A stretch of DNA of 64,000 nt from Sinomicrobium soli (GTDB lineage: Bacteria > Bacteroidota > Bacteroidia > Flavobacteriales > Flavobacteriaceae). The notes below the pieces were generated by a model. The model was not told where the DNA came from, made no database searches, and worked only from the letters and a program-made list of their open reading frames with translations. The stretch covers positions 62,001 to 126,000 of the forward strand of contig NZ_QLNV01000009.1 in NCBI RefSeq assembly GCF_003285545.1. Reading direction: 5' to 3'. The number at the start of each line of letters is the position of its first letter. Position 1 is the first letter of the stretch. Both the position numbers and the translations under genes were made by a program. This document shows, in pieces, positions 1 through 64,000 of the stretch.

Positions 1-1439
1 AAGTATTTCGGTATATTGATCGTACCTGTTCGAAGATAGGGCAACAATACCTTTACAGACAGCTAAGAACCGTCACATCTATCTCTTCTTTGAAAAGATT
101 TGGGAATTTTTCCCGTATGTTCGGCTCAGATGAAGCCCTAAGAGTGGATAGCCAACAGGAGTTATGTCAACTATCCTCCTATAAGTCTTACTATCTTGAA
201 GAGTTGTTCCGCCCGGAACCTACTGAAAAGTCAGGGAAAATATGGATAGTTTATTTATTGTCCACCCTGGCCATCCTATCAGTGATTTTAAGCTTTTACT
301 ATCCGATAGTAAGCTTGACCTTGATACCTGTATTTGTTTGTAATATGGTTTTTCATTACAGGAACAAGAATGTGATTCAGTACTATTTAAACGGTGTCGG
401 GCAACTGTCTGTTAGTTATAGGGTTGCTAATAAATTAATAACTTTTTCAAAGATTCGGTCTTATCATAAGGATTTCGGTTTTATGAGTAATATAAAACCT
501 GTCTTGTCTAAGGCCAGGTTTATTGAATGGGAAAAAAAATTAGACAACGAATATGCCGCCCTGTTTTGGCTTATGACGGAATTACTGAAAATCACGTTCA
601 ATATAGAGTTTATTCTATTCTATCATTTCCAGGCTTCCCTGGAAAAGGAAAAGGCAAATATCAGAAAGTTGTTTTCGTTTATTGGAGAAGTAGATTCGGC
701 CATTTCATGTGCTTCTTTGTATCACGGGCATCACAAAATTTGTGAACCGGTATTTAGTGGTGACAAAAGTATTGTGGTAGAAGGCCTATACCATCCCCTG
801 ATTGAAAATTGTATTACCAATGATTTGGCTTTAAAAAACAGAAGCCTTTTACTTACAGGGTCTAATATGTCGGGAAAAACCACATTTATACGATCTTTCA
901 GTATCAACGCTATATTATCTCAAACAATAAATGTATGTTTCGCTGACCGCTATATTGCTCCGTTTCTTAAGATATACTCATCCATAAGGATTTCGGATAA
1001 TCTTATGAAAAATACCAGTTATTACCTTCAGGAGGTTTTAACCATCAAAAATCTTATAGAGACCTCTGAGGATGAAACCCCGTGTTTATTTGTATTGGAT
1101 GAACTTTTCAAAGGAACAAACACCGTAGAAAGAATTGCTGCGGGAAAAGCTATATTGTCCTATCTGAATAAGGCTAACCACATAGTCATGGTATCAACTC
1201 ATGATTTGGAACTGACTGAATTGTTGGAGAACGAGAATTTCGAATTATATCATTTTGCGGAAAGTATTGAGAACAATAGCTTGATTTTCGATCATAAACT
1301 GAGACCCGGCAGGCTTAGGACGAGAAACGCCATCAAGATTCTTGAATTATATGATTATCCTATAGAAATTATTAAGGAATCGGAGGTTTGTGCCAAAAAT
1401 TGGGGGTATCTGCATAATGTCGATAAACCTTCACTTTAG
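1..1439 (+). CDS. MutS-like ATPase, membrane-linked (5' end outside window)
   Basis: The reading frame is open from base 3 through an internal TTG at 90, and the residues before that TTG (VFRYIDRTCSKIGQQ) look like the MutS core/lever region, so the gene begins upstream of the window. The C-terminal half is a MutS domain V ATPase: Walker A TGSNMSGKTT near base 870, Walker B LDELFKGTN near 1097 and a later VSTHD switch near 1195. Two hydrophobic segments near bases 240-350 suggest a membrane anchor, seen in a Bacteroidota MutS-related group and not in mismatch-repair MutS. No mismatch-recognition domain is visible. Function is unknown; repair or recombination of island DNA is only a guess. It is the first of several rightward genes in the island. 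Confidence 0.8.
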   Translation, partial: VFRYIDRTCSKIGQQYLYRQLRTVTSISSLKRFGNFSRMFGSDEALRVDSQQELCQLSSYKSYYLEELFRPEPTEKSGKIWIVYLLSTLAILSVILSFYYPIVSLTLIPVFVCNMVFHYRNKNVIQYYLNGVGQLSVSYRVANKLITFSKIRSYHKDFGFMSNIKPVLSKARFIEWEKKLDNEYAALFWLMTELLKITFNIEFILFYHFQASLEKEKANIRKLFSFIGEVDSAISCASLYHGHHKICEPVFSGDKSIVVEGLYHPLIENCITNDLALKNRSLLLTGSNMSGKTTFIRSFSINAILSQTINVCFADRYIAPFLKIYSSIRISDNLMKNTSYYLQEVLTIKNLIETSEDETPCLFVLDELFKGTNTVERIAAGKAILSYLNKANHIVMVSTHDLELTELLENENFELYHFAESIENNSLIFDHKLRPGRLRTRNAIKILELYDYPIEIIKESEVCAKNWGYLHNVDKPSL

Positions 1440-1486
1440 TAAATGATACTTTTTTAAATGGGAGGGAATGAGTGGAATAAAAGTTT

Positions 1487-1510
1487 ATTTATTTCGTAAA
1501 TGAAATAAAT
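1487..1510. repeat. Inverted repeat between MutS-like gene and next ORF
   Basis: ATTTATTTC and GAAATAAAT form a perfect 9-bp inverted repeat with a 6-nt spacer, 22 bases before the next start codon. It could be an operator or a weak hairpin; there is no T-tract to make it a clear terminator. Confidence 0.4.
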
Positions 1511-1531
1511 GAATAGTACCTGGAACAAAGT

Positions 1532-2338
1532 ATGAACCGGATTTTTAAAAATATAGGGGTATTGATGATAAAGGCGGACAATGCCTTTAATGGTTTGGTC
1601 CGGACAATACGCCATTTTTTCAGAACTAATCTATTTGCCATATTTTTTATCGCTTTATTCTGTGCATTTACTTTTGTAGAAGTAACTTACCTGTTGGATG
1701 ATGCGTACGATACCACAGACCGGATTATTGCAACTGTTTTGTATTTTATTTTTTTAGTGGTGGCTACTACGGCATTATACTTTTTCTTCAAACGAAAACG
1801 GATAAAAAATGTTAATGGTAATTGGGAGGTGATAAATTTTGAGGAAATAACTGATAAAGAAATGACCCCGGAAACCAAAAACACACCGGAACCTTCTATT
1901 TTTATCACAGCTCCACCGCACACTTCCATAAAATTAAAACTAAGGCCACAGGGGCACCACGGAAAGGAAGGAGTAGGGCAGAAAGACATGGTCAACTACT
2001 TAAACGACTATTATAATCATCAATACGAGAACGAAATCCGGTATTTCGTTTACATGCACTTTGAAACCGAAAAAAAGCATCAACGCCTTCGGAAAATAAA
2101 AGGCCCTTTTGAAGCTCCTCCCATAGATGATAAAACAAACTTTATTGAATTGTTTTGGGTTTTGTGTAAAGAGGAAATTATCACCAATTCATTTTCGGAT
2201 GTTTCCACCTTTCTCAATACCATTTATCCCTGGTTGGGAAATTCCATAGAAAAAATTCCCAGTGAGAATAAATTTTCAGAGCATTATAGAAACACTCCTA
2301 ATATTCGGGCTTTTCTTGATCGGATTAAAAGAAAATGA
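1532..2338 (+). CDS. Hypothetical protein with two N-terminal membrane helices
   Basis: 268 aa, family not recognised. Two hydrophobic helices (about residues 32-53 and 64-85) are followed by a basic KRKRIK stretch, so the remaining 180 residues are probably cytoplasmic. The soluble part has a Pro/Thr-rich linker (about 105-125) and a charged, aromatic-rich C-terminal domain ending in a basic helix. It lies 92 bp after the MutS-like gene and before the mobilization genes, in the AT-rich island. The start was chosen because it is the first ATG and directly precedes the hydrophobic part. Role unknown. Confidence 0.6.
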   Translation: MNRIFKNIGVLMIKADNAFNGLVRTIRHFFRTNLFAIFFIALFCAFTFVEVTYLLDDAYDTTDRIIATVLYFIFLVVATTALYFFFKRKRIKNVNGNWEVINFEEITDKEMTPETKNTPEPSIFITAPPHTSIKLKLRPQGHHGKEGVGQKDMVNYLNDYYNHQYENEIRYFVYMHFETEKKHQRLRKIKGPFEAPPIDDKTNFIELFWVLCKEEIITNSFSDVSTFLNTIYPWLGNSIEKIPSENKFSEHYRNTPNIRAFLDRIKRK

Positions 2339-2480
2339 TAAAGATAAGAACGCTTTATTGTTGCATACACTTGACTTATTTTCAATCCCTTGTATTTCCA
2401 ATTAGGCGAATATTTAACGAGCCTTCTCCTTTTTAAGCCAACTTTGAACTGTTGAAACGGAAGTTTAACCTTAAAACAGT

Positions 2481-2789
2481 TTGATGATGAGCAATGTATT
2501 GTTTTATACCCACAACAAGGAAGATTTAAAAAGGGTAGTGCGGATGGTTGTGGAAGAAATCCGAAAAACAGAAATTATTTCCAATACTGCTATGAACTCC
2601 GAAGAGGACCGATTATCCCAAAAGGAAGCCGCCAAGTTTTTGGGTATTTCGGTAACGAGTTTAATTAGTTGGAAGAAAAAGGGATTAGTACCCTATTACC
2701 AAATCGGTCGATCTATTTTCTTTTCTAAAGCTGAACTTCTGGAACTGGCCCGGAAGAATCCGGGTTTAATTAAACCGAGTAGGAAATAG
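2481..2789 (+). CDS. Helix-turn-helix protein, excisionase/MerR-like
   Basis: 102 aa. Residues about 45-95 form a helix_turn_helix_17/excisionase-type domain: LSQKEAAKFLGIS, then a turn and WKKKGLVPYYQIGRSIFF, the pattern of MerR-like winged helix proteins that bind DNA through a recognition helix and wing. The first 40 residues are a charged helix. In Bacteroidota mobilizable elements such proteins sit just ahead of the mob genes and act in excision or mob regulation. The position here, 225 bp before mobC, fits that; its real target is not shown by the sequence. Confidence 0.75.
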   Translation: MMMSNVLFYTHNKEDLKRVVRMVVEEIRKTEIISNTAMNSEEDRLSQKEAAKFLGISVTSLISWKKKGLVPYYQIGRSIFFSKAELLELARKNPGLIKPSRK

Positions 2790-2900
2790 CGCCAAAGAAA
2801 GGCCCGTCATATTATTCTATTCTTTCAGCATCGACCCAATATTAGGGATGCCAACCAATAGAGGATGCCTAAAAGAAACTATCCATCTGAGTAAGAATTT

Positions 2901-2960
2901 CGAGATGTGTTTTTGTTGCCACAAAAACAATCTCGCTTTTGCTCCCGGAGGTCGCAAAAG
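2901..2960. other. Candidate origin of transfer (oriT)
   Basis: Two inverted repeats lie 55 bp before mobC. The first (2901-2935) pairs CGAGAT+TGTTTTTGT with ACAAAAACA+ATCTCG around a TGCC loop, a 15-bp stem broken by one bulged G at 2907. The second pairs CTTTTGC (2936-2942) with GCAAAAG (2954-2960) around TCCCGGAGGTC. Stem-loops next to mob genes are the hallmark of oriT, and the nick site would be expected near the second stem. No mapped oriT was available for comparison. Confidence 0.6.
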
Positions 2961-3014
2961 AAAAATTTTAGATAGTACAAGAAGACAAGCTGAATCTATT
3001 TATTTCACATTCCG

Positions 3015-3332
3015 GTGGTACGAAAAAACAAACATAACAAGAGCGCCTATATCAAATTTCGCTGTACACAGTACGAAAAGAAGCTGCTGTATGTCAAAGC
3101 CAAAAGAACCGGTTTGAGTATGAGCGCTTATTGCCGGAGGGCCGTTATGGAAGACCGGATTGTAGAGCGGTTAACCGAAGAACAACTGGACGCTTATAAA
3201 ATGTTGGTACAGTACCACAACAACTTTCAACGTATCAGGAATATGTTCCGCAAACGAAACCCAAAACTCGCCAATGAAGTAGCCCGGTTAGTCCAGGAAA
3301 TAAAAACACACCTCTATAATTTTAAAAAATGA
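3015..3332 (+). CDS. mobC: Mobilization accessory protein, MobC-like
   Basis: 105 aa, GTG start. The sequence runs YIKFRCTQYEKKLLYVKAKRTGLSMSAYCRRAVM, a ribbon-helix-helix-like DNA-binding start as in plasmid/IME relaxosome MobC proteins, followed by an amphipathic helix with the family-typical NNFQRIRNMFRK segment. It would bind oriT and help the relaxase nick. It overlaps the relaxase start by 4 nt (ATGA), which implies translational coupling. An overlapping ORF from 2848 in another frame is not real, since it runs through the candidate oriT. Confidence is high for the family and moderate for the exact start. Confidence 0.8.
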   Translation: MVRKNKHNKSAYIKFRCTQYEKKLLYVKAKRTGLSMSAYCRRAVMEDRIVERLTEEQLDAYKMLVQYHNNFQRIRNMFRKRNPKLANEVARLVQEIKTHLYNFKK

Positions 3333-4204
3333 TCGGCAAGGGCAAATCCATAGCACATACCCGGGCTTCCATGCAATACGGATGGAACCAGGAAAAGAAT
3401 GCTGAAATCGTCTATACCCAAAACCTTTGCGGGGAGAACCCGAAAGAAGTGACCAAAGAGTTTAAAATGATACAGGACATGAATGCCCGCTGTGAAAAGA
3501 ATACGCTGAGTTTTGTACTTAGTCCTACTATTGAAGATGGCCAAACCCTTAGCAGGGAAGACCTGGAAGAACTTACCGACACTTTTATGAAAGAAATGGA
3601 ATTGGGAGAACGGCAGGCCATCGCTTTTGTACATCGAGATAAAGCACATACGCATATTCATTTATATGTTAACCGGATTGATTTTCAGGGTAAGGCGTAT
3701 AAAGACAACTATATTGGCAAACGCAGCCAGAAGTCTGCCGAAAGGACCGCACAGCAATTGCAGCTTACCACGGTCAGAGAAGTACAGCAAAACAAAGATC
3801 AATCCCTGAAACAAGTTCGGAATGAGATCAAACAGGTACACGACCGGATCATACAGCAACACAGACCGAAAAGTTTTGATGAGTATATTTCCCTGATGAA
3901 ACGGCAACAGGTCTCGGTAATCCCCACTATAAACAAACAGAACCAGTTGCAAGGTTTTCGGTTTCAATACAAGAATCATAACCTGAAAGGCAGCGAAGTC
4001 CACCGGGAGATGTCCGGGGCGAAATTGGGGGTAGCTTTATCCCGTAATCAACAGTTTGGCCAAAAGCTGATACAAAACAACCAGGTTAACCTAATGGGTA
4101 AAGCTGTGGAGCTAAGCAGTAATATTACCGTCAAAATAGCTAAGGAGTTGGCAAAACAAGTTGCTAAAAAGGCTATCGATACAAGTTTCGGAATAGGCTA
4201 TTAA
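3329..4204 (+). CDS. Relaxase/mobilization nuclease
   Basis: 291 aa relaxase of the Bacteroides mobilization type. It would nick oriT and carry the strand into a recipient using a partner element's transfer machinery. Visible motifs are an early Tyr in ASMQYGWNQEK (about residues 14-24) that may be the nucleophile, and the metal-binding histidine motif HRDKAHTHIHLYVNRI (about 101-116). The protein is short compared with many relaxases and has no helicase or primase domain. mobC is just upstream and a small membrane protein follows 13 bp later, making a mobilization operon. No type IV secretion genes are present, so the island is at best mobilizable and not self-transmissible from what is seen here. 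Confidence 0.88.
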   Translation: MIGKGKSIAHTRASMQYGWNQEKNAEIVYTQNLCGENPKEVTKEFKMIQDMNARCEKNTLSFVLSPTIEDGQTLSREDLEELTDTFMKEMELGERQAIAFVHRDKAHTHIHLYVNRIDFQGKAYKDNYIGKRSQKSAERTAQQLQLTTVREVQQNKDQSLKQVRNEIKQVHDRIIQQHRPKSFDEYISLMKRQQVSVIPTINKQNQLQGFRFQYKNHNLKGSEVHREMSGAKLGVALSRNQQFGQKLIQNNQVNLMGKAVELSSNITVKIAKELAKQVAKKAIDTSFGIGY

Positions 4205-4217
4205 AAATACGAATGTC

Positions 4218-4664
4218 ATGGCAAAAATAGAGGAAATCGCAGAATTGCTTACCGAAGAAATACACGGGTTTAATCAATCTATAAATAGGTTAGAAGAATT
4301 AACGAAATGTCTGGGGGATATTAAGGTCAAAGCAGATGCTACTAATATAGAACAACTATTACGAACCGGTCTTCGCTCTCAGGGGAAAAACCTGTCAGAG
4401 CAGGGTAGCAAGCTGGATAAAGTTTTTGAACTCGTAGAAGGTACCTATCTTTTTCCGAGATGGCTGGTCATTATATTTTTTGTCTGTATCGGGACCACCC
4501 TCCTTTGTTTAGGCATCTCTTTTTTCTATTATCAGAAAAATGAAAATACAGAAGTAACCATGAACCGCTATGTCCGGCACTATAACAGCTTTTTTAGGGA
4601 TGCTCCAGAAGCTGAAAAGCTGTACCAAGATTGGGCAGACAAGGAAAAAAACCGCGCAAAATAG
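4218..4664 (+). CDS. Small single-pass membrane protein of the mob operon
   Basis: 148 aa. The N-terminal 75 residues are a coiled-coil-like region with ELL..EI...NQSINRLEEL heptads. One strong transmembrane helix follows (about 80-103, WLVIIFFVCIGTTLLCLGISFF), then a charged C-terminal tail rich in Tyr and Glu. It starts 13 bp after the relaxase. Similar proteins end mob operons in Bacteroidota elements, but no function is established here; a role in bringing the relaxosome to the membrane is inference. It is the last gene before the convergent sigma-dCas12f operon. Confidence 0.6.
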   Translation: MAKIEEIAELLTEEIHGFNQSINRLEELTKCLGDIKVKADATNIEQLLRTGLRSQGKNLSEQGSKLDKVFELVEGTYLFPRWLVIIFFVCIGTTLLCLGISFFYYQKNENTEVTMNRYVRHYNSFFRDAPEAEKLYQDWADKEKNRAK

Positions 4665-4775
4665 TATTAGTTCGGTAAGGATTTGGGGCTTTTTGGGCAT
4701 GGCCTCCCCTATGGCCTGGGCAAAAAAGCGGTCTACGGGACATTCCCTTTGTTTTATCTGGAAATTTAGGTCTAT
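4665..4775. other. Convergent intergenic region with GC-rich inverted repeat
   Basis: The space between the mob operon and the candidate guide RNA. At 4689-4728, CTTTTT/AAAAAG and GGCC/GGCC arms pair around an internal loop. The T-run lies inside the stem and not after it, so it is a poor intrinsic terminator in either direction. No gene seen. Confidence 0.4.
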
Positions 4776-4776
4776 A

Positions 4777-4870
4777 AAATAAGAGAGCCCACGCGTTGTA
4801 TATGCTGTTCGTATTTAGTGAGTGTCATTGACCTCACCTTACGGGTGTACAAGCACCCTCGATAGACCTC
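4777..4870 (-). ncRNA. Candidate dCas12f guide RNA (scaffold plus guide)
   Basis: Read leftward from the dCas12f stop codon. A hairpin GGGTG-CTTGTA-CACCC is followed by a second hairpin GTGAG..CTCAC whose inner part GTCAATGAC can extend the stem, then a single-stranded stretch ending CATATACAAC at 4795. TTGTA in the first loop can pair with TACAA of that end, a pseudoknot like those of Cas12f and TnpB guide RNAs. What follows (4794 downward, GCGTGGGCTCTCTTAT) is therefore the guide. An 8-bp inverted repeat, AGGTCTAT/ATAGACCT (4862-4869 and 4769-4776), brackets scaffold and guide and may mark a processed or paired end. No second repeat or array is visible, so this is a single-guide unit. It is inferred from position, hairpins and the target match at 6966-6981. 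Confidence 0.7.
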
Positions 4871-5968
4871 TTAATCTGTGATGAATTCAATACCTGCCTT
4901 CTCGGCTTTGTACTTTATTTTTGTCATTAATTCATAATAACTCCAGTTCCGCAATACAAATTCTTCCTCCTTAGCGATCTCGATCTTGTCCTCCTGATTT
5001 AATAAAATGAGCGTTCCCGCCTGATGTTTAATGCAAAAATCGATCAATCTCCTGCTGTATACGTGTATACAATGGTGCACATAATTACTTTCCGCATTGC
5101 GGAGTTTGTTCACAGCTTTCAGTTTTCTTTTGGCCCCTTTGCTCGATCTGCAATGGGTCGCCCCGATCTGCGCCCTTCTAAGGGCTGCCTGTATGGCCAA
5201 TCTTCTGTACAGGAACTCTTCCCTGGTGCCAATGGTGAGCCTGGCGTTAACAGTCTTCACTACAATGGGATATTCAAGTGACAAAGAAGCCTCCGCTATC
5301 ACTTCGGGTCTTAGGCCATGTTTTTCTTTTTCGATTTCAAAAACAGGCAGCCAGAAGATTTTGCCATCCTTTAATTTGATATGGGAAGTACAAAGTTTGG
5401 TCTCCCCTTTTATCACCTGCTCCAATAGTCTTCGTTTGTCGGTGTGATCTTTTCCCAAGTAAGTACGAAAGGGGATTTGGAACAAACGAAAGCAAAAGAC
5501 CTGTTTCTCAGTATTAAAGGATAATCCGCTAAGACACTCGGGGCCAAAGGGAAAAGCCATGTCCCTCCTGAAGTTCTTCAGCGAGCGTTCGCCTTTCCAG
5601 TATTCGGGCTTATTTTTGTTAAAGGAGGCGATCAGGGTCCTGTTCAGGTTGGACAATATGTTTGTAGGGATGTCCCCTTTAAAGCGATCTGATACCACGC
5701 GATAGGTCGTATTGATACGGGAGCGTTGTAAGATTCCTTGTTTGTCTTTTTTTTCATCGGCCAGTTTATACTTTATTCCCTCTGATAGATAGAAAAATTC
5801 CTTGATCATTTCCTGTATGTACAAATGGGAAACAATAAGGTTAGCGGCTCTAAAACACCGATTCTGCCACTGGTAGAGTTTATCCAGTTTTTCCTTCCGT
5901 TCTTCTTTAGTAGGTAAATCAACCAGTAACTGGATCTTTCGGGTCAGTTTCAGAGTAGACTTTCCCAT
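4871..5968 (-). CDS. Nuclease-dead Cas12f/TnpB-like RNA-guided DNA-binding protein
   Basis: 365 aa. Residues 1-205 match the WED/REC-like half of Cas12f/TnpB, and 220-365 are a degenerate RuvC fold. The RuvC-I strand reads EASLSLEYPIVV (226-237), where active relatives have a DLGIKYP-type motif: the catalytic Asp is Ser228. The RuvC-II strand GTLILLNQEDK (318-328) has Leu323 in place of Glu. The protein stops at YKAEKAGIEFITD, so RuvC-III and the CxxC zinc ribbon are absent, with no frameshifted remains downstream. It should bind guide RNA and DNA without cutting. It starts 1 nt after the sigma factor stop codon, so the two are one translational unit. Bacteroidota dCas12f-sigma pairs have recently been reported to recruit RNA polymerase by guide RNA (recalled, not checked). 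An active IS605 TnpB is excluded by the lost residues. Confidence 0.85.
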   Translation of the reverse strand: MGKSTLKLTRKIQLLVDLPTKEERKEKLDKLYQWQNRCFRAANLIVSHLYIQEMIKEFFYLSEGIKYKLADEKKDKQGILQRSRINTTYRVVSDRFKGDIPTNILSNLNRTLIASFNKNKPEYWKGERSLKNFRRDMAFPFGPECLSGLSFNTEKQVFCFRLFQIPFRTYLGKDHTDKRRLLEQVIKGETKLCTSHIKLKDGKIFWLPVFEIEKEKHGLRPEVIAEASLSLEYPIVVKTVNARLTIGTREEFLYRRLAIQAALRRAQIGATHCRSSKGAKRKLKAVNKLRNAESNYVHHCIHVYSRRLIDFCIKHQAGTLILLNQEDKIEIAKEEEFVLRNWSYYELMTKIKYKAEKAGIEFITD

Positions 5969-5969
5969 A

Positions 5970-6773
5970 TCAGGCTGATTGTGGTTGCTGTTGGTGTTTG
6001 TCCTGCAATAGCTTGTACGCGGACATAAACTGGCTGTGCACTTCCTTCTCGGATAAATTTAGCTTAGTGGCAATGGAGGCAAACGAATACTTCTTTTCAT
6101 ATCGTAGGTTCAATATCCTTGCCTGTTCCTCGGTCATACTTCTTTGGACTTTCGTTGAAGAGGAAGACTTTTTTTGGGGTTGCAAGAACTGTCCTTGGTC
6201 AATGATGGTCTTGATATTCCTAATAGCCATCTTTACCCCATGACAGGTTTCGTTTATACTTGTTCCCATAACATCGGAAATGGCTTTATACCGAAAGCCG
6301 TATTTTAAACAGAGTTCAATTAAATGCCTTCTTTCTGCATTGAGCAAGGGTAATACGCTTTTGATCCGGTCGAAGGCCTTTTGTTCTAACTCCTGGTCTT
6401 CCAGGTTTTCAGACACACTTGCCGGATCGTATCCTGCCATATAGTCCTGGTAATTGTCGTAGTCCTCTAAGGAATTGACTTTTCTGAAAAACTTATTCCT
6501 GGGTTTAGTGTAGTATGAAATACATTCCCTTTTCATTACAAACTTTAAGAAATAGAGAATATGCTCAGGTCTTTCTATCCTGTCCCTATGAACCCATAGC
6601 TTTAAAAAAGTATCTTGAACTAAGGATTCTACGACAAAATGATCATTTAGCATTCGTTTACCAACCCAAAAGATGATGCCACGATATTGAGCATGAATTA
6701 GTTCTAAAGCAGAAGGGTCACCATTTTTTAATAGTTCAAAATATTTTGGTAGGGGACCGTGTATGCTTTTCAT
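5970..6773 (-). CDS. ECF-type sigma factor with extra C-terminal sigma4-like HTH, partner of dCas12f
   Basis: 267 aa from the ATG at 6773; the longer frame (to 6836) begins with TTG and lacks a placed ribosome site, so the ATG is preferred. Sigma region 2 covers roughly residues 20-95 ([11 protein letters not shown] through WVHRDRI and [12 protein letters not shown]). Region 4 covers about 142-192 ([26 protein letters not shown]). After a Ser/Gln linker comes a second region-4-like HTH (about 212-260, [32 protein letters not shown]). Usual ECF factors are about 170-200 aa and end after one sigma4. The stop codon is 1 nt from the dCas12f start. No anti-sigma factor or SusCD pair is adjacent, which argues against ordinary membrane-signal control and for guide-RNA direction by the partner. 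Confidence 0.85.
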
Positions 6774-6917
6774 AAGTATAAAGTTTTGCAAATAGGTTTT
6801 GTTTGGAGTACTTAGGGTAGAAGACCTCCCTTGCAAGACTTCATAGTGATCCTATGCAGAAACCTTTGCTTTAGAAAAGAAGAGTTATTGAGAAAGCCCA
6901 TGATAGAAAATGGATGG

Positions 6918-6936
6918 GCGTGGAACTCTACTTATC
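6918..6936 (+). repeat. Degenerate inverted copy of the guide-matched site
   Basis: Plus-strand GCGTGGAACTCTACTTATC resembles the minus-strand GCGTGGGCTCTTTTATC at 6981-6965, differing by small insertions and substitutions. The outer GGGCGTGG (6916-6923) pairs perfectly with CCACGCCC (6976-6983). The two copies thus form an imperfect inverted repeat of about 20 bp per arm. It may be a second weaker target facing the XRE gene, or a folding arm of the leader. Confidence 0.45.
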
Positions 6937-7045
6937 GAACAGGGGTACTGGCATACCTTACAGCGATAAAAGAGCCCACGCCCGGGTCGTGAGCAATCTT
7001 ACTTATCCTCTCGCTGTAAATGAAAAGTGCCAGTTTTCTGTTCGA
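6935..7045. repeat. Three nested perfect inverted repeats enclosing the guide target
   Basis: TCGAACAG (6935-6942) pairs with CTGTTCGA (7038-7045), ACTGGCA (6947-6953) with TGCCAGT (7028-7034), and TTACAGCGA (6958-6966) with TCGCTGTAA (7011-7019), all perfect and in nested order. The central loop (6967-7010) contains most of the guide-matched site. It could be an RNA leader structure upstream of the sigma gene, a DNA cruciform, or paired binding sites for a dimeric regulator. Confidence 0.6.
6966..6981 (-). promoter_or_regulatory. Guide-matched target site upstream of the sigma factor
   Basis: Minus strand GCGTGGGCTCTTTTAT matches the guide GCGTGGGCTCTCTTAT at 15 of 16 positions, including the first 11 without a break; matching stops after base 16. 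The base 5' of the match (6982) is G on the same strand, consistent with the minimal 5'-G adjacent motif recalled for dCas12f-sigma systems. The TAM-distal end points toward the sigma start at 6773, so polymerase recruited here would transcribe the sigma-dCas12f operon. The match is direct; autoactivation is inferred. Confidence 0.65.
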
Positions 7046-7108
7046 GATTCAAAGCAATTGCTTCCAATATTTTCTATTTGAAGAATTGCAAATTTATATT
7101 AATCCATA

Positions 7109-7116
7109 CAAATATA
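7109..7116 (-). promoter_or_regulatory. Candidate -7 promoter element for the sigma-dCas12f operon
   Basis: On the minus strand this reads TATATTTG, an exact match to the Bacteroidota TAnnTTTG -7 element. No clear -33 TTG precedes it; the palindrome at 7133-7150 occupies that place instead. It would give a long leader carrying the nested inverted repeats. Confidence 0.4.
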
Positions 7117-7132
7117 GTAAAAAATCATAAAC

Positions 7133-7150
7133 GGTAAGATATATCATACC
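7133..7150. promoter_or_regulatory. Near-perfect palindrome, likely operator
   Basis: GGTAAGATATATCATACC is an 18-bp palindrome with a single mismatched pair. It lies 29 bp before the XRE start and just upstream of the leftward -7 element, where a dimeric HTH repressor could control both directions. XRE autoregulation is the simplest reading. Confidence 0.5.
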
Positions 7151-7179
7151 ATTATTTTTTGAGATAAGTTAGAAATTTA

Positions 7180-7476
7180 ATGATTCCAAATAAAAGAAGA
7201 GTGACTGAAAAGGAAAAACTTGGGAAGTATTTATTAGAACTTAGGGAAAGAATACATAGTAAAGAGTATGATAAAGAACATATTTCTCAACAAGAACTCG
7301 CTGACAGTAATACTGGCTTAACCAAATTCTTCATAGGGACTGTTGAAAGAGGAGAAGCTAACCCTACCTTAGATAAATTGATCCTTTTGGCCAAGGCATT
7401 GGATTTAAAGACAATAACTCTACTTGAGTTAGAAATTAATGTAGATAAGTACATTAAAGAATTAAAGACGAAATAA
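7180..7476 (+). CDS. XRE-family helix-turn-helix regulator
   Basis: 98 aa. The HTH_3 domain covers about residues 13-80: KLGKYLLELRERI, then ISQQELADSNTGLTKFFIGTVERGEANPTLDKLILLAKALDL, with the ERGEANPTLDKLI pattern of Cro/CI-type proteins. The short tail is charged. A palindrome sits 29 bp before the start. The gene is divergent from the sigma-dCas12f operon and 511 bp ahead of the DISARM-like operon, both on the same island, so it could regulate either. Small XRE proteins commonly repress defence operons; a direct link here is inference. Confidence 0.8.
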   Translation: MIPNKRRVTEKEKLGKYLLELRERIHSKEYDKEHISQQELADSNTGLTKFFIGTVERGEANPTLDKLILLAKALDLKTITLLELEINVDKYIKELKTK

Positions 7477-7987
7477 GCTTTGCTCGTTTAGGTAAAGCGA
7501 GACAAGTATCTTCCATAAAACGCGTTTTTACCCCCCCCCAAAAACTATGATCCATAACATTGCCGTGATGATAGTCCTAATTATCATCTTTCTTTGTTGA
7601 TCTTCTCTTTTTAGGTTTTCTGCGGACCGTTTTCCTGCTTCTGTTTTTGTATGGAAGGCGGGTTTTTTGGTATTACGGAAAGTCGTAAATCTATTTTGCG
7701 AATGAATTTATCTTGGTATGATAAAATCCAACACATAAAATAATGAACTGTTACAAGGAATGATGAACATATAAAACGATCATAAACCTCTATAATACTG
7801 GAATGTTTCGGGAATTATGTTTGTTATGGATTAAAGTGATGAATTGCGTATATTTGGATATTGTGCCTCATTGTGGAAAGCCAGCCGCACAAAATGGTAC
7901 ATTTAGGGTTCCCCAACACTGAAAAAACCAAAAATCCATTTCTTACAAACGCACCGAACCTTTAAAAGAAATTGATATTTTTGTTAA
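7477..7987. other. Long AT-rich leader region before the DISARM-like operon
   Basis: No credible gene. It holds an uninterrupted run of nine C (7531-7539), unusual in this AT-rich stretch and prone to slippage. A 17-residue hydrophobic ORF (7547-7600) follows it immediately, probably chance. A plus-strand TATATTTG (7849-7856) with an upstream TTG at 7821-7823 (spacing a little long) is the best promoter for the operon starting at 7988. Confidence 0.5.
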
Positions 7988-10360
7988 ATGAGCAAAACCC
8001 TAACCTATCTAACTGACATATCCTCAAAAGCCAAGGGATACCTTAACAAAGAGTATCACTTGGACAAATTCAATTTCTCTGAATTTGAACTGATAAACTT
8101 TTTCCTGTTAGATACGGCTATTGGAAAAGAAAAAAGCTTACTTCTTAAGACCACGGACAAAAGCCTAAAACACGAAATCTACTTACCAACATTTATTTCA
8201 ATTGCCATTTCTTTGTTTTTCAAAAATTATTGCGATGATATTACGGCCTATAAGAATGGTGACATCTTGCAAAAAAACAGAAAGAGATACGAATATGTGA
8301 GAAAAAACCCAGACGGCACCCATTATCTAAAAAACTCAGAAGGGCATTACCCAAGTGTAAGTACTAAAAGTTTAAAAAAGTACACAAAAACGAATGCTCA
8401 TCTTTCTAACCGAATTGTAAGGACAAACTTAAACCACTACAAGAACTTCTTCAACCAAGTCTTTCCCAATATCGGTCATCAATTACCTTCGGAATTCAAA
8501 TACAAGGCAGTTATAATTCTCGACAAAAAGCAATTTTTGAACGAACTTAAAAACCATACAATCGAGGACATCAATTTGCTAAAAGCAATTCCGTTTCAAT
8601 GGGTAAATAAAAACGGACGGTTTGAAACCTCTCAAATTCCTGTTGACCCTATGATTTACCTTGCCCCGGACTATGAAACGGCCAAGGATTACATCATCGA
8701 TGATAAAACCGATGTTGAAATTGAAACGGTGGTTTTGATGGGCAAAAACAAATATCAGGAAGAAGCATTAATAAAACTAAAAAGAGATTTAAGGAACGAA
8801 AAAGTGCCATTTTCTATCCTTGTTGGAACGGAAGATATTGAAGACGAAAATAATCATTTCCTTAAATGGAAATGGACTACCACAGAAATTGCATCTTTAA
8901 AAGAAACCGAAGAAGCTGAAATTTCAACGATTGAAGTCATCAATGATGACTTCATCAATGAGATTGCCAGTTTCAAGAACTTTCTAAAAGAAATAGAGAA
9001 TGACAAAAGTGTAGGACTTCCAAGTTTTACAGGAATAAAGAAATTGCTTTATTCATTAGTGCTTCCTGATACGAATGGAAGACAAAACAATCAAATTGAG
9101 TATATAAAGTACATCTTAGACAAAAAGTATATCGAGATAATCAAACAAGAATTTTTTAACCAAAACCTCGACCCTACCGAAACTTTACAGACATTTTCTC
9201 ATAGAAAAGAGGAACTTTTTAATTCATTCGAAAACAGAAAACTCGAATCCCTACATAATGCTTTGTTTGACTATATTATAGTCCCTGACCGGTTCGAAGA
9301 TGTTTGGAAAGACGAAACCAACTTTAAGGTCATTGGTTTCAAGAATTTCAAAAAAGGGATTGTCAAACCTAAGTTGAAAAAGAATTTTTTATTGCTTAGC
9401 CCTTTTGTTTATGGGCTTCCTCCTGATGAATTATTATCCATTTTGAGAAATACGTTTCACAAGTTTACCATTTTGGCTTATCCTGAAGAAATTGAAGCTA
9501 TTGAAACACTAAATCAAAGATTTGAACAGGAAGTAGCCTCAGAACTTGGAACCAGAGTCAGGGAACACTTGTGCGGAATAAAATACCCTATAGAAGAACC
9601 AAAAGCAGAACCGGAAAACATTGCCGAACTTATTGGCAGGATAAGCGAAAAAGATCGTTCCCAAGTCAGCAACTACACATACGAAGCTGCTGAATCCGTC
9701 AATTACAAGATTGAGTATTATGACGGAGAGTCTGTGGTTTTTGAGGGAACGAAAACGGTTTTGACAGAAAATAATGGCCATAAAAAAAGAATACGGATTT
9801 GTAATCTTGTGGTCGGGGACGATATAAGGGTTTATGCTAACCCTTCCAAAGAAATCCTGTTTGATACCGCAAGCCAACAGGATGAAAATGGCAGACTGAC
9901 TGAAATTGACAAGCACGTGAAGCTTTGGAAGCAATGTTTGTCAGACCACTTTAAAAACAAGGGGTTCAGCTATACCGAAGAAAGGCTTTTAAATGACTTA
10001 AAAAAAGAGGGGTTGTCCATTAACAGTACTGCGACATTGAAAAATTGGCTCAACCTGGAAAGCCCAGTTAAATTTCCTCAGAGAAAAGAGGATTTATTAG
10101 CCATTGGCAGATGTGTTAAAAATCCGGTTTTAAACCAGCATATAGGCTCAGTTATCAGAAGTAAAGAAACATATAATGGTTTGATGATAGCTTTGGGAAG
10201 AGATTTAAGCGATGAGGTGATGGACTTTATTCTTGAAGGGAATAAAGGGCAAATTTTATCCACCTTTTCAGATGAAGAAATAGAATCTATATCAGACAGA
10301 TCTGCACCATTAAAAACAATTAAAAGCATTCAAATAACCGAAGAAGATGAATCAGAATAA
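7988..10360 (+). CDS. DrmE-like protein of a DISARM-type operon
   Basis: 790 aa with no enzymatic motif that I can name. It has the size and position of DrmE, the class 2 DISARM protein encoded just before drmA, and the C-terminal half has a segment like FTILAYPEEIEAIETLNQRFEQ (about residues 490-511) reminiscent of that family. The N-terminal half is Lys/Asn-rich and helical, with a possible alpha/beta core around 165-270 (YKAVIILDKKQF, VVLMGKNKYQEEA). It overlaps drmA by 14 nt, so the two are coupled. The role of DrmE in phage defence is not known. Assignment rests mainly on context; an unrelated protein that merely occupies this place is possible. Confidence 0.55.
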   Translation: MSKTLTYLTDISSKAKGYLNKEYHLDKFNFSEFELINFFLLDTAIGKEKSLLLKTTDKSLKHEIYLPTFISIAISLFFKNYCDDITAYKNGDILQKNRKRYEYVRKNPDGTHYLKNSEGHYPSVSTKSLKKYTKTNAHLSNRIVRTNLNHYKNFFNQVFPNIGHQLPSEFKYKAVIILDKKQFLNELKNHTIEDINLLKAIPFQWVNKNGRFETSQIPVDPMIYLAPDYETAKDYIIDDKTDVEIETVVLMGKNKYQEEALIKLKRDLRNEKVPFSILVGTEDIEDENNHFLKWKWTTTEIASLKETEEAEISTIEVINDDFINEIASFKNFLKEIENDKSVGLPSFTGIKKLLYSLVLPDTNGRQNNQIEYIKYILDKKYIEIIKQEFFNQNLDPTETLQTFSHRKEELFNSFENRKLESLHNALFDYIIVPDRFEDVWKDETNFKVIGFKNFKKGIVKPKLKKNFLLLSPFVYGLPPDELLSILRNTFHKFTILAYPEEIEAIETLNQRFEQEVASELGTRVREHLCGIKYPIEEPKAEPENIAELIGRISEKDRSQVSNYTYEAAESVNYKIEYYDGESVVFEGTKTVLTENNGHKKRIRICNLVVGDDIRVYANPSKEILFDTASQQDENGRLTEIDKHVKLWKQCLSDHFKNKGFSYTEERLLNDLKKEGLSINSTATLKNWLNLESPVKFPQRKEDLLAIGRCVKNPVLNQHIGSVIRSKETYNGLMIALGRDLSDEVMDFILEGNKGQILSTFSDEEIESISDRSAPLKTIKSIQITEEDESE

Positions 10361-13300
10361 TGCAGACTTTTTGGCACGTGAAAAATTCCAAAATAGGATA
10401 GAAAAAGGAATGATTGGCCCCGGGTCTGACACTTGGGGATTGCCTGATGGCGAAGAAATTATTTCCAACGATACTCCCCTACAACGCTACTTTTCGGGAA
10501 TACTTTTCCCGAATAAAGATACCGTAGCTACACAAGCTGAATTAGACGCAGCAGAATTGCAAAGTGAAACGGAAATAGATGACTATGAGGATGAACAAAA
10601 AACAGAGGATGAAGATAATGGAGACAAGCCCCAATCGAGCAATGAAAACGAATCGGACAAAATAAGCAAGACTAATTTCTTTCCAACTAATATCGGGCTT
10701 TCTGTTTGCGTACCTAAAGACACCAATTCACTTGAAGTAACTTTTTCTTTTGGGCTATACTACCAGCCAAAAAACAAGGACATAAAGATTAAGATTTCGG
10801 AACAGGGATACCGTTCTTTTTTTGATGAAAACATCCCATATCAACTTCCCTTTAAAGACATTCTGAAATACAAAGATGGCTTTATGTTTTTAGAAAGAGA
10901 ACTTGGTGGATTTGCCGGAGGAAAAGGAAAGTCCAGAAGCGGGGAATATTTGGCCTTTGACGAGTATAAAAAGACTACCAATTTAAGAGATTCGTCCGCT
11001 GAGTATTTTGTAGATTTACTCGAAAGAATCATAAACCAAGGGCGGATATGGAAAAGAATCAACTACAGTACTACTCTCGAAGTTCCCGTTCAATCTACTA
11101 AGGAACCTATTCCATTAGTATTAGAATATGACACCCACAAAAACACAAAAGTTGGCTATAATTTACGTGTCATAAATCAAGAGGGTAGGCGGTTTGTGAA
11201 AATCCAATTGGTCAATCTATCCGAAAAACACCCGGCAAATAGGTTTTCAAATAAAAATGAAACACTCAACGTAAAGAGCCTTTTCCAAGCTCAGATAACA
11301 GTTAACTCTACCGATTTTCTTCCCTTTGAAAACAAAAATGCTAAGGCAAAATATTTTGAGGATGATGAAGCCAAAGAATTGGATTTTATTTACCGTTCAG
11401 TAAAAAATTACGCGATCGGGCATAATTGTTCTACAACTTGGGATGGCGTTCAAAGCGTAATAAAAACCACATTCCTTCCCATTCAAGATATAAAAGATGT
11501 TACCAATACTTTCGGAAAAGGAGACAAAAAACTAAATGATACCCTGAACATTCACAATCTCTCGGTTTGGGGGTTTGACCAAAAGACAACTATTGAGCAT
11601 CTCAATTACTTTGTGAATCAATACAGTGATTGGATTGACCAACAAAAGGTGTTGAACAAAAAAGAATCACAAGAAAACCAAGCAATTGGCGGCGGAATCA
11701 TTAAGAGGCAAATAGAAAACCTTAACCGATTAAAATCTAACATCCAATTGTTGACAGATGATGATGCTTTCAGAGCATTCCAACTTGCCAATACAGCAAT
11801 GTTTATCCAGTTAATCACGTCTAATGATACGGATTACGGTAAAACCGAAAAAGAATTGTCAGAAGCACCAACCCAAAACCTCAATGATTTATTCTTTTTC
11901 CAAAATTATGATGCCGAACAAAGAATTTCCGAAGGGAAAATAAAATTTATCCCCGCATACAGACCTTTCCAACTTGCCTTTTTATTATTAAGTATTGATG
12001 GCGTTGTGAACCCTGAAGGCAAGTCGAGAAAAGAAATTGTTGATTTGATTTGGTTTCCTACCGGTGGTGGAAAGACAGAAGCATATTTAGCGGTTACGGC
12101 CCTAACAATTGCCTTTCGGCGACTGAAAAATGAAGAAGGCTATGGAGGAACTTCTGTTATAATGCGATATACATTGAGGTTATTGACCGCCCAACAATTT
12201 GAAAGGGCGTCCCGGTTAATTTCTGCCTTGGAGTTTTTGCGAAAACAGTTTGAGTTTTCAAATGACTTAAAAGACGAACCAATTACTATCGGGTTGTGGG
12301 TTGGAATGGGATCAACCCCAAATAAAGTTGAAGAGGCAAAAAAACAAATCAATGCCATTGAATCAGAGTGTGAGAAGAAAAACGGAAATCCGCAAGGGAA
12401 AAATACCTTTCAGATAAATAGTTGTCCTTGGTGCGGAACCAAATTAATCACAAAAAAACCTGCAAAAAGAAGTGGCGAACTCAAATGGGCACACGGTTTT
12501 TCACATAGTAAGAAGAATGGATTTACAATTTCATGTGTAAATGATTCTTGTGCTTTTTCAGACAAAATCCCCGTACAAGTTGTTGATGAAGAATTGTATG
12601 AAAATCCCCCAACGCTTTTATTTGGGACGGTCGACAAATTTGCAATGCTTGCTTGGCAGGAAAAAGCCCATAATTTTTTCAATTCTTTGGTTAATGACAA
12701 GTTACCCCCTGACTTAATCATACAAGATGAATTACACTTATTGAATGGCCCCCTTGGCTCAATTACCGGCATTTTTGAAAGCGTTATTGAATCCTTGGCA
12801 ACAAAGAATGGGATAGCACCAAAAATAATTGCTTCGACTGCAACCACGCGAAATACGCAACACCAAGTAGAAAAATTGTATGGTAACAGAAGTGTGAATG
12901 TATTTCCACCTTCGGGAATCCATTATAGTGATAGTTTCTTTGCCAGAGAAAGTAACACGAGTAAACGAAGGTACATCGGGTTTCTGCCAACTGGAAAGAC
13001 TTCAACCGACACTCAATTACAGTTGCTTGCGCATCTGCTTGTAGCAAGGTTGGAAGTTTATGCGGGTAGGGAAACCAAAGACACTATCAACAATTATTGG
13101 ACAATTGTATCTTACTACAACAGCTTAAAGGATGTCGGGAAGATTTTCAATAAAGTCGGAGACGAAGTTTCCACCTTTACTTCTACGCTTCAACACCGGT
13201 TATCCAACCTATTTCAAGGTGATTTTCGGGATTATACTTTCAATTATTTTGGGATTCCTAACCGAACTCAAGAACTTACGAGTAGGGTTGAAAGCACCAA

Positions 13301-14024
13301 AATTAAGTCCGTTCTAAGCGAAATTGAAAAGCCGTTTAAAACAGAAAAGATAGACCGAAGTCAAATTGGTAATACGTACATAAATGATGTTGTCGATTTT
13401 GTTTTGGCTACCAATATGATTTCCGTAGGGATTGACATCAGCAAACTCAATGTGATGCTTTTAAATGGAATGCCGAAAAACATAGCGGAATATATTCAGG
13501 CTTCGAGTAGGGTTGGTAGAAGTACGCAAGGCTTGGCCATTTCATTATTAAACCCAAACAGGGCAAGGGAAAAATCATATTTTGAGCATTTCAATAATTT
13601 CCACCAGGCGTTTTACAAAAGTGTCGAGCCATTGAGCATTACACCTTTCACGGAAAATACTATCGAAAAGATGATTACAAGCCTTATGGTGGCTTATGTT
13701 AGGAACAAACTACCGGGTAGGACAGGAGGCAAAGATGTTGTCCACTTTCAGAAAGAAGACATTAATGGTTTAAAATTATTGGTTAAGGAGCGGTTCGGCA
13801 ACCATTCCACCGAAAGCAATTGGTTTGAAAAAAGACTCGATGAACTTGCGTATGATTGGATAGACAGGGTACGGAAATCTGGAGTGAAGGAATATAAACA
13901 GTTACTAAAAAAACCTTCTGAAAAAGACGAAAATCAAGATTGGGTGGTGATGCAATCTATGAGAGAAATAGACAGCAACACTTTTATCAATATCAAAGCA
14001 AATTTTGGAAATGGGAAAATTTAA
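10347..14024 (+). CDS. drmA: DISARM helicase DrmA
   Basis: 1225 aa superfamily 2 helicase. Walker A is WFPTGGGKTEAYL (about residue 570), the DExH-type motif II is QDELHLLNGPLG (about 791-802), motif III is ASTATTR (about 829), and the motif V/VI region SVGIDISKLNVMLLNG...QASSRVGRS spans about 1028-1060. A zinc ribbon is inserted between motifs I and II: CPWCGTK near 693 and CVNDSCAF near 730. The N-terminal 500 residues include an acidic linker (about 65-110) and the PGSDTWGL/YFSGILFP start typical of DrmA. With DrmB it forms the core DISARM complex that binds and unwinds phage DNA. It overlaps the next gene by 20 nt. Confidence 0.88.
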   Translation: MNQNNADFLAREKFQNRIEKGMIGPGSDTWGLPDGEEIISNDTPLQRYFSGILFPNKDTVATQAELDAAELQSETEIDDYEDEQKTEDEDNGDKPQSSNENESDKISKTNFFPTNIGLSVCVPKDTNSLEVTFSFGLYYQPKNKDIKIKISEQGYRSFFDENIPYQLPFKDILKYKDGFMFLERELGGFAGGKGKSRSGEYLAFDEYKKTTNLRDSSAEYFVDLLERIINQGRIWKRINYSTTLEVPVQSTKEPIPLVLEYDTHKNTKVGYNLRVINQEGRRFVKIQLVNLSEKHPANRFSNKNETLNVKSLFQAQITVNSTDFLPFENKNAKAKYFEDDEAKELDFIYRSVKNYAIGHNCSTTWDGVQSVIKTTFLPIQDIKDVTNTFGKGDKKLNDTLNIHNLSVWGFDQKTTIEHLNYFVNQYSDWIDQQKVLNKKESQENQAIGGGIIKRQIENLNRLKSNIQLLTDDDAFRAFQLANTAMFIQLITSNDTDYGKTEKELSEAPTQNLNDLFFFQNYDAEQRISEGKIKFIPAYRPFQLAFLLLSIDGVVNPEGKSRKEIVDLIWFPTGGGKTEAYLAVTALTIAFRRLKNEEGYGGTSVIMRYTLRLLTAQQFERASRLISALEFLRKQFEFSNDLKDEPITIGLWVGMGSTPNKVEEAKKQINAIESECEKKNGNPQGKNTFQINSCPWCGTKLITKKPAKRSGELKWAHGFSHSKKNGFTISCVNDSCAFSDKIPVQVVDEELYENPPTLLFGTVDKFAMLAWQEKAHNFFNSLVNDKLPPDLIIQDELHLLNGPLGSITGIFESVIESLATKNGIAPKIIASTATTRNTQHQVEKLYGNRSVNVFPPSGIHYSDSFFARESNTSKRRYIGFLPTGKTSTDTQLQLLAHLLVARLEVYAGRETKDTINNYWTIVSYYNSLKDVGKIFNKVGDEVSTFTSTLQHRLSNLFQGDFRDYTFNYFGIPNRTQELTSRVESTKIKSVLSEIEKPFKTEKIDRSQIGNTYINDVVDFVLATNMISVGIDISKLNVMLLNGMPKNIAEYIQASSRVGRSTQGLAISLLNPNRAREKSYFEHFNNFHQAFYKSVEPLSITPFTENTIEKMITSLMVAYVRNKLPGRTGGKDVVHFQKEDINGLKLLVKERFGNHSTESNWFEKRLDELAYDWIDRVRKSGVKEYKQLLKKPSEKDENQDWVVMQSMREIDSNTFINIKANFGNGKI

Positions 14025-15963
14025 ATACACCGAAACTCAAACTCGGAAAATCATAAGCTCTTATGGTGGTGTTGAATCTATCATTGAAACACCTAAAGGC
14101 GCTTTGAAAATTGAACTCTTTGAAAAATGGCCATTCTTTAGAGCAATAAAGGAGGGAAAGATTGAGCCTTTGGAATTTAAAGTGAACGATAACCGGCTTC
14201 TGAAAAGGTTGCAAACACAAAAGGGCTTTCCAAAACTCGAAGAATTTCTTAGGGTCCCACCAAATCAGGCACATCCACATAACAAGTCCATTCCGGCTGA
14301 TTTTGATACAGTTGTCAGTTCAGAGTATTTTCCCAAATGGTTTTATTGCAACAATTGCGAAAGATTCAACCATTTAAATAAGTGGTGGGTTGAATGGAAA
14401 AGAATTATCCAAAAACACGGTGGCAAAGCAGAGATGAGCGATTTTATTCCACCGAGATGCCCCTACTGCTACGACAAAGCAAAGAACACTAACAAAGAAA
14501 CCGGGACTCGACAAAGGTTTTTTTATGACTTAGAGCAAGTCAGGTTCATTATGACTGCACCCACCGGAGAGGCACGAGATATCCCGTGGGAACATTGGAA
14601 CAAGGTGGTTAAGAAAACTAAAGAACAAAAAGATGAAGGACAAAACGAAGACAATCTTGTATTTGATTGGGATAACCTATGTTGTGACACCCCGGATTTC
14701 AGGTATTACAAATCCAAAAAATTTTCGGACTTAGCAGGGATTCGCATAGAATGCAGGTCTTGTGGTTCAAGAAAAACCCTTTCCGGTTTGTTTGGCCTGA
14801 GAATTAAAGTTCCGAATAAAGTGGGAATATATTTTAAACCTGTTCTTAGGACAAGTAACAGTTGCTACTACCCGATTTTGGTAAGCAGTATTTATCTTCC
14901 TACCAAAAGGGATATTGATATTGAGGACCAAAAGGCCATAATTGAATGGAAAGAAGAGGGAGAAGATTTAGATTTTATATACAAGGCCCTTCGCAAGAAG
15001 TACGAGAAGGGAAAAATAGAAAAATTCATACAAGGAGAAATAGACGGAAAATTTGAACCAGAAACCGAGTATCGATTAAAAGAGTACAATTTTATAACCG
15101 AACCTAACCGATTAAATTATCCGGGCAAAAACTCTGAGGATAACAATTTAGTTTTTGACAGAATAGCCCTTGAAAACCTAAATAGTTATGGTTTAGTTAA
15201 TTTAACAGCGATTAAAAGGTTAAAAATAGCAACAGTTCAAACCGCTTATACCAGACAAGAGCCTATAGATAGCGACCAATTTTTGAGCGGTGAAACTCTT
15301 GAAGCTAACATACAACCTAAATACACCTCTGAGGACGGAAACCAAACAAAATACTTGCCGGCTATTGAAAGTTTTGGTGAGGGAATTTTTGTTGCTTTTG
15401 ATGATAGAAGAATTAATGAATGGTTGGTAAAATCGTTCAAGAACAAATCTTTTTCAAATAGGGTCAAAACATTATTTGACAACTCAAAAATCAATGAGAT
15501 GTTGAGTGTTCAAAAGAAATTCCAAAGTGAAAGACACTTAGCCCGGTTCGTTTTAGTCCATACATTTTCTCACCTACTAATCAAAGAATTGGAATTTCTG
15601 TGCGGATATCCTGCTACGTCACTGAACGAGCGACTTTTTGTAGATGAACACAATATGCTTGGTGTTTTGATATATACGGTTGCAGGAACAGAAGGAAGTT
15701 ATGGTGGTTTGGTATCGCAATCAACTGAACAGAATTTTACCCGATTATTAAATTCAGCCTTATATCGAGCAACTGATTGTGCATCCGATCCTATCTGTTA
15801 TAATACGGAAGATGGACAGGGCGTAGGTGGTTTAAATATGGCGGCTTGTTATTCCTGTACATTGGTACCGGAAAATGCTTGTGAGGAGTTTAATAGCTTT
15901 TTAGATAGGTCTTTACTTATTGATAGTGAGTATGGGTTCTTCAAAAGCAATATAAATACGTAA
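14005..15963 (+). CDS. drmB: DISARM protein DrmB (DUF1998)
   Basis: 652 aa. The C-terminal DUF1998 domain (about residues 510-635) shows HTFSHLLIKELE, GVLIYTVAGTEGSYGGL and MAACYSCTLVPENACEEFNSFLDRSLL, the signature of DrmB. Several cysteine pairs probably bind zinc: CNNC near 116, CPYC near 152, CRSCGSRKTLSGLF near 252. DrmB is the invariant partner of DrmA and modulates its helicase activity. Its start lies inside the 3' end of drmA and the next gene follows after 25 nt, so one polycistronic message is likely. Confidence 0.87.
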   Translation: MEMGKFKYTETQTRKIISSYGGVESIIETPKGALKIELFEKWPFFRAIKEGKIEPLEFKVNDNRLLKRLQTQKGFPKLEEFLRVPPNQAHPHNKSIPADFDTVVSSEYFPKWFYCNNCERFNHLNKWWVEWKRIIQKHGGKAEMSDFIPPRCPYCYDKAKNTNKETGTRQRFFYDLEQVRFIMTAPTGEARDIPWEHWNKVVKKTKEQKDEGQNEDNLVFDWDNLCCDTPDFRYYKSKKFSDLAGIRIECRSCGSRKTLSGLFGLRIKVPNKVGIYFKPVLRTSNSCYYPILVSSIYLPTKRDIDIEDQKAIIEWKEEGEDLDFIYKALRKKYEKGKIEKFIQGEIDGKFEPETEYRLKEYNFITEPNRLNYPGKNSEDNNLVFDRIALENLNSYGLVNLTAIKRLKIATVQTAYTRQEPIDSDQFLSGETLEANIQPKYTSEDGNQTKYLPAIESFGEGIFVAFDDRRINEWLVKSFKNKSFSNRVKTLFDNSKINEMLSVQKKFQSERHLARFVLVHTFSHLLIKELEFLCGYPATSLNERLFVDEHNMLGVLIYTVAGTEGSYGGLVSQSTEQNFTRLLNSALYRATDCASDPICYNTEDGQGVGGLNMAACYSCTLVPENACEEFNSFLDRSLLIDSEYGFFKSNINT

Positions 15964-15988
15964 TGTAATTTTGTTTAAATAAATACGA

Positions 15989-17305
15989 ATGTCCGAATCC
16001 CAAAACATAGAATACAAAAGTACTTGGCACGATGATTATTTAAAATGGGTGTGCGGTTTTGCCAATGCCCAGGGTGGTGTGATTTTTATAGGAAAGGACG
16101 ATAATGGAAATGTATCAGGCATTGACGATCACAAAAGGTTAATGGACGATATCCCCAACAAAATCCGAAATGCAATGGGCATTACCGTTGAGGTAAACCT
16201 GCATGAAGAATCGGGGAAACACTTTATCGAAATCATTACGCTTCCCTATTCCGTGCCTATTTCCCTGCGGGGTCGATACTATTACCGTAGCGGAAGTACC
16301 AAACAGGAATTAACGGGGGCCTCGCTCAATGAGTTTTTGTTGAAAAAATCAGGAAAAACATGGGATGACGTAATTGAACCAAGAGCCACGTTTGACGACA
16401 TTGACGAAAAGGCAGTTGCTACATTTGTCCAGGAAGCGGAATTTTCAGGGCGTTTGCCCGAAAGTAAAGGCTTAACTGTTCCGCAGTTATTTGACAAATT
16501 AAGGCTTACCGAAAACGGACAGTTGAAACGGGCCGCAATCGTTTTGTTTGCCAAAGACCCTGCAAAATTTTATCCGAATACATTTGTAAAGATTGGTCGT
16601 TTCGGGAAAGATGATGCAGATCTTATATTCCAGGAAAATGAAGAAGGGAATCTAATTATGATACTTCAAACCATTCTGGAACAGTTACATCACAAATTTC
16701 TTATAAGGAAAGTCTCATTTGAAGGAATGAAAAGAATCGAAACCAGCGAGTATCCTGTTCCTGCATTGCGTGAAGTTATACTGAATGCTTTGGTACACCG
16801 TAATTATATGGGAGCACCTACCCAAATCAGAGTTTATGATGATAAAATTGTTTTTTGGAATGAGGGAACTTTACCACAAGGTTTAAGTATAGAAGCGTTA
16901 AAAGGTTTTCATGCTTCACAACCAAGAAATATACTCATTGCAGATGTTTGTTTCAAAGGAGGCTACATTGATTCTTGGGGTCGTGGAATGTTGAAAATAT
17001 ATAATGCCTGTAAAGAAGCAGGATTACCTGAGCCTGAAATAAAAGAGTTTCAGAATGGTTTACTGGTAACACTTTTCAAAAACAACCTGACAGAAGAACA
17101 ATTAAACAAACTCGGGCTAAATGAAAGACAGTTTAAAGCCGTTGAGTTTGTAAAAGAAAATGGGCAGATTACAAATAAAGAATATCAATCTATAAACTCA
17201 ATAAGTGAGCGGACTGCATCAAGAGAATTATCTCAATTGGTTGAAAAGAAAGTTTTAAAAAGTTCTGAAACAAAGGGGGCAGGCTCATATTTTTACTTGC
17301 CATAA
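15989..17305 (+). CDS. AlbA_2 (Schlafen-type) and GHKL ATPase domain protein, RecG-like regulator
   Basis: 438 aa. An N-terminal AlbA_2 domain (about 1-120) opens with SQNIEYKSTWHDDYLKWVCGFANAQGGVIFIG, the E-K and GG pattern of the family. The middle section ends in an HATPase_c_4-like domain (about 255-365: LREVILNALVHRNY, then GGYIDSWGRGMLKIYNAC). A winged HTH closes the protein (about 378-438, NGQITNKEYQSINSISERTASRELSQLVEKK). Such proteins are often called transcriptional regulators or RecG-like but have no helicase core. It follows drmB by 25 nt and stands where DISARM systems usually carry drmC or a methyltransferase. It may be an accessory defence gene or an operon regulator. Confidence 0.82.
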   Translation: MSESQNIEYKSTWHDDYLKWVCGFANAQGGVIFIGKDDNGNVSGIDDHKRLMDDIPNKIRNAMGITVEVNLHEESGKHFIEIITLPYSVPISLRGRYYYRSGSTKQELTGASLNEFLLKKSGKTWDDVIEPRATFDDIDEKAVATFVQEAEFSGRLPESKGLTVPQLFDKLRLTENGQLKRAAIVLFAKDPAKFYPNTFVKIGRFGKDDADLIFQENEEGNLIMILQTILEQLHHKFLIRKVSFEGMKRIETSEYPVPALREVILNALVHRNYMGAPTQIRVYDDKIVFWNEGTLPQGLSIEALKGFHASQPRNILIADVCFKGGYIDSWGRGMLKIYNACKEAGLPEPEIKEFQNGLLVTLFKNNLTEEQLNKLGLNERQFKAVEFVKENGQITNKEYQSINSISERTASRELSQLVEKKVLKSSETKGAGSYFYLP

Positions 17306-17310
17306 GAAGA

Positions 17311-17361
17311 ATAACGCCAAAATACCGCCAATACCGCCACAATGAAGCCAAAATACCGCCA
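17311..17361. repeat. Four direct 9-bp repeats near the island's right end
   Basis: ATACCGCCA occurs at 17322-17330, 17331-17339 and 17353-17361, with a one-mismatch copy ATAACGCCA at 17311-17319. They lie 150-200 bp inside the tRNA boundary, where arm-type integrase or excisionase sites are usual. The rest of 17362-17460 shows no gene. Confidence 0.5.
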
Positions 17362-17462
17362 AATGCCAATGCTATGTTATATACCCTCCAGAGTTTATAG
17401 GATGTTATGGTAAGAAACATTTTTACTGTACACAAAAAAATCTGCCACCAATTTTGCCACCC

Positions 17463-17507
17463 AAAAAAACCAAAAACCCCGTAAAACAAGCGTTTCACAG
17501 GGTTTTT
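17463..17507 (-). terminator. Terminator of tRNA-Leu
   Basis: On the minus strand AAAAACCC (17507-17500) pairs with GGGTTTTT (17479-17472), the inner part pairs further (GTGAAAC with GTTTTAC, one G-T pair), and a T-run follows at 17469-17463. Confidence 0.75.
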
Positions 17508-17510
17508 ACG

Positions 17511-17592
17511 TACCTCGGGTGGGAATCGAACCCACACTCCCGAAAGAACCGGATTTTGAATCCGGCGCGTCTACCAATTCCGCCACCGAGGC
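17511..17592 (-). tRNA. tRNA-Leu (anticodon CAA)
   Basis: The minus strand gives an acceptor stem GCCTCGG pairing with CCGAGGT (last pair G-T), a D arm GGCGGAATTGGTAGACGC, an anticodon stem CCGGA/TCCGG around loop TTCAAAA (anticodon CAA), a long variable arm and a T arm GTGGGTTCGATTCCCAC. 82 nt with discriminator A; CCA is not encoded. Its 3' end coincides with the edge of the accessory island, so it is the likely attachment site. Confidence 0.95.
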
Positions 17593-17640
17593 CTGAAATC
17601 GGGATGCAAATCTAATGATTTTTTAAGAAGTTTATGATAA

Positions 17641-18726
17641 TTATTTATTTTTTTGTCTGGCCAGTTCGTTGCGTTCTATGGTATGCCCCGGCCTGGTCCA
17701 TCGCGGGCGTTCGTCGAGGGAGGTAAATACGGTGTTTTCCGCTTCTACCGTTTGTGGCTGTACTTTTTTGGTAAAGGGTTTCTGGGGGTTGAGCCCGAGC
17801 ATTTTGAACATCTGCATGTCTTCATTGACATCCGGGTTGGGGGTGGTGAGCAGTTTGTCTCCCGCGAAGATGGAGTTCGCCCCGGCAAAGAAGCACATGG
17901 CCTGCCCTTCGCGGCTCATACTGGTACGCCCTGCAGAGAGGCGGACCTGGGTTTCGGGCATCACGATACGGGTGGTGGCTACCATACGGATCATTTCCCA
18001 TATTTCTACCGGCTCCTGGTCTTCCATCGGAGTACCGTCTACCGCTACCAGGGCATTGATGGGTACGGATTCCGGTTGCGGATTCAGTGTGGAGAGAGCC
18101 ACCAGCATTCCGGCCCGGTCTTCCAGTTTTTCTCCCATACCTATAATCCCCCCGCTACATACGGTGACATTGGTCTTACGTACGTTTTCTATGGTTTGCA
18201 GGCGGTCTTCATACCCTCTTGTAGAGATGACTTCCTTATAATATTCTTCCGAGGTGTCCAGGTTGTGGTTATAGGCATAAAGACCGGCTTCTGCCAGGCG
18301 CCTGGCCTGATTTTCGGTAATCATGCCGAGGGTACAGCACACTTCCATGTCCAGTTTGTTGATGGTACGCACCATTTCGAGTACCTCGTCAAATTCCGGT
18401 CCGTCCTTTACATTGCGCCATGCGGCGCCCATACATACCCTGGAACTTCCGGCCGATCTGGCACGAAGTGCCTGCGCTTTTACCTGCTGCACACTCATCA
18501 GGTCGTTGCCTTCTACATTGGTATGATAGCGCGCGGCCTGCGGGCAGTACCCGCAATCTTCCGGGCATCCTCCGGTCTTTATGGAGAGCAGGGTGGAGAC
18601 CTGTACCGTATTCGGATCGTGGTGCTTACGGTGTACCGTGGCAGCTTCGTAAAGCAGCTCCATCAGTGGCTTGTTATAAATGTCCAGTATCTCTTCTTTG
18701 GTCCAGTTATGTCTTATTTCACTCAT
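17641..18726 (-). CDS. bioB: Biotin synthase
   Basis: 361 aa radical SAM enzyme that inserts sulfur into dethiobiotin to give biotin. Radical SAM cluster motif CPEDCGYC follows SIKTGG (about residues 47-60). AWRNVKDGPEFDEVLEMV, YNHNLDTSEEYYKEV and the R of RLSAGR fit BioB and its auxiliary 2Fe-2S site. Full length for the family. It lies downstream of the aldo-keto reductase on the same strand with a 126-bp gap; no other bio genes are nearby. Confidence 0.97.
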   Translation of the reverse strand: MSEIRHNWTKEEILDIYNKPLMELLYEAATVHRKHHDPNTVQVSTLLSIKTGGCPEDCGYCPQAARYHTNVEGNDLMSVQQVKAQALRARSAGSSRVCMGAAWRNVKDGPEFDEVLEMVRTINKLDMEVCCTLGMITENQARRLAEAGLYAYNHNLDTSEEYYKEVISTRGYEDRLQTIENVRKTNVTVCSGGIIGMGEKLEDRAGMLVALSTLNPQPESVPINALVAVDGTPMEDQEPVEIWEMIRMVATTRIVMPETQVRLSAGRTSMSREGQAMCFFAGANSIFAGDKLLTTPNPDVNEDMQMFKMLGLNPQKPFTKKVQPQTVEAENTVFTSLDERPRWTRPGHTIERNELARQKNK

Positions 18727-18852
18727 AGGTTCAGTTTTGAAGTTGCGAATGCCATCCGCACCATATCCAGGTCAAAAGTACTAAAAAAGGATGTGTTCTT
18801 GGCCAGGTACCGGGCTAAAATGGAATGCCGGTGCCCATAAAATGCCTTCCTG

Positions 18853-19887
18853 TCAGGGAGCCGGGTCGGGAAACTCCTGGTATATGGCATCGATCTCCTG
18901 CATGATCTCCTTGTTGAGATTGATGTCAATACTGCCGATATTTTCCCTGAGCTGTTCCACGGTAGTGGCCCCGATGATGGTGCTTGTCACAAAAGGACGG
19001 CTGTTGACGAATGCGAGCGCCATTTGTGCCGGCGAAAGCCGGTGTGCCGCAGCCAGGGCACAATATTTCCGGATAGCTGTGGTGGCCTGTTTACTGCTGT
19101 ACCGGCTCATTCCGGGAAAAAGGGTGATCCTCGAGTTTTCCGGGCGGGCATCCAGGTACTTGCCGCTCAGGGTGCCGAAGGCCAGGGGAGAATAGGGGAT
19201 CAACCCGATGTTTTCCCTCATGGAGATCTCTGCCAGCCCTGTTTCATACTGCCTGTTGACCAGCGAATACGGATTTTGTACGGTGACCATTTTGGGGAGT
19301 CCGTGTTTCCGGCTTTCTTCGAGAAAGCGCATAACCCCGTACGGCGTTTCATTAGACACTCCGATATGGCGGATTTTTCCTTCCCTGATAAAATGGTCCA
19401 GGGTTTCCAGGATTCCGGCAAAATTATCCTTCCACTGCTCGTTTTCCCGGTGCTCGTAACCACGTTTTCCGAAAAAGTTGGCATTCCGTTCCGGCCAGTG
19501 CAACTGGTAGAGGTCGATATAATCGGTCTGCAGCCTTTTAAGGCTGGCGTTCAGGGCTTCGGTAATGGCTTCCCTGCAGAAACCGTTCTGGCGGATATGC
19601 TTGTTTGAATATCCCGGGCCTGCCACTTTGGAGGCGAGTATTACCTTGTCCCGGTTCCCGGTTTTCCGGAACCATGAACCGATGATGCGCTCTGTAGCTC
19701 CCTGGGTTTCTTTTCGTGCCGGTACGGCGTATAGCTCGGCCGTATCAAAAAAATTGACACCCTGTTCCAGGGCGTAATCCATCTGCTGATGTCCGTCGGC
19801 CTCGGTATTTTGCTCTCCCCAGGTCATGGTGCCCAGGCATATTTTGCTTACGGTGAGGCCGGTATCGGGTAACAGGGTATATTTCAT
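18853..19887 (-). CDS. Aldo/keto reductase, Tas-like
   Basis: 344 aa NADPH-dependent oxidoreductase with a TIM-barrel fold. Catalytic features visible: GVNFFDTAELY (Asp and Tyr, about residues 45-55), the Lys in ILASKVAG, and DYIDLYQLHWPERN with the active His. It closely resembles the E. coli Tas group. Natural substrate unknown. The start follows the OmpA-like gene by 16 bp, so it may be cotranscribed with it, without obvious functional connection. Confidence 0.9.
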   Translation of the reverse strand: MKYTLLPDTGLTVSKICLGTMTWGEQNTEADGHQQMDYALEQGVNFFDTAELYAVPARKETQGATERIIGSWFRKTGNRDKVILASKVAGPGYSNKHIRQNGFCREAITEALNASLKRLQTDYIDLYQLHWPERNANFFGKRGYEHRENEQWKDNFAGILETLDHFIREGKIRHIGVSNETPYGVMRFLEESRKHGLPKMVTVQNPYSLVNRQYETGLAEISMRENIGLIPYSPLAFGTLSGKYLDARPENSRITLFPGMSRYSSKQATTAIRKYCALAAAHRLSPAQMALAFVNSRPFVTSTIIGATTVEQLRENIGSIDINLNKEIMQEIDAIYQEFPDPAP

Positions 19888-19903
19888 AAAGGGGGTCTCA
19901 GTG

Positions 19904-20863
19904 TTATAGTTCGTTCAGCAATCGCGATATTTCGTCCAGTTTCGGGGTGAGGATCACTTCGATCCTCCTGTTTTTGGCTTTTCCTTCGGGACTGGTATTC
20001 GGTGCTACCGGGGCGTATTCGCTTCTTCCGGCAGCAGTGAGGTTCTGCGCATCTATCCCCGGGTTTTCCCGCAATATCCTGACAATGGCAGTAGCCCTCT
20101 TGGTAGAGAGGTCCCAGTTATTTTCAATATGGCCGTTGCCGCGGTAGGGAACATTGTCGGTATGTCCTTCTATGAGTACGGAAATATCGGGGTTCTGGGC
20201 CAGTACTTTTCCCAGTTCCGCAACTGCCCGCCGTCCTTCCTGTCCTACAGCCCAGCTCCCGCTGCCGAAGAGCAGCTTGTTTTCCATCGATACATAGACT
20301 TTTCCGTCGCGTTGTTCTACAGTGAGGCCGTTGCCTTCAAAATCGAGCAGGGCTTTTGAAACGGCATCCTTCAGTTGCTGCATGGCCGCATCTTTGGAAG
20401 CGATCAGGCTTTCCAGTTCATCGACCCTCCCTGAACGCTGGTGAAGTTCCCTTTTGAGCATTTCAAGGCGTGCACTCTCTTCGGCAAGCGCATTTTCCTT
20501 GGCTTCCAGTTCGGCGAGCAATTCCCTGTTTCTCCTGGAATTTTCGGCGATAGAGGCACTGCTGTTCTTTTCCAGGGCTTCATACGACTGCTGCAGGTTT
20601 TCCAGGTTGTTCCTGGCGGCGGCGTATTCCCGTTCCAGCCTGTCGCGTTCTGCAGTGGCTTCTTCATGTGCCTTCCGGAGCGAAGAGAGTTCGTTTTCCA
20701 GCTGCCGGTTTGCTGTTTCCTGTTCCTCCACCCTGTGTTGGAGGGTGTCCTTTTGCTGTTGGAGCGATTGGTAACGGGCTTCGAGATCCTTGTACACTCC
20801 TGCAGAGACACAGGAAGAGAGAAAGACCAGCATGCCGATCCCGTAAAATGCTTTTTTCCACAT
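19904..20863 (-). CDS. OmpA-family lipoprotein with coiled coil
   Basis: 319 aa from the ATG at 20863. The longer frame reaching into xth is not used because MWKKAFYGIGMLVFLSSC is a clear lipoprotein signal with lipobox LSSC. A long coiled coil rich in Glu, Gln and Lys (about 25-165) is followed by an OmpA C-terminal peptidoglycan-binding domain (about 190-315: VLIEGHTDNVPYRG, NWDLSTKRATAIVRIL, AAGRSEYAPVAPN, KAKNRRIEVILTP). It probably tethers the outer membrane to the cell wall. It starts 11 bp after xth. Confidence 0.92.
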   Translation of the reverse strand: MWKKAFYGIGMLVFLSSCVSAGVYKDLEARYQSLQQQKDTLQHRVEEQETANRQLENELSSLRKAHEEATAERDRLEREYAAARNNLENLQQSYEALEKNSSASIAENSRRNRELLAELEAKENALAEESARLEMLKRELHQRSGRVDELESLIASKDAAMQQLKDAVSKALLDFEGNGLTVEQRDGKVYVSMENKLLFGSGSWAVGQEGRRAVAELGKVLAQNPDISVLIEGHTDNVPYRGNGHIENNWDLSTKRATAIVRILRENPGIDAQNLTAAGRSEYAPVAPNTSPEGKAKNRRIEVILTPKLDEISRLLNEL

Positions 20864-20874
20864 GGTACTATTGT

Positions 20875-21639
20875 TTAAACATTGAGTTCCACCATAATCG
20901 GGCAATGGTCGCTGTGCCTGGCTTCGGGGAGTATGACCGCTCTCGACAGCTTGTCCCTGAGCGGCTGGCTTACCATATTGTAATCGATACGCCAGCCCTT
21001 GTTGTTGTTCCTGGCATTGGCCCGGTAACTCCACCACGAATACTGGTGCGGCTCCTGGTTGAAGTGCCGGAAACTATCTACGAAGCCGTTATTGATAAAA
21101 TCGTCTATCCAGGCCCTTTCCACCGGGAGGAACCCGGAAACCCTGGCGTTGCGTACCGGGTCGTGGATGTCAATGGCACGGTGACAGATATTGTAATCTC
21201 CCGAAATAACGAGCTGGGGCCTTTCCTGTTTCAGGCGGTCGATGTATTCCTGGAAATCGGCCATGTACTGCAGTTTGTGTTCCAGCCGGTTGATGTTGGT
21301 TCCAGAGGGCAGGTAGAGGCTCATTACGGAAATACCGTTAAAATCGGCCCGGATGTTACGTCCTTCCATATCCATATAATCTATCCCCGTCCCGAATTCC
21401 ACATGATCGGGTTGCATCCTGGAGAGTATGGCCACCCCGCTGTAACCTTTCTTTTCGGCACTGAACCAGTAATGATACGGATATCCGGCCTTTTCAAACA
21501 GGGAGAGGTCAACCTGCTCCTTCATGGCCTTGGTTTCCTGGAGGCAGATGACATCCGGGGCGGCAATTTGCAGCCAGTTGAGAAATCCCTTGTTTATCGC
21601 GGCCCTGATACCGTTGACATTATAGGAGATGATCTTCAT
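20875..21639 (-). CDS. xth: Exodeoxyribonuclease III
   Basis: 254 aa AP endonuclease/3'-exonuclease of the EEP superfamily, acting in base excision repair. Motifs: MKIISYNVNGIRAA, ICLQETK with the metal-binding Glu, SGDYNICH with the catalytic Asp/Asn, and WWSYRANARNNNKGWRIDY plus HSDHCPIMVEL at the end. Full length for the family. It is the first gene of a likely xth-lipoprotein-AKR row on the minus strand. Confidence 0.95.
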   Translation of the reverse strand: MKIISYNVNGIRAAINKGFLNWLQIAAPDVICLQETKAMKEQVDLSLFEKAGYPYHYWFSAEKKGYSGVAILSRMQPDHVEFGTGIDYMDMEGRNIRADFNGISVMSLYLPSGTNINRLEHKLQYMADFQEYIDRLKQERPQLVISGDYNICHRAIDIHDPVRNARVSGFLPVERAWIDDFINNGFVDSFRHFNQEPHQYSWWSYRANARNNNKGWRIDYNMVSQPLRDKLSRAVILPEARHSDHCPIMVELNV

Positions 21640-21705
21640 TTTTTGTGTTTTGTGCTAAATTAAGGAATAGGTTTTTCCCGGAATTATAAAATATAGCTAA
21701 AATTT

Positions 21706-21740
21706 AAGGCTGCCCCGTACCGATGGGGGCAGCCTTTTTA
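21706..21740. terminator. Terminator downstream of ahcY
   Basis: AAGGCTGCCCC and GGGGCAGCCTT form an 11-bp stem around an 8-9-nt loop. A T-run follows on the plus strand and a weaker AAATTTT on the minus strand. It lies between the end of ahcY and the start of xth, both leftward genes, so it most likely ends ahcY. Confidence 0.75.
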
Positions 21741-21855
21741 TGTTACAAGTTACAGGTTGCAGGTTTGGGCATGCCTCAAAACCGGCATATTAATGTCCTG
21801 TATCTTCAATCTTGTCTTGAAGTCCTGCGTCTGCCGGGATGGGAGGTCCCGGTCA
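21741..21855. other. Short intergenic stretch with repeat-like text
   Basis: Contains TGTTACAAGTTACAGGTTGCAGG, similar in style to other intergenic repeat fragments in this window. No gene seen. Confidence 0.3.
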
Positions 21856-23172
21856 TTAATACCGGTAATAATCCGGTTTGAACGGGCCTTCTACCGTAAC
21901 GCCTATATATTTTGCCTGGTCTTCGCTGAGAGTTTCCAGCTCCACACCGATCTTTTCAAGATGAAGCCTTGCCACTTTCTCATCCAGGTGTTTGGGCAGC
22001 ATATATACCTTGTTTTCGTATTTGTCGCCGCGGTTCCACAATTCTATCTGTGCCAGGGTCTGGTTGGTAAAGGAGTTGCTCATCACAAAGCTGGGATGGC
22101 CGGTGGCACAGCCCAGGTTTACCAGCCTGCCTTCGGCCAGCAGGATGATGTCGTTGCGGTTTACAGTATATTTGTCTACCTGGGGTTTGATATTCACTTT
22201 GGAAGCCCCGTGATTTTTGTTCAGCCAGGCCACATCGATCTCGTTGTCAAAATGCCCGATATTACACACGATGGTCTTGTCTTTCATGGCCTCGAAATGA
22301 CGTCCTGTTACGATATCCTTGTTTCCCGTGGTGGTAATCACGATATCTGCCTTGCCCACTACATTTTCCAGTTTTTTAACCTCATAGCCTTCCATGGCCG
22401 CCTGCAGGGCGCAGATAGGATCTATTTCGGTTACGGTAACTATGGCCCCGGCACCCCTGAAAGAAGCCGCGGTACCCTTGCCTACATCACCGTACCCGCA
22501 TACGACCACGCGTTTTCCGGCAAGCATGACATCGGTAGCCCTTCTTATGGCGTCCACGGCGCTCTCCCGGCATCCGTACTTGTTGTCAAATTTCGATTTG
22601 GTCACGGAGTCATTGACGTTTATGGCAGGCATGGGGAGCGTTCCGTTTTTCATACGTTCATACAGGCGGTGTACCCCTGTAGTGGTTTCTTCCGAAAGGC
22701 CCCTGACGCCCGGTACCAGGCCGGGGTACTGATCGAGCACCATATTGGTGAGATCGCCTCCGTCGTCCAGGATCATATTAAGCGGTTTCCGCTCTTCCCC
22801 GAAGAAAAGGGTCTGTTCGATACACCAGTTGAACTCTTCCTCGTTCATGCCTTTCCACGCATAGACCGGAATACCGGCAGCAGCAATGGCGGCGGCGGCA
22901 TGGTCCTGCGTAGAGAAAATATTACAGGAACTCCAGGTAACCTCGGCCCCGAGGGCTACGAGGGTTTCTATGAGTACGGCGGTCTGTATCGTCATGTGCA
23001 GGCATCCTGCTATACGTGCTCCCTTCAGGGGTTGTTCTTCCGCATATTCCTCGCGAAGCGACATCAGGCCGGGCATTTCGGCTTCTGCCAGCTCTATTTC
23101 CTTTCTTCCCCATTCGGCCAGTGAAATATCCTTCACTTTATATGCAGTGTAGGGAGCTGTTTTTGTATTCAT
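21856..23172 (-). CDS. ahcY: Adenosylhomocysteinase
   Basis: 438 aa NAD-dependent enzyme that splits S-adenosylhomocysteine into adenosine and homocysteine, clearing the product of methylation reactions. Motifs: [32 protein letters not shown], the NAD loop [15 protein letters not shown], and the C-terminal PDYYRY with the conserved Lys/Tyr that reach the neighbouring subunit. Full length. Its own promoter lies 60 bp upstream and a terminator follows it, so it is monocistronic. Confidence 0.98.
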
Positions 23173-23234
23173 AATCGTATATTTGTTTTTTAAGCGATTT
23201 GTGGTCCCCTTTCCGAAAAGGGAAAAGGAGGGTG

Positions 23235-23242
23235 CAAAGTTA
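23235..23242 (-). promoter_or_regulatory. -7 element of the ahcY promoter
   Basis: The minus strand reads TAACTTTG, an exact TAnnTTTG match 63 bases before the ahcY start. The -33 TTG is not clear. The leader shows no recognisable SAH or SAM riboswitch. Confidence 0.5.
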
Positions 23243-23346
23243 AGGAATAACTTTATCTAAGTAAAATATAGAAGCCGTATAGTTCGTTTTACGGACTTGC
23301 GGTTTGTAATGCCGAAGGCCCCGGGGCTTTCAGAACGGAACTTTTT

Positions 23347-23982
23347 ATGCCGCTGTATAAAACCATATCGGTAAACGAAAATACCACCATACGGATCTGG
23401 AAAATTGAAGAGAGCTACGAGGAATTACTGCAAAACATACATCCCACCCCGAGATGCCTGCACCGGGTGAATTCGATGAAATCCGATATTCACCGCAGGG
23501 GGTTCCTGAGTGTACGGCAGCTGCTCAGGGAGGCAGGCTATGAAGCGGAAGCATTGTACTACGACGCTAACGGGAAGCCCCACCTGAAAGACGGCAAATG
23601 TATCTCAATAACCCATTCTTTCGGATTTTCTGCGGTGATTATCAGTGATGCCCCGGTGGGGATAGATATCGAAAAACAACGGGAAAAAATAAGGCTGATC
23701 GCAGACAAGTTCGTAGATTACGAGTTCAGTTACCTGACGGATGAAGACCTGGTGAGGAAGCTTACGGTGATATGGTGTGCCAAGGAAAGCCTTTATAAGG
23801 TTTTTGCCGTAAAAGGGATGAGTTTTAAGGAGCATACCAGGGTCATTCCGTTTCTTCCCGGAGAAAACCATACCACGTCGTGGATACATTACGAAGGGCA
23901 GGTCCGGAAATACCGGGTGCCTTTCCTCGAGTTTGAAGGGTTTACCTGTGCCTATGCCCTCAGGGAGCCTTTGGGAACCTGA
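23347..23982 (+). CDS. 4'-phosphopantetheinyl transferase superfamily protein
   Basis: 211 aa. It moves phosphopantetheine from CoA to a serine of an acyl or peptidyl carrier protein. The two signature motifs are present: GIDIEKQ (about residues 103-109, metal-binding Asp) and WCAKESLYKVFAVKGMSF (about 140-157, catalytic Glu and Lys). SITHSFGFSAVII before them fits the Sfp/EntD fold. Size suits a Sfp-type enzyme and not the short AcpS. No carrier protein or NRPS/PKS is nearby. ahcY is divergent. Confidence 0.88.
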   Translation: MPLYKTISVNENTTIRIWKIEESYEELLQNIHPTPRCLHRVNSMKSDIHRRGFLSVRQLLREAGYEAEALYYDANGKPHLKDGKCISITHSFGFSAVIISDAPVGIDIEKQREKIRLIADKFVDYEFSYLTDEDLVRKLTVIWCAKESLYKVFAVKGMSFKEHTRVIPFLPGENHTTSWIHYEGQVRKYRVPFLEFEGFTCAYALREPLGT

Positions 23983-24051
23983 ATAGATCATTATAATCCG
24001 TTTTATCCGTTTTTACACCCGGGAAAGACCATTAACCATTAATAATTTGCT

Positions 24052-24312
24052 ATGAAAATTTCGGTAGAACTCACTTTAACTCCGCTACAGGACCAATATG
24101 AAGATGCCATTATTCACTTTATTAAAAAACTCCGTGCTTCCGGACTTACGGTACTGGAAAACCCGTTGAGCACACAGGTATACGGAGACTATGACAAGGT
24201 CATGGCATTGTTGACTACAGAGATCAAAGAAGCTTTTGAACTGGTGGAACGGGGACTGTTGTATATGAAGATCGTAAAATCGGATCGCAGCGATTATGAA
24301 CCACATTTTTGA
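24052..24312 (+). CDS. Thiamine-binding YkoF/MTH1187-family protein
   Basis: 86 aa. MKISVELTLTPLQDQYEDAIIHFIKKLRASGLTVLENPLSTQVYGDYDKVM has the ferredoxin-like fold pattern (LTPL, then STQVYGDYDKV) of the small family related to YkoF, which binds thiamine or its pyrimidine part. Its last 17 bases overlap the start of the pnuC-like gene, so the two are coupled, which points to vitamin uptake or sensing. Ligand is inferred. Confidence 0.7.
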   Translation: MKISVELTLTPLQDQYEDAIIHFIKKLRASGLTVLENPLSTQVYGDYDKVMALLTTEIKEAFELVERGLLYMKIVKSDRSDYEPHF

Positions 24313-24934
24313 TTGGATCTTTGCCCAGTATGACGATGTGCCCCTGCATCTCACCGTACTGGAAATAATAGCCGTGATATTCGGTTTTTTAAGTGTACTG
24401 TATTCGAAGCGGGAGAATATCCTGGTATATCCTACCGGTATTGTGAGTACGGCCATTTTTGTATATATACTCTGGATATACGGCCTGCTGGGCGATATGC
24501 TTATCAATGCGTATTATTTTTCCATGAGTATCTACGGATGGTATTTCTGGACCCGCAAGGTCGATGCTACGCATTTTATCCCGGTAACACGTACTACCCG
24601 TAACGAAAAGATATGGTCTGCGGTATTGTTTGTGCTTACCATAGCTTTTGTGTTTGGTGTATACTGGTTTTTTGAGCGCCTGGACAGCTGGACCTCCTAT
24701 GCCGATACGGTGACTACCGCCATTTTCTTTGTAGGTATGTGGCTTATGGCCCGGAAGAAACTCGAAAACTGGACCTACTGGATTATAGGCGACCTTGTTT
24801 CGGTGCCCCTCTATATGTATAAGGGGCTGGTATTTACATCGCTGCAGTACGCTCTTTTTACCGTCATTGCCATATACGGATATTTAGCATGGAAGAAAAA
24901 CTTGAACAAAAGTCCGGCGACCTTGTTAAGGTAG
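24296..24934 (+). CDS. pnuC: PnuC/PnuT-type vitamin transporter
   Basis: 212 aa with about seven membrane helices. VLEIIAVIFGFLSVLYSKRENILVYPTGIV, AYYFSMSIYGWYFW and NWTYWIIGDLVSVPLYMYKGL are hallmarks of the PnuC family, which takes up nicotinamide riboside (PnuC) or thiamine (PnuT). Neighbours point both ways: a thiamine-binding protein before it and a NadR-like kinase overlapping its end by 46 nt, so the substrate is left open. Trapping by phosphorylation would pair well with the kinase. Confidence 0.88.
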   Translation: MNHIFDWIFAQYDDVPLHLTVLEIIAVIFGFLSVLYSKRENILVYPTGIVSTAIFVYILWIYGLLGDMLINAYYFSMSIYGWYFWTRKVDATHFIPVTRTTRNEKIWSAVLFVLTIAFVFGVYWFFERLDSWTSYADTVTTAIFFVGMWLMARKKLENWTYWIIGDLVSVPLYMYKGLVFTSLQYALFTVIAIYGYLAWKKNLNKSPATLLR

Positions 24935-25449
24935 TACTTATCGGTCCCGAATCTACCGGGAAGACCACCCTGGCAAGGCAACTGGCCTCCTTTTACCACA
25001 CGGAATGGGTGCCCGAATACATGCGCGAATATCTCCAGGACAAATGGGACCGCGGGCAGGGTACCTGTGCACCCGAAGATATGCTGCCCATTGCCATAGG
25101 GCAGATGAAGCTGGAGAACGAGAAGGCAAAGGAGGCAGACAGGCTGCTTTTCTGTGACACCAACCTGATGGAACTCAAGGTGTATTCGGAGGTGTATTAC
25201 GGGCGTTGTGATCCTCTTATTGCGAAATTTGCCCTGCAGAATAGTTACGATCTGTACTTTTTGACCTATATTGACGTTCCCTGGGAAAAGGACGATCTGA
25301 GGGACAAACCGGGAGAGCGTACCGAAATGTTTGAATATTTTAGGCAGGCCCTTGAAAAATATCGGCTGCCTTATGTCGTTTTAGAAGGAAAAGAAAAAGA
25401 GCGTCTGCGACAGGCCAAGGCGCATATTGCGAAAATATTTGAAAAGTAA
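24889..25449 (+). CDS. NadR-type kinase domain protein
   Basis: 186 aa P-loop NTPase. The Walker A motif LIGPESTGKTTLARQLA (about residues 18-34) and YMREYL, then FCDTNLMELKVYSEVYYG, match the ribosylnicotinamide kinase domain of NadR. The N-terminal adenylyltransferase and HTH parts of full NadR are missing. It likely phosphorylates the vitamin brought in by the coupled PnuC-like transporter. The start inside pnuC is the only ATG upstream of the P-loop. Confidence 0.82.
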   Translation: MEEKLEQKSGDLVKVVLIGPESTGKTTLARQLASFYHTEWVPEYMREYLQDKWDRGQGTCAPEDMLPIAIGQMKLENEKAKEADRLLFCDTNLMELKVYSEVYYGRCDPLIAKFALQNSYDLYFLTYIDVPWEKDDLRDKPGERTEMFEYFRQALEKYRLPYVVLEGKEKERLRQAKAHIAKIFEK

Positions 25450-25502
25450 AAGGGAACAGTTTGCTATTCCATGAAGGGCAGGACGGGAGGTTGAATTTTG
25501 AA

Positions 25503-25585
25503 TGAGTTCAGAATTCAGAGTTATGATTCAAACCTGCAGCTAAGAACTAACAAACTACGAACTAAGAACAACAAACCTGTAACCC
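25503..25585. repeat. Intergenic AACTAACAAACTACGAACTA-type repeat
   Basis: GTTCAGAATTC followed by low-complexity runs of AACTA, AACTACGAACTA and AACAAACC. A very similar sequence occurs at 47231-47297, before the SPOR protein gene's 3' end. It appears to be a dispersed intergenic repeat of this genome. Confidence 0.6.
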
Positions 25586-25601
25586 AAATTAAAACAACAC
25601 T

Positions 25602-27155
25602 ATGCTCGAGGAAAAAGATCTGGAATTGCTGGAGGAAAAGGAAATTTCCCCCGAAGAGGTATCAAAGCAGATAGAAATATTTAAGGAAGGGATCCCCTTT
25701 ATAAACCTCTTGAGGTCGGCTACCCTGCACAACGGGATCATTCCGGTCTCCGAATCCCAGAGGCAGTATTACGTTTCCCTGTATGAGGAACAGAAGGAAG
25801 ACCTGGACGTCATGAAGTTTGTTCCCGCATCCGGGGCGGCAACCAGGATGTTCCGCGCCCTGTTTCACTTTCTGGACGGGTTCAACCCGGACAGGGAGAC
25901 CTTTAATGCCTATGTAAACCGGAAGAAGGCCCAGGACATGCAGACCTTTTTTGTGGGGGTGGAGAAACTGCCTTTCTATCGCGATGTGATGAAAGCACTG
26001 GAAGAAAAACACCCTGATTTCGAGCGCCTTCCCGACGACCGGCAAAAATATCTTTTTGTCCACGAAATACTGTCGGAAGAGGGGTTCGATATGGGCGCTT
26101 ACCCCAAGGGGCTCCTGCCTTTCCACAAGTATAAGACGCATAGTGCGACCGCTTTTGAAGAACACCTGTATGAAGCAGCACTCTACAATGTTTCCGGCGG
26201 AAGGGCGAGGCTTCACTTTACCATCTCCGAAGAGCACACCAGCAAGTTTGACGAGGCGTTTAAAAATATTATCCGCAGTGTAAAGGAAAAGACCGGGATC
26301 GATTTTGATGTGGATTTTTCTTTTCAGAAAGCCTCGACCGATACCATTGCCGTGACGCCCCAGGACGAACCTTTCCGCACGGAAGACGGGACCCTGCTGT
26401 TCCGGCCTGCCGGGCACGGGGCGCTTATAGAAAACCTGAACGACCAGGAAGCGGATATCGTTTTTATCAAAAACATCGACAATGTGGTGGTATACCGCTA
26501 CAAGCACGAAATGGCCGATTATAAGAAGATGCTGGCGGGGATATTGCTGCATTACCAGCAGCGGATCTTCGGATATGCCAGGATGCTGGAAGAAACCGAA
26601 ATTTCCGATACGCAGATCCTGGAGGTCCGGGCTTTCCTTCACGAAGAACTCAATACCTATACCGCCCCCGATTTTTATAAATATACCCGGAGGTACCAGG
26701 TAGAACACCTGATGGAGAAATTAAACCGCCCCCTCAGGGTGTGCGGTATGGTGCGCAATGAAGGCGATCCGGGGGGAGGTCCCTTCTGGATCAAGGATGA
26801 AGACGGCAACGTATCGCTGCAGATCATAGAGTCGGCACAGATAGACCTGGGCAACCGGCGGCAGGTAAAAATCATGAACGGGGCCACGCACTTTAACCCG
26901 GTAGACATTGTATGCGGGATCAGGAATTACAGGGGAGAGGAATTTCACCTGCCTGATTTTGTAGATGAACGGCAGGCCTTTATTACGGAAAAGACCAGGG
27001 AAGGCAAGGAGCTGAAAGCCCTGGAACGTCCGGGGCTGTGGAACGGGGGCATGGCCTTCTGGAACTCCGTTTTTGTAGAAGTACCGCTTATTACCTTCAA
27101 CCCGGTAAAAACAGTCAACGACCTGCTCAAACCGGCGCATCAGGTAAAAAAATAG
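25602..27155 (+). CDS. DUF4301 family protein
   Basis: 517 aa, recognised as the Bacteroidota DUF4301 family by VKFVPASGAATRMF-like (here MKFVPASGAATRMFRAL), LLPFHKYKTHSATAFEEHL and VCGMVRNEGDPGGGPFWIKDEDG. The ASGAATRMF and later GATHFNPVDIVCG segments resemble nucleotidyltransferase-type sugar nucleotide loops, but the reaction is unknown. It is cytoplasmic with no signal peptide, and lies 152 bp after the NadR-like kinase on the same strand, separated by an intergenic repeat. Confidence 0.82.
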   Translation: MLEEKDLELLEEKEISPEEVSKQIEIFKEGIPFINLLRSATLHNGIIPVSESQRQYYVSLYEEQKEDLDVMKFVPASGAATRMFRALFHFLDGFNPDRETFNAYVNRKKAQDMQTFFVGVEKLPFYRDVMKALEEKHPDFERLPDDRQKYLFVHEILSEEGFDMGAYPKGLLPFHKYKTHSATAFEEHLYEAALYNVSGGRARLHFTISEEHTSKFDEAFKNIIRSVKEKTGIDFDVDFSFQKASTDTIAVTPQDEPFRTEDGTLLFRPAGHGALIENLNDQEADIVFIKNIDNVVVYRYKHEMADYKKMLAGILLHYQQRIFGYARMLEETEISDTQILEVRAFLHEELNTYTAPDFYKYTRRYQVEHLMEKLNRPLRVCGMVRNEGDPGGGPFWIKDEDGNVSLQIIESAQIDLGNRRQVKIMNGATHFNPVDIVCGIRNYRGEEFHLPDFVDERQAFITEKTREGKELKALERPGLWNGGMAFWNSVFVEVPLITFNPVKTVNDLLKPAHQVKK

Positions 27156-27459
27156 GGATAGTCCCTGTTTTGAAACCTCTTCCGGGATGCCTTCCGGGAA
27201 ATGTCTGGCGCGGAGGTGTGTTTTATAAACTATTGGTTTTGTGTTTTATATATGTGTAAAAGTTACACAGTTTTTGTGTAATCTCATCCGGATTATACAT
27301 AATTCCCGTTTTGGCATGATATTGTTTTTTAGTTTAAGATTCTGATTTTCAGTTGTTTGTTTTTTTTGTCGCCTGAGGTCCGTTCCAGGGCATCATTTTT
27401 TCATTATACCAGGCATAACAATAGAATAACATATTAGTATAATCTTAAAACACAGTATT
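27156..27459. other. AT-rich intergenic region with a TGTGTAA palindrome
   Basis: No gene. Contains the inverted repeat at 27253-27269, a nearby half-site TGTGTAA (27275-27281) and long T-runs. Probably the regulatory region of the PepSY-like gene. Confidence 0.4.
27253..27269. promoter_or_regulatory. TGTGTAA-N3-TTACACA palindrome
   Basis: A perfect 7-bp inverted repeat with spacer AAG, followed within 12 bp by another TGTGTAA half-site. The same palindrome type recurs downstream of the next gene (27907-27923), suggesting sites for one dimeric regulator. Confidence 0.45.
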
Positions 27460-27756
27460 ATGAAAAAGTTAGTTTTTGCTTCAGTTTTAGCCCTGGGAAG
27501 TTTAACCGCTGTAACCGCTGCAGCTCCTGTACTTCACGATGGAATTATGGATGTAGTGCTCCAGGAGGAGTATACGGAGATCTCTGCTGATGAAGTGCCT
27601 CAGGCTGTAAAGGATGCGCTGGCCGCAGATTATCCCAACGCAACACTTGATAAAGCTTCTGTAAATGAAAGCCAGGAATACAAGCTTGAGATCACTATCG
27701 ACGGTACGGCTGCAGTGCTGTATGCCAGTGAAGACGGAGAGTGGATCCAGAAATAA
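27460..27756 (+). CDS. Secreted PepSY-like protein
   Basis: 98 aa. A Sec signal peptide (MKKLVFASVLALGSLTAVTAAA) precedes one PepSY-like/BLIP-like repeat: ISADEVPQAVKDALAADYPNATLDKASVNESQEYKLEITIDG..AVLYASEDGEWI. Such proteins are periplasmic and common in Bacteroidota; no activity is established. It is monocistronic, with a strong terminator 65 bp downstream and palindromic sites on both sides. Confidence 0.8.
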   Translation: MKKLVFASVLALGSLTAVTAAAPVLHDGIMDVVLQEEYTEISADEVPQAVKDALAADYPNATLDKASVNESQEYKLEITIDGTAAVLYASEDGEWIQK

Positions 27757-27789
27757 TAAGCCCCCTGTTTTACATTTTGCATATATTTG

Positions 27790-27858
27790 ATCAGGCTTAA
27801 CCTGATTAAATTCAGACGCCAGGACAGGCTTCCGGAATTCGGAAGCCTGTCCTTTTTT
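27790..27858 (+). terminator. Terminator after the PepSY-like gene
   Basis: A minor hairpin ATCAGG-CTTAA-CCTGAT (27790-27806) is followed by a perfect 13-bp stem GGACAGGCTTCCG/CGGAAGCCTGTCC with a 5-nt loop (27822-27852) and six T. Confidence 0.9.
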
Positions 27859-27906
27859 ATACACTTTCCGCAACCTGTGAAAAAGTCTTTTTAGAAGCAT
27901 CCGGAA

Positions 27907-27944
27907 TGTGTAAAGTTTACACAGTTGTTGCGTGTGTATACACA
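27907..27944. promoter_or_regulatory. Two TGTGTA-type palindromes
   Basis: TGTGTAAAGTTTACACA (27907-27923) is a perfect 17-bp palindrome with a central G, and TGTGTATACACA (27933-27944) is a perfect 12-bp one; a further TTACACA follows. They lie between the PepSY-like gene and a candidate ncRNA promoter. Confidence 0.5.
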
Positions 27945-28027
27945 TTTTTTACACAATTAAGAAAGGTGTATGATTTTATATTTTTTTGTAAAATATTGGT
28001 TTACAGTTTTTTAAGTATATTTATGGA

Positions 28028-28232
28028 TGTAGTGTACAATTGGCATCATTATTTCTTATATCATAACACAAAGCTGTAACAGAAACACAACAAAAATTGT
28101 TGTCTTACGAAATATAACCGCAGCAGATATACCCCTGCTGATAAAAAAACGGTGAGTGGATACAGAAGTATTTTTGTGTCCAAGATTAGGTTGGTTAGTA
28201 AAAGAGGTCGCATTTGCGGCCTCTTTTCGTAT
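28028..28232 (+). ncRNA. Candidate small RNA with terminator
   Basis: A promoter TTG-N17-TATATTTA (27996-28023) precedes a non-coding stretch with hairpins CAACAA-AAA-TTGTTG (28088-28102) and CAGCAG..CTGCTG (28121-28140). It ends in a 12-bp intrinsic terminator, AAAAGAGGTCGC-ATTT-GCGGCCTCTTTT (28200-28227, one G-T pair). The only ORF is about 18 codons. Family not recognised. Confidence 0.5.
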
Positions 28233-28320
28233 GATACAGGGAGTATCGCGATTTACCCCGTGGCAATTGTGCAACCGGTAAGAACCCGTTCATAACCATC
28301 GCCATTATTTCTTCTTCTAA

Positions 28321-28481
28321 GAGCCTGTTTAAATTTTATCCTTCAGTTTTTTTATGCGTCTTTTTGCCCCATATTTCGCCTTTTTCTCGCCTCATAGCTA
28401 TGGCTATGTGTCTCAAAAAAGCCTTCATCTGGAACAAAAATACACTATAAAAAATTCTAAAAACAAATTTTAAACAGGCTC
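28321..28481. mobile_element. MITE, IS5/IS1031-like ends
   Basis: A 161-bp element with terminal inverted repeats GAGCCTGTTTAAA (13 bp perfect, longer with mismatches), flanked by TAA on both sides (28318-28320 and 28482-28484), a 3-bp target duplication of the TNA type. It has no coding capacity. The end sequence and duplication fit non-autonomous derivatives of IS1031-group elements. It sits just upstream of the response regulator promoter. Confidence 0.8.
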
Positions 28482-28524
28482 TAAAAAATGGAGTTCTTTT
28501 TAGCGGTATAATCGTTCAGACTTG

Positions 28525-28532
28525 TAATTTTG
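28525..28532 (+). promoter_or_regulatory. -7 element for the response regulator gene
   Basis: TAATTTTG matches TAnnTTTG, 43 bp right of the MITE end and 107 bp before the preferred start at 28639. The -33 position falls close to the MITE border. Confidence 0.4.
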
Positions 28533-28638
28533 CAAAAAAACAGGGCTGCTTTACCTTTTACGGATATAAAACGTATATTTATAGGGAAATGCCATGCCTG
28601 ATCACCGGATTGTTTTTAACGATAAACGAAAATATTTA

Positions 28639-29988
28639 ATGCCCAATATACTTATTATAGAGGATGATGTGGCCTTTTGCAAGGTGCTGGAAAAATTTCT
28701 TGCGAAAAACGGACATGAAGTCTCCACCAGTTTTTCTGCTGCCGAAGCCAAAAGCAAAATCGCAAAGCGTACTTTTGACCTGATCATAACCGATTTACGC
28801 CTTCCCAATTACGACGGACTCGACCTGCTGGGGGAGATCAAGCAGGATTTTCCCGAAACCCCGGTAGTGTTAATGACCGGGTATGCGGATATCAACACCG
28901 CCGTAAAAGCCATGAAGAAGGGAGCTTTTGATTATATCTCAAAACCGTTTAATCCGGATGAGGTGCTGATTATTATCAACAAGGCATTGTCTGAGCCTGC
29001 AATACAGCAACCGGAACCAAAGAAGCAGGCCCCTGTGAGGGAACCCGTTTCTTCCGGGCCGGGCGAAAGCTTTGTAACCGGTACCAGTGCAGCTTCCCGA
29101 AAGCTCAATGAGTATGTAAACCTCGTAGGGCCTACCGATATGTCGGTGCTCATAATCGGGGAGAGTGGTACGGGTAAGGAGGTCGTTGCCAAGAGCATAC
29201 ACGATAAAAGTGCCCGCAAGGATAAAAATTTTATTGCTGTAGATTGCGGTGCCATTCCCAAGGAAATCGCTGCCAGTGAATTTTTCGGACATGTCAAGGG
29301 GTCGTTTACGGGGGCCGTAAATGATAAGATCGGACATTTTGAAGCGGCTAACGGAGGAACGATTTTCCTGGATGAGGTAGGGAACCTTTCCTATGAAAAC
29401 CAGATCCAGCTGCTCAGGGCTCTTCAGGAAAGAAAGGTAAAGCGGATCGGGAGCAATAAGGAAATACACGTGGATATACGGCTTATAACGGCAACCAATG
29501 AAGACCTGCAGGCTGCCGTACGGAAGGGGACCTTCAGGGAAGACCTGTTTCACAGGCTTAACGAGTTTTCCATCAATGTACCCAGCCTTTCCGAGCGCAA
29601 GGAAGACCTTATGCTTTTTGCCGAGCATTTCCTGGAGCTTGCCAATCGTCAGCTCGGTAAAAATGTCCTGGGTTTTTCTCCCGAGGTAGCCGAGGCTTTT
29701 GAAAATTATAACTGGCCGGGGAATATCCGTGAACTGCAGAATGTGATCAAAAGGGCCACCCTGCTTACTTCTTCCGACCACATTCGGAAAGAGGCACTTC
29801 CCCAGGAAATATTCCAGCCGGAAAACCAGCGGGTGGACTACAGCTTCTTTAAGACGGAGAACGAGAAAAAGATGATCCTCAATGCGCTCAGGGAAACCAA
29901 TAACAACAAGAGCAGGGCGGCGGAACTCCTGAAAATGAACAGGAAAACCCTGTACAACAAACTCAAGCTTTACAATATCGAGCTATAG
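28639..29988 (+). CDS. Sigma-54-dependent response regulator, NtrC family
   Basis: 449 aa from the ATG at 28639; an upstream in-frame ATG at 28594 adds 15 non-conserved residues. Receiver domain (about 1-120) with phospho-acceptor Asp in LIITDLRLPNYDG; AAA+ domain (about 155-380) with Walker A GESGTGKEVVAKSI, the sigma54-contacting GAFTGA loop as GSFTGAVND, and Walker B GGTIFLDEVGNL; C-terminal Fis-type HTH (SRAAELLKMNRKTLYNKLKLYNI). It activates sigma-54 promoters after phosphorylation. The convergent hybrid kinase 30 bp away is the likely partner. Confidence 0.95.
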   Translation: MPNILIIEDDVAFCKVLEKFLAKNGHEVSTSFSAAEAKSKIAKRTFDLIITDLRLPNYDGLDLLGEIKQDFPETPVVLMTGYADINTAVKAMKKGAFDYISKPFNPDEVLIIINKALSEPAIQQPEPKKQAPVREPVSSGPGESFVTGTSAASRKLNEYVNLVGPTDMSVLIIGESGTGKEVVAKSIHDKSARKDKNFIAVDCGAIPKEIAASEFFGHVKGSFTGAVNDKIGHFEAANGGTIFLDEVGNLSYENQIQLLRALQERKVKRIGSNKEIHVDIRLITATNEDLQAAVRKGTFREDLFHRLNEFSINVPSLSERKEDLMLFAEHFLELANRQLGKNVLGFSPEVAEAFENYNWPGNIRELQNVIKRATLLTSSDHIRKEALPQEIFQPENQRVDYSFFKTENEKKMILNALRETNNNKSRAAELLKMNRKTLYNKLKLYNIEL

Positions 29989-30017
29989 GCCGTTTTTTGT
30001 AAAAAGGTGTTTGGTGT

Positions 30018-32504
30018 TTACAGGTATTTCTCCCCGATCTGTTCCAGTATCCCTGTGACCTGTTCGTGAAGCCTGCCGAAAAGGGCGTCCAGTTCCCGTT
30101 CCGGAATGTCGTTTATGTGGTATTCCAGCCTTTCCAGCAGCGAAGCGGTTTCCAGGGCCTCTATCTGTTTGAACATGGGGAACATCTTGTGTGCGGTCCT
30201 CTGTATCCCTTCAATATCCTTATTCCCGAATTGTACGCTCATGGTTTCCATGTTTTTTTCAGTGCTCTCTGCAAAGGTCTGCAGAATTTCCCCGAGGGCC
30301 TCATCGTCGTATTGCAGCAACTGTTTCAGCGTAGTCAGGTTATAGCGTGAATTTCCGTCTGTATCCGGAATGGTTTGCGGTATTGGCTTTTCCTTCGGGT
30401 CGGGACGCTGTGTGCCGACATCCTGTTGCAGCACTTTTGAAATGCAGGCAACCAGGGTTCCGGGGGCAAAAGGTTTCTGTAGTACTTCCGAAAACCCGGC
30501 ATTGCGGTATTCCTCCCGGTTGAGGTCGGCCCTTCCGGTAATGGCGATCACCGGTTTGTCCTGGTCCGAACGGCCTGCCCGGTGTAAGGCATCCAGGAAC
30601 TGAAAGCCGTTCAGGTCCGGCATCTGGATATCTGTCAGTATCAGGTCGTAATCGTTGTTCCCAAGGTATTCCAGGGCCTCTGAAGCTTTGGTGAAGCCAT
30701 TGACTTTACAGGATTGCTGTTTCAGGATCTCTGCGGTAAGGCTGAGTACCGATTCGTCGTCATCGATAAGCACAGCCCTTATTTTTTTGGGAAGCCGGGG
30801 GATCGCCGGGCTCTCTTCTGCCTGGATGTTATTGTCCCCCGAAGGGATTTGCAGAGGGACCTTCAGGGTAAATGTGCTTCCTTCCCCTTCCCTGCTTTTC
30901 AGTTCCAGCGACCCCCCGAGCAGGGATGCCAGTTTTCTGGAAATAGTGAGCCCGAGCCCGGTACCACCGTATTTTTTCTCTATGGCACTTTCCGCCTGTG
31001 TAAATTCGTTGAAAATGACCTCCTGCTTGTCTTTCCTGATCCCGATCCCCGTATCTTCCACGTCGATACGCACCCTGTACGTAGTGCCGAATTTTTCCAA
31101 TACTTCCGCCCTGATCCTGATATGTCCGTTTTCGGTAAATTTATAGGCGTTGCCGATAAGGTTGGTCAGGATCTGTTTAATGCGGAACGGATCGCCCATG
31201 AGCAGTTTTTTCAGGCGGGGTTCCAGGTCTACGATCAGTTCGATATCCTTGTTCGGGTACAGGGCACTGGTTCCTTCGGCAGTGTCCGAAATAATGCTTT
31301 CCAGGGAGAACAGGGTGTTTTCTATCTTGATCTTTCCCGCCTCCAGCTTGTTGTAGTCCAGGAGGTCGTCTACCAGGTTCCTCACATACCGGGAGGCGTT
31401 TTTTACCCGCGATACGTACTGCTCCTGCTTGGTGCTGATCTCTGAGTTATGTAAGAGATCGGTGTATCCTATTATGGTGCTCAGGGGAGTACGGAGATCA
31501 TGTCCTACGGTATAAATGAGCTGCTCCCGGTTTTTCAGGAGTTGTTCTGTCGTGTTTTTGGCATTTTCCAGTTGTTTTCGGTAAGACTGGCTCTTCCAGA
31601 AGTCGTTCAGGATGAGATAAGAAAAGAAAATGGTGAGCAATAATCCCAGAACGGCCGCAATAGTGATCACCCTGATGGTATTTTTCAGGGCGAGGTCGCG
31701 TTGCTGGTTCAGGGCATTGGTAGTACTGATGATCTCTCCTTCGAACGAGGACAGTATTTCGCGCAGCTGTTGTGAAATGGTAATATCGTCCCGGAGCAGT
31801 TCGTCTTCCTTGGCGGTAAGCGACCTTTTTATATTGGACGTTTTGATCTTCAGGTCTTTTAACAGTTCCTTTGAGGCCGTAAGCACGGAATCTGCAATTC
31901 TCTGCCGGTTTTCCCTGCCTGACGAATCGACGGGAATATTCTCATTTAAAAGGTCTACCAGGTTCTGAATGGCACTTTTCTGAAAATCCTGCAGCTCATC
32001 CGGGTTTACAAAATCCTCGACACCGAGTTCTTTGTTAAACGACTGCATCTGGGTGATCTGGGCTATGGCCTTTTCGAGAGACACATCGGTCTCATCCCGG
32101 CTTTTAAGCGCCCTGAGTTCCCTGATATTCTCCACCTTTTTGTCCAGGAGTATCTTGACACTGTCCAGTAAGCCTACCTGGTTCTGGTTGTCGATCAGCG
32201 GTTTGAGGGAATCTATTTCCTTGTAAAGGATGGTCGTTTCATCCATAAAAGCATTGAAATTCCGGGAAGAGGACGATTGCAGTGTTATTCTGGCCAGGCT
32301 TTCCGTTTCGTACAAATGGGCGACGAGCGAACTGGTAATGAGCAGTTTCTTGCTTTCGAAAGCATTGCTGTTCTGGTGCCTGGTAAAGATCTGGAATTCG
32401 GCATAGACAAACCACCCTACCGCAACAATGAGAATGGCCAGGGCGATATAGCTGAGCAATACCTTATAGGTGATCGTGCTTTTTTTCGTGTTCATAGTGT
32501 TCAT
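30018..32504 (-). CDS. Hybrid sensor histidine kinase with receiver and HPt domains
   Basis: 828 aa. Transmembrane helices near residues 13-33 and 275-300 bracket a helical periplasmic sensor. HisKA with VGHDLRTPLSTIIGYTDLL (about 340), HATPase with NLIGNAYKFTENG and GTGLGLTISRKLASLLGG, receiver with LILTDIQMPDLNGFQFLDAL, and a C-terminal HPt with IQRTAHKMFPMFKQI follow. This is a complete phosphorelay that could pass phosphate to the convergent NtrC-type regulator. A second Met three residues in is an equally good start. Confidence 0.93.
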   Translation of the reverse strand: MNTMNTKKSTITYKVLLSYIALAILIVAVGWFVYAEFQIFTRHQNSNAFESKKLLITSSLVAHLYETESLARITLQSSSSRNFNAFMDETTILYKEIDSLKPLIDNQNQVGLLDSVKILLDKKVENIRELRALKSRDETDVSLEKAIAQITQMQSFNKELGVEDFVNPDELQDFQKSAIQNLVDLLNENIPVDSSGRENRQRIADSVLTASKELLKDLKIKTSNIKRSLTAKEDELLRDDITISQQLREILSSFEGEIISTTNALNQQRDLALKNTIRVITIAAVLGLLLTIFFSYLILNDFWKSQSYRKQLENAKNTTEQLLKNREQLIYTVGHDLRTPLSTIIGYTDLLHNSEISTKQEQYVSRVKNASRYVRNLVDDLLDYNKLEAGKIKIENTLFSLESIISDTAEGTSALYPNKDIELIVDLEPRLKKLLMGDPFRIKQILTNLIGNAYKFTENGHIRIRAEVLEKFGTTYRVRIDVEDTGIGIRKDKQEVIFNEFTQAESAIEKKYGGTGLGLTISRKLASLLGGSLELKSREGEGSTFTLKVPLQIPSGDNNIQAEESPAIPRLPKKIRAVLIDDDESVLSLTAEILKQQSCKVNGFTKASEALEYLGNNDYDLILTDIQMPDLNGFQFLDALHRAGRSDQDKPVIAITGRADLNREEYRNAGFSEVLQKPFAPGTLVACISKVLQQDVGTQRPDPKEKPIPQTIPDTDGNSRYNLTTLKQLLQYDDEALGEILQTFAESTEKNMETMSVQFGNKDIEGIQRTAHKMFPMFKQIEALETASLLERLEYHINDIPERELDALFGRLHEQVTGILEQIGEKYL

Positions 32505-32628
32505 AGCGCAAAAATAAAGAATACATTAACAATCAGCTCTTAACGGGACCATAAAAAACATCTCCTGTGTCGCGGGACCTTCCTGCCGAAAAAAAGCGAA
32601 AAAATGAGGAAAATATGTTTTTAGCTCG

Positions 32629-32636
32629 TAATTTTG
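32629..32636 (+). promoter_or_regulatory. -7 element for the thiamine receptor transcript
   Basis: TAATTTTG matches TAnnTTTG and lies 19 bp before the TPP riboswitch, putting the transcription start just ahead of the aptamer. Confidence 0.5.
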
Positions 32637-32654
32637 CAATCTGTTGATATCTCA

Positions 32655-32757
32655 AAAGGGGTGCTTAAACGCTGTTTGTTGTTCGCAGAACAATAGGGCA
32701 GGAGCAAGCTGAGATCATACCCATGGAACCTCGAACAGGTAATGCTGTTTAGGGAGG
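32655..32757 (+). promoter_or_regulatory. TPP riboswitch (THI element)
   Basis: Conserved aptamer blocks in order: GGGGTGC (32658-32664), a variable P3 arm, GCTGAGA (32708-32714), TACCC (32718-32722), GAACCT (32726-32731), GGTAATGCTG and AGGGA (32751-32755). It binds thiamine pyrophosphate and should turn down the downstream TonB receptor when thiamine is plentiful. About 150 nt separate it from the start codon, enough for an expression platform. Confidence 0.93.
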
Positions 32758-32904
32758 GCCGAGCCGGCTGGCGGGCCGGAACAACCGGCCGGTACGGCGA
32801 CATTCCGGAACCATATTGAAGTGTGTCGGTTCCGGGGCCCGGAAATAATCTGTTTTTTAACCAGAGAATAATAACCCCTTTTTATTCGTGCAAAATTGTT
32901 GCGA

Positions 32905-35067
32905 ATGAAAATGTTGTATTGTGTGTTCGGAAACCGCAGATTTGCGGCTGTTGCCCTGTCGATACTCGGCGGGCAGTATGTCTTGTCGCAGGAACCGGAG
33001 GTAAAGGATACCACCGCATCCGAACTGGTAGCCCTTGATGAGGTGCTGGTGTCTGCCGTAAGGGTTACCGCGCAGAATCCGGTAACGTTCAGTAACCTGA
33101 CCAAAGAGGATATTGCTTCCAGGAACCTGGGCCAGGATATCCCCGTGCTTATGAACTACCTGCCTTCGGTGGTCACGACATCAGATGCCGGGGCCGGGGT
33201 GGGATATACCGGTATCAGGGTAAGGGGGAGCGATGCCACCCGGGTAAATGTTACCATAAACGGTATCCCCTATAACGATTCGGAATCTCATGGCAGTTTC
33301 TGGGTGAATATGCCTGATTTTGCCTCTTCGGTGGAAAATATGCAGTTGCAGCGCGGAGTGGGGACATCTACCAACGGGGCGGGGGCATTCGGAGCCAGCC
33401 TGAACCTGCTTACCGATGCCGTAGCTGAAGAGGCCGGGGGAGAAATTGCCAATTCCTATGGTAGTTTTAACACCAGGAAGCATACCCTGAAGTTTACCAC
33501 AGGAAAACTGAACGAGCATTTTGAAATGTCCGGACGTCTTTCGGCCATTCGTTCCGACGGGTATGTAGACAGGGCTTCATCTGACCTGAAATCGTATTTC
33601 CTGCAAGGCGCCTATGTCGATGAAAACACCCTGGTAAAGGCCCTGGTGTTCGGGGGCCATGAGACGACCTATCAGTCCTGGAACGGTATCGATGCCGAAA
33701 CACTGAAGACCGACAGGAGGTATAATTCTGCCGGACAGTACACCGATGAGGAAGGCAATACCCGTTTTTACGACAATGAGGTAGATGATTACAAGCAGGA
33801 CCATGCCCAGTTGCACTGGAGCCAGCAGTGGTCAGACCGCTGGAGCACCAACCTGGCATTGCATTATACTTACGGAAGGGGGTATTTCGAACAATACGGG
33901 GAAGACCGGGATTTTGCCGATTACGGACTTGAACCGGTCATTCAGGGCGGCGATACGGTAAATACTACCGACCTGATAGGCAGGGAATGGCTGGACAACG
34001 ACTTTTATGGTACCACCTTTTCGGTACACTATGAAGAAGAGTTGCTGGATGTTGTCGTAGGTGGGGCGTGGAACAAATACGAAGGCGATCATTTCGGCGA
34101 TATCGTCTGGGCGCGGTACGCTTCACAAAGCGAGATCAGGGACAGGTATTACGACGACAACTCCCTGAAAACCGATTTCAATGTTTTTGCCAAGGTAAAT
34201 TACAAGCTGGGTGAACACTGGAACCTGTTCGGCGATATGCAATACCGCGGTATCGGGTATGAAGCCAACGGGGCGGAGACCGGCCTGGTCGATGATACCT
34301 TCGGTTTTTTCAATCCCAAAGCCGGGGTCACCTATATCGTCAATCCCGGAAACAGCTTTTACTTTTCCTATGCCAGGGCAGGGCGGGAACCCAACAGGAG
34401 CGATTATAAGGGAGGGAACCCGAAACCGGAATACCTGAACGACTTTGAGCTGGGCTGGAGACATCTCTCGGGAAATGTCAGGCTCAATGCCAACGCCTAT
34501 TATATGCGGTACAAGGATCAGCTGGTGCTTACCGGTGAGCTCGACAATGTAGGGGCTCCCATACGCCGGAACAGCGGGGACAGCTACAGGCTCGGCCTCG
34601 AGGTCGATGCTACGGTAATGCTTTCCGATCGCTGGGTGGTACGGCCAAACATTGCACTGAGCGATAACCGCAATGTGGATTACGTGATCGAAACGGAAGA
34701 AGGGGTGGACGACCTCGGGAACACCGAGATCTCTTTTTCCCCGGGGATCATAGCAGGGAATGCGCTTACGTTCCTGCCCGTGGATAACCTTCAGCTGTCA
34801 CTGTTGTCAAAATACGTGGGGAAACAGTATATGGATAATACGGGAAGAGGGGTAGCAGCGCTTTCCGCCTATTTTGTCAATGATCTCAACGTGTCCCTGG
34901 AGCTGGAAAAAGTAGCATTTTTCAGGTCGGTAACCATTAGCGGGCTGGTGAATAATTTCCTGGATGAAAAGTATGAATCCAACGGGTATATGTACGACCC
35001 TACATCTCCCTACTATTACCCCCAGGCCGGGATCAATTTCCTGGTCGGGCTCAACCTGAAGATCTGA
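32905..35067 (+). CDS. TonB-dependent receptor, probably for thiamine
   Basis: 720 aa from the ATG at 32905; an upstream TTG is less likely. Signal peptide, a TonB-box-like LDEVLVSAVRVTAQ, plug domain (GVGYTGIRVRGSDATRVNVTINGIPYNDSESHGSFWVNMPDFASSVENMQLQRGVGTSTNG, positions about 95-160) and a 22-strand barrel ending in an aromatic-rich FLVGLNLKI. The TPP riboswitch in its leader makes thiamine or a precursor the likely ligand, taken up across the outer membrane with TonB energy. No SusD partner follows. Confidence 0.93.
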   Translation: MKMLYCVFGNRRFAAVALSILGGQYVLSQEPEVKDTTASELVALDEVLVSAVRVTAQNPVTFSNLTKEDIASRNLGQDIPVLMNYLPSVVTTSDAGAGVGYTGIRVRGSDATRVNVTINGIPYNDSESHGSFWVNMPDFASSVENMQLQRGVGTSTNGAGAFGASLNLLTDAVAEEAGGEIANSYGSFNTRKHTLKFTTGKLNEHFEMSGRLSAIRSDGYVDRASSDLKSYFLQGAYVDENTLVKALVFGGHETTYQSWNGIDAETLKTDRRYNSAGQYTDEEGNTRFYDNEVDDYKQDHAQLHWSQQWSDRWSTNLALHYTYGRGYFEQYGEDRDFADYGLEPVIQGGDTVNTTDLIGREWLDNDFYGTTFSVHYEEELLDVVVGGAWNKYEGDHFGDIVWARYASQSEIRDRYYDDNSLKTDFNVFAKVNYKLGEHWNLFGDMQYRGIGYEANGAETGLVDDTFGFFNPKAGVTYIVNPGNSFYFSYARAGREPNRSDYKGGNPKPEYLNDFELGWRHLSGNVRLNANAYYMRYKDQLVLTGELDNVGAPIRRNSGDSYRLGLEVDATVMLSDRWVVRPNIALSDNRNVDYVIETEEGVDDLGNTEISFSPGIIAGNALTFLPVDNLQLSLLSKYVGKQYMDNTGRGVAALSAYFVNDLNVSLELEKVAFFRSVTISGLVNNFLDEKYESNGYMYDPTSPYYYPQAGINFLVGLNLKI

Positions 35068-35278
35068 GATGGCCGGGAATCCTGGTATGTCATCCTGAGC
35101 GCAGTCCCTGCCGGAGACGGGTGGGGAGGGATATCCTTCCGGTCGGGGAGTGAGTCGAGGCCACTGCCTTTTGGATTGAACTGTTTTTTTAGACCGATCC
35201 GTCCCCGGATATCCGAAAAGACCGTAACTTTATCCGGGGCTTGACAACGCCTTTCCGAAACCATTAAAATCCATACAC

Positions 35279-35731
35279 GTGAAAACCTTTATCGCAGTCT
35301 TCAGCTTTTGTACGGTGCTTTTCCTCGTCTCCTGTAGTGATGACAAGAGTGCCCGGAATCCGTATCTCGTAGAACTGGAATTCAGTTATGACGTCAACCT
35401 GAACCTCCCGCTGTACAACGGCCTTACCACTCCCGGCAATGCCATATACATCGGCAACGAGGGGGTAGGGCTCAGGGGGATATTCGTCATCAATACCGGA
35501 GCGGGATATTACGCCTGGGAAGCCAGCTGCCCGAACCATTCCCCCAACGAATGTTCGACCATGGAGATCAAGGGAGGGACCAACTGTATCTGTCCGTGCG
35601 ACGATTATGAATACAACCTCTTTAACGGCCAGATGATCAACCGTCCCGAAGACACTGAAGAGCGTACTTACGACCTGTTGTTTTACCAGACACAGGTAAG
35701 CGGCAATAGGATAAGAGTGTATAATAATTAA
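35279..35731 (+). CDS. Small lipoprotein with Rieske-like cysteine pattern
   Basis: 150 aa, GTG start. Signal peptide MKTFIAVFSFCTVLFLVSC with lipobox VSC. The mature part has CPNH (about residue 87) and a later CICPCDDYEYN, resembling the two loops of Rieske 2Fe-2S proteins (CxH and CxxH), but the second loop lacks the canonical His, so cluster binding is doubtful. It follows the TonB receptor by 211 bp; relation unknown. Confidence 0.65.
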   Translation: MKTFIAVFSFCTVLFLVSCSDDKSARNPYLVELEFSYDVNLNLPLYNGLTTPGNAIYIGNEGVGLRGIFVINTGAGYYAWEASCPNHSPNECSTMEIKGGTNCICPCDDYEYNLFNGQMINRPEDTEERTYDLLFYQTQVSGNRIRVYNN

Positions 35732-35794
35732 TGTGGTAATGAGCCAATGTGATAATGTGCCAATGTGGTAATGTGCCAATGTGGTAATGTGATG
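35731..35794. repeat. 16-bp tandem repeat, four copies
   Basis: ATGTGGTAATGTGCCA with small variations is repeated at 35731, 35747, 35763 and 35779 without gaps. It lies directly after the stop codon of the lipoprotein gene. Length variation between strains would be expected. Confidence 0.9.
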
Positions 35795-35928
35795 ATGAGT
35801 TTGAGTTGTGCGATGCCTTGAGGTGGCTGAGTGTTCCGGCCTCCCCGATGCTCGGGACAGGCCGGTCGGAATGTATCGAAGCCACCGGTGCCGGTGCATT
35901 TTAAATACTGGCAGTGATTAAAAATTTG

Positions 35929-35967
35929 TATATTTGCTATGAATCCTCTTCAGAAGGGGATTTTTTT
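35929..35967 (+). promoter_or_regulatory. greA promoter and leader hairpin
   Basis: TATATTTG (35929-35936) is an exact -7 element. The transcript would begin close to ATCCTCTTC-A-GAAGGGGAT (35943-35961), a hairpin with one G-T pair followed by seven T. It looks like an early terminator or a 5'-end stabilising hairpin 20 bp before the start codon. Confidence 0.55.
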
Positions 35968-35987
35968 GTATTTAAAACCATGAAGTT

Positions 35988-36464
35988 ATGAGTAAGGTAT
36001 CTTATTACACGGCTGAAGGGCTGAAAAAGCTCAGGGATGAGCTGGATCAGCTGAAAAGTGTGGAGAGGCCCAGGGCTTCCCAGGCCATAGCCGAGGCCCG
36101 GGACAAGGGGGATTTGTCTGAGAATGCAGAGTATGATGCTGCCAAGGAAGCTCAGGGTTTGCTCGAAATGAAAATATCCAAAATGGAAGAACTGCTGGCC
36201 AATGCGAGGCTTATCGACGAGTCGCAGCTGGATACTTCGAAAGTGCTGGTATTGTCGACGGTAAAAATAAAAAACCAGGCAAACGGCATGGAAATGAAAT
36301 ATACCCTGGTGGCCGAAAGTGAAGCCGATCTCAAAAGTGGCAAGATATCGGTGAGTTCACCCATAGGAAAAGGATTGCTGGGGAAGGAAGTCGGCGATGT
36401 GGCCGAGATCCAGGTACCCAACGGAACATTGAAATTCGAAGTCCTGGAGATCAGCAGGGAATAG
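35988..36464 (+). CDS. greA: Transcription elongation factor GreA
   Basis: 158 aa. The N-terminal coiled coil carries RDKGDLSENAEYDAAKEAQ (about residues 37-55) with the acidic Asp/Glu tip that stimulates RNA cleavage by stalled RNA polymerase. The C-terminal FKBP-like domain ends ISVSSPIGKGLLGKEVGDVAEIQVPNG. Standard length. A hairpin with T-run in its leader may limit its expression. Confidence 0.97.
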   Translation: MSKVSYYTAEGLKKLRDELDQLKSVERPRASQAIAEARDKGDLSENAEYDAAKEAQGLLEMKISKMEELLANARLIDESQLDTSKVLVLSTVKIKNQANGMEMKYTLVAESEADLKSGKISVSSPIGKGLLGKEVGDVAEIQVPNGTLKFEVLEISRE

Positions 36465-36486
36465 GGCTGTTTTTTTTGAAGAGCAA

Positions 36487-36523
36487 GTCCTTTTTTGACC
36501 GGGTTCAGAAAAGGATTTTTTAT
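36487..36523 (+). terminator. Terminator after greA
   Basis: TCCTTTT and AAAAGGA pair around a loop, followed by TTTTTT, 23 bp after the greA stop codon. Confidence 0.6.
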
Positions 36524-36707
36524 TTTTATCAGGATCAACCGCCGGGGGTATGCAGCTGTTTTCAGTTTGACTCATACCGGTGCCGGGAGTAAACTACCTC
36601 AGGGCAGGTCCATGAGGTATTAATTTGACAAATCTTTTGAATTCGGGGCAAGCTTCGGAGTTAAATATTGATTATCGGGTAGAAACCAATAAATCACAGT
36701 ATCGGTT

Positions 36708-37097
36708 ATGGGTAGCATTTTTACGAAGATCGTCAAGGGGGAGATCCCTTGCTATAAAATAGCGGAAGACGAAAACTATTTTGCATTTCTGGACATTAAT
36801 CCCAATGCCAGGGGGCATACCCTGTGTATTCCCAAAAAGGAGACAGATAAATTACTGGAGCTTGACGAAGATGCCTACCTGGGGCTTATGGCCTTTTCCA
36901 GGAAGGTAGGGATGGCACTGGAGAGGTCGGTAGACTGCAAAAGGGTGGGAATGGCCGTTGTGGGGCTGGAAGTGCCCCATGTGCACGTTCATCTTATCCC
37001 TCTTAACGACATGAAGGAAATGACCTTTCAGCACAAGGTGTCGATGACCGAAGAGGAATTTCGCAAGCTTGCCGCAAAGATCAGGGAGCAGTTGTAA
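36708..37097 (+). CDS. HIT family nucleotide-binding hydrolase
   Basis: 129 aa. The histidine triad is HVHVHLIPL (about residues 93-101), preceded by GSIFTKIVKGEIPCYKIAEDENYFAFLDINP, the usual start of Hint-like proteins that hydrolyse phosphoramidate or acyl-adenylate bonds on AMP. Its 3' end overlaps the convergent zinc-ribbon protein gene by 17 bp. Confidence 0.93.
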   Translation: MGSIFTKIVKGEIPCYKIAEDENYFAFLDINPNARGHTLCIPKKETDKLLELDEDAYLGLMAFSRKVGMALERSVDCKRVGMAVVGLEVPHVHVHLIPLNDMKEMTFQHKVSMTEEEFRKLAAKIREQL

Positions 37098-37461
37098 AAA
37101 CCTCCCGGTAATGACCGGAGTAATAAAATGCAGCAAACAGCCCTGCGATGAGCAGCAGCAGGAAGGCTATGGTGTAATATGACCTTCCGGTAAGCTGTAA
37201 ACGGCTTTTTTTCGGAACTACGGTTTTGGTGTAATAGTCGATGACGCGTTCTATGTCTTCCGTCCATTTTACCGGGTAAATGGTGGATTTACACTTTTTA
37301 CATTGCAGGGTGCTCGTTACTTCCCCCGTGGTTTTTTTGTACCAGGGCGTTTGTATGTGTTTCTGGTAAAAGACAAGGGAGAGCCCCGAATCGGTGTAGC
37401 ATTCCGGGCAGTTATTGGCCAGGCTGGCTTCCTTGATGACAATGCGTTTTTCTAAAGACAT
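37081..37461 (-). CDS. Zinc-ribbon protein with C-terminal membrane helix
   Basis: 126 aa. CPEC (about residue 18) and CKKC (about 54) form a C4 zinc ribbon; a single hydrophobic helix (about 95-114, YYTIAFLLLLIAGLFAAFYYSG) follows. It looks like a small tail-anchored protein; family name not recognised. It starts 31 bp after the end of the upstream histidine kinase on the same strand and could be cotranscribed with it. Confidence 0.7.
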   Translation of the reverse strand: MSLEKRIVIKEASLANNCPECYTDSGLSLVFYQKHIQTPWYKKTTGEVTSTLQCKKCKSTIYPVKWTEDIERVIDYYTKTVVPKKSRLQLTGRSYYTIAFLLLLIAGLFAAFYYSGHYREVFTTAP

Positions 37462-37492
37462 GGTTTGTACGGGTTGTATTTTTTATTAAACG

Positions 37493-38668
37493 TCAAAAAA
37501 CGGTTTTTAGCGTAATCTGCATGGTCGTTCCTTTTCCCATATCGGAATGCAATACCCTTACCTTCCCTTCATGATAGTCTTCTATGATCCGCTGTACCAG
37601 TGACAGTCCCAATCCCCACCCCCTTCTTTTGGTGGTGAACCCCGGGGAGAATATGGTTTTGTAGAGGTTTTTCGGGATTCCTTTTCCACTGTCGGTGATC
37701 AGGAGGATCACCTGTTTTCCCGAATCCTTTATTTCCATTTTGAGGTCCCCTTTCCCCTTCATGGCATCTATGGCATTCTTTACGAGGTTTTCAATGGTCC
37801 AGCTGAAGAGCTGGGGGTTGATACTGGCCATGATGGGATGCTCCGGGGCGATAAGTTCGAAAGACACCAGTTTGGAACTGCGCTCCCTGAGATATTCGAA
37901 AGACGTCCGTGATTCCTTTACCACATCGAGTACGGAGAGTACCGGGGTAGATCCTATTTTGGAAAAGCGGTCGGTGATGATCTGCAGCCTGGTGATATCC
38001 TTTTCTATCTCCTCGATAATGGCCGGATCGGTATCCTGGCCCTTGAGAATTTCCGACCATCCTACCAGTGAAGACAGGGGGGTACCTATCTGGTGGGCCG
38101 TTTCCTTGGCCATGCCCGCCCACAGCTTGTTCTGGTCTGAGATCCTGGAGGTCTGGTAGAATAAAAGAATCACAGCTATAAAGAGAATGATGATCAGGAT
38201 CAGGGCTATGGGATAGTACTTGAGTTTGGTCAGTACCTCGGAATTTCCGTAATACAGCGTGGCGAGTTTTTCGTTCTTGTAGCTGATGTCCAGCGGTTCG
38301 TTTTCCCGGGAAAACTCCCGTATTTTGCGCTGGATCTCTTCCGGGTCCCTGATGACCTTTTCGTTCATGTTTCCCGGGGTGATGATGCCGTTGATGTTTA
38401 CCAGGATCATGGGCGTACTCGTGTTATTGGTGAGTACCTGGAGCGGTAATTCGCCCAGGTCCTTTTCCAGGTCGGAAGTCTGCAGCAACTCGGCCTGGGC
38501 CGCTGCCCATATTTTCATCTTTATCCGCTCTTCTTCCTTGAAACGCTGAAAGAAAACGTAGGTATTCCAAAGAATCAGGGAGACTATCAATACCGACATG
38601 CCTATCAGGATCCACTTCGTTATGCTTCTATTTTTAACAGATATCATCGATATTCCGGATAAGTCCAT
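37493..38668 (-). CDS. Membrane sensor histidine kinase
   Basis: 391 aa. Two membrane helices (about 18-40 and 152-172) enclose a periplasmic domain of about 110 residues. HisKA: GMAKETAHQIGTPLSSLVGWSEIL with the phospho-acceptor His (about residue 192). HATPase: NLVKNAIDAMKGKG (N box), DSGKGIPKNLYKTIFSPGFTTKRRGWGLGLSLVQRII (G boxes). No receiver and no adjacent response regulator, so it is an orphan in this window. A start at Met8 is also possible. Confidence 0.93.
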   Translation of the reverse strand: MDLSGISMISVKNRSITKWILIGMSVLIVSLILWNTYVFFQRFKEEERIKMKIWAAAQAELLQTSDLEKDLGELPLQVLTNNTSTPMILVNINGIITPGNMNEKVIRDPEEIQRKIREFSRENEPLDISYKNEKLATLYYGNSEVLTKLKYYPIALILIIILFIAVILLFYQTSRISDQNKLWAGMAKETAHQIGTPLSSLVGWSEILKGQDTDPAIIEEIEKDITRLQIITDRFSKIGSTPVLSVLDVVKESRTSFEYLRERSSKLVSFELIAPEHPIMASINPQLFSWTIENLVKNAIDAMKGKGDLKMEIKDSGKQVILLITDSGKGIPKNLYKTIFSPGFTTKRRGWGLGLSLVQRIIEDYHEGKVRVLHSDMGKGTTMQITLKTVF

Positions 38669-38968
38669 AAATATAAAGTAAAAGCAGTAAAAATATTGTT
38701 TTGATACCGGGTTAAAATTTGTTTGGTACGGAAATGGGCCCCGGAGTCCGGAACGATCAGCCCGGAACGGATTGTCATTCCGACCGCGGTCCTTGTCCCG
38801 GCTCCCGGTCGGGGCTTGTCCTTGTCCCGGCCTCTGGTTGCTGAGCCTGCGGGTATGAGTCAGGGGGAGGGGTCTCCGGGCTTTCGGTAAGAAAAAGCAA
38901 TTCTAAAATTCCGCAAAGATTTTATTTCTCTCAATGTTTAATTACTTTTGTTTTTTATAAAAAGAAGT
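38669..38968. repeat. Intergenic region with GTCATTCCGAC-type repeat
   Basis: No gene. GTCATTCCGAC at 38777-38787 is followed by GC-rich CTTGTCCCGGC repeats, one of several such fragments in the window. At the right end TACTTTTG (38943-38950) matches the -7 element and sits 18 bp before the preferred start of the next gene. Confidence 0.5.
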
Positions 38969-39889
38969 ATGTATTCCATAGCGCCCACAGATGTTCCCCC
39001 GGCAAAGTTTCACGCCTTGTTGCTCGGTGCCGTGGCGCCAAGGCCCATAGCTTTTGCCAGTACGATAGGTGAAGGCGGGGTTCCGAACCTTTCACCGTTC
39101 AGTTTTTTTAACGTGTTCGGTTCTAATCCCCCCGTACTGATCTTTTCGCCGAGCCGGAGGGTAAGGGACAATACGACGAAACACACCCTGGAGAATATCG
39201 GGAAGATCAGGGAAGTGGTGATCAATGTGGTGAATTACGACTTGGTTTACCAGGCTTCGTTGTCGAGTACGGAATATCCCGAGGGGGTCAACGAATTTGT
39301 GAAATCGGGGTTGACCATGCTGCCCTCGGACCTTATAAGGCCGTTCCGGGTGGCAGAGTCCCCCGTACAGTTTGAGTGCCGGGTCAATGATGTTGTGCCC
39401 CTGGGGACGGAAGGAGGGGCCGGGAATCTTGTGATCTGTGAGGTTGTGAAAATGCATGTCAGGGAAGAGGTGCTGGACGACAGCGGGCATATAGACCAGT
39501 ATAAAATAGACCTGGTATCGAGAGCAGGAGGTAGTTTTTATTCGCGGGCCAGGGATGGCTTTTTTGAAATACCGAAACCTCTTTCTTCGCTCGGGATCGG
39601 TGTAGACAGCATCCCGGAAGAGATAAGGTACAGCGAGGTGCTTACCGGGAACGACCTGGGCATGCTGGGAAATATAGAGGTATTGCCGGACGAGGATGAC
39701 ATCCTGGAATTTGTGAACGCATCGGTAGAGATCAGGGGCGTGTTGAGTTCGGATGATGAGAACCGGATACATGAGAGGGCCCGTGAGTTCCTCAGGGACA
39801 ACGATGTGTTGTCTGCCTGGAAGTTATTGCTGGCCCCCCGGTACGGAAGTACTGATTTCGGTGTCGGTAAGCAGGCTGTAAAAGAATAG
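38969..39889 (+). CDS. Flavin reductase-like (flavoredoxin family) protein
   Basis: 306 aa from the ATG at 38969; the longer frame would start inside the promoter. The FMN-binding flavin reductase domain is in the first 190 residues (LLGAVAPRPIAFASTIGEGGVPNLSPFSFFNVFGSNPPVLIFSP, NVVNYDLVYQASLSSTEYPEGVNEF). An extra C-terminal domain of about 100 acidic residues follows, seen in Bacteroidota members. Likely reduces flavin or a flavin-linked substrate with NAD(P)H; exact partner unknown. Confidence 0.85.
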   Translation: MYSIAPTDVPPAKFHALLLGAVAPRPIAFASTIGEGGVPNLSPFSFFNVFGSNPPVLIFSPSRRVRDNTTKHTLENIGKIREVVINVVNYDLVYQASLSSTEYPEGVNEFVKSGLTMLPSDLIRPFRVAESPVQFECRVNDVVPLGTEGGAGNLVICEVVKMHVREEVLDDSGHIDQYKIDLVSRAGGSFYSRARDGFFEIPKPLSSLGIGVDSIPEEIRYSEVLTGNDLGMLGNIEVLPDEDDILEFVNASVEIRGVLSSDDENRIHERAREFLRDNDVLSAWKLLLAPRYGSTDFGVGKQAVKE

Positions 39890-39998
39890 GAAAGACAGTA
39901 CCGCTCTGTTGTAAAATCCCGGGGAGTGCCGGCGGGACCCCTTGAGATTTAAGAGGGTGTATAAAAGACGAATGAAATAACGATAAAGTATAGTATTT

Positions 39999-40376
39999 AT
40001 GGAAGTTCAAGGAAGAATCAAACTGATCGATGAGACCAAGACCTACGGAAGTAACGGCTTCAGGAAAAGAGAGGTGGTCGTGACTACGGAAGAACAGTAC
40101 CCGCAGCATATCCTGGTAGAGTTTGTTCAGGATAAATGCGAGCTGCTCAACAGTTTTCAGGTAGGGCAGCCGGTGAAGATTGGAATCAACCTCAGGGGAA
40201 GGGAATGGGTAAACCCCCAGGGAGAGACCCGGTATTTTAATTCCATACAGGGATGGCGCATAGAAAGCCTGCAGCCCGAACAGTCTTCGGGAGGAATGCC
40301 GCCGGTACCCCCCTCCGATGCTTTTGAGCCCGCAAACGATTTTAACGAAGAGGAACACGACGATCTGCCGTTTTAA
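39999..40376 (+). CDS. DUF3127 protein
   Basis: 125 aa. EVQGRIKLIDETKTYGSNGFRKREVVVTTEEQYPQHILVEFVQDKCELLNSFQVGQPVKIGINLRGREW is the DUF3127 domain, a predicted OB-fold related to single-stranded DNA-binding proteins. The acidic tail ends DDLPF, exactly the kind of tip that SSB uses to dock partners. DNA binding is therefore plausible but not shown. Confidence 0.85.
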   Translation: MEVQGRIKLIDETKTYGSNGFRKREVVVTTEEQYPQHILVEFVQDKCELLNSFQVGQPVKIGINLRGREWVNPQGETRYFNSIQGWRIESLQPEQSSGGMPPVPPSDAFEPANDFNEEEHDDLPF

Positions 40377-40399
40377 AGGAAGGAAGGATTTGTCATCCT

Positions 40400-40640
40400 A
40401 TGTTTGTAGTGGTTTTGTCATTCCGACGATAGGAGAACCCCGAAGGGCTCAACGCAGTTAAATCTCTTTTGCTCCGTTGTGCTGTTGAGGTTCCTTCGGG
40501 CCGGGTTGGAGATTCTTCCCTGCGGTCTGAATGACAGGAATTCATTCCGACCATGGGAAGGAATCTCGGGTCTTGCCGTTATGCTGTTGAATTTCCTTTG
40601 ATCTTGGGTCGGGATTCTTCGGCTTCGCTCAGAATGACAA
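40400..40640. repeat. Dispersed intergenic repeat, two diverged copies
   Basis: Two successive units start with CATTCCGAC (at 40419 and 40544) and end with TGAATGAC or AGAATGACA (40531 and 40640). Between the ends both carry similar words (GGAATCTC, CTGTTGA, TTCCTT, GGGTTGG or GGTCGGGATTCTTC). Related fragments occur at 35087, 38777 and 47095-47215. A dispersed noncoding repeat. Confidence 0.65.
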
Positions 40641-40668
40641 TAGAAAAGGTCATTTCTGCACATAAAAA

Positions 40669-40694
40669 AAGTCCCGACGGTTGTATCGGGACTT
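40669..40694. terminator. Intergenic terminator hairpin
   Basis: AAGTCCCGA and TCGGGACTT pair around an 8-nt loop, preceded by a run of A (a T-run on the minus strand) with a short TAATG after. The stretch between here and 40850 is very AT-rich and holds no gene; it should contain the aat promoter. Confidence 0.6.
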
Positions 40695-40850
40695 AATGTT
40701 GTGGTTTTAGGTTTGCCTTTGTGATAAACTCAAAAAGCAATGATGAAAAATAAATGTTCACAAAGACAGAACAAATATGTATAAAAAAAAATTAATATCA
40801 AAGGATAAAATATTTTTTTAACGAATTGAGATGTTTTAGATACATTTTCT

Positions 40851-41504
40851 ATGTATTTGCTTGATAAGGATTTAGTGTTTCCGCCGGTAGAACTGGCCTC
40901 GGAAGAGGGGCTGCTGGCAGTCGGAGGCGATCTGTCTTCCGAACGCCTGTTGCTCGCATACCGTCACGGTATTTTCCCGTGGTTCGGTAAAGGAGATCCC
41001 ATTCTCTGGTGGAGCCCCGATCCGCGTATGGTGCTTTTTCCGGAAGATCTCAGGGTGTCTTCAAGTATGCGAAAGGTGTTGAAACGCAATAGCTTTGAGA
41101 TTACGTTCAACCGCGATTTTCCTGCTGTCATAGCGCAATGTGCGAGTGTATCCCGAAAAGATCAGGACGACACGTGGATTACACGCGAAATGAAAGAAGC
41201 GTATATCCGGCTTCACGAATCGGGATTTGCAGTCTCGGTAGAAGTGTGGCAGGAAGACGAGCTGGCGGGAGGGCTTTACGGTATAGACCTGGGGCATGTT
41301 TTTTGCGGGGAAAGCATGTTTTCCAAGGTGAGCAATGCTTCGAAAGCAGGATTTATTACCCTGGTGGAAAAACTGAAAAAGGAAAATTACAAGCTTGTAG
41401 ATTGCCAGGTATATACGGCACACCTGGCCAGTCTCGGGGCAAGGGAGATACCGAGGAATGCTTTTATCCGGATGCTGACAGGCGAAAACAGGACATCCGG
41501 ATAA
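40851..41504 (+). CDS. aat: Leucyl/phenylalanyl-tRNA--protein transferase
   Basis: 217 aa. FPPVELASEEGLLAVGGDLSSERLLLAYRHGIFPWFGKGDPILWWSPDPRMVLFPEDL is the Aat signature; VEVWQEDELAGGLYGIDLGHVFCGESMFSKVSNASK completes the GNAT-like core. It adds Leu or Phe to N-terminal Lys/Arg of proteins, marking them for ClpAP degradation (N-end rule). Full length. Confidence 0.97.
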   Translation: MYLLDKDLVFPPVELASEEGLLAVGGDLSSERLLLAYRHGIFPWFGKGDPILWWSPDPRMVLFPEDLRVSSSMRKVLKRNSFEITFNRDFPAVIAQCASVSRKDQDDTWITREMKEAYIRLHESGFAVSVEVWQEDELAGGLYGIDLGHVFCGESMFSKVSNASKAGFITLVEKLKKENYKLVDCQVYTAHLASLGAREIPRNAFIRMLTGENRTSG

Positions 41505-41525
41505 AAGAAAAACGGCATGCCACGG

Positions 41526-42098
41526 CTATGCCTGCTGTACTTCGTGATAACGGAAGCAATGCTCCTCGTGGTCGTTGACCATTCCCGTAGCCTGCATATG
41601 CGCATAGATCACCGTAGTCCCTACGAATTTGAATCCCCTTTTTTTCAGGTCTTTACTGATTTTGTCGGAAAGCGGCGTATTGGCCGGGGCATGACGATAG
41701 TCGGAAAGGGTGTTCCGGATGGGTTTTCCGTTGGTAAACCCCCAGATGTAGTTACTGAAACTGCCGAATTCGTCCTGTATCTTTATAAAGGCAAGGGCAT
41801 TGCTTACCGTGGCACGTATCTTTAGCTTATTGCGTATGATGCCTTCGTCGGCCAGGAGTTCCAGTATCTTGTCTTCCCGGTAACGGGCTATTTTCCGGTA
41901 GTCGAAATTGTCCAGGGCTTTTCTGAAATTTTCCCGCTTGCGCAGAATGGTGATCCAGCTCAGCCCTGCCTGGAAAGTCTCCAGAATGAGGAATTCGAAC
42001 AGGGTAGCGTCGTCATATACGGGGACTCCCCATTCTTCGTCGTGGTATTTTTCGTAAAGCGGATCTCCCACACACCAGCCACATCGATGTTTTTCCAT
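41526..42098 (-). CDS. tag: DNA-3-methyladenine glycosylase I
   Basis: 190 aa. KHRCGWCVGDPLYEKYHDEEWGVPVYDDATLFEFLILETFQAGLSWITIL carries the zinc-binding Cys/His set and catalytic region of Tag; the C-terminal YAHMQATGMVNDHEEHCFRY completes the zinc snap. It removes 3-methyladenine in base excision repair. It is convergent with aat, 21 bp apart. Confidence 0.97.
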   Translation of the reverse strand: MEKHRCGWCVGDPLYEKYHDEEWGVPVYDDATLFEFLILETFQAGLSWITILRKRENFRKALDNFDYRKIARYREDKILELLADEGIIRNKLKIRATVSNALAFIKIQDEFGSFSNYIWGFTNGKPIRNTLSDYRHAPANTPLSDKISKDLKKRGFKFVGTTVIYAHMQATGMVNDHEEHCFRYHEVQQA

Positions 42099-42204
42099 GT
42101 CACAAGGGTTTTTGCTAAAATAGGAATTCCGGCAAAAACCGGAAAGCCTTTGCGTACTTTCTCCCGTATCGGACTTTTTTATATGGTAATTTATTGGCTT
42201 TCAA

Positions 42205-42236
42205 TTGTTATTTGTAAATCAAAAGTCGTATATTTG
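42205..42236 (+). promoter_or_regulatory. Promoter of rimP-nusA-infB
   Basis: TTG (42205-42207) and TATATTTG (42229-42236) form a good Bacteroidota -33/-7 pair with 21 nt between them; transcription should start near 42242. Confidence 0.65.
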
Positions 42237-42262
42237 CGCCGTTGAAAAAGAGAAAATTTTTG

Positions 42263-42287
42263 GAGGGGACTTGAGTCCCCTCTTTTT
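42263..42287 (+). terminator. Leader hairpin with T-run before rimP (possible attenuator)
   Basis: GAGGGGA-CTTGAG-TCCCCTC (42263-42282) followed by five T lies between the promoter and rimP, about 20 nt into the transcript and 13 nt before the start codon. It has the form of an intrinsic terminator inside the leader, fitting feedback by NusA, which acts on such hairpins. Confidence 0.65.
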
Positions 42288-42300
42288 ATAAAGATTACTG

Positions 42301-42765
42301 ATGTTGAAGGAAAGAGTTAAAAGCCTTCTGGAAGAGGCCCTGGCGGAAAACGGATCGCTGTTCCTGATCAGTCTTACCGTTTCGGCAGATAACCAGATCA
42401 AGGTAGTAATAGACGGGGATGAAGGAGTGTCCCTGAATGACTGTATTTCGGTAAGCAGGGCTGTGGAAGGCGGACTGGACAGGGAGGAAACCGACTTTTC
42501 GCTGGAAGTGACCTCTCCGGGAGCCACAGAGCCCCTGGTGCATCAAAGGCAGTACAATAAGAATATTGGACGAAAATTAAACGTAAAAACAGCTTCGGGA
42601 GAGACCGTAGAGGGCAACCTGACCGCAATCGGGGAAGACGGGATTGAATTGCAGTGGAAACAGCGGGAGCCCAAACCGGTCGGAAAGGGAAAAAGAACGG
42701 TAACCGTGAAAAAGGAGATCCCCTTTTCGGATATTTCCGGGGCTAAAGTGATCATAACATTTTAA
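42301..42765 (+). CDS. rimP: Ribosome maturation factor RimP
   Basis: 154 aa. Pattern VVIDGDEGVSLNDCISVSRAVEGGLDREETDFSLEVTSPGATEPLVHQRQYNKNIGRKL is typical of RimP, needed for 30S subunit maturation; the C-terminal SH3-like domain ends PFSDISGAKVIITF. First gene of the conserved rimP-nusA-infB operon, 16 bp before nusA. Confidence 0.95.
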   Translation: MLKERVKSLLEEALAENGSLFLISLTVSADNQIKVVIDGDEGVSLNDCISVSRAVEGGLDREETDFSLEVTSPGATEPLVHQRQYNKNIGRKLNVKTASGETVEGNLTAIGEDGIELQWKQREPKPVGKGKRTVTVKKEIPFSDISGAKVIITF

Positions 42766-42781
42766 CTATTAAGTTTTTGAC

Positions 42782-44014
42782 ATGGAAAATCTTGCATTGA
42801 TCGATTCGTTTTCAGAGTTTAAGGATGATAAACTCATAGATCGTGTGACGTTGATGGCGATCCTGGAGGAAGTGTTCAGGAATGCATTGAAAAAGAAATT
42901 CGGTTCTGATGACAATTTTGACATTATTATCAATCCCGATAAGGGAGACCTTGAGATATGGAGAAACAGAGTAGTTGTTGCCGACGATGAGGTGGAAGAT
43001 CCGAACCAGGAGATCTCCCTGACCGATGCGAGAAAAATAGAACCGGATTTTGAAGTGGGAGAGGATGTTTCCGAAGAAGTAAAGTTGGTAGATCTGGGAA
43101 GAAGGGCTATTTTAGCGCTGCGTCAGAATCTGATATCCAAGATCCACGAACACGACAATACGACCATATATAAGCAGTTTAAGGACCTTATAGGTGAAAT
43201 TTATACTGCAGAAGTGCATCATATTCGTCATAAAGCTGTTATTTTGCTGGACGATGAAGGTAATGAGATTGTATTGCCCAAGGAAAAACAGATTCCTTCC
43301 GATTTTTTCCGCAAGGGAGAGAATGTGAGAGGGATCATTGAAAATGTGGAACTCAAAGGGAGCAAGCCTACCATCATCATGTCCAGAACATCTCCCGATT
43401 TTCTGGAAAAACTGTTTGAACAGGAGATCCCGGAAGTGTTTGACGGTTTGATCTCCATAAAGAAAGTAGTGCGGATACCCGGAGAAAAGGCCAAGGTGGC
43501 GGTAGATTCTTACGATGACAGGATAGATCCGGTAGGTGCCTGTGTGGGAATGAAGGGGTCCAGGATACACGGTATAGTGAGAGAGCTCGGGAATGAGAAT
43601 ATCGATGTGATCAATTATACCAGCAATCCGCAGTTGTTTATCAGCAGGGCGCTGAGCCCGGCGAGAGTTACTTCTATCAGTATCGATGAAGAGAACAAGA
43701 GGGCAGAGGTAATACTGAAACCGGAAGAGGTGTCCAAGGCTATCGGAAAAGGGGGGTATAATATCAGGCTTGCCGGTTTCCTTACGGGGTACGAGATCGA
43801 TGTATTCAGGGAAGGCGTGGAAGAAGATGTGGAACTTACCGAGTTTGCCGATGAGATAGAGCAGTGGGTTATTGATGAATTTAAGAAAATAGGGCTCGAC
43901 ACTGCAAGGAGTGTGCTTGACCAGGATGTAGAGGATCTTTTGAAGCGTACCGACCTGGAAGAAGAAACCATTCTGGAGGTAAAACGCATCCTCAAGGAAG
44001 AGTTTGAGGACTAA
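42782..44014 (+). CDS. nusA: Transcription termination/antitermination factor NusA
   Basis: 410 aa. NusA N-terminal domain (1-125), S1 domain (about 130-200), and two KH domains (VGACVGMKGSRIHGIVRELGNENIDVI, then KAIGKGGYNIRLAGFLTGYEIDV). A short acidic tail replaces the C-terminal repeats of E. coli NusA, as usual in Bacteroidota. It binds RNA polymerase and modulates pausing and termination, and may act on its own leader hairpin. Confidence 0.97.
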   Translation: MENLALIDSFSEFKDDKLIDRVTLMAILEEVFRNALKKKFGSDDNFDIIINPDKGDLEIWRNRVVVADDEVEDPNQEISLTDARKIEPDFEVGEDVSEEVKLVDLGRRAILALRQNLISKIHEHDNTTIYKQFKDLIGEIYTAEVHHIRHKAVILLDDEGNEIVLPKEKQIPSDFFRKGENVRGIIENVELKGSKPTIIMSRTSPDFLEKLFEQEIPEVFDGLISIKKVVRIPGEKAKVAVDSYDDRIDPVGACVGMKGSRIHGIVRELGNENIDVINYTSNPQLFISRALSPARVTSISIDEENKRAEVILKPEEVSKAIGKGGYNIRLAGFLTGYEIDVFREGVEEDVELTEFADEIEQWVIDEFKKIGLDTARSVLDQDVEDLLKRTDLEEETILEVKRILKEEFED

Positions 44015-44148
44015 CAATGGTTCTGCGTACCGGGGCCGGTTGTTTTCCGGGCTTTGAACGCATGCCGAAGCCGATTGTTTATCCTGGCATCACAACAATA
44101 CCGCTTTGATCGGGGCAGAATAAAAATAAGAGGATTAAAAAAATATTT

Positions 44149-47004
44149 ATGGCTGAAAACGCAACATTGAGGCTTAATAAAGTGCTGAGAGAACTGAACA
44201 TTTCGCTGGACAGGGCTGTGGAATACCTGTCTTCCAAAGGATATGAAGTGGAAGCCAGGCCCACGACCAAAATATCCGGAGAAGTGTATCAGGTGCTTTT
44301 GGAAGAGTTTCAGACGGACAAGAGTAAAAAGGTTGCTTCCAAGGAGGTTGGTGAAGAGAAGAGGAAAGAGAAGGAAGCCATCCGTCAGGAGCTCGAACGG
44401 GAACAGGAATTGAAGCGCCAGGCACAGGAGCGCCAGGAGATCATTAAGGCCAAAGCGAATATATCCGGACCTAAAACGGTCGGGAAAATTGATCTTGACG
44501 ATAACGATAAGAAAGAGGAGCACAAGGAAGAGGTGGTCGAGGAAGAAAAAACAGCGATCTCCCGGGCTCCGGAGGAAACGGGCGATACGAAGAGCACTCC
44601 TGTGGCTGAAAGCCCTGAAACCAAAGAAGAAAAGCCTGTGAAGGAAGAACCTGTAGCAGAAAGAAAAGAACCGTCTGCCGATACCGGAGAGGGGAAGGGC
44701 ACCGATACGCCCGAAAAAAAGGACCTGCCGGTAAAGGAGGAAGACAAGCCGGTAAAGGAAACCGCGGAAGCGCCGGAAGAGGAGAAAGTGACCCGAAAAG
44801 TTATTGTGCAGGACGAGGAAGTGGAAAGCGAGCAGCTTAAAACACAGTATCAGAAGCTTTCCGGGCCCAAGGTGACCGGTGAGAAAATAGATCTTTCCAA
44901 GTTCGAGAGGCCCAAAAAGAAAAAACCTTCAGGGCAGAATGGTAATGATGACAAGCAGGGGAACAAAGACCGCAAGCGCAAACGGAAGAGAATAAGTAAA
45001 GAAGGTCCCGGCGGAGGGGGCAATGCCGGAAATAACAGGCAGCACGGAGGAAACCAGAAGAGAAAGGGAAGAAAGCCTGTTGCCGATAAGGTAGAGCCCA
45101 GTGACGAAGAAGTACAAAAGCAGGTAAGAGAAACCCTGGAAAAACTTCAGGGAAAAACCAGCAAGTCCAAGGGAGCCAAGTACAGAAGGGAAAAACGGGA
45201 CAGCCACCGTCAGAAATCTGCCGATGATCTCGCACAGCAGGAACTGGAAAGCAAGGTGCTGAAGGTGACGGAATTCGTTACTGTGGCCGAGGTGGCCACC
45301 ATGATGAATATCCCTACCACCAGTATTATATCGGCCTGTATGTCGTTGGGTATCATGGTGACCATGAACCAGCGGCTCGATGCCGAAACCCTCAGTATCG
45401 TGGCCGAGGAGTTCGGGTATGAAGTGGAATTCGTGACTGCGGATATTGAGGAGTCCATCGTCGAGGAAGAGGACCGTCCGGAAGAACTGAAACCCAGGGG
45501 GCCTATTGTAACCGTTATGGGGCACGTAGACCACGGTAAGACTTCGCTTCTGGATTATATCCGGCACGAGAATGTCATCGCCGGAGAAAGCGGGGGGATC
45601 ACTCAGCATATCGGGGCCTATGGGGTTACACTTCCCGACGGGCAGAAAATCACCTTCCTCGATACACCGGGACACGAGGCGTTTACGGCAATGCGTGCCA
45701 GGGGTGCGCAGGTTACCGACCTTGCCATTATAGTCGTTGCGGCAGATGATGACGTGATGCCCCAGACCAAGGAGGCCATCAGTCATGCCCAGGCGGCGGG
45801 AGTGCCTATCGTGTTTGCCATAAACAAGGTAGACAAGCCTACGGCAAACCCGGACAAGATCAAAGAACGCCTGGCCTCGATGAACCTCCTGGTAGAAGAT
45901 TGGGGAGGCAAGATACAGTCGCAGGATATTTCGGCGAAAACCGGGCAGGGCGTTAATGAACTGCTTGAAAAGGTATTGCTTGAAGCCGAGATACTGGAAC
46001 TGAAAGCCAATCCTGACAAAATAGCCAGCGGTACGGTAGTGGAAGCCTTCCTGGACAAGGGACGGGGATATGTAGCTACCATACTGGTACAGGCAGGTAC
46101 GCTCCGTGTGGGAGATTACGTATTGGCCGGAAGGCACAGTGGTAAGGTGAAGGCCATGCAGGATGAACGGGGGAAAGCCGTAAAAGAGGCAGGACCTTCC
46201 ACACCCATCTCCATTCTGGGGCTTGACGGTGCCCCGCAGGCAGGTGACAAGTTTCACGTTTTTGAGGATGAAAAAGAGGCGAAACAGATCGCTACGAAAC
46301 GAACACAACTGCAACGGGAGCAGACGGTACGGACACAGCGTCATATTACGCTCGACGAGATCGGAAGGCGTATTGCGCTGGGCGACTTCAAGGAGCTCAA
46401 TATTATCCTCAAGGGGGATGTGGACGGTTCGGTAGAGGCACTTACCGATTCGTTCCAGAAGCTTTCTACGGAAGAGATACAGATCAATATCATACATAAG
46501 GCGGTAGGTCCCATTACCGAGTCTGACGTATTGCTGGCTTCGGCATCCGACGCCATTATTATCGGGTTTAATGTCAGGCCGATGGGGAATGCACGTTCCG
46601 TAGCCGATAAGGAAGAAATAGATATCCGTACCTATTCGATCATTTACGATGCCATTAACGACCTCAAGGATGCGATGGAAGGAATGCTTTCTCCCGAGCT
46701 TAAGGAGGAGGTTACCGGAACTGCAGAAATACGGGAAACATTCAAGATATCGAAAGTCGGCACCATTGCCGGGTGTATGGTTACCGATGGCAGGATATAC
46801 CGGAACTCGGGTATCCGCCTGATCCGGGACGGCGTTGTGATCTTTACCGGCGAACTGTCTTCTCTGAAACGCTTTAAGGACGATGTTAAGGAGGTGTCGA
46901 AAGGATATGACTGCGGAATGCAGATCAAGAACTACAACGACATCAGGGAAGGTGATATTATAGAGTCGTTCCACGAAGTGGAGGTGAAGAAACGCCTGAA
47001 ATAG
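44149..47004 (+). CDS. infB: Translation initiation factor IF-2
   Basis: 951 aa. A long Lys/Glu/Pro-rich linker (about 50-340) precedes the IF2_N domain and the GTPase: G1 GHVDHGKT (about 460), G3 DTPGHEAF, G4 NKVD. EF-Tu-like and IF2 C-terminal domains follow and bind initiator fMet-tRNA. Full length for Bacteroidota. The 134-bp gap after nusA has no clear terminator, so it may be cotranscribed. Confidence 0.98.
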
Positions 47005-47028
47005 GAATCAGAGTCGTATCAGAATAAG

Positions 47029-47066
47029 AAAGGGCTGTCTCATGAAGGGGACAGCCCTTTGTTTTT
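47029..47066 (+). terminator. Terminator after infB
   Basis: AAAGGGCTGTC and GACAGCCCTTT form an 11-bp stem with a 10-nt loop, followed by GTTTTTT. Confidence 0.9.
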
Positions 47067-47094
47067 TCTGGGTATGAGACTGGAATTGTGAATT

Positions 47095-47294
47095 GTCATG
47101 GTGAAGCGCAGCGAAGTCCCCGTCCCGGTCCAAAGGAACTTCAAGAGCATTACGGAAGCACCGGAAATCCCTCCCCGCCTACCGACCGGCAGGCACTACG
47201 GTCGGAATGACAATTATGAACCAGTTGTAAGTTCAGAATTCGGAGTTTGAAAACTAAAAACTAAAAACTACGAACTACGAACTACGAACTAAAA
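47095..47294. repeat. Dispersed intergenic repeats
   Basis: The first part begins TGTCATGGTGAAGCGCAGCGAAG and ends GGTCGGAATGACAATT (47095-47215), another copy of the GTCATTCCGAC-type repeat in inverted orientation. The second (47231-47297) is GTTCAGAATTCGGAG followed by AACTAAAAACTA and AACTACGAACTA units, related to 25503-25585. No gene seen. Confidence 0.65.
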
Positions 47295-47696
47295 CTACGG
47301 CGTTATGATAAAAGCGCTGGGATACTTGTTCTTTATTTTTATCAGGTGCCGGTCTGCTTCGAGCCGTGTCCTGAATTTTCCGGCATACACGCGGTATGTT
47401 GGTGTTTTGAATGCGATGTCACAATCGATGTCGAAACCTTCCTTAAAAGAGGATTGTTCCTTTTGGGCCCCTTCCAGGTTGCCGTTGTATATCTGGATGC
47501 GATAACGCTCCGCAGTACTGTCGTCCTCGTTGAGTTCGGTCCTTGCCGCAAGTAGTTTCTCCACTTTGGCATCCTGCCTGATGTTAATTTTTCCCTCCTG
47601 GGCGTAAGACGCCGCAACAGTCATAAACAGGAATGATAAACAGGCAAAAATGTTTCGTCGATATAAGAATCTCATAATGAATACGGTTTTATGCAA
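47295..47696 (-). CDS. Secreted SPOR-domain-like protein
   Basis: 133 aa, or 126 from Met8. Signal peptide with LFMTVAASYAQ cleavage region. The C-terminal half (YRIQIYNGNLEGAQKEQSSF, TPTYRVYAGKFRTRLEADRHLIKIKNKYPSAFIITP) is a SPOR fold, which in other proteins binds denuded peptidoglycan at division sites. Divergent from the respiratory operon. Confidence 0.8.
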   Translation of the reverse strand: MHKTVFIMRFLYRRNIFACLSFLFMTVAASYAQEGKINIRQDAKVEKLLAARTELNEDDSTAERYRIQIYNGNLEGAQKEQSSFKEGFDIDCDIAFKTPTYRVYAGKFRTRLEADRHLIKIKNKYPSAFIITP

Positions 47697-47799
47697 AAGT
47701 AATTTATTCGCTCGAAATCACCCTGTTAAAATTTATTTAGAATTGATATAAATTGTTTATTAACACAGGGTCGTCATTCCCTAAATGGAGAGTATATTG

Positions 47800-47807
47800 T
47801 ATTTTTG
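47800..47807 (+). promoter_or_regulatory. -7 element of the ACIII-cytochrome oxidase operon
   Basis: TATTTTTG matches TAnnTTTG. Transcription from here starts right of the earliest in-frame ATG (47785), which supports the actA start at 47890. Confidence 0.5.
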
Positions 47808-47889
47808 TGCACGGATTTTAAGAGCCTGTGTTTTTTTGTTGTTCTCCGACGAAAAAATCAAGCAAAATAAAGGTGAGATAACACATAAT

Positions 47890-49173
47890 ATGGATATGAA
47901 AGAGGTGATACACCGCAATTCTGTTTCAAGAATTCTAAGTATTAGTCTGGCAATTCTGCTGGCGTTTTCCACAACTCTTTTTGGACAAGAAGGTGACCCG
48001 GACCGGGGGAAGCAGTTGTTTAATTCCAATTGTGCTGCCTGTCATAAATTAGATCAGAGGATGACGGGGCCGGCTCTCGCCGGTGTTACGAAGGAGCGTG
48101 ACAGGGAGTGGTTGCACAAATGGATCAAGAATAACGTAGCACTCAGGAAATCCGGAGACCCGGATGCGATAGCCATTTTCGAGGAGTACAACGGTGCCGC
48201 CATGAACACCTTTCCGCAATTGTCAGAACAGGACATAGATGATATTCTGGCCTATACCGAAAATCCGCCCGCTTCTGCCGCTGCGCAGACCGGGGGAGCA
48301 GGGCAGGCCGTGGCCGCAGAGCCTTCGGGTATTCCCAATGAAGTGGTGCTCGTGGCGCTGATCCTTGTTTTTGGTATGCTGGTCATTATGCTGATACTCG
48401 TAAACAAGGCCCTGAGGCGTATTGCCGAAGCCAAAGGTATCGAATTGCCCGAAGACAAGGAAGGTAGACTGCCACTGTGGAAGGCTTTTGTAAAGAACCA
48501 GTTCCTGGTATTTGTTTCGGTGATCGTACTGCTGCTGGTATCGGCCTATTTCGTATACGGTTACATGATGCAGGTGGGGGTAGACCAGGGATATGAGCCC
48601 GTACAGCCCATACACTTCTCACACCGCATACACGCCGGCGACAATGAGATAGACTGTAAGTACTGCCATTCCTCTGCCAGGGTTTCCAGGACTTCGGGAG
48701 TACCCTCGCTGAATGTGTGTATGAACTGTCATAAAAATATTATGGAGGTTGCCCCGGAAACGGCTACCGCAGAACACAGCAAGGAGTTTTACGACGGAGA
48801 GATCCAGAAATTATACGAAGCCGTAGGCTGGGATGTGGAAAACCAGGCGTATACCGGCGAGACCAAGCCCGTAAGATGGGTGAAGATACACAACCTTCCC
48901 GATTTTGTTTACTTCAACCACTCCCAGCACGTTACCGTAGCAGGGCTGGCCTGCCAGGAGTGCCACGGCCCCATAGAGGAAATGGAAGTGGTGCGGCAGT
49001 TCTCTCCCCTTACCATGGGATGGTGTGTGGACTGTCACAGGACTACCGATGTGCGTATGGAAGGTAACGAGTATTACGAAAAGATACACGAAGAGTTGTC
49101 TAAAAAATACGGAGTGGAAAAACTTACGGCTGCACAAATGGGAGCTTTGGAGTGCGGTAAGTGTCACTATTAA
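47890..49173 (+). CDS. actA: Alternative complex III subunit ActA, fused to a monoheme cytochrome c domain
   Basis: 427 aa from the ATG at 47890, preceded by AGGTGAG; the longer frame overlaps the promoter. Signal peptide, then a cytochrome c domain with CAACH. Two membrane helices (about residues 152-172 and 204-226) follow, and a periplasmic pentaheme domain with CKYCH, CMNCH, CQECH, CVDCH and CGKCH: six heme c sites in all. ActA passes electrons from quinol oxidation toward cytochrome c or oxidase. First gene of act-cox. Confidence 0.92.
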   Translation: MDMKEVIHRNSVSRILSISLAILLAFSTTLFGQEGDPDRGKQLFNSNCAACHKLDQRMTGPALAGVTKERDREWLHKWIKNNVALRKSGDPDAIAIFEEYNGAAMNTFPQLSEQDIDDILAYTENPPASAAAQTGGAGQAVAAEPSGIPNEVVLVALILVFGMLVIMLILVNKALRRIAEAKGIELPEDKEGRLPLWKAFVKNQFLVFVSVIVLLLVSAYFVYGYMMQVGVDQGYEPVQPIHFSHRIHAGDNEIDCKYCHSSARVSRTSGVPSLNVCMNCHKNIMEVAPETATAEHSKEFYDGEIQKLYEAVGWDVENQAYTGETKPVRWVKIHNLPDFVYFNHSQHVTVAGLACQECHGPIEEMEVVRQFSPLTMGWCVDCHRTTDVRMEGNEYYEKIHEELSKKYGVEKLTAAQMGALECGKCHY

Positions 49174-49237
49174 TCATAAAACACGGGCGCAGCATACTGC
49201 GCCTCCATTATTAAAAAGAGCTAATTTTATATAAGAC

Positions 49238-52200
49238 ATGGCGTCAAACAAAAAATACTGGAAGAGTGTCGAGGAGCTGGATGAAAACAATTCCGTTGTA
49301 GAGACACTTAAACAGAATGAGTTTGTTGAGGAGATCCCCGTAGATGAATTTTTGGGAGATAAGGAGAATCTCCAGAGTTCTTCTACTTCGCGAAGGGATT
49401 TTCTCAAATACGTGGGCTTCAGTACCGCTGCCGCTACGCTTGCTGCCTGTGAAGGTCCTGTGAAAAAGGCGATACCTTATGTGGTACAGCCGGAGCAGAT
49501 ACGTCCCGGGGTAGCGAACTATTATGCTACCACCATCGCCGATGGTTTCGATTTTGCCAGTGTGCTGGTAAAAACACGTGAGGGGCGCCCGATAAAGATA
49601 GAGGCCAACAGTGATGCCTCGTTTATCGGTTGTCCGAATGCCAGGGTGAATGCTTCCGTACTGTCCCTTTACGACCGGATGAGGATACAGGGACCGAAAT
49701 CGGGAAGAGAATATATGACGTGGGAAGACCTGGACGAAAAAGTGGTGGCCGGATTAAATGCGGTTAAGGCCAGCGGCAAACAGATCGTGTTGCTGACACA
49801 GACCTATGCCAGTCCTTCCACCAACAGGCTGGTAGCTGAGTTTGCCGGGAAATTCGGTAATGTAAAGCACGTTCAGTACGACGCTATTGCAGAAAATGCA
49901 GCTCTTGAGGCTTTTGCCGGGAAGTACGGTAAAAGGGCCCTGCCGGATTACGACTTTTCGAAGGCTGATGTAATTGTGTCTTTTGCTGCGGATTTCCTGG
50001 GCGACTGGCACGGTGGAGGTTTCGATACCGGGTATGCCGCAAAAAGAATACCGTCGAACGGAAAAATGTCACGGCATATACAGTTTGAGGCCAATATGTC
50101 ACTTTCAGGCGCAAATGCCGATAAAAGGGTGCCTCTTAAGCCTTCACAGCAAAAAGTAGCTTTGGCCAAATTATACGGGTATCTTACCGGTACTTCCGTT
50201 TCCGGGGATCTTCCCGGACCGGCTGATGAGGCCCTGAAAGGAGCCGCGGCGCAGCTTAAAAAGGCCGGCAGAAATGCCGTGGTGGTTACGGGTATAGACG
50301 ATGTGGATGCCCAGACACTGGTATTGCGCATCAACGAATTACTGGGGAGTGTGGTGTCTGATGTCAGGGCGCCCAGGTTACTGCGCCAGGGAGATACCGC
50401 GAAAGTAGCCCGCCTGATAGAAGATATGAAATCCGGAAAGGTCGGGGCACTTATCACAAGTGGTGTAAACCCGCTTTATACCTTGCCTGACGCTTCGGGA
50501 TTTGAGGAAGGCCTGAAGAATGTGGGCTTATCCGTAGCCTTCTCCATGAAGGAAGACGAAACAGCACTGGCTTCTCAATATGTTGCGGCTGCACCGCATT
50601 ACCTGGAATCCTGGGGAGATGTGGAAATGAAGCAGGGATATTACAGCCTTACCCAGCCGGCTATCCGCCCGCTTTTTGATACGCGGCAGCTACAGGACGC
50701 CCTGCTGAAATGGATGGGAGAGGATAAAACGTATTACGATTATATAAAGGCGTATTGGGAAACGGCAGTTCTCGGAGGACAATCCTGGAACAAAGCACTT
50801 CACGACGGTGTGTTTGTGTCTTCTGTTGCGGGCGCAGCAGTCGCCGAAACCGAAACTCCGTCTGAGGGAGAAGAGGTGACTGCCGAAGAGGAAGAAGAAA
50901 GTGCTCCTGCTGCGGCTGCCCCTGTCGATATAAACAGTGCCGTACGGCGCCTGGCTTCCGCATCGGGAAGTGATTTTGAGCTTACGCTGTACCCGAAAAC
51001 CGGAATGGGAGACGGGCAGCAGGCCAATAATCCCTGGCTGCAGGAGTTTCCCGATCCCATAACCAGAGTGTCCTGGGACAATTACATTACGATATCCAGG
51101 GCCGATGCCGAGACTTTGGGGCTCAGCAACAGGCATGTGGCCAATGGGGGGCTTAACGGTAGTTATGCCAGTATCACCGTGAATGGTGTTACTCTCGAAA
51201 AAGTACCTGTACTGATCCAGCCGGGACAAGCGAGGGGTTCTGTCGGACTTTCTTTCGGATATGGTAAGAGAGAAGGCCTGAAACCCGAAATGCAGGTAGG
51301 GGTCAATGCCTACACATTATATGATGATTTCAATGCAGTACAGCCGGTAACGATCGAAAAGGTTTCCGGAGAGCACGAATTTGCCTGTGTACAGCTGCAC
51401 AATACACTGATGGGACGTGGTGATATCGTCAAGGAGACCACGCTCGAGATATTTAATACCAAAGATGCCGCGGAGTGGAATGTAACTCCTAAAGTGTCGC
51501 TCAATCACCAGGAGATAGAAGCGGTGAGCGCCGATCTCTGGGATGATTTTGACACTTCGATAGGGCATCACTTCAACCTGTCTATAGACCTGAATGCCTG
51601 TACGGGCTGCGGGGCCTGTGTTATTGCCTGTCATGCGGAGAACAACGTACCGGTGGTCGGTAAGGAGGAAGTGAGAAAGTCGAGAGACATGCACTGGCTT
51701 CGCATCGACCGTTATTATTCGTCACAGGATAGCTTTGAGGGTGATAACGAGGTGAAAGACGGTATCTCCGGACTGGGAGATTCCCTGACCACTTTCGGAA
51801 AAATGGAACTGGCCGCGGAGAACCCGCAGGTAGCATTCCAGCCGGTGATGTGCCAGCACTGTAGCCATGCACCCTGTGAAACGGTCTGTCCTGTAGCGGC
51901 GACCTCTCACGGTCGTCAGGGACAGAATCACATGGCCTATAACCGATGTGTGGGTACCCGCTACTGTGCAAACAACTGTCCGTATAAGGTAAGGCGCTTT
52001 AACTGGTTCCTGTACAACAATAACGACGAGTTTGACTATCACATGAACGATGACCTCGGAAGGATGGTTCTCAATCCTGATGTAGTAGTGCGTTCGAGAG
52101 GGGTTATGGAGAAATGTTCTCTTTGTATCCAGATGACCCAGAAAACCATACTGGATGCCAAGAGGGAAGGCAGAGAGGTGCGTAAGGATGAATTCCAGAC

Positions 52201-52375
52201 TGCTTGTTCTGCGGCCTGCGGAAGCGGAGCCATGGTATTCGGGGATGTGAATAATGAGGAAGATGCCGTAGTGGCCCTGAAAAACGGTGACAGGATGTAT
52301 CATCTCCTGGAGCATGTAGGGACCAAGCCCAATGTATTCTACCAGGTTAAGGTAAGGAATACGGGAGAAGCATAA
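49238..52375 (+). CDS. actB: Alternative complex III iron-sulfur subunit ActB
   Basis: 1045 aa fusion. Tat-like signal SRRDFLKYVGFSTAAATLAAC (about 52-72) includes a possible lipobox cysteine. A molybdopterin-oxidoreductase-like domain (about 75-720) lacks obvious cofactor ligands, as known for ActB. A ferredoxin-like domain (about 770-1010) has CTGCGACVIAC, CQHCSHAPCETVC, CVGTRYCANNC and CSLC cysteine groups for up to four Fe-S clusters. An acidic Glu/Ala linker lies near 545. Electrons move from quinol in ActC through these clusters. Confidence 0.95.
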   Translation: MASNKKYWKSVEELDENNSVVETLKQNEFVEEIPVDEFLGDKENLQSSSTSRRDFLKYVGFSTAAATLAACEGPVKKAIPYVVQPEQIRPGVANYYATTIADGFDFASVLVKTREGRPIKIEANSDASFIGCPNARVNASVLSLYDRMRIQGPKSGREYMTWEDLDEKVVAGLNAVKASGKQIVLLTQTYASPSTNRLVAEFAGKFGNVKHVQYDAIAENAALEAFAGKYGKRALPDYDFSKADVIVSFAADFLGDWHGGGFDTGYAAKRIPSNGKMSRHIQFEANMSLSGANADKRVPLKPSQQKVALAKLYGYLTGTSVSGDLPGPADEALKGAAAQLKKAGRNAVVVTGIDDVDAQTLVLRINELLGSVVSDVRAPRLLRQGDTAKVARLIEDMKSGKVGALITSGVNPLYTLPDASGFEEGLKNVGLSVAFSMKEDETALASQYVAAAPHYLESWGDVEMKQGYYSLTQPAIRPLFDTRQLQDALLKWMGEDKTYYDYIKAYWETAVLGGQSWNKALHDGVFVSSVAGAAVAETETPSEGEEVTAEEEEESAPAAAAPVDINSAVRRLASASGSDFELTLYPKTGMGDGQQANNPWLQEFPDPITRVSWDNYITISRADAETLGLSNRHVANGGLNGSYASITVNGVTLEKVPVLIQPGQARGSVGLSFGYGKREGLKPEMQVGVNAYTLYDDFNAVQPVTIEKVSGEHEFACVQLHNTLMGRGDIVKETTLEIFNTKDAAEWNVTPKVSLNHQEIEAVSADLWDDFDTSIGHHFNLSIDLNACTGCGACVIACHAENNVPVVGKEEVRKSRDMHWLRIDRYYSSQDSFEGDNEVKDGISGLGDSLTTFGKMELAAENPQVAFQPVMCQHCSHAPCETVCPVAATSHGRQGQNHMAYNRCVGTRYCANNCPYKVRRFNWFLYNNNDEFDYHMNDDLGRMVLNPDVVVRSRGVMEKCSLCIQMTQKTILDAKREGREVRKDEFQTACSAACGSGAMVFGDVNNEEDAVVALKNGDRMYHLLEHVGTKPNVFYQVKVRNTGEA

Positions 52376-52468
52376 GGAACAGGTGTACGCCTCTCCCCGG
52401 CCTATCTGTACGGGGCAGGAGGAACACGGTAACAGTAAGTAAAAGAGTAATAAAATTAAAATAGTAAA

Positions 52469-53863
52469 ATGGCGTCGCATTACGAAGCACCTATACGTAA
52501 ACCCCTGGTACTCGGAGATAAAAGTTATCACGATGTTTCGGTTGATGTTGCCAGGCCTGTTGAGGGCAGGGCAAACAAGCAGTGGTGGATTGTTTTCTCT
52601 ATCGCCCTGGTAGCCTTTCTCTGGGGACTGGGATGTATAATTTATACCATTTCTACCGGGATCGGCACCTGGGGGCTTAACAAGACCGTAGGATGGGCCT
52701 GGGATATTACCAACTTCGTCTGGTGGGTAGGTATCGGGCACGCGGGAACACTCATTTCTGCGGTACTGTTGTTATTCCGCCAGAAATGGAGAATGGCCAT
52801 CAACCGTTCGGCAGAGGCCATGACCATTTTTTCCGTGGTGCAGGCGGGACTGTTCCCGCTGATCCACATGGGGCGCCCCTGGCTCGGATACTGGGTGGTA
52901 CCCATACCCAACCAGTTCGGATCGCTCTGGGTGAATTTTAACTCCCCGCTGCTGTGGGACGTATTTGCGATCTCTACCTACCTGTCGGTATCACTGGTGT
53001 TCTGGTGGACCGGACTGCTGCCCGACTTTGCGATGATCAGGGACAGGGCCGTAAAGCCTTTCCAGAAAAAGATATACAGCCTGCTCAGTTTCGGATGGAG
53101 CGGCCGGGCAAAAGACTGGCAGCGTTTTGAAGAGGTATCCCTTGTGCTTGCCGGGCTGGCCACACCCCTGGTACTTTCGGTACACACCATCGTATCGTTC
53201 GACTTTGCTACCTCGGTAATCCCGGGATGGCACACCACTATCTTCCCTCCCTACTTTGTTGCGGGAGCGGTATTCTCCGGGTTTGCAATGGTAAATACGC
53301 TGCTTATCATTATGAGAAAAGTGGTAAGTCTTGAAGATTATATTACCCTGCAGCATATAGAACTCATGAACATTGTGATCATGATCACCGGTTCTATAGT
53401 AGGGTGTGCCTATATCACCGAATTGTTTATCGCGTGGTATTCGGGAGTGGAATACGAGCAGTATGCATTCCTGAACAGGGCTACCGGACCTTATGCCTGG
53501 GCCTACTGGATGATGATGAGCTGTAATGTGTTCTCTCCCCAGTTCATGTGGTTCAAGAAACTGCGAACCAGTATCATGTTCTCCTTTATTATTTCGATAG
53601 TGGTAAACATAGGAATGTGGTTTGAGCGTTTCGTGATTATCGTGACATCGCTTCACAGGGATTACCTTCCCTCTTCCTGGACCATGTTCTCCCCGACTTT
53701 TGTGGATATAGGGATTTTCGTAGGGACCATAGGCTTTTTCTTTGTGCTCTTCCTGCTCTATTCGAGAACATTCCCTGTCATTGCACAGGCCGAAGTGAAG
53801 ACCATCATGAAATCATCTGCTGAAAATTATAAAAAACTAAGAGACGGCGATCATGAGCAATAA
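52469..53863 (+). CDS. actC: Alternative complex III quinol-binding membrane subunit ActC
   Basis: 464 aa NrfD/PsrC family protein with about ten membrane helices (WWIVFSIALVAFLWGLGCII, FVWWVGIGHAGTLISAVLLLF, and later helices). The NFVWWVGIGHAGT region forms the quinol site. It is the main quinone-oxidising and possible proton-translocating subunit. Its end overlaps actD by 11 nt. Confidence 0.95.
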   Translation: MASHYEAPIRKPLVLGDKSYHDVSVDVARPVEGRANKQWWIVFSIALVAFLWGLGCIIYTISTGIGTWGLNKTVGWAWDITNFVWWVGIGHAGTLISAVLLLFRQKWRMAINRSAEAMTIFSVVQAGLFPLIHMGRPWLGYWVVPIPNQFGSLWVNFNSPLLWDVFAISTYLSVSLVFWWTGLLPDFAMIRDRAVKPFQKKIYSLLSFGWSGRAKDWQRFEEVSLVLAGLATPLVLSVHTIVSFDFATSVIPGWHTTIFPPYFVAGAVFSGFAMVNTLLIIMRKVVSLEDYITLQHIELMNIVIMITGSIVGCAYITELFIAWYSGVEYEQYAFLNRATGPYAWAYWMMMSCNVFSPQFMWFKKLRTSIMFSFIISIVVNIGMWFERFVIIVTSLHRDYLPSSWTMFSPTFVDIGIFVGTIGFFFVLFLLYSRTFPVIAQAEVKTIMKSSAENYKKLRDGDHEQ

Positions 53864-54377
53864 AGTAATTCAGGCAATTTATACCGATGATGACGTACTG
53901 CTGGGAGCAGTAAAGAAGGTAAAGGCCGCACATCATCACATAGAGGAAATATATACGCCATTTCCCGTTCACGGTCTCGATAAGGCGATGGGGCTTGCCC
54001 CCACACGTATAGCGATAGCATCGTTTATATACGGATGTATTGGTCTGGCCGTTGCCATAGCAATGATGAACTATATCATGATCGAAGACTGGCCCCAGAA
54101 TATAGGGGGAAAACCGAGTTTCAGCTTTCTGGACAATATGCCTTCCTTTGTGCCGATCATGTTCGAACTGACCGTGTTTTTTGCGGCCCACCTTATGGTG
54201 ATCACCTTTTACCTGAGGAGTAAGCTCTGGCCTTTTAAAGCGGCGGAGAACCCCGATGTGAGAACTACCGACGATCATTTCCTGATGGAAGTGGCCGTGA
54301 GCGGAAATGAAGAAGAACTGTCTGCCTTTTTGAAGGATACCGGAGCAGTTGAAGTTAAAGTTTCAGAAAAGCATTAG
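53853..54377 (+). CDS. actD: Alternative complex III subunit ActD (DUF3341)
   Basis: 174 aa. Soluble N-terminus (IQAIYTDDDVLLGAVKKVKAAHHHIEEIYTPFPVHGLDKAMGL), two membrane helices (about 52-72 and 93-120) and a C-terminal DDHFLMEV segment typical of DUF3341. A structural subunit next to ActC; overlaps actC. Confidence 0.92.
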   Translation: MSNKVIQAIYTDDDVLLGAVKKVKAAHHHIEEIYTPFPVHGLDKAMGLAPTRIAIASFIYGCIGLAVAIAMMNYIMIEDWPQNIGGKPSFSFLDNMPSFVPIMFELTVFFAAHLMVITFYLRSKLWPFKAAENPDVRTTDDHFLMEVAVSGNEEELSAFLKDTGAVEVKVSEKH

Positions 54378-54456
54378 CAGGGAAACAGGCGGTATGGGAT
54401 TGTCTTGAAAGCACAATACCGGCCGGCCTGGAACCCACAACGTAAATATTGTTTCA

Positions 54457-55020
54457 ATGAAGAGCTTTGTAAAAATAGGAATAGCACTTGGTGTGGCTGC
54501 GATCATGACCTCTTGTTTCGACAAGTCCAGCCGGAACTATCAGTTTATGCCCAATATGTATGAGTCGGTAGCTTATGAGCCTTATCAGGAGTCGGAGGCC
54601 TTTAAAAATGGTGTGGAGGCTCAATTGCCGGCAGAACACACGATAAACAGGGGCTGGATGCCATACGAGTACGAGAATACTACCGAAGGAAAGGATCTGG
54701 CCATGGCAGAACTGAAGAACCCTCTCGCTGCCGATTCTGCTTCCTATGAGAAGTATGTGGGCAACGGAAAGGAGCTTTACGACATATACTGTGCCATCTG
54801 TCATGGTGATAAGGGTGACGGACAGGGACCGCTGGTAGAGCGTGAAAAGTTTCTCGGGATTCCCAGCTATGCAGACCGTGAGATTACCGAAGGAAGTATC
54901 TATCACGTGATCTATTACGGCCTGAACTCCATGGGGTCTTATGCGGTGCAGCTCAATGAAAAGGAGCGTTGGGAAGTGGTTATGTATGTGGAGCAGCTCA
55001 GAAAGGATCTGACCAAATAA
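54457..55020 (+). CDS. actE: Alternative complex III monoheme cytochrome c ActE
   Basis: 187 aa lipoprotein (MKSFVKIGIALGVAAIMTSC, lipobox MTSC). One heme site CAICH (about residue 112) followed by GDKGDGQGP and an axial Met candidate in NSMGSYAVQL. It lies on the periplasmic face of the complex and delivers electrons onward. Confidence 0.94.
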   Translation: MKSFVKIGIALGVAAIMTSCFDKSSRNYQFMPNMYESVAYEPYQESEAFKNGVEAQLPAEHTINRGWMPYEYENTTEGKDLAMAELKNPLAADSASYEKYVGNGKELYDIYCAICHGDKGDGQGPLVEREKFLGIPSYADREITEGSIYHVIYYGLNSMGSYAVQLNEKERWEVVMYVEQLRKDLTK

Positions 55021-55123
55021 AACAATCAGGTATACGGCAGTACCGGCGGATAAAACAGGCAAGGCCGGGTTCGGGACTGGGGATATACGAAACAGAATTT
55101 ACAATAAAGAGAATTTTCAGGAT

Positions 55124-56422
55124 ATGTACACGTTTTCAAACAAATTAAGGCTGTCTGCATTTGTTCTAATGATTGTAGGTGTTCTCGGTCTGGGATACGG
55201 CTTTCTGGCTGCTCCTGCTACGGTAGAAGAAGCAAAAGCCATGGTGGCAGACGCCCATCACGGTCACGGTGATGCCCACGGGGAAGCCGCACAGGCACAT
55301 GAAGAACACCACGATGCTTCGCACGATGAACATCTGTTGCATCAGTTACAGAACAAGCCCTGGGCGGCACTGTATGTGGCGGCTTTCTTTTTTATGATGA
55401 TCCCGCTGGGAGTACTGGCCTTTTACGCCATTCAGAGAGTGTCCCAGGCAGGGTGGTCTCCGATTCTGTTCAGGGTTATGGAAGGAATTACGGCTTACCT
55501 GCTGCCCGGTGCCGTACTGGTATTTGTCATCCTGGCCCTTTCCGGTGTGCATATGAACCATCTCTTTATATGGATGGATTCCGAAGTGGTAGCCCATGAT
55601 GAGCTTATACAGGGAAAGGCGGGATATCTCAACGTGCCCTTCTTCCTGGTAAGAGCCGCGGTGTATATCGCGGGATGGGTAGCATATCGCCACTTTTCGA
55701 GAAAGTTCTCCATCGCTCAGGACACTGCCGGCGACGATAGTAATTTTAAGAAACTTTTCAAAATGTCTGCCGGGTTCCTGGTGTTTTTCCTGGTATCCGA
55801 ATCCATGATGTCGTGGGACTGGATCATGAGTGTAGACCCGCACTGGTACAGTACGCTGTTCGGATGGTATGTGTTTGCAAGTATGTTTGTCTCCGGAATT
55901 ACGGTGATAGCACTTACTACCATCTACCTCAAGTCCAGGGGATATCTCGAGGAAGTGAATAACAGCCATATTCACGACCTTGCCAAATTTATGTTCGGGA
56001 TCAGTATTTTCTGGACCTATCTCTGGTTTTCACAGTTCATGCTGATATGGTATTCCAATATTCCTGAAGAGGTTACTTATTTTATCACGAGGATCGAAGA
56101 TTACAAGTTACCGTTCTTTGGTATGGTAGTGCTGAACTTTGTGTTCCCGCTGCTGGTGCTTATGAACAGTGATTACAAACGTCTGAACTGGTTTGTGGTG
56201 ATGACCGGAATAGTCATACTCGCAGGTCACTATCTGGATATCTATAACATGATCATGCCGGCAACCGTAGGAGACCAGTGGTTTATAGGAGTTGCCGAAA
56301 TAGGAGGGGTGCTTTTCTTCCTCGGGTTGTTTATCTACGTGGTATTTACGGCGCTTACAAAGGCCCCGCTGGTACCGAAACGCAACCCTTATATAGAAGA
56401 GAGCCGACACTTCCATTATTAA
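55124..56422 (+). CDS. actF: Alternative complex III membrane subunit ActF
   Basis: 432 aa with about ten membrane helices, related to ActC. Between helix 1 and helix 2 lies a strikingly His-rich loop (about residues 43-75: DAHHGHGDAHGEAAQAHEEH), which could bind metal or protons at the membrane surface. Second large quinol-oxidoreductase membrane subunit; a proton path has been proposed in this family. Confidence 0.94.
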   Translation: MYTFSNKLRLSAFVLMIVGVLGLGYGFLAAPATVEEAKAMVADAHHGHGDAHGEAAQAHEEHHDASHDEHLLHQLQNKPWAALYVAAFFFMMIPLGVLAFYAIQRVSQAGWSPILFRVMEGITAYLLPGAVLVFVILALSGVHMNHLFIWMDSEVVAHDELIQGKAGYLNVPFFLVRAAVYIAGWVAYRHFSRKFSIAQDTAGDDSNFKKLFKMSAGFLVFFLVSESMMSWDWIMSVDPHWYSTLFGWYVFASMFVSGITVIALTTIYLKSRGYLEEVNNSHIHDLAKFMFGISIFWTYLWFSQFMLIWYSNIPEEVTYFITRIEDYKLPFFGMVVLNFVFPLLVLMNSDYKRLNWFVVMTGIVILAGHYLDIYNMIMPATVGDQWFIGVAEIGGVLFFLGLFIYVVFTALTKAPLVPKRNPYIEESRHFHY

Positions 56423-56459
56423 TAAGTAAAGAGAAATCAAGTAAACAGGAGATAGTAAA

Positions 56460-57524
56460 ATGACTGCTTTATTAACCATAATTGTACTTATACTCATTGC
56501 CATAGCTGTTTGGCAAATGACGAAGATATTTGAGTTTTCACAGATCGGAATAGAAAATGCCCAGGTGGCCAATGATAAGGACAATAAGCTCAACGGGTAC
56601 CTCATGTTTGCTTTCCTGGGGTTCCTGTATATACTTACTATCTTCAGCCTGTGGAAATGGAGCAGGGTGCTGTTGCCGGAGGCTGCCTCCGAACACGGTA
56701 AGGACTACGATACCCTGATGGCCATATCGATGGCACTTATTTTTACCGTACAGCTTATTACGCAAACATTACTCCATTACTTTGCATTCAAGTATCACGG
56801 GAAAAAGGGCAGGAAGGCACTGTTTTATGCAGATAACGATAAACTCGAATTTATCTGGACCATAATTCCCGTTATCACCCTCGCCGGGCTTATCCTGTAC
56901 GGGTTGTATACCTGGACGACAATTATGGATATAAACGAGGACGACGATCCTATTGTTATAGAATTATATGCCCAGCAGTTCAACTGGAAAGCGAGATATG
57001 CCGGGGAAGACAATGTGCTGGGAGATGCCAATGTCCGTTTCCTGAATGACTATGACGGACAGAATATACTGGGGATCGATTCTTCCGATCCCAACGGGAT
57101 GGACGATGTGGTGTCTACCACCGAAATTCACCTGCCCGTAAACAGGAAGGTAGTGTTCAAGATGCGTTCGCAGGATGTATTGCATTCGGCCTATATGCCT
57201 CATTTCAGGGCGCAGATGAACTGTGTGCCCGGCATGATCACCCAGTTTTCCTTTACGCCTACCATAACTACGGCAGAAATGCGGGAGAAGCCCGGTATTC
57301 AGGACAAGGTAGAGCACATCAACGAGCTCAGGGCGGAAAGAAGGGCCAAAGGAGAAGACCTGGACGACTGGGAATTCGATTATCTTTTAGTATGTAATAA
57401 AATTTGCGGAACTTCGCACTACAATATGCAGATGAAGATTGTGGTGGAAACAGAGGAGGAGTTCAATGCATGGATGAAGGAACAGAAGACTTTTTCGGAA
57501 ACCGTAGCCGGAACCGAGAGGTAG
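56460..57524 (+). CDS. coxB: Cytochrome c oxidase subunit II
   Basis: 354 aa. Three hydrophobic segments: an N-terminal one, then helices near 40-62 and 80-105, and a fourth at about 120-145. The CuA domain has HSAYMPHFRAQMNCVPGM and CNKICGTSHYNMQM (C-x3-C-x3-H-x2-M), the CuA ligands that accept electrons. It follows actF by 37 bp, tying the oxidase to ACIII as a supercomplex. Confidence 0.95.
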   Translation: MTALLTIIVLILIAIAVWQMTKIFEFSQIGIENAQVANDKDNKLNGYLMFAFLGFLYILTIFSLWKWSRVLLPEAASEHGKDYDTLMAISMALIFTVQLITQTLLHYFAFKYHGKKGRKALFYADNDKLEFIWTIIPVITLAGLILYGLYTWTTIMDINEDDDPIVIELYAQQFNWKARYAGEDNVLGDANVRFLNDYDGQNILGIDSSDPNGMDDVVSTTEIHLPVNRKVVFKMRSQDVLHSAYMPHFRAQMNCVPGMITQFSFTPTITTAEMREKPGIQDKVEHINELRAERRAKGEDLDDWEFDYLLVCNKICGTSHYNMQMKIVVETEEEFNAWMKEQKTFSETVAGTER

Positions 57525-57585
57525 TACACGAAAAGTCATTTAGTTTTAGAAAGTAACAGTAACGATAACGATTAGCAACAAGATT

Positions 57586-59406
57586 ATGTCAGCAATAGCA
57601 ACAGCACAGGCGGACGACCACGCGCAGGATCACGGACATCATCATAAAGAGACCTTTATTTCCAAGTACGTATTCAGTTATGATCACAAGATGATCTCCA
57701 AACAGTACCTCGTTACGGGGATATTTATGGGGATAATCGGTATTATGATGTCGTTGTTATTCCGGATGCAACTGGCATGGCCGGGAGAATCTTTTGCCAT
57801 TTTCGAGGTGCTTCTCGGAAAATGGGCGCCGGAAGGGGTAATGGACCCGAATATCTATCTTGCCCTAGTAACCATTCACGGTACCATCATGGTGTTTTTC
57901 GTACTCACTGCCGGGTTGAGCGGTACGTTCAGTAACCTGCTGATCCCGTTGCAGATCGGGGCGAGGGATATGGCATCGGGCTTTATGAACATGGTCTCTT
58001 ACTGGCTGTTTTTCCTTTCCTGTGTTATTATGGTGAGCTCCATATTTGTGGAAGCAGGTCCTGCTGCTGCGGGATGGACCATTTATCCTCCCCTGAGTGC
58101 CCTGCCACAGGCGCAGGGTGGTTCCGGTCTCGGAATGACGTTGTGGCTCATATCTATGGCGGTCTTTATCGCGTCTTCCCTGCTCGGGTCGCTGAACTAC
58201 ATTGTTACGGTACTTAATCTGAGAACAAAGGGTATGTCCATGACCAGGCTGCCCCTTACTATATGGGCCCTGTTTATCACGGCTGTTATCGGGGTGGTTT
58301 CTTTCCCCGTATTGCTGTCTGCTGCATTGCTGCTGATTTTCGACCGGAGTTTCGGTACATCCTTTTTCCTTTCCGATATCTTTATCCAGGGAGAAGTATT
58401 GCATTATCACGGCGGGTCTCCCGTGTTGTTCGAACACCTTTTCTGGTTCCTCGGGCACCCCGAAGTGTATATCGTATTACTGCCTGCGCTGGGGATTACC
58501 TCGGAGATCATAGCGACCAATGCACGTAAGCCTATTTTCGGTTATCGTGCGATGGTAGCCTCTATCCTGGCTATTGCCTTCCTGTCTACCATCGTTTGGG
58601 GGCACCATATGTTTGTCTCCGGAATGAACCCGTTCCTGGGATCGGTATTTACCTTTACGACACTTCTGATCGCGATACCTTCGGCGGTAAAAGCATTTAA
58701 CTATATCACTACCCTGTGGAAGGGGAATCTGCAGATGAACCCCGCCATGCTGTTTTCGATAGGACTGGTATCTACCTTCATCACCGGGGGGCTTACCGGG
58801 ATCATCCTCGGCGACAGTACGCTGGACATCAACGTTCACGACACCTATTTTGTGGTGGCACACTTCCACCTGGTAATGGGGATATCGGCCATTTACGGTT
58901 TCCTTGCCGGGGTATATCACTGGTTCCCGAAAATGTTCGGAAGAATGCTGAACAAGAACCTGGGATATGTACACTTCTGGGTCACCGCAGTCTGTGCCTA
59001 CGGAATCTTCTTCCCCATGCACTTTGTAGGGATGGCCGGATTGCCGAGACGGTATTACACCAATACCAATTTCCCGATTTTTGACGACCTGATGGACATC
59101 AATGTGGTCATGACGGTATTTGCCCTTATTGCCGGGGCGGTCCAGGTGGTATTCCTGTACAATTTCTTTTACAGTATGTTTTACGGAGAAAAAGCTCCCC
59201 GTAACCCCTGGAAATCCAATACGCTGGAATGGACTACCCCCGTGGAGCACATACACGGTAACTGGCCGGGGGAAATACCGGAAGTACACCGGTGGGCATA
59301 TGACTATAGCAAAACCAAGGAAAACGGGGAATACGTTATTGCCGGGCAGGATTATGTGCCGCAAACCGTACCTCTCCAGGAAGGTGAAGAGGAACTCAAT
59401 CACTGA
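57586..59406 (+). CDS. coxA: Cytochrome c oxidase subunit I
   Basis: 606 aa heme-copper oxidase, about 12 helices. FWFLGHPEVYIVLLPALG holds the CuB His and cross-linked Tyr, WGHHMFVSGMNP the other CuB ligands, and HDTYFVVAHFHLVMG the heme a3 and heme a His. It reduces O2 to water and pumps protons. Last gene of the respiratory operon; subunits III and IV are not present in the window. Confidence 0.97.
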   Translation: MSAIATAQADDHAQDHGHHHKETFISKYVFSYDHKMISKQYLVTGIFMGIIGIMMSLLFRMQLAWPGESFAIFEVLLGKWAPEGVMDPNIYLALVTIHGTIMVFFVLTAGLSGTFSNLLIPLQIGARDMASGFMNMVSYWLFFLSCVIMVSSIFVEAGPAAAGWTIYPPLSALPQAQGGSGLGMTLWLISMAVFIASSLLGSLNYIVTVLNLRTKGMSMTRLPLTIWALFITAVIGVVSFPVLLSAALLLIFDRSFGTSFFLSDIFIQGEVLHYHGGSPVLFEHLFWFLGHPEVYIVLLPALGITSEIIATNARKPIFGYRAMVASILAIAFLSTIVWGHHMFVSGMNPFLGSVFTFTTLLIAIPSAVKAFNYITTLWKGNLQMNPAMLFSIGLVSTFITGGLTGIILGDSTLDINVHDTYFVVAHFHLVMGISAIYGFLAGVYHWFPKMFGRMLNKNLGYVHFWVTAVCAYGIFFPMHFVGMAGLPRRYYTNTNFPIFDDLMDINVVMTVFALIAGAVQVVFLYNFFYSMFYGEKAPRNPWKSNTLEWTTPVEHIHGNWPGEIPEVHRWAYDYSKTKENGEYVIAGQDYVPQTVPLQEGEEELNH

Positions 59407-59422
59407 CCTGGTGTTAAAAAAT

Positions 59423-59468
59423 AACAGGGAGAGGCTGTTTTCAATAGAAGGCAGCCTTTTCCTGTTTT
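59423..59468. terminator. Terminator between coxA and mocR
   Basis: AACAGG with CCTGTT and AGGCTG with CAGCCT form a two-part stem with T-runs; it can end both the coxA and the convergent mocR transcripts. Confidence 0.7.
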
Positions 59469-60972
59469 AAGATAACTTTCCGATATGCTCCATGGTTTTT
59501 TCCAGGCGGGCAAGAGCTTCCCGGATCTCATCCGTATTGAGTGAAGCAAACCCCATGCGTGTACCGGGATAAGGAGGTTCGATGGGATCGTTTTCATCTC
59601 CGCAGGAACCCCCGATCTGCAGACCGTTTTTCAAAGCCTCTTCCTTTATTTTATTCCACGAATAATTACCACGCAACCGTACCCATACGGCCATGCCGCC
59701 TTCGGGAACCTGAAAATCAAAGTAACGATGCAGTTTTTGCCGGAGCAGCGAACAAAAAAGATTCCGGCGTTCGTGATATATTTTCAGGGCTTTCTTACTG
59801 TGCCGCTGTATCTCTCCGTCGCGGATCATATGGGCAAGCGTAAGTTCCAGTAACGGGTCGCCCTGCCTGTCGATTACCCTTCGCAACCGCGAAGCTTCAT
59901 CTGTAAAATCACGGGGCGCTACCATATACCCCACACGTATGGCCGGAGCTACAATCTTGCATAAAGCACCTATATAAATTACATTTCCCCCACTATCACT
60001 GCTGGCCAGGGGCAGAATAGGAGCATTGCTGTAGTGGAAATCATAATCGTAATCATCTTCGACAATGGCAAAATGGTATTTTTTAGACAGTTCCAGCAGG
60101 TGCATTCTCCGGTTTGCAGAAAGTGTTACCGTAGTAGGATGATGATGATGGGAGGTGACATATACGGCACTGATCTTTCTGCTGCGGCATATCTGCTCCA
60201 CATCGTCGGTGACTATACCGCATTCGTCCACCCTGATACGCTCCAGTTTTCCTCCTGACTCTATAAATACCTTATTGGCCGACCTGTAATTGGTCTCCCC
60301 TACCACCACGGTGCCCCCTTGCCCGAGGAGCAGCCTTGCCGATAAGTATATCCCCATCTGGCTTCCCCTGGTAATTAATACGTTTTCGGGAGTGGTATGC
60401 AGCCCTCTCGTGTCATTGAGGTAATCGGTCAGGGCTTCCCGAAGTTCCCTGTTGCCATAGACCGAGCCATAAGACAGGTGTTTCCGGTTATAGGACTTTC
60501 GCACGACATTCCTGTACTCCCTCGCTATCTCCTCGATCGGGGCAATACGGCTGTCCGGTATACCATCATCAAACACGATCATCCCTTCTTCCGGGAAGCT
60601 GGCATCGGTGTTGTCCAGATGCCTGCGGTGTACAAAGGGGAACCCTGAAGCCTGCTGTATTCTCAGGGCCTCCCCCGTTCGTTTTTCTCCGGGAATGGGA
60701 CGCTGTTCCACAATGGGAAGCAAACTGTTTACAAATGTTCCCCTGGCCGGTGAGACTTCGGTCCATCCCTGTGTTACCAGTTCGTCATAAGCTGCAATCA
60801 CCGTTTTGCGATGAATACGAAGTGTGTCTGACATCCACCGTGTTCCCGGGAGTTTGGACGAAGGGGGCAGCACCCCGCACTTTATCAGTTGTACCAGCTG
60901 GTTGCATAACTGAATATATATGGGAGTGCAGGACTTTTTATCTAATCGGATAATCGTTTTATAAGGAATCAT
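59467..60972 (-). CDS. MocR/PdxR-type regulator (GntR HTH fused to aminotransferase fold)
   Basis: 501 aa. GntR winged HTH at about 15-80 (YIQLCNQLVQLIKCGVLPPSSKLPGTRWMSDTLRIHRKTVIAAYDELVTQGW), then a class I aminotransferase domain with VYVTSHHHHPTTVTLS, IVEDDYDYDFHYS and the PLP Lys region YIGALCKIVAPAIRVGYMVAP. Here the usual SKxxxPxxR appears as CKIVAPAIR, so Lys is kept. It likely senses PLP and controls the divergent FMN-binding gene. Confidence 0.9.
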   Translation of the reverse strand: MIPYKTIIRLDKKSCTPIYIQLCNQLVQLIKCGVLPPSSKLPGTRWMSDTLRIHRKTVIAAYDELVTQGWTEVSPARGTFVNSLLPIVEQRPIPGEKRTGEALRIQQASGFPFVHRRHLDNTDASFPEEGMIVFDDGIPDSRIAPIEEIAREYRNVVRKSYNRKHLSYGSVYGNRELREALTDYLNDTRGLHTTPENVLITRGSQMGIYLSARLLLGQGGTVVVGETNYRSANKVFIESGGKLERIRVDECGIVTDDVEQICRSRKISAVYVTSHHHHPTTVTLSANRRMHLLELSKKYHFAIVEDDYDYDFHYSNAPILPLASSDSGGNVIYIGALCKIVAPAIRVGYMVAPRDFTDEASRLRRVIDRQGDPLLELTLAHMIRDGEIQRHSKKALKIYHERRNLFCSLLRQKLHRYFDFQVPEGGMAVWVRLRGNYSWNKIKEEALKNGLQIGGSCGDENDPIEPPYPGTRMGFASLNTDEIREALARLEKTMEHIGKLS

Positions 60973-61007
60973 AACCGGACTACTTTATATGTTAAAACCG
61001 GACCACT
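60973..61007. promoter_or_regulatory. Direct-repeat operator in the mocR intergenic region
   Basis: AACCGGACTACT (60973-60984) and AACCGGACCACT (60996-61007) are direct repeats 23 bp apart, the arrangement bound by MocR/PdxR dimers. A TACTTTTG -7 element (61028-61035) follows on the plus strand. Confidence 0.65.
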
Positions 61008-61119
61008 AAAACACTCCATAAAACTACTACTTTTGAATAAACAAATCAAAATTACAGGAACCTTAGAGAATAATAAGCAGAAGCAAAGACAGAACCACAA
61101 TCATAAAAACAGACATGTT

Positions 61120-61773
61120 ATGCCGGATTACAGGATTTCCGATCTGAACAAAGTCACCCGTGGCCCGAAAAGGGCTGCTTACGACCAGGAGCAAATACAT
61201 GGCATCCTCGACGACACCTTTTTGTGTCATATTGCCTATACCTGGCAGGGGCAAGCTATTGTTATCCCTACGGCTTACGGACGTGACGGAGACAAACTTT
61301 ACATACACGGTTCGTTAAAAAACCGGATGATGACCTGTCTGCTGGAAGCGGGAAAGGCCTGTGTGTCGGTTACCCGTCTCGACGGGCTTGTGCTGGCCCG
61401 TTCGGCATTTCATCATTCGGCCAATTACAGGTCGGTCAATATATTCGGGAGTGTCCGGGCCGTAGAAGATGACACGGAAAAAATGCATGCGCTCCGGTAT
61501 ATTATCAATCATATGGTTCCGGATCACTGGGCTCACGTCAGGCAACCCAACGACAAGGAACTCCGTGCCACACTCGTTCTGGAGATCAGCATAGACACGG
61601 CCTCTGCCAAAATACGTGCAGAAGGCGTTATCGACGATAAAGAAGACCATCAACTTCCGCTATGGGCCGGGGTCATCCCGGTGGCCGAAGTTACGGGAAC
61701 TCCCATCAGTGACCCTTTACTTCCGCCGGGTATTGAAATTCCCAGATCGGTCGAACAATATGTTAACCGGTAA
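61120..61773 (+). CDS. Pyridoxamine 5'-phosphate oxidase-related FMN-binding protein
   Basis: 217 aa from the ATG at 61120. An upstream TTG at 61033 lies inside the -7 element, so it is rejected. Split-barrel fold: FLCHIAYTWQGQAIVIPTAYGRDGDKLYIHGSLKNRMM and CVSVTRLDGLVLARSAFHHSANYRSVNIFG match the Pyridox_ox_2 group. The divergent MocR regulator with direct-repeat sites between them suggests control by vitamin B6 status. Confidence 0.86.
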   Translation: MPDYRISDLNKVTRGPKRAAYDQEQIHGILDDTFLCHIAYTWQGQAIVIPTAYGRDGDKLYIHGSLKNRMMTCLLEAGKACVSVTRLDGLVLARSAFHHSANYRSVNIFGSVRAVEDDTEKMHALRYIINHMVPDHWAHVRQPNDKELRATLVLEISIDTASAKIRAEGVIDDKEDHQLPLWAGVIPVAEVTGTPISDPLLPPGIEIPRSVEQYVNR

Positions 61774-61822
61774 ACGCCCTGGGGCCGAAACCGGAATATT
61801 CAAACCTCAAAAACAAATAGCT

Positions 61823-61969
61823 ATGTCTTCATCTGCATCATGTACCTGTTGTGACACCGGATACCGGGAGCGTTCCGGTTCTTTTACCCTGACCATAAAG
61901 AAATTTATGGAAACCACCCGGGATAAAATTTCGGTCTTACACCCGCAATTCCTGGTTTTCAGCAAATAA
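61823..61969 (+). CDS. Small Cys-rich ORF, 48 aa
   Basis: Starts MSSSASCTCCDTGYRERSG and has no recognised family. It begins 49 bp after the FMN-binding gene and is followed at once by a strong terminator, so it would be the last cistron of that transcript. It may be a small metal-binding protein or a chance ORF. Confidence 0.4.
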   Translation: MSSSASCTCCDTGYRERSGSFTLTIKKFMETTRDKISVLHPQFLVFSK

Positions 61970-61973
61970 AAAA

Positions 61974-62001
61974 GAGGCCACCTTCTGAAAAAGGTGGCCT
62001 C
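61974..62001 (+). terminator. Terminator after the FMN-binding gene unit
   Basis: GAGGCCACCTT and AAGGTGGCCTC form an 11-bp stem with a 6-nt loop; TTTTTT follows a few bases later. Confidence 0.85.
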
Positions 62002-62121
62002 CTCCCGTTTTTTGGCTGTCCTGTCGATACGGATGTACTGATGGGTTTCTTTTTTGGCAGAGAACCATTTGCAGCGCATTTGTCCGTAATATCCACAGTA
62101 AACATCCCGGCGTACAGGGGC

Positions 62122-64000
62122 TTATTTCCCGCTTATGGGCGCCGTCATACAGTGTTCCGGTATACCATAGCCGTCAATTAGTGAGGCGACATGAGGTCTC
62201 AGTTCTGTACATAGCCGTTCTACCCGTTGCCTGATCGCCTTGGATTTGTTGCCGCTGATATACCCGTGTTCCAGGTACCAGGAGGCATCGGCATGTATGT
62301 GGTGCAGGGCATACAAGGTGCCGAGTTTGCGGAAGAGGAACTGCATCTTCTCGTCTTCGATACGGTTTACGAATCCCGAAAAGATCTCATAGGAGAGCAT
62401 GACGCCATAGGCTTTTCCCAGGGTTATAAGGTGGGTCTGAATGTTCAGGGAAACCTGTTGTGGCGGAACTCCTTTTTTCACATAGCGCCTTATCCGCGAG
62501 GCGGCACTGAAGGTAAGCCGTCTTACACGGTACCGGAAAGCCTCCAGGTGAAAGTCCGGATCAAAGAGATGTTCTTTGTCCGTATTATTGGTAAACAGTG
62601 GATTGAAAGTGGTCAGGCGGTCGCTGAGCTGTTTTCCTACCAGCTTGAGCAGGTCTCCGTAGCTGTCGCTGTTGAATTCGGAGGTGAAATCCGTCAGTAC
62701 GCCTTTGGCGGCAAGCTGGAGCAGCACGGTATTGTCGCCCTCGAAAGTGGTAAAGATATCCACATCGTTTTTCAGGTCGGCGATGCGGTTTTCCAGCAGG
62801 TATCCCTTGCCCCCGCATGCTTCCCGGCATTCCTGGATGGTCTTGTTGGCAAAATCGGTGATCAGCGCCTTTAATGCGGCTACCTGGGTTTCCGTCTTTC
62901 TTCTCGACGCCTCCGATGAAGAAGCGTAGTCGCGTATCATCTGCTCCAGGGTAATGTGGTATACATAGCTCTGCGCGACAGGGACTATAAGACGCAGCTG
63001 GTGTGAGGGATAGTCCATAATGAGGTCTTCCTGGATTTTTCCCCCGCTGTTGAACTGCCGGCGGTGTAATGCGTATTTTGCGGCAATGGCCAGGGCCATT
63101 TTGGCTCCTCCCACAGCACCTTTGGCGACACATATCCTTCCGCCTACCAAAGTGCCGAGCATGGTGAAAAAGCGTTTGTTCGGACTATCTATGGCGGAAG
63201 TATACGTTCCGTTCTGGTCTATGTCCCCGAAGCGGTTAAGCAGGTTTTCCCGGGGAACACTCACATTTCTGAACCATATTTTACCGTTATCCACCCCGTT
63301 CAGCCCCAGTTTGTACCCGTTGTCTTCGATGTGCACCCCCGGCATCAGCTGGCCCTTGTCGTCCCGTATCCGGACCACTATTGCGTGAACCCCTTCGTTG
63401 GTCCCGTTCACGATAAGCTGTGCAAATACGGTGGCCATCTCCGAATGCAGGGCATTGCCTATATATTCCTTGTTGTCGTTTTCGCCGGGGGTGTCGATCA
63501 CAATGCTATCGGTATCCGCGATATATGTTGCGGTGGTCTTTATGCCCCTTACATTGGAGCCATGCCGGGTTTCGGTCATGGCAAAACACCCTAATGTCTT
63601 CGCTTCTCCCGTAGATTTCAACCAGCGGTCATGATGCTTTTTCGTACCGAGGTTCTGGATACTGCCACCGAAAAGGCCGAACTGTACTCCGAATTTTATG
63701 GTCAGGCTGCCGTCGGCAAACATCAGGTTTTCAAAAATACCCGCGTAGGCAGGCATGTTCCCGATTCCCCCGTATTCCCTGTCATAGGCCATGGCGCCGT
63801 ACCCGGCAGCTGCGAGCCGTTTTACCTGCTCCAGTACCCGCGGCCGGAAGCTGTCTTTGTCCCTGGAGATCTCCCATCGGAAGAGAGGATCGGAAAGGAA
63901 TTCCCGGAATGCATCGATATGGGGGGTGTGCTCCCCCTTGAGCAGGGTGTCTATCTTTCGCGCATCGTAAAAATCGGCCCCGGACGATTTCCGGGTTTCC
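62122..64000 (-). CDS. Acyl-CoA oxidase/dehydrogenase (5' end outside window)
   Basis: At least 626 aa. The frame is open past the internal Met at 63792 to the window edge (FREFLSDPLFRWEISRDKDSF upstream), so the true start is outside. Acyl-CoA dehydrogenase fold: GCFAMTETRHGSNVRGIKTTATY, GLNGVDNGKIWFRNVSVPRENLLNRFGDID, then the C-terminal oxidase-like half with CREACGGKGYLLENRIADLKNDVDIFTTFEGDNTVLLQLAAKG. That last block is typical of acyl-CoA oxidases (ACOX) acting in fatty-acid beta-oxidation with FAD. The electron acceptor in this organism is not evident. Confidence 0.9.
   Translation of the reverse strand, partial: ETRKSSGADFYDARKIDTLLKGEHTPHIDAFREFLSDPLFRWEISRDKDSFRPRVLEQVKRLAAAGYGAMAYDREYGGIGNMPAYAGIFENLMFADGSLTIKFGVQFGLFGGSIQNLGTKKHHDRWLKSTGEAKTLGCFAMTETRHGSNVRGIKTTATYIADTDSIVIDTPGENDNKEYIGNALHSEMATVFAQLIVNGTNEGVHAIVVRIRDDKGQLMPGVHIEDNGYKLGLNGVDNGKIWFRNVSVPRENLLNRFGDIDQNGTYTSAIDSPNKRFFTMLGTLVGGRICVAKGAVGGAKMALAIAAKYALHRRQFNSGGKIQEDLIMDYPSHQLRLIVPVAQSYVYHITLEQMIRDYASSSEASRRKTETQVAALKALITDFANKTIQECREACGGKGYLLENRIADLKNDVDIFTTFEGDNTVLLQLAAKGVLTDFTSEFNSDSYGDLLKLVGKQLSDRLTTFNPLFTNNTDKEHLFDPDFHLEAFRYRVRRLTFSAASRIRRYVKKGVPPQQVSLNIQTHLITLGKAYGVMLSYEIFSGFVNRIEDEKMQFLFRKLGTLYALHHIHADASWYLEHGYISGNKSKAIRQRVERLCTELRPHVASLIDGYGIPEHCMTAPISGK

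What the first reader, a model, noticed from the sequence alone, without database searches (positions are those of the whole stretch)
4777..6981. Complete candidate RNA-guided transcription system: sigma factor + nuclease-dead Cas12f + single guide RNA
An ECF sigma gene and a Cas12f/TnpB-like gene are separated by 1 nt. The Cas12f-like protein has Ser228 for the RuvC-I Asp and Leu323 for the RuvC-II Glu, and lacks RuvC-III and the zinc ribbon, so it should bind but not cut. A structured RNA scaffold with a guide follows directly. This fits the recently reported dCas12f-sigmaE RNA-guided transcription of Bacteroidota (recalled from memory, not checked). Here the system sits on a tRNA-integrated mobilizable island beside a DISARM-like operon, which I have not seen described.
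Basis: partly seen in the sequence, partly recalled or inferred. Interest (0 to 1): 0.96.

Follow-up and report, generated by a model that had tools for sequence, protein, structure and literature searches.

The report
RNA-guided sigma factor and its switch
The window carries a natural RNA-guided gene-activation system of a recently solved kind, and its guide RNA appears to be aimed at the switch arm of an undescribed regulatory RNA that sits in front of the system's own genes and of outer-membrane receptor genes elsewhere in the genome.

Summary
A 365-aa Cas12f-like protein without its RuvC-I and RuvC-II acidic residues follows an ECF sigma gene by 1 nt, and a covarying guide-RNA scaffold with a guide follows it. 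Both proteins match solved chains named 'Nuclease-deactivated Cas12f' and 'RpoE' (9n9c/9n9m/9n9q), so the system is a member of a known kind.

What I add is the target. The guide (GCGTGGGCTCTCTTAT) matches, after a G, a site upstream of its own sigma gene (1 mismatch) and five more sites in the genome within 2 mismatches. All six lie in copies of a ~181-nt structured element without an Rfam match, mostly beside a divergent HTH gene and in front of sigma-dCas12f, SusC/SusD, ECF-sigma/FecR or HEPN genes. The element has two conflicting folds, both covarying: a hairpin and a terminator-like one. The guide copies the arm they share, so an RNA-guided start beyond the site would make a transcript that cannot form the terminator.

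The element occurs in 37 of 199 family genomes, including all 8 with dCas12f, and in 23 of 26 dCas12f genomes reached through loci. Many guides have no such target, and the element often exists without dCas12f. Activation and terminator escape are inferred.

The parts
4871..5968 (-). nuclease-dead Cas12f gene (365 aa)
5970..6773 (-). ECF-type sigma gene (267 aa from ATG; a TTG at 6836 is an alternative start)
4795..4872 (-). guide RNA scaffold, three covarying helices
4779..4794 (-). guide GCGTGGGCTCTCTTAT
6966..6981 (-). guide-matched site (15 of 16), with G at 6982 as TAM; same sense as the sigma gene
6912..7093 (-). structured leader element (model R1, 181.8 bits)
6985..6994 (-). 5' arm of the apical hairpin (GCTCACGACC), partner of the guide-matched arm in the hairpin fold
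6916..6935 (-). 3' tail (ATAAGTAGAGTTCCACGCCC), partner of the guide-matched arm in the terminator-like fold
7109..7116 (-). TATATTTG, Bacteroidota-type -7 box (motif recalled) of the leader promoter
7130..7153 (-). imperfect palindrome upstream of the promoter, putative operator of the divergent regulator
7180..7476 (+). divergent XRE-type HTH regulator
7988..10360 (+). 790-aa protein with DISARM DrmE C-terminal domain
10347..14024 (+). DrmA-like protein (DISARM-like)

Best explanation
This is an RNA-guided transcription activator of the known sigmaE-dCas12f kind. dCas12f, holding the guide RNA made just downstream of its gene, binds DNA that carries a G followed by GCGTGGGCTCNCTTAT, and the attached sigma factor brings RNA polymerase, which starts beyond the R-loop. 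The sites it reads are the switch arms of a family of attenuator-like leader RNAs. A leader has its own promoter, mostly beside a divergent XRE-type regulator gene, and lies in front of a target gene (SusC/SusD, ECF sigma-FecR-SusC, a HEPN protein, or the sigma-dCas12f operon). Because the guide-matched strand is also the 5' strand of the terminator-like helix, any transcript started downstream of the R-loop lacks it and cannot form that helix; so the complex would turn these genes on past their attenuator, including its own operon (positive feedback). Shown by sequence: the genes, the guide RNA, the guide-site match with G, the leader family and its two covarying folds. Inferred: binding, activation, start position, attenuation and its bypass.
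For: Solved relatives: dCas12f 9n9c/9n9m/9n9o/9n9q (2e-190) and RpoE 9n9q_C (2e-105). Own genome: all eight places within 2 mismatches of the guide are guides (2) or leader elements (6). In 32 dCas12f genomes the pattern G+16 nt (up to 2 mismatches) has 75 hits against 10 for the reversed control; 37 of 75 lie in leader elements, 20 have a C in front as guides do (classed by sequence only), 18 are other, of which 5 of 8 inspected look like guide RNAs elsewhere. In 28 of 39 genomes/loci a guide matches a leader at 13 or more of 16 (31 of 71 guides; shuffled guides mean 0.075); base before the site G in 29 of 31; mismatches 13 in positions 1-9 and 37 in 10-16; guides start in several registers. 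Leader hits of 150 bits or more in 41 of 70 loci, 40 directly in front of sigma-dCas12f, all on its strand (the model was built in part from 29 of them). Two conflicting folds: 94.9% and 98.1% of cells paired; 0 of 500 shuffles reach nine of the ten measures (18 of 500 reach 'further pair types' for the hairpin); slid controls far lower (folds derived from the same alignment). Leader and dCas12f co-occur: 8 of 8 against 29 of 191 (p 7e-7), copies not in front of the system itself in 5 of 8 (p 0.004). In 17 of 21 genomes chosen because a sigma-dCas12f locus showed no nearby upstream site, a full-length leader (139 bits or more) was found.
Against: 40 of 71 guides have no leader match of 13/16, and 11 of 39 genomes/loci have none (not all leaders of each genome were read). 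At 3 mismatches the own-genome search shows no excess (20 hits in all against 24 for the reversed control). The seventh leader copy (C42) has no site within 3 mismatches. The third dCas12f copy of this genome has a guide with no place within 2 mismatches other than itself (16 at 3 mismatches, reversed control 7). G203, G217 and G219 carry dCas12f and leader-type guides but no leader was found. The leader is common without dCas12f (29 of 191), and there its arm is as well conserved (18 of 19 read copies at 14/16 or more), so leader and arm have a function of their own. The window's terminator-like tail is followed by a weak T-run (CCATCCATTTT). No expression data; the start distance and the G TAM of the published system are recalled, not read.
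Confidence: 0.62

Rival explanations
1. Silencing instead of activation: the R-loop inside the leader blocks polymerase coming from the leader's own promoter, as TldR repressors do, and the sigma factor serves other guides.
For: The site lies about 130 nt downstream of the TATATTTG box, inside the presumed transcript, so bound dCas12f would be a roadblock; the protein lacks catalytic residues.
Against: A sigma homologue lies directly upstream of dCas12f in 69 of 71 loci and a dCas12f entry with an RpoE chain has been solved; the leaders in front of the system all have its sense.
Confidence: 0.15
2. Antitermination in trans: the guide RNA, identical to the switch arm, pairs with the 3' tail of leader transcripts and stops the terminator from forming; DNA binding is secondary.
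For: The guide is complementary, with small loops, to the tail 6916-6935, which pairs with the same arm in the terminator-like fold (the guide-tail pairing was worked out by hand).
Against: The ungapped match to the DNA site reaches 13-16 of 16 with G before it in 29 of 31, whereas pairing with the tail needs bulges; the scaffold places the guide at its 3' end as in Cas12f guide RNAs (recalled).
Confidence: 0.08
3. The system acts on incoming DNA or islands carrying the leader, which would explain guides without a site in their own genome and the defence-type neighbours.
For: G203, G217, G219 have leader-type guides and no leader found; genes after the divergent regulator include defence types (KwaA in 2 of 40; Cas1, AbiEi, QatA, methyltransferases, DrmE in 1 each of the listed ones).
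Against: No nuclease; no leader found in viral contigs (one exact 22-mer), plasmids or phage records; 40 of 70 loci have the leader in front of the system itself.
Confidence: 0.1
4. The guide-leader match is a relic: the guide was copied from the leader upstream and has no present function.
For: Many guides have drifted or have no site.
Against: The match is kept across many genera with dCas12f proteins 60-94% identical to the window's, mismatches fall mainly in the distal half, and in 17 of 21 genomes whose locus showed no nearby site a leader was found.
Confidence: 0.05

Closest known systems
sigmaE-dCas12f RNA-guided transcription (PDB 9n9c, 9n9m, 9n9o, 9n9q; primary paper recalled, not held in the library)
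   Same: dCas12f of 365 aa, 77% identical to 9n9m in the fold alignment; RpoE partner; guide RNA downstream; G before the target (the G is recalled for the published system)
   Different: Here the targets are shown to lie in the switch arm of a conserved leader RNA, with the system's own operon among them; whether the paper notes this I could not check
TldR (TnpB-like nuclease-dead repressors; PMC13418256, abstract and passages seen)
   Same: nuclease-dead TnpB/Cas12 relative guided by RNA
   Different: TldR represses; no sigma gene is described in the passages seen; here a sigma gene is in the same operon
Transcription attenuators / riboswitch leaders
   Same: two conflicting conserved folds, one mostly followed by a T-run, upstream of a gene
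   Different: no Rfam family matched; no ligand known; mostly next to a divergent XRE-type gene
active Cas12f (9nzo/9nzr and others)
   Same: fold and sequence core
   Different: RuvC-I Asp and RuvC-II Glu lost; C-terminal part absent

Membership tests
sigmaE-dCas12f RNA-guided transcription | Cas12f homologue with lost RuvC residues | tested here: met
sigmaE-dCas12f RNA-guided transcription | ECF sigma gene in the same operon, related to RpoE of 9n9q | tested here: met
sigmaE-dCas12f RNA-guided transcription | adjacent guide RNA with conserved scaffold | tested here: met
sigmaE-dCas12f RNA-guided transcription | target with 5'-G motif upstream of susCD-type genes (recalled from the literature) | tested here: met
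   (own genome: C22 SusC, with a SusD-like gene by eye)
sigmaE-dCas12f RNA-guided transcription | RNA-dependent polymerase recruitment and transcription start | not testable with these tools
   needs experiment
TldR | TnpB-derived repressor, no sigma partner (recalled) | tested here: not met
   sigma gene 1 nt away; closest solved chains are dCas12f
Type V-F CRISPR-Cas (active Cas12f) | intact RuvC residues and CRISPR array | tested here: not met
   catalytic residues missing; some relatives have tandem guide RNAs with a whole scaffold each
known Rfam leader or riboswitch families (for the leader) | score against an Rfam model | tested here: not met
   no match at the leader
transcription attenuator (for the leader) | two exclusive conserved folds, one a terminator | tested here: inconclusive
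   both folds covary; termination itself not tested; T-run weak in the window copy

The most novel reading that the evidence does not exclude
A phylum-wide, unclassified family of switch RNAs controls receptor (SusC) and sigma operons next to XRE-type regulators, and a nuclease-dead Cas12f with its own sigma factor has captured it: by copying the one arm that both folds must keep, a single guide addresses most leaders in the genome, starts transcription just past the terminator, and keeps its own operon switched on.
Probability: 0.5. Interest if true: 0.88.

Novelty: new variant of a known kind. Interest (0 to 1): 0.74.

Why it matters
If true, it gives natural RNA-guided activation a defined regulon and a reason for its targets: the guide reads the invariant arm of an attenuator RNA, so activation and escape from attenuation follow from the same base pairs. 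It also points to an RNA family without a match in Rfam release 15, found in Flavobacteriaceae and, more weakly, in other classes of the phylum, linking XRE-type regulators with outer-membrane receptors. It makes testable predictions for single strains.

Tried and rejected
CRISPR array reading: where several guide RNAs occur, each inspected one has its whole scaffold, so no array of short repeats. Transposon-end reading of the 16-nt repeat: the repeat is a guide and its site inside a covarying RNA, so rejected. A known RNA family as identity of the leader: no Rfam match at the leader. Phage or plasmid origin of the leader: no match. Third own guide (CAAATTTTTCGGGTTTCC): no site within 2 mismatches. 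Fourth scaffold at C41:217559 lies between sigma and dCas12f of the third copy and ends in ACAAAG instead of ACAAC: probably decayed. Papers: no holding of the primary dCas12f-sigma paper was found; no description of the leader found; the library holds open-licence PMC papers only, so this is weak evidence of absence. PMC13418256 was seen only as abstract and passages; other papers only as search listings.

Selections made: one search dropped nine rows; searches dropped L004, L024, L070, L071, L073, L074; one search left out L070-L074; A5 takes the downstream gene of 26 leaders not in front of sigma-dCas12f, chosen partly by hand (L113, L115, L124, L127 changed from the automatic choice; L109 left out, no gene found; L103, the C42 copy, not included); the divergent genes of A4 and the genes of A6 were picked mechanically as open frames, with the L108 gene corrected by hand; one search used only leaders whose sequence had been fetched and was longer than 150 nt; A7 leaves out leaders with cut flanks. 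The structures used were derived from A7 itself. At least two of the 26 genomes (G204, G222) have leaders at the same places as G063 and G162 of the family sample and are probably the same genomes.
Full report
What is in the window. On the minus strand an ECF sigma gene (5970-6773, or from 6836) is followed after 1 nt by a 365-aa Cas12f-like gene (4871-5968) and then by a guide RNA scaffold (4795-4872) and guide (4779-4794). Library hits to TnpB/Cas12f are below the curated cut-offs, but the sequence search against solved structures is decisive: 'Nuclease-deactivated Cas12f' (9n9c and three more entries) at 2.1e-190, and 'RpoE' of 9n9q at 2.4e-105. The folded model finds 9n9m, 'dCas12f-gRNA-DNA complex (partial R-Loop)', first (model pLDDT 79.8, pTM 0.57). 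Against active Cas12f 9nzo/9nzr, Ser228 stands where the RuvC-I Asp is, the RuvC-II Glu falls in a gap beside Leu323, and the C-terminal part is missing. Over 68 aligned proteins position 228 is S/T/A and 323 is never acidic.

How widespread. One scan gave 73 loci, 72 of them Bacteroidota by record title (L073 is a weak hit elsewhere). A sigma homologue lies upstream of dCas12f in 69 of 71 loci, 1 or 2 nt away in 64 of 69. This genome has three dCas12f copies (100, 94 and 80% identity). In an even sample of 199 genomes of the family, 8 have the protein and 9 the scaffold. The scaffold model finds 69 of 70 sources, 38 of which it was built from, and its helices covary.

The guide has a target. 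The 16-nt repeat 4779-4794/6966-6981 is guide and site: after the scaffold end ATACAAC the guide reads GCGTGGGCTCTCTTAT, and 6982-6966 read on the minus strand gives G-GCGTGGGCTCTTTTAT, about 190 nt upstream of the sigma ATG. Similar sites with a G in front lie at the same place in many relatives, in the sense of the sigma gene. In this genome all eight places within two mismatches are two guides and six sites: C1 and C22 perfect, C10 one mismatch, C41:116542 and the window one, C41:216584 two. Up to three mismatches there is no excess over the reversed pattern (20 against 24 hits), so only the close matches count. All six sites are in copies of one element.

The element. It is about 181 nt long, folds to -52 to -71 kcal/mol in the six copies tested, and was modelled from 33 sequences. 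This genome has seven copies; the seventh (C42) is diverged and has no guide site within three mismatches. On 70 distinct sequences a long hairpin fold has 94.9% of cells paired and 245 double-change cells (shuffles 81); a terminator-like fold that conflicts with its inner helices has 98.1% and 42 (shuffles 12). None of 500 shuffles reaches nine of the ten measures; 18 of 500 reach 'further pair types' of the hairpin; slid controls pair at 31-57% (the folds were derived from this alignment). The arm shared by both folds contains the guide-matched segment. U-G pairs on this strand suggest RNA of this sense. Upstream, 47 of 73 copies have TAnnTTTG/TAnnTTAG at -40 to -15 (shuffles 3.8), preceded by palindromes whose sequence varies (mean arm 7.2 against 4.8 shuffled). 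A divergent open frame of 60 aa or more starts next to the element in 61 of 64 instances; 40 of 61 have Pfam HTH_3, and other HTH models also appear. Downstream, apart from sigma-dCas12f, 16 of 26 genes have the Plug domain and 16 of 26 the CarboxypepD-like domain of SusC-type receptors, 3 are sigma-70 and 2 HEPN. In this genome the C22 copy precedes SusC and a SusD-like gene, C10 an ECF sigma, a FecR-like and a SusC-like gene, C1 a HEPN protein (names partly by eye). Genes beyond the divergent regulator are very mixed; the capped lists include KwaA (2 of 40), Cas1, AbiEi, QatA, DNA methyltransferases and, in the window, DrmE/DrmA.

Leader and dCas12f. The leader occurs in 37 of 199 family genomes: 8 of 8 with dCas12f and 29 of 191 without (Fisher 7e-7). 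Counting only copies not in front of sigma-dCas12f it is 5 of 8 (0.004). Of 26 dCas12f genomes reached through loci, 23 have it (a 27th was not held; at least two of the 26 are probably also in the family sample). Of the 21 of these chosen because a locus showed no nearby upstream site, 17 have a full-length copy (in G216 one lies about 2.4 kb upstream of the sigma frame in the same locus). Among 70 dCas12f loci, 41 hold a full-length copy, 40 of them directly in front of sigma-dCas12f, and L012, L028, L029 and L030 hold only a weak remnant (29 of the 70 gave sequences to the model). The leader also reaches other families and classes of the phylum: 33 of 296 genomes at E 1e-5 or less, with the 7 genomes of other classes at only 1e-7 to 1e-9. 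Eighteen such copies read by eye show the same plan, one of them (L221) in front of another sigma-dCas12f pair, the farthest with a different arm sequence and no HTH neighbour seen. It has no Rfam match and no match in phage or plasmid records or, as one exact 22-mer, in viral contigs.

Guides against leaders. In 28 of 39 genomes/loci with both, a guide matches a leader at 13 or more of 16; 31 of 71 guides do, shuffled guides 0.075 on average. The base before the site is G in 29 of 31, and mismatches are 13 in positions 1-9 and 37 in 10-16. Guides begin in different registers (GCGTG 22, GGCGT 6, CGTGG 2, GGCAT 1 of 31), nearly always leaving a G in front of the site. Across 32 dCas12f genomes the site pattern has 75 hits (reversed control 10): 37 in leaders, 20 classed as guides by the preceding C, 18 others. 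Of eight others inspected, five look like guide RNAs elsewhere (L196, L199, L201-L203), one is inside a SusC-like coding region (L200), one in an apparently coding stretch (L198), one unclear (L197) (by eye).

Mechanism. The published kind (recalled) starts transcription at a set distance from the R-loop. Here the protospacer is the 5' strand of the terminator-like helix, and the 3' strand lies at 6916-6935. Any start downstream of 6966 leaves the transcript without the 5' strand, so it cannot form that helix; this holds whatever the exact distance. The complex would thus switch leader-controlled genes from their XRE-side promoter plus attenuator to a guided start that escapes it, its own operon included. 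Binding, activation and bypass are inferred.

Against it. The leader and its arm are equally conserved without dCas12f (18 of 19 read copies at 14/16 or more), so guide conservation may partly follow from the leader's own constraint. 40 of 71 guides have no such match, 11 of 39 genomes/loci have no matching guide, three dCas12f genomes have no leader found, and the third guide here has no site. The window's T-run is weak. I could not read the primary paper, so what it says on targets is unknown to me.

Verdict. A confirmed member of the sigma-dCas12f kind, whose natural address appears to be the switch arm of an undescribed leader RNA family, with likely self-activation.

Noticed in passing
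L200 (G218:C68, hit 54356-54372): A perfect G+16 nt copy of the guide site lies inside a SusC-like coding sequence about 1.3 kb downstream of a leader site of that genome.
   Followed up: partly
L142, L143, L146, L147, L155, L035, L052: Tandem guide RNAs, each with a whole scaffold and most with different guides, follow some dCas12f genes; guide classes other than GCGTG exist (CCTTCCC type, AAAAATCCGATC type, TTGTGGGATACACGC type) with unknown targets.
   Followed up: no
L213-L220: Distant leader copies with a different switch arm (mostly GGACGCGCTTTCTTAT type) and the same CTGGNA/TNCCAG-like core, several in front of proteins that start like secreted ones, no HTH neighbour seen in most.
   Followed up: partly
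window 7988-14024 and genes beyond the divergent regulators (alignment A6): Genes beyond the divergent XRE-type regulator include defence types (DrmE/DrmA here; KwaA, Cas1, AbiEi, QatA, methyltransferases elsewhere); the capped list does not tell how many of 40.
   Followed up: partly
L153 (G000:C41:217559-217636): A degenerate extra guide RNA scaffold between sigma and dCas12f of the third copy.
   Followed up: no
L144 (G021:C1:23445): A guide RNA scaffold match in a genome without a dCas12f hit but with leaders.
   Followed up: no
L077 675-807(-): Group II intron D1-D4-4 match, below the gathering score.
   Followed up: no
L216 45-127(+): Match to the rteR sRNA family, about 1.4 kb from a distant leader copy.
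   Followed up: no
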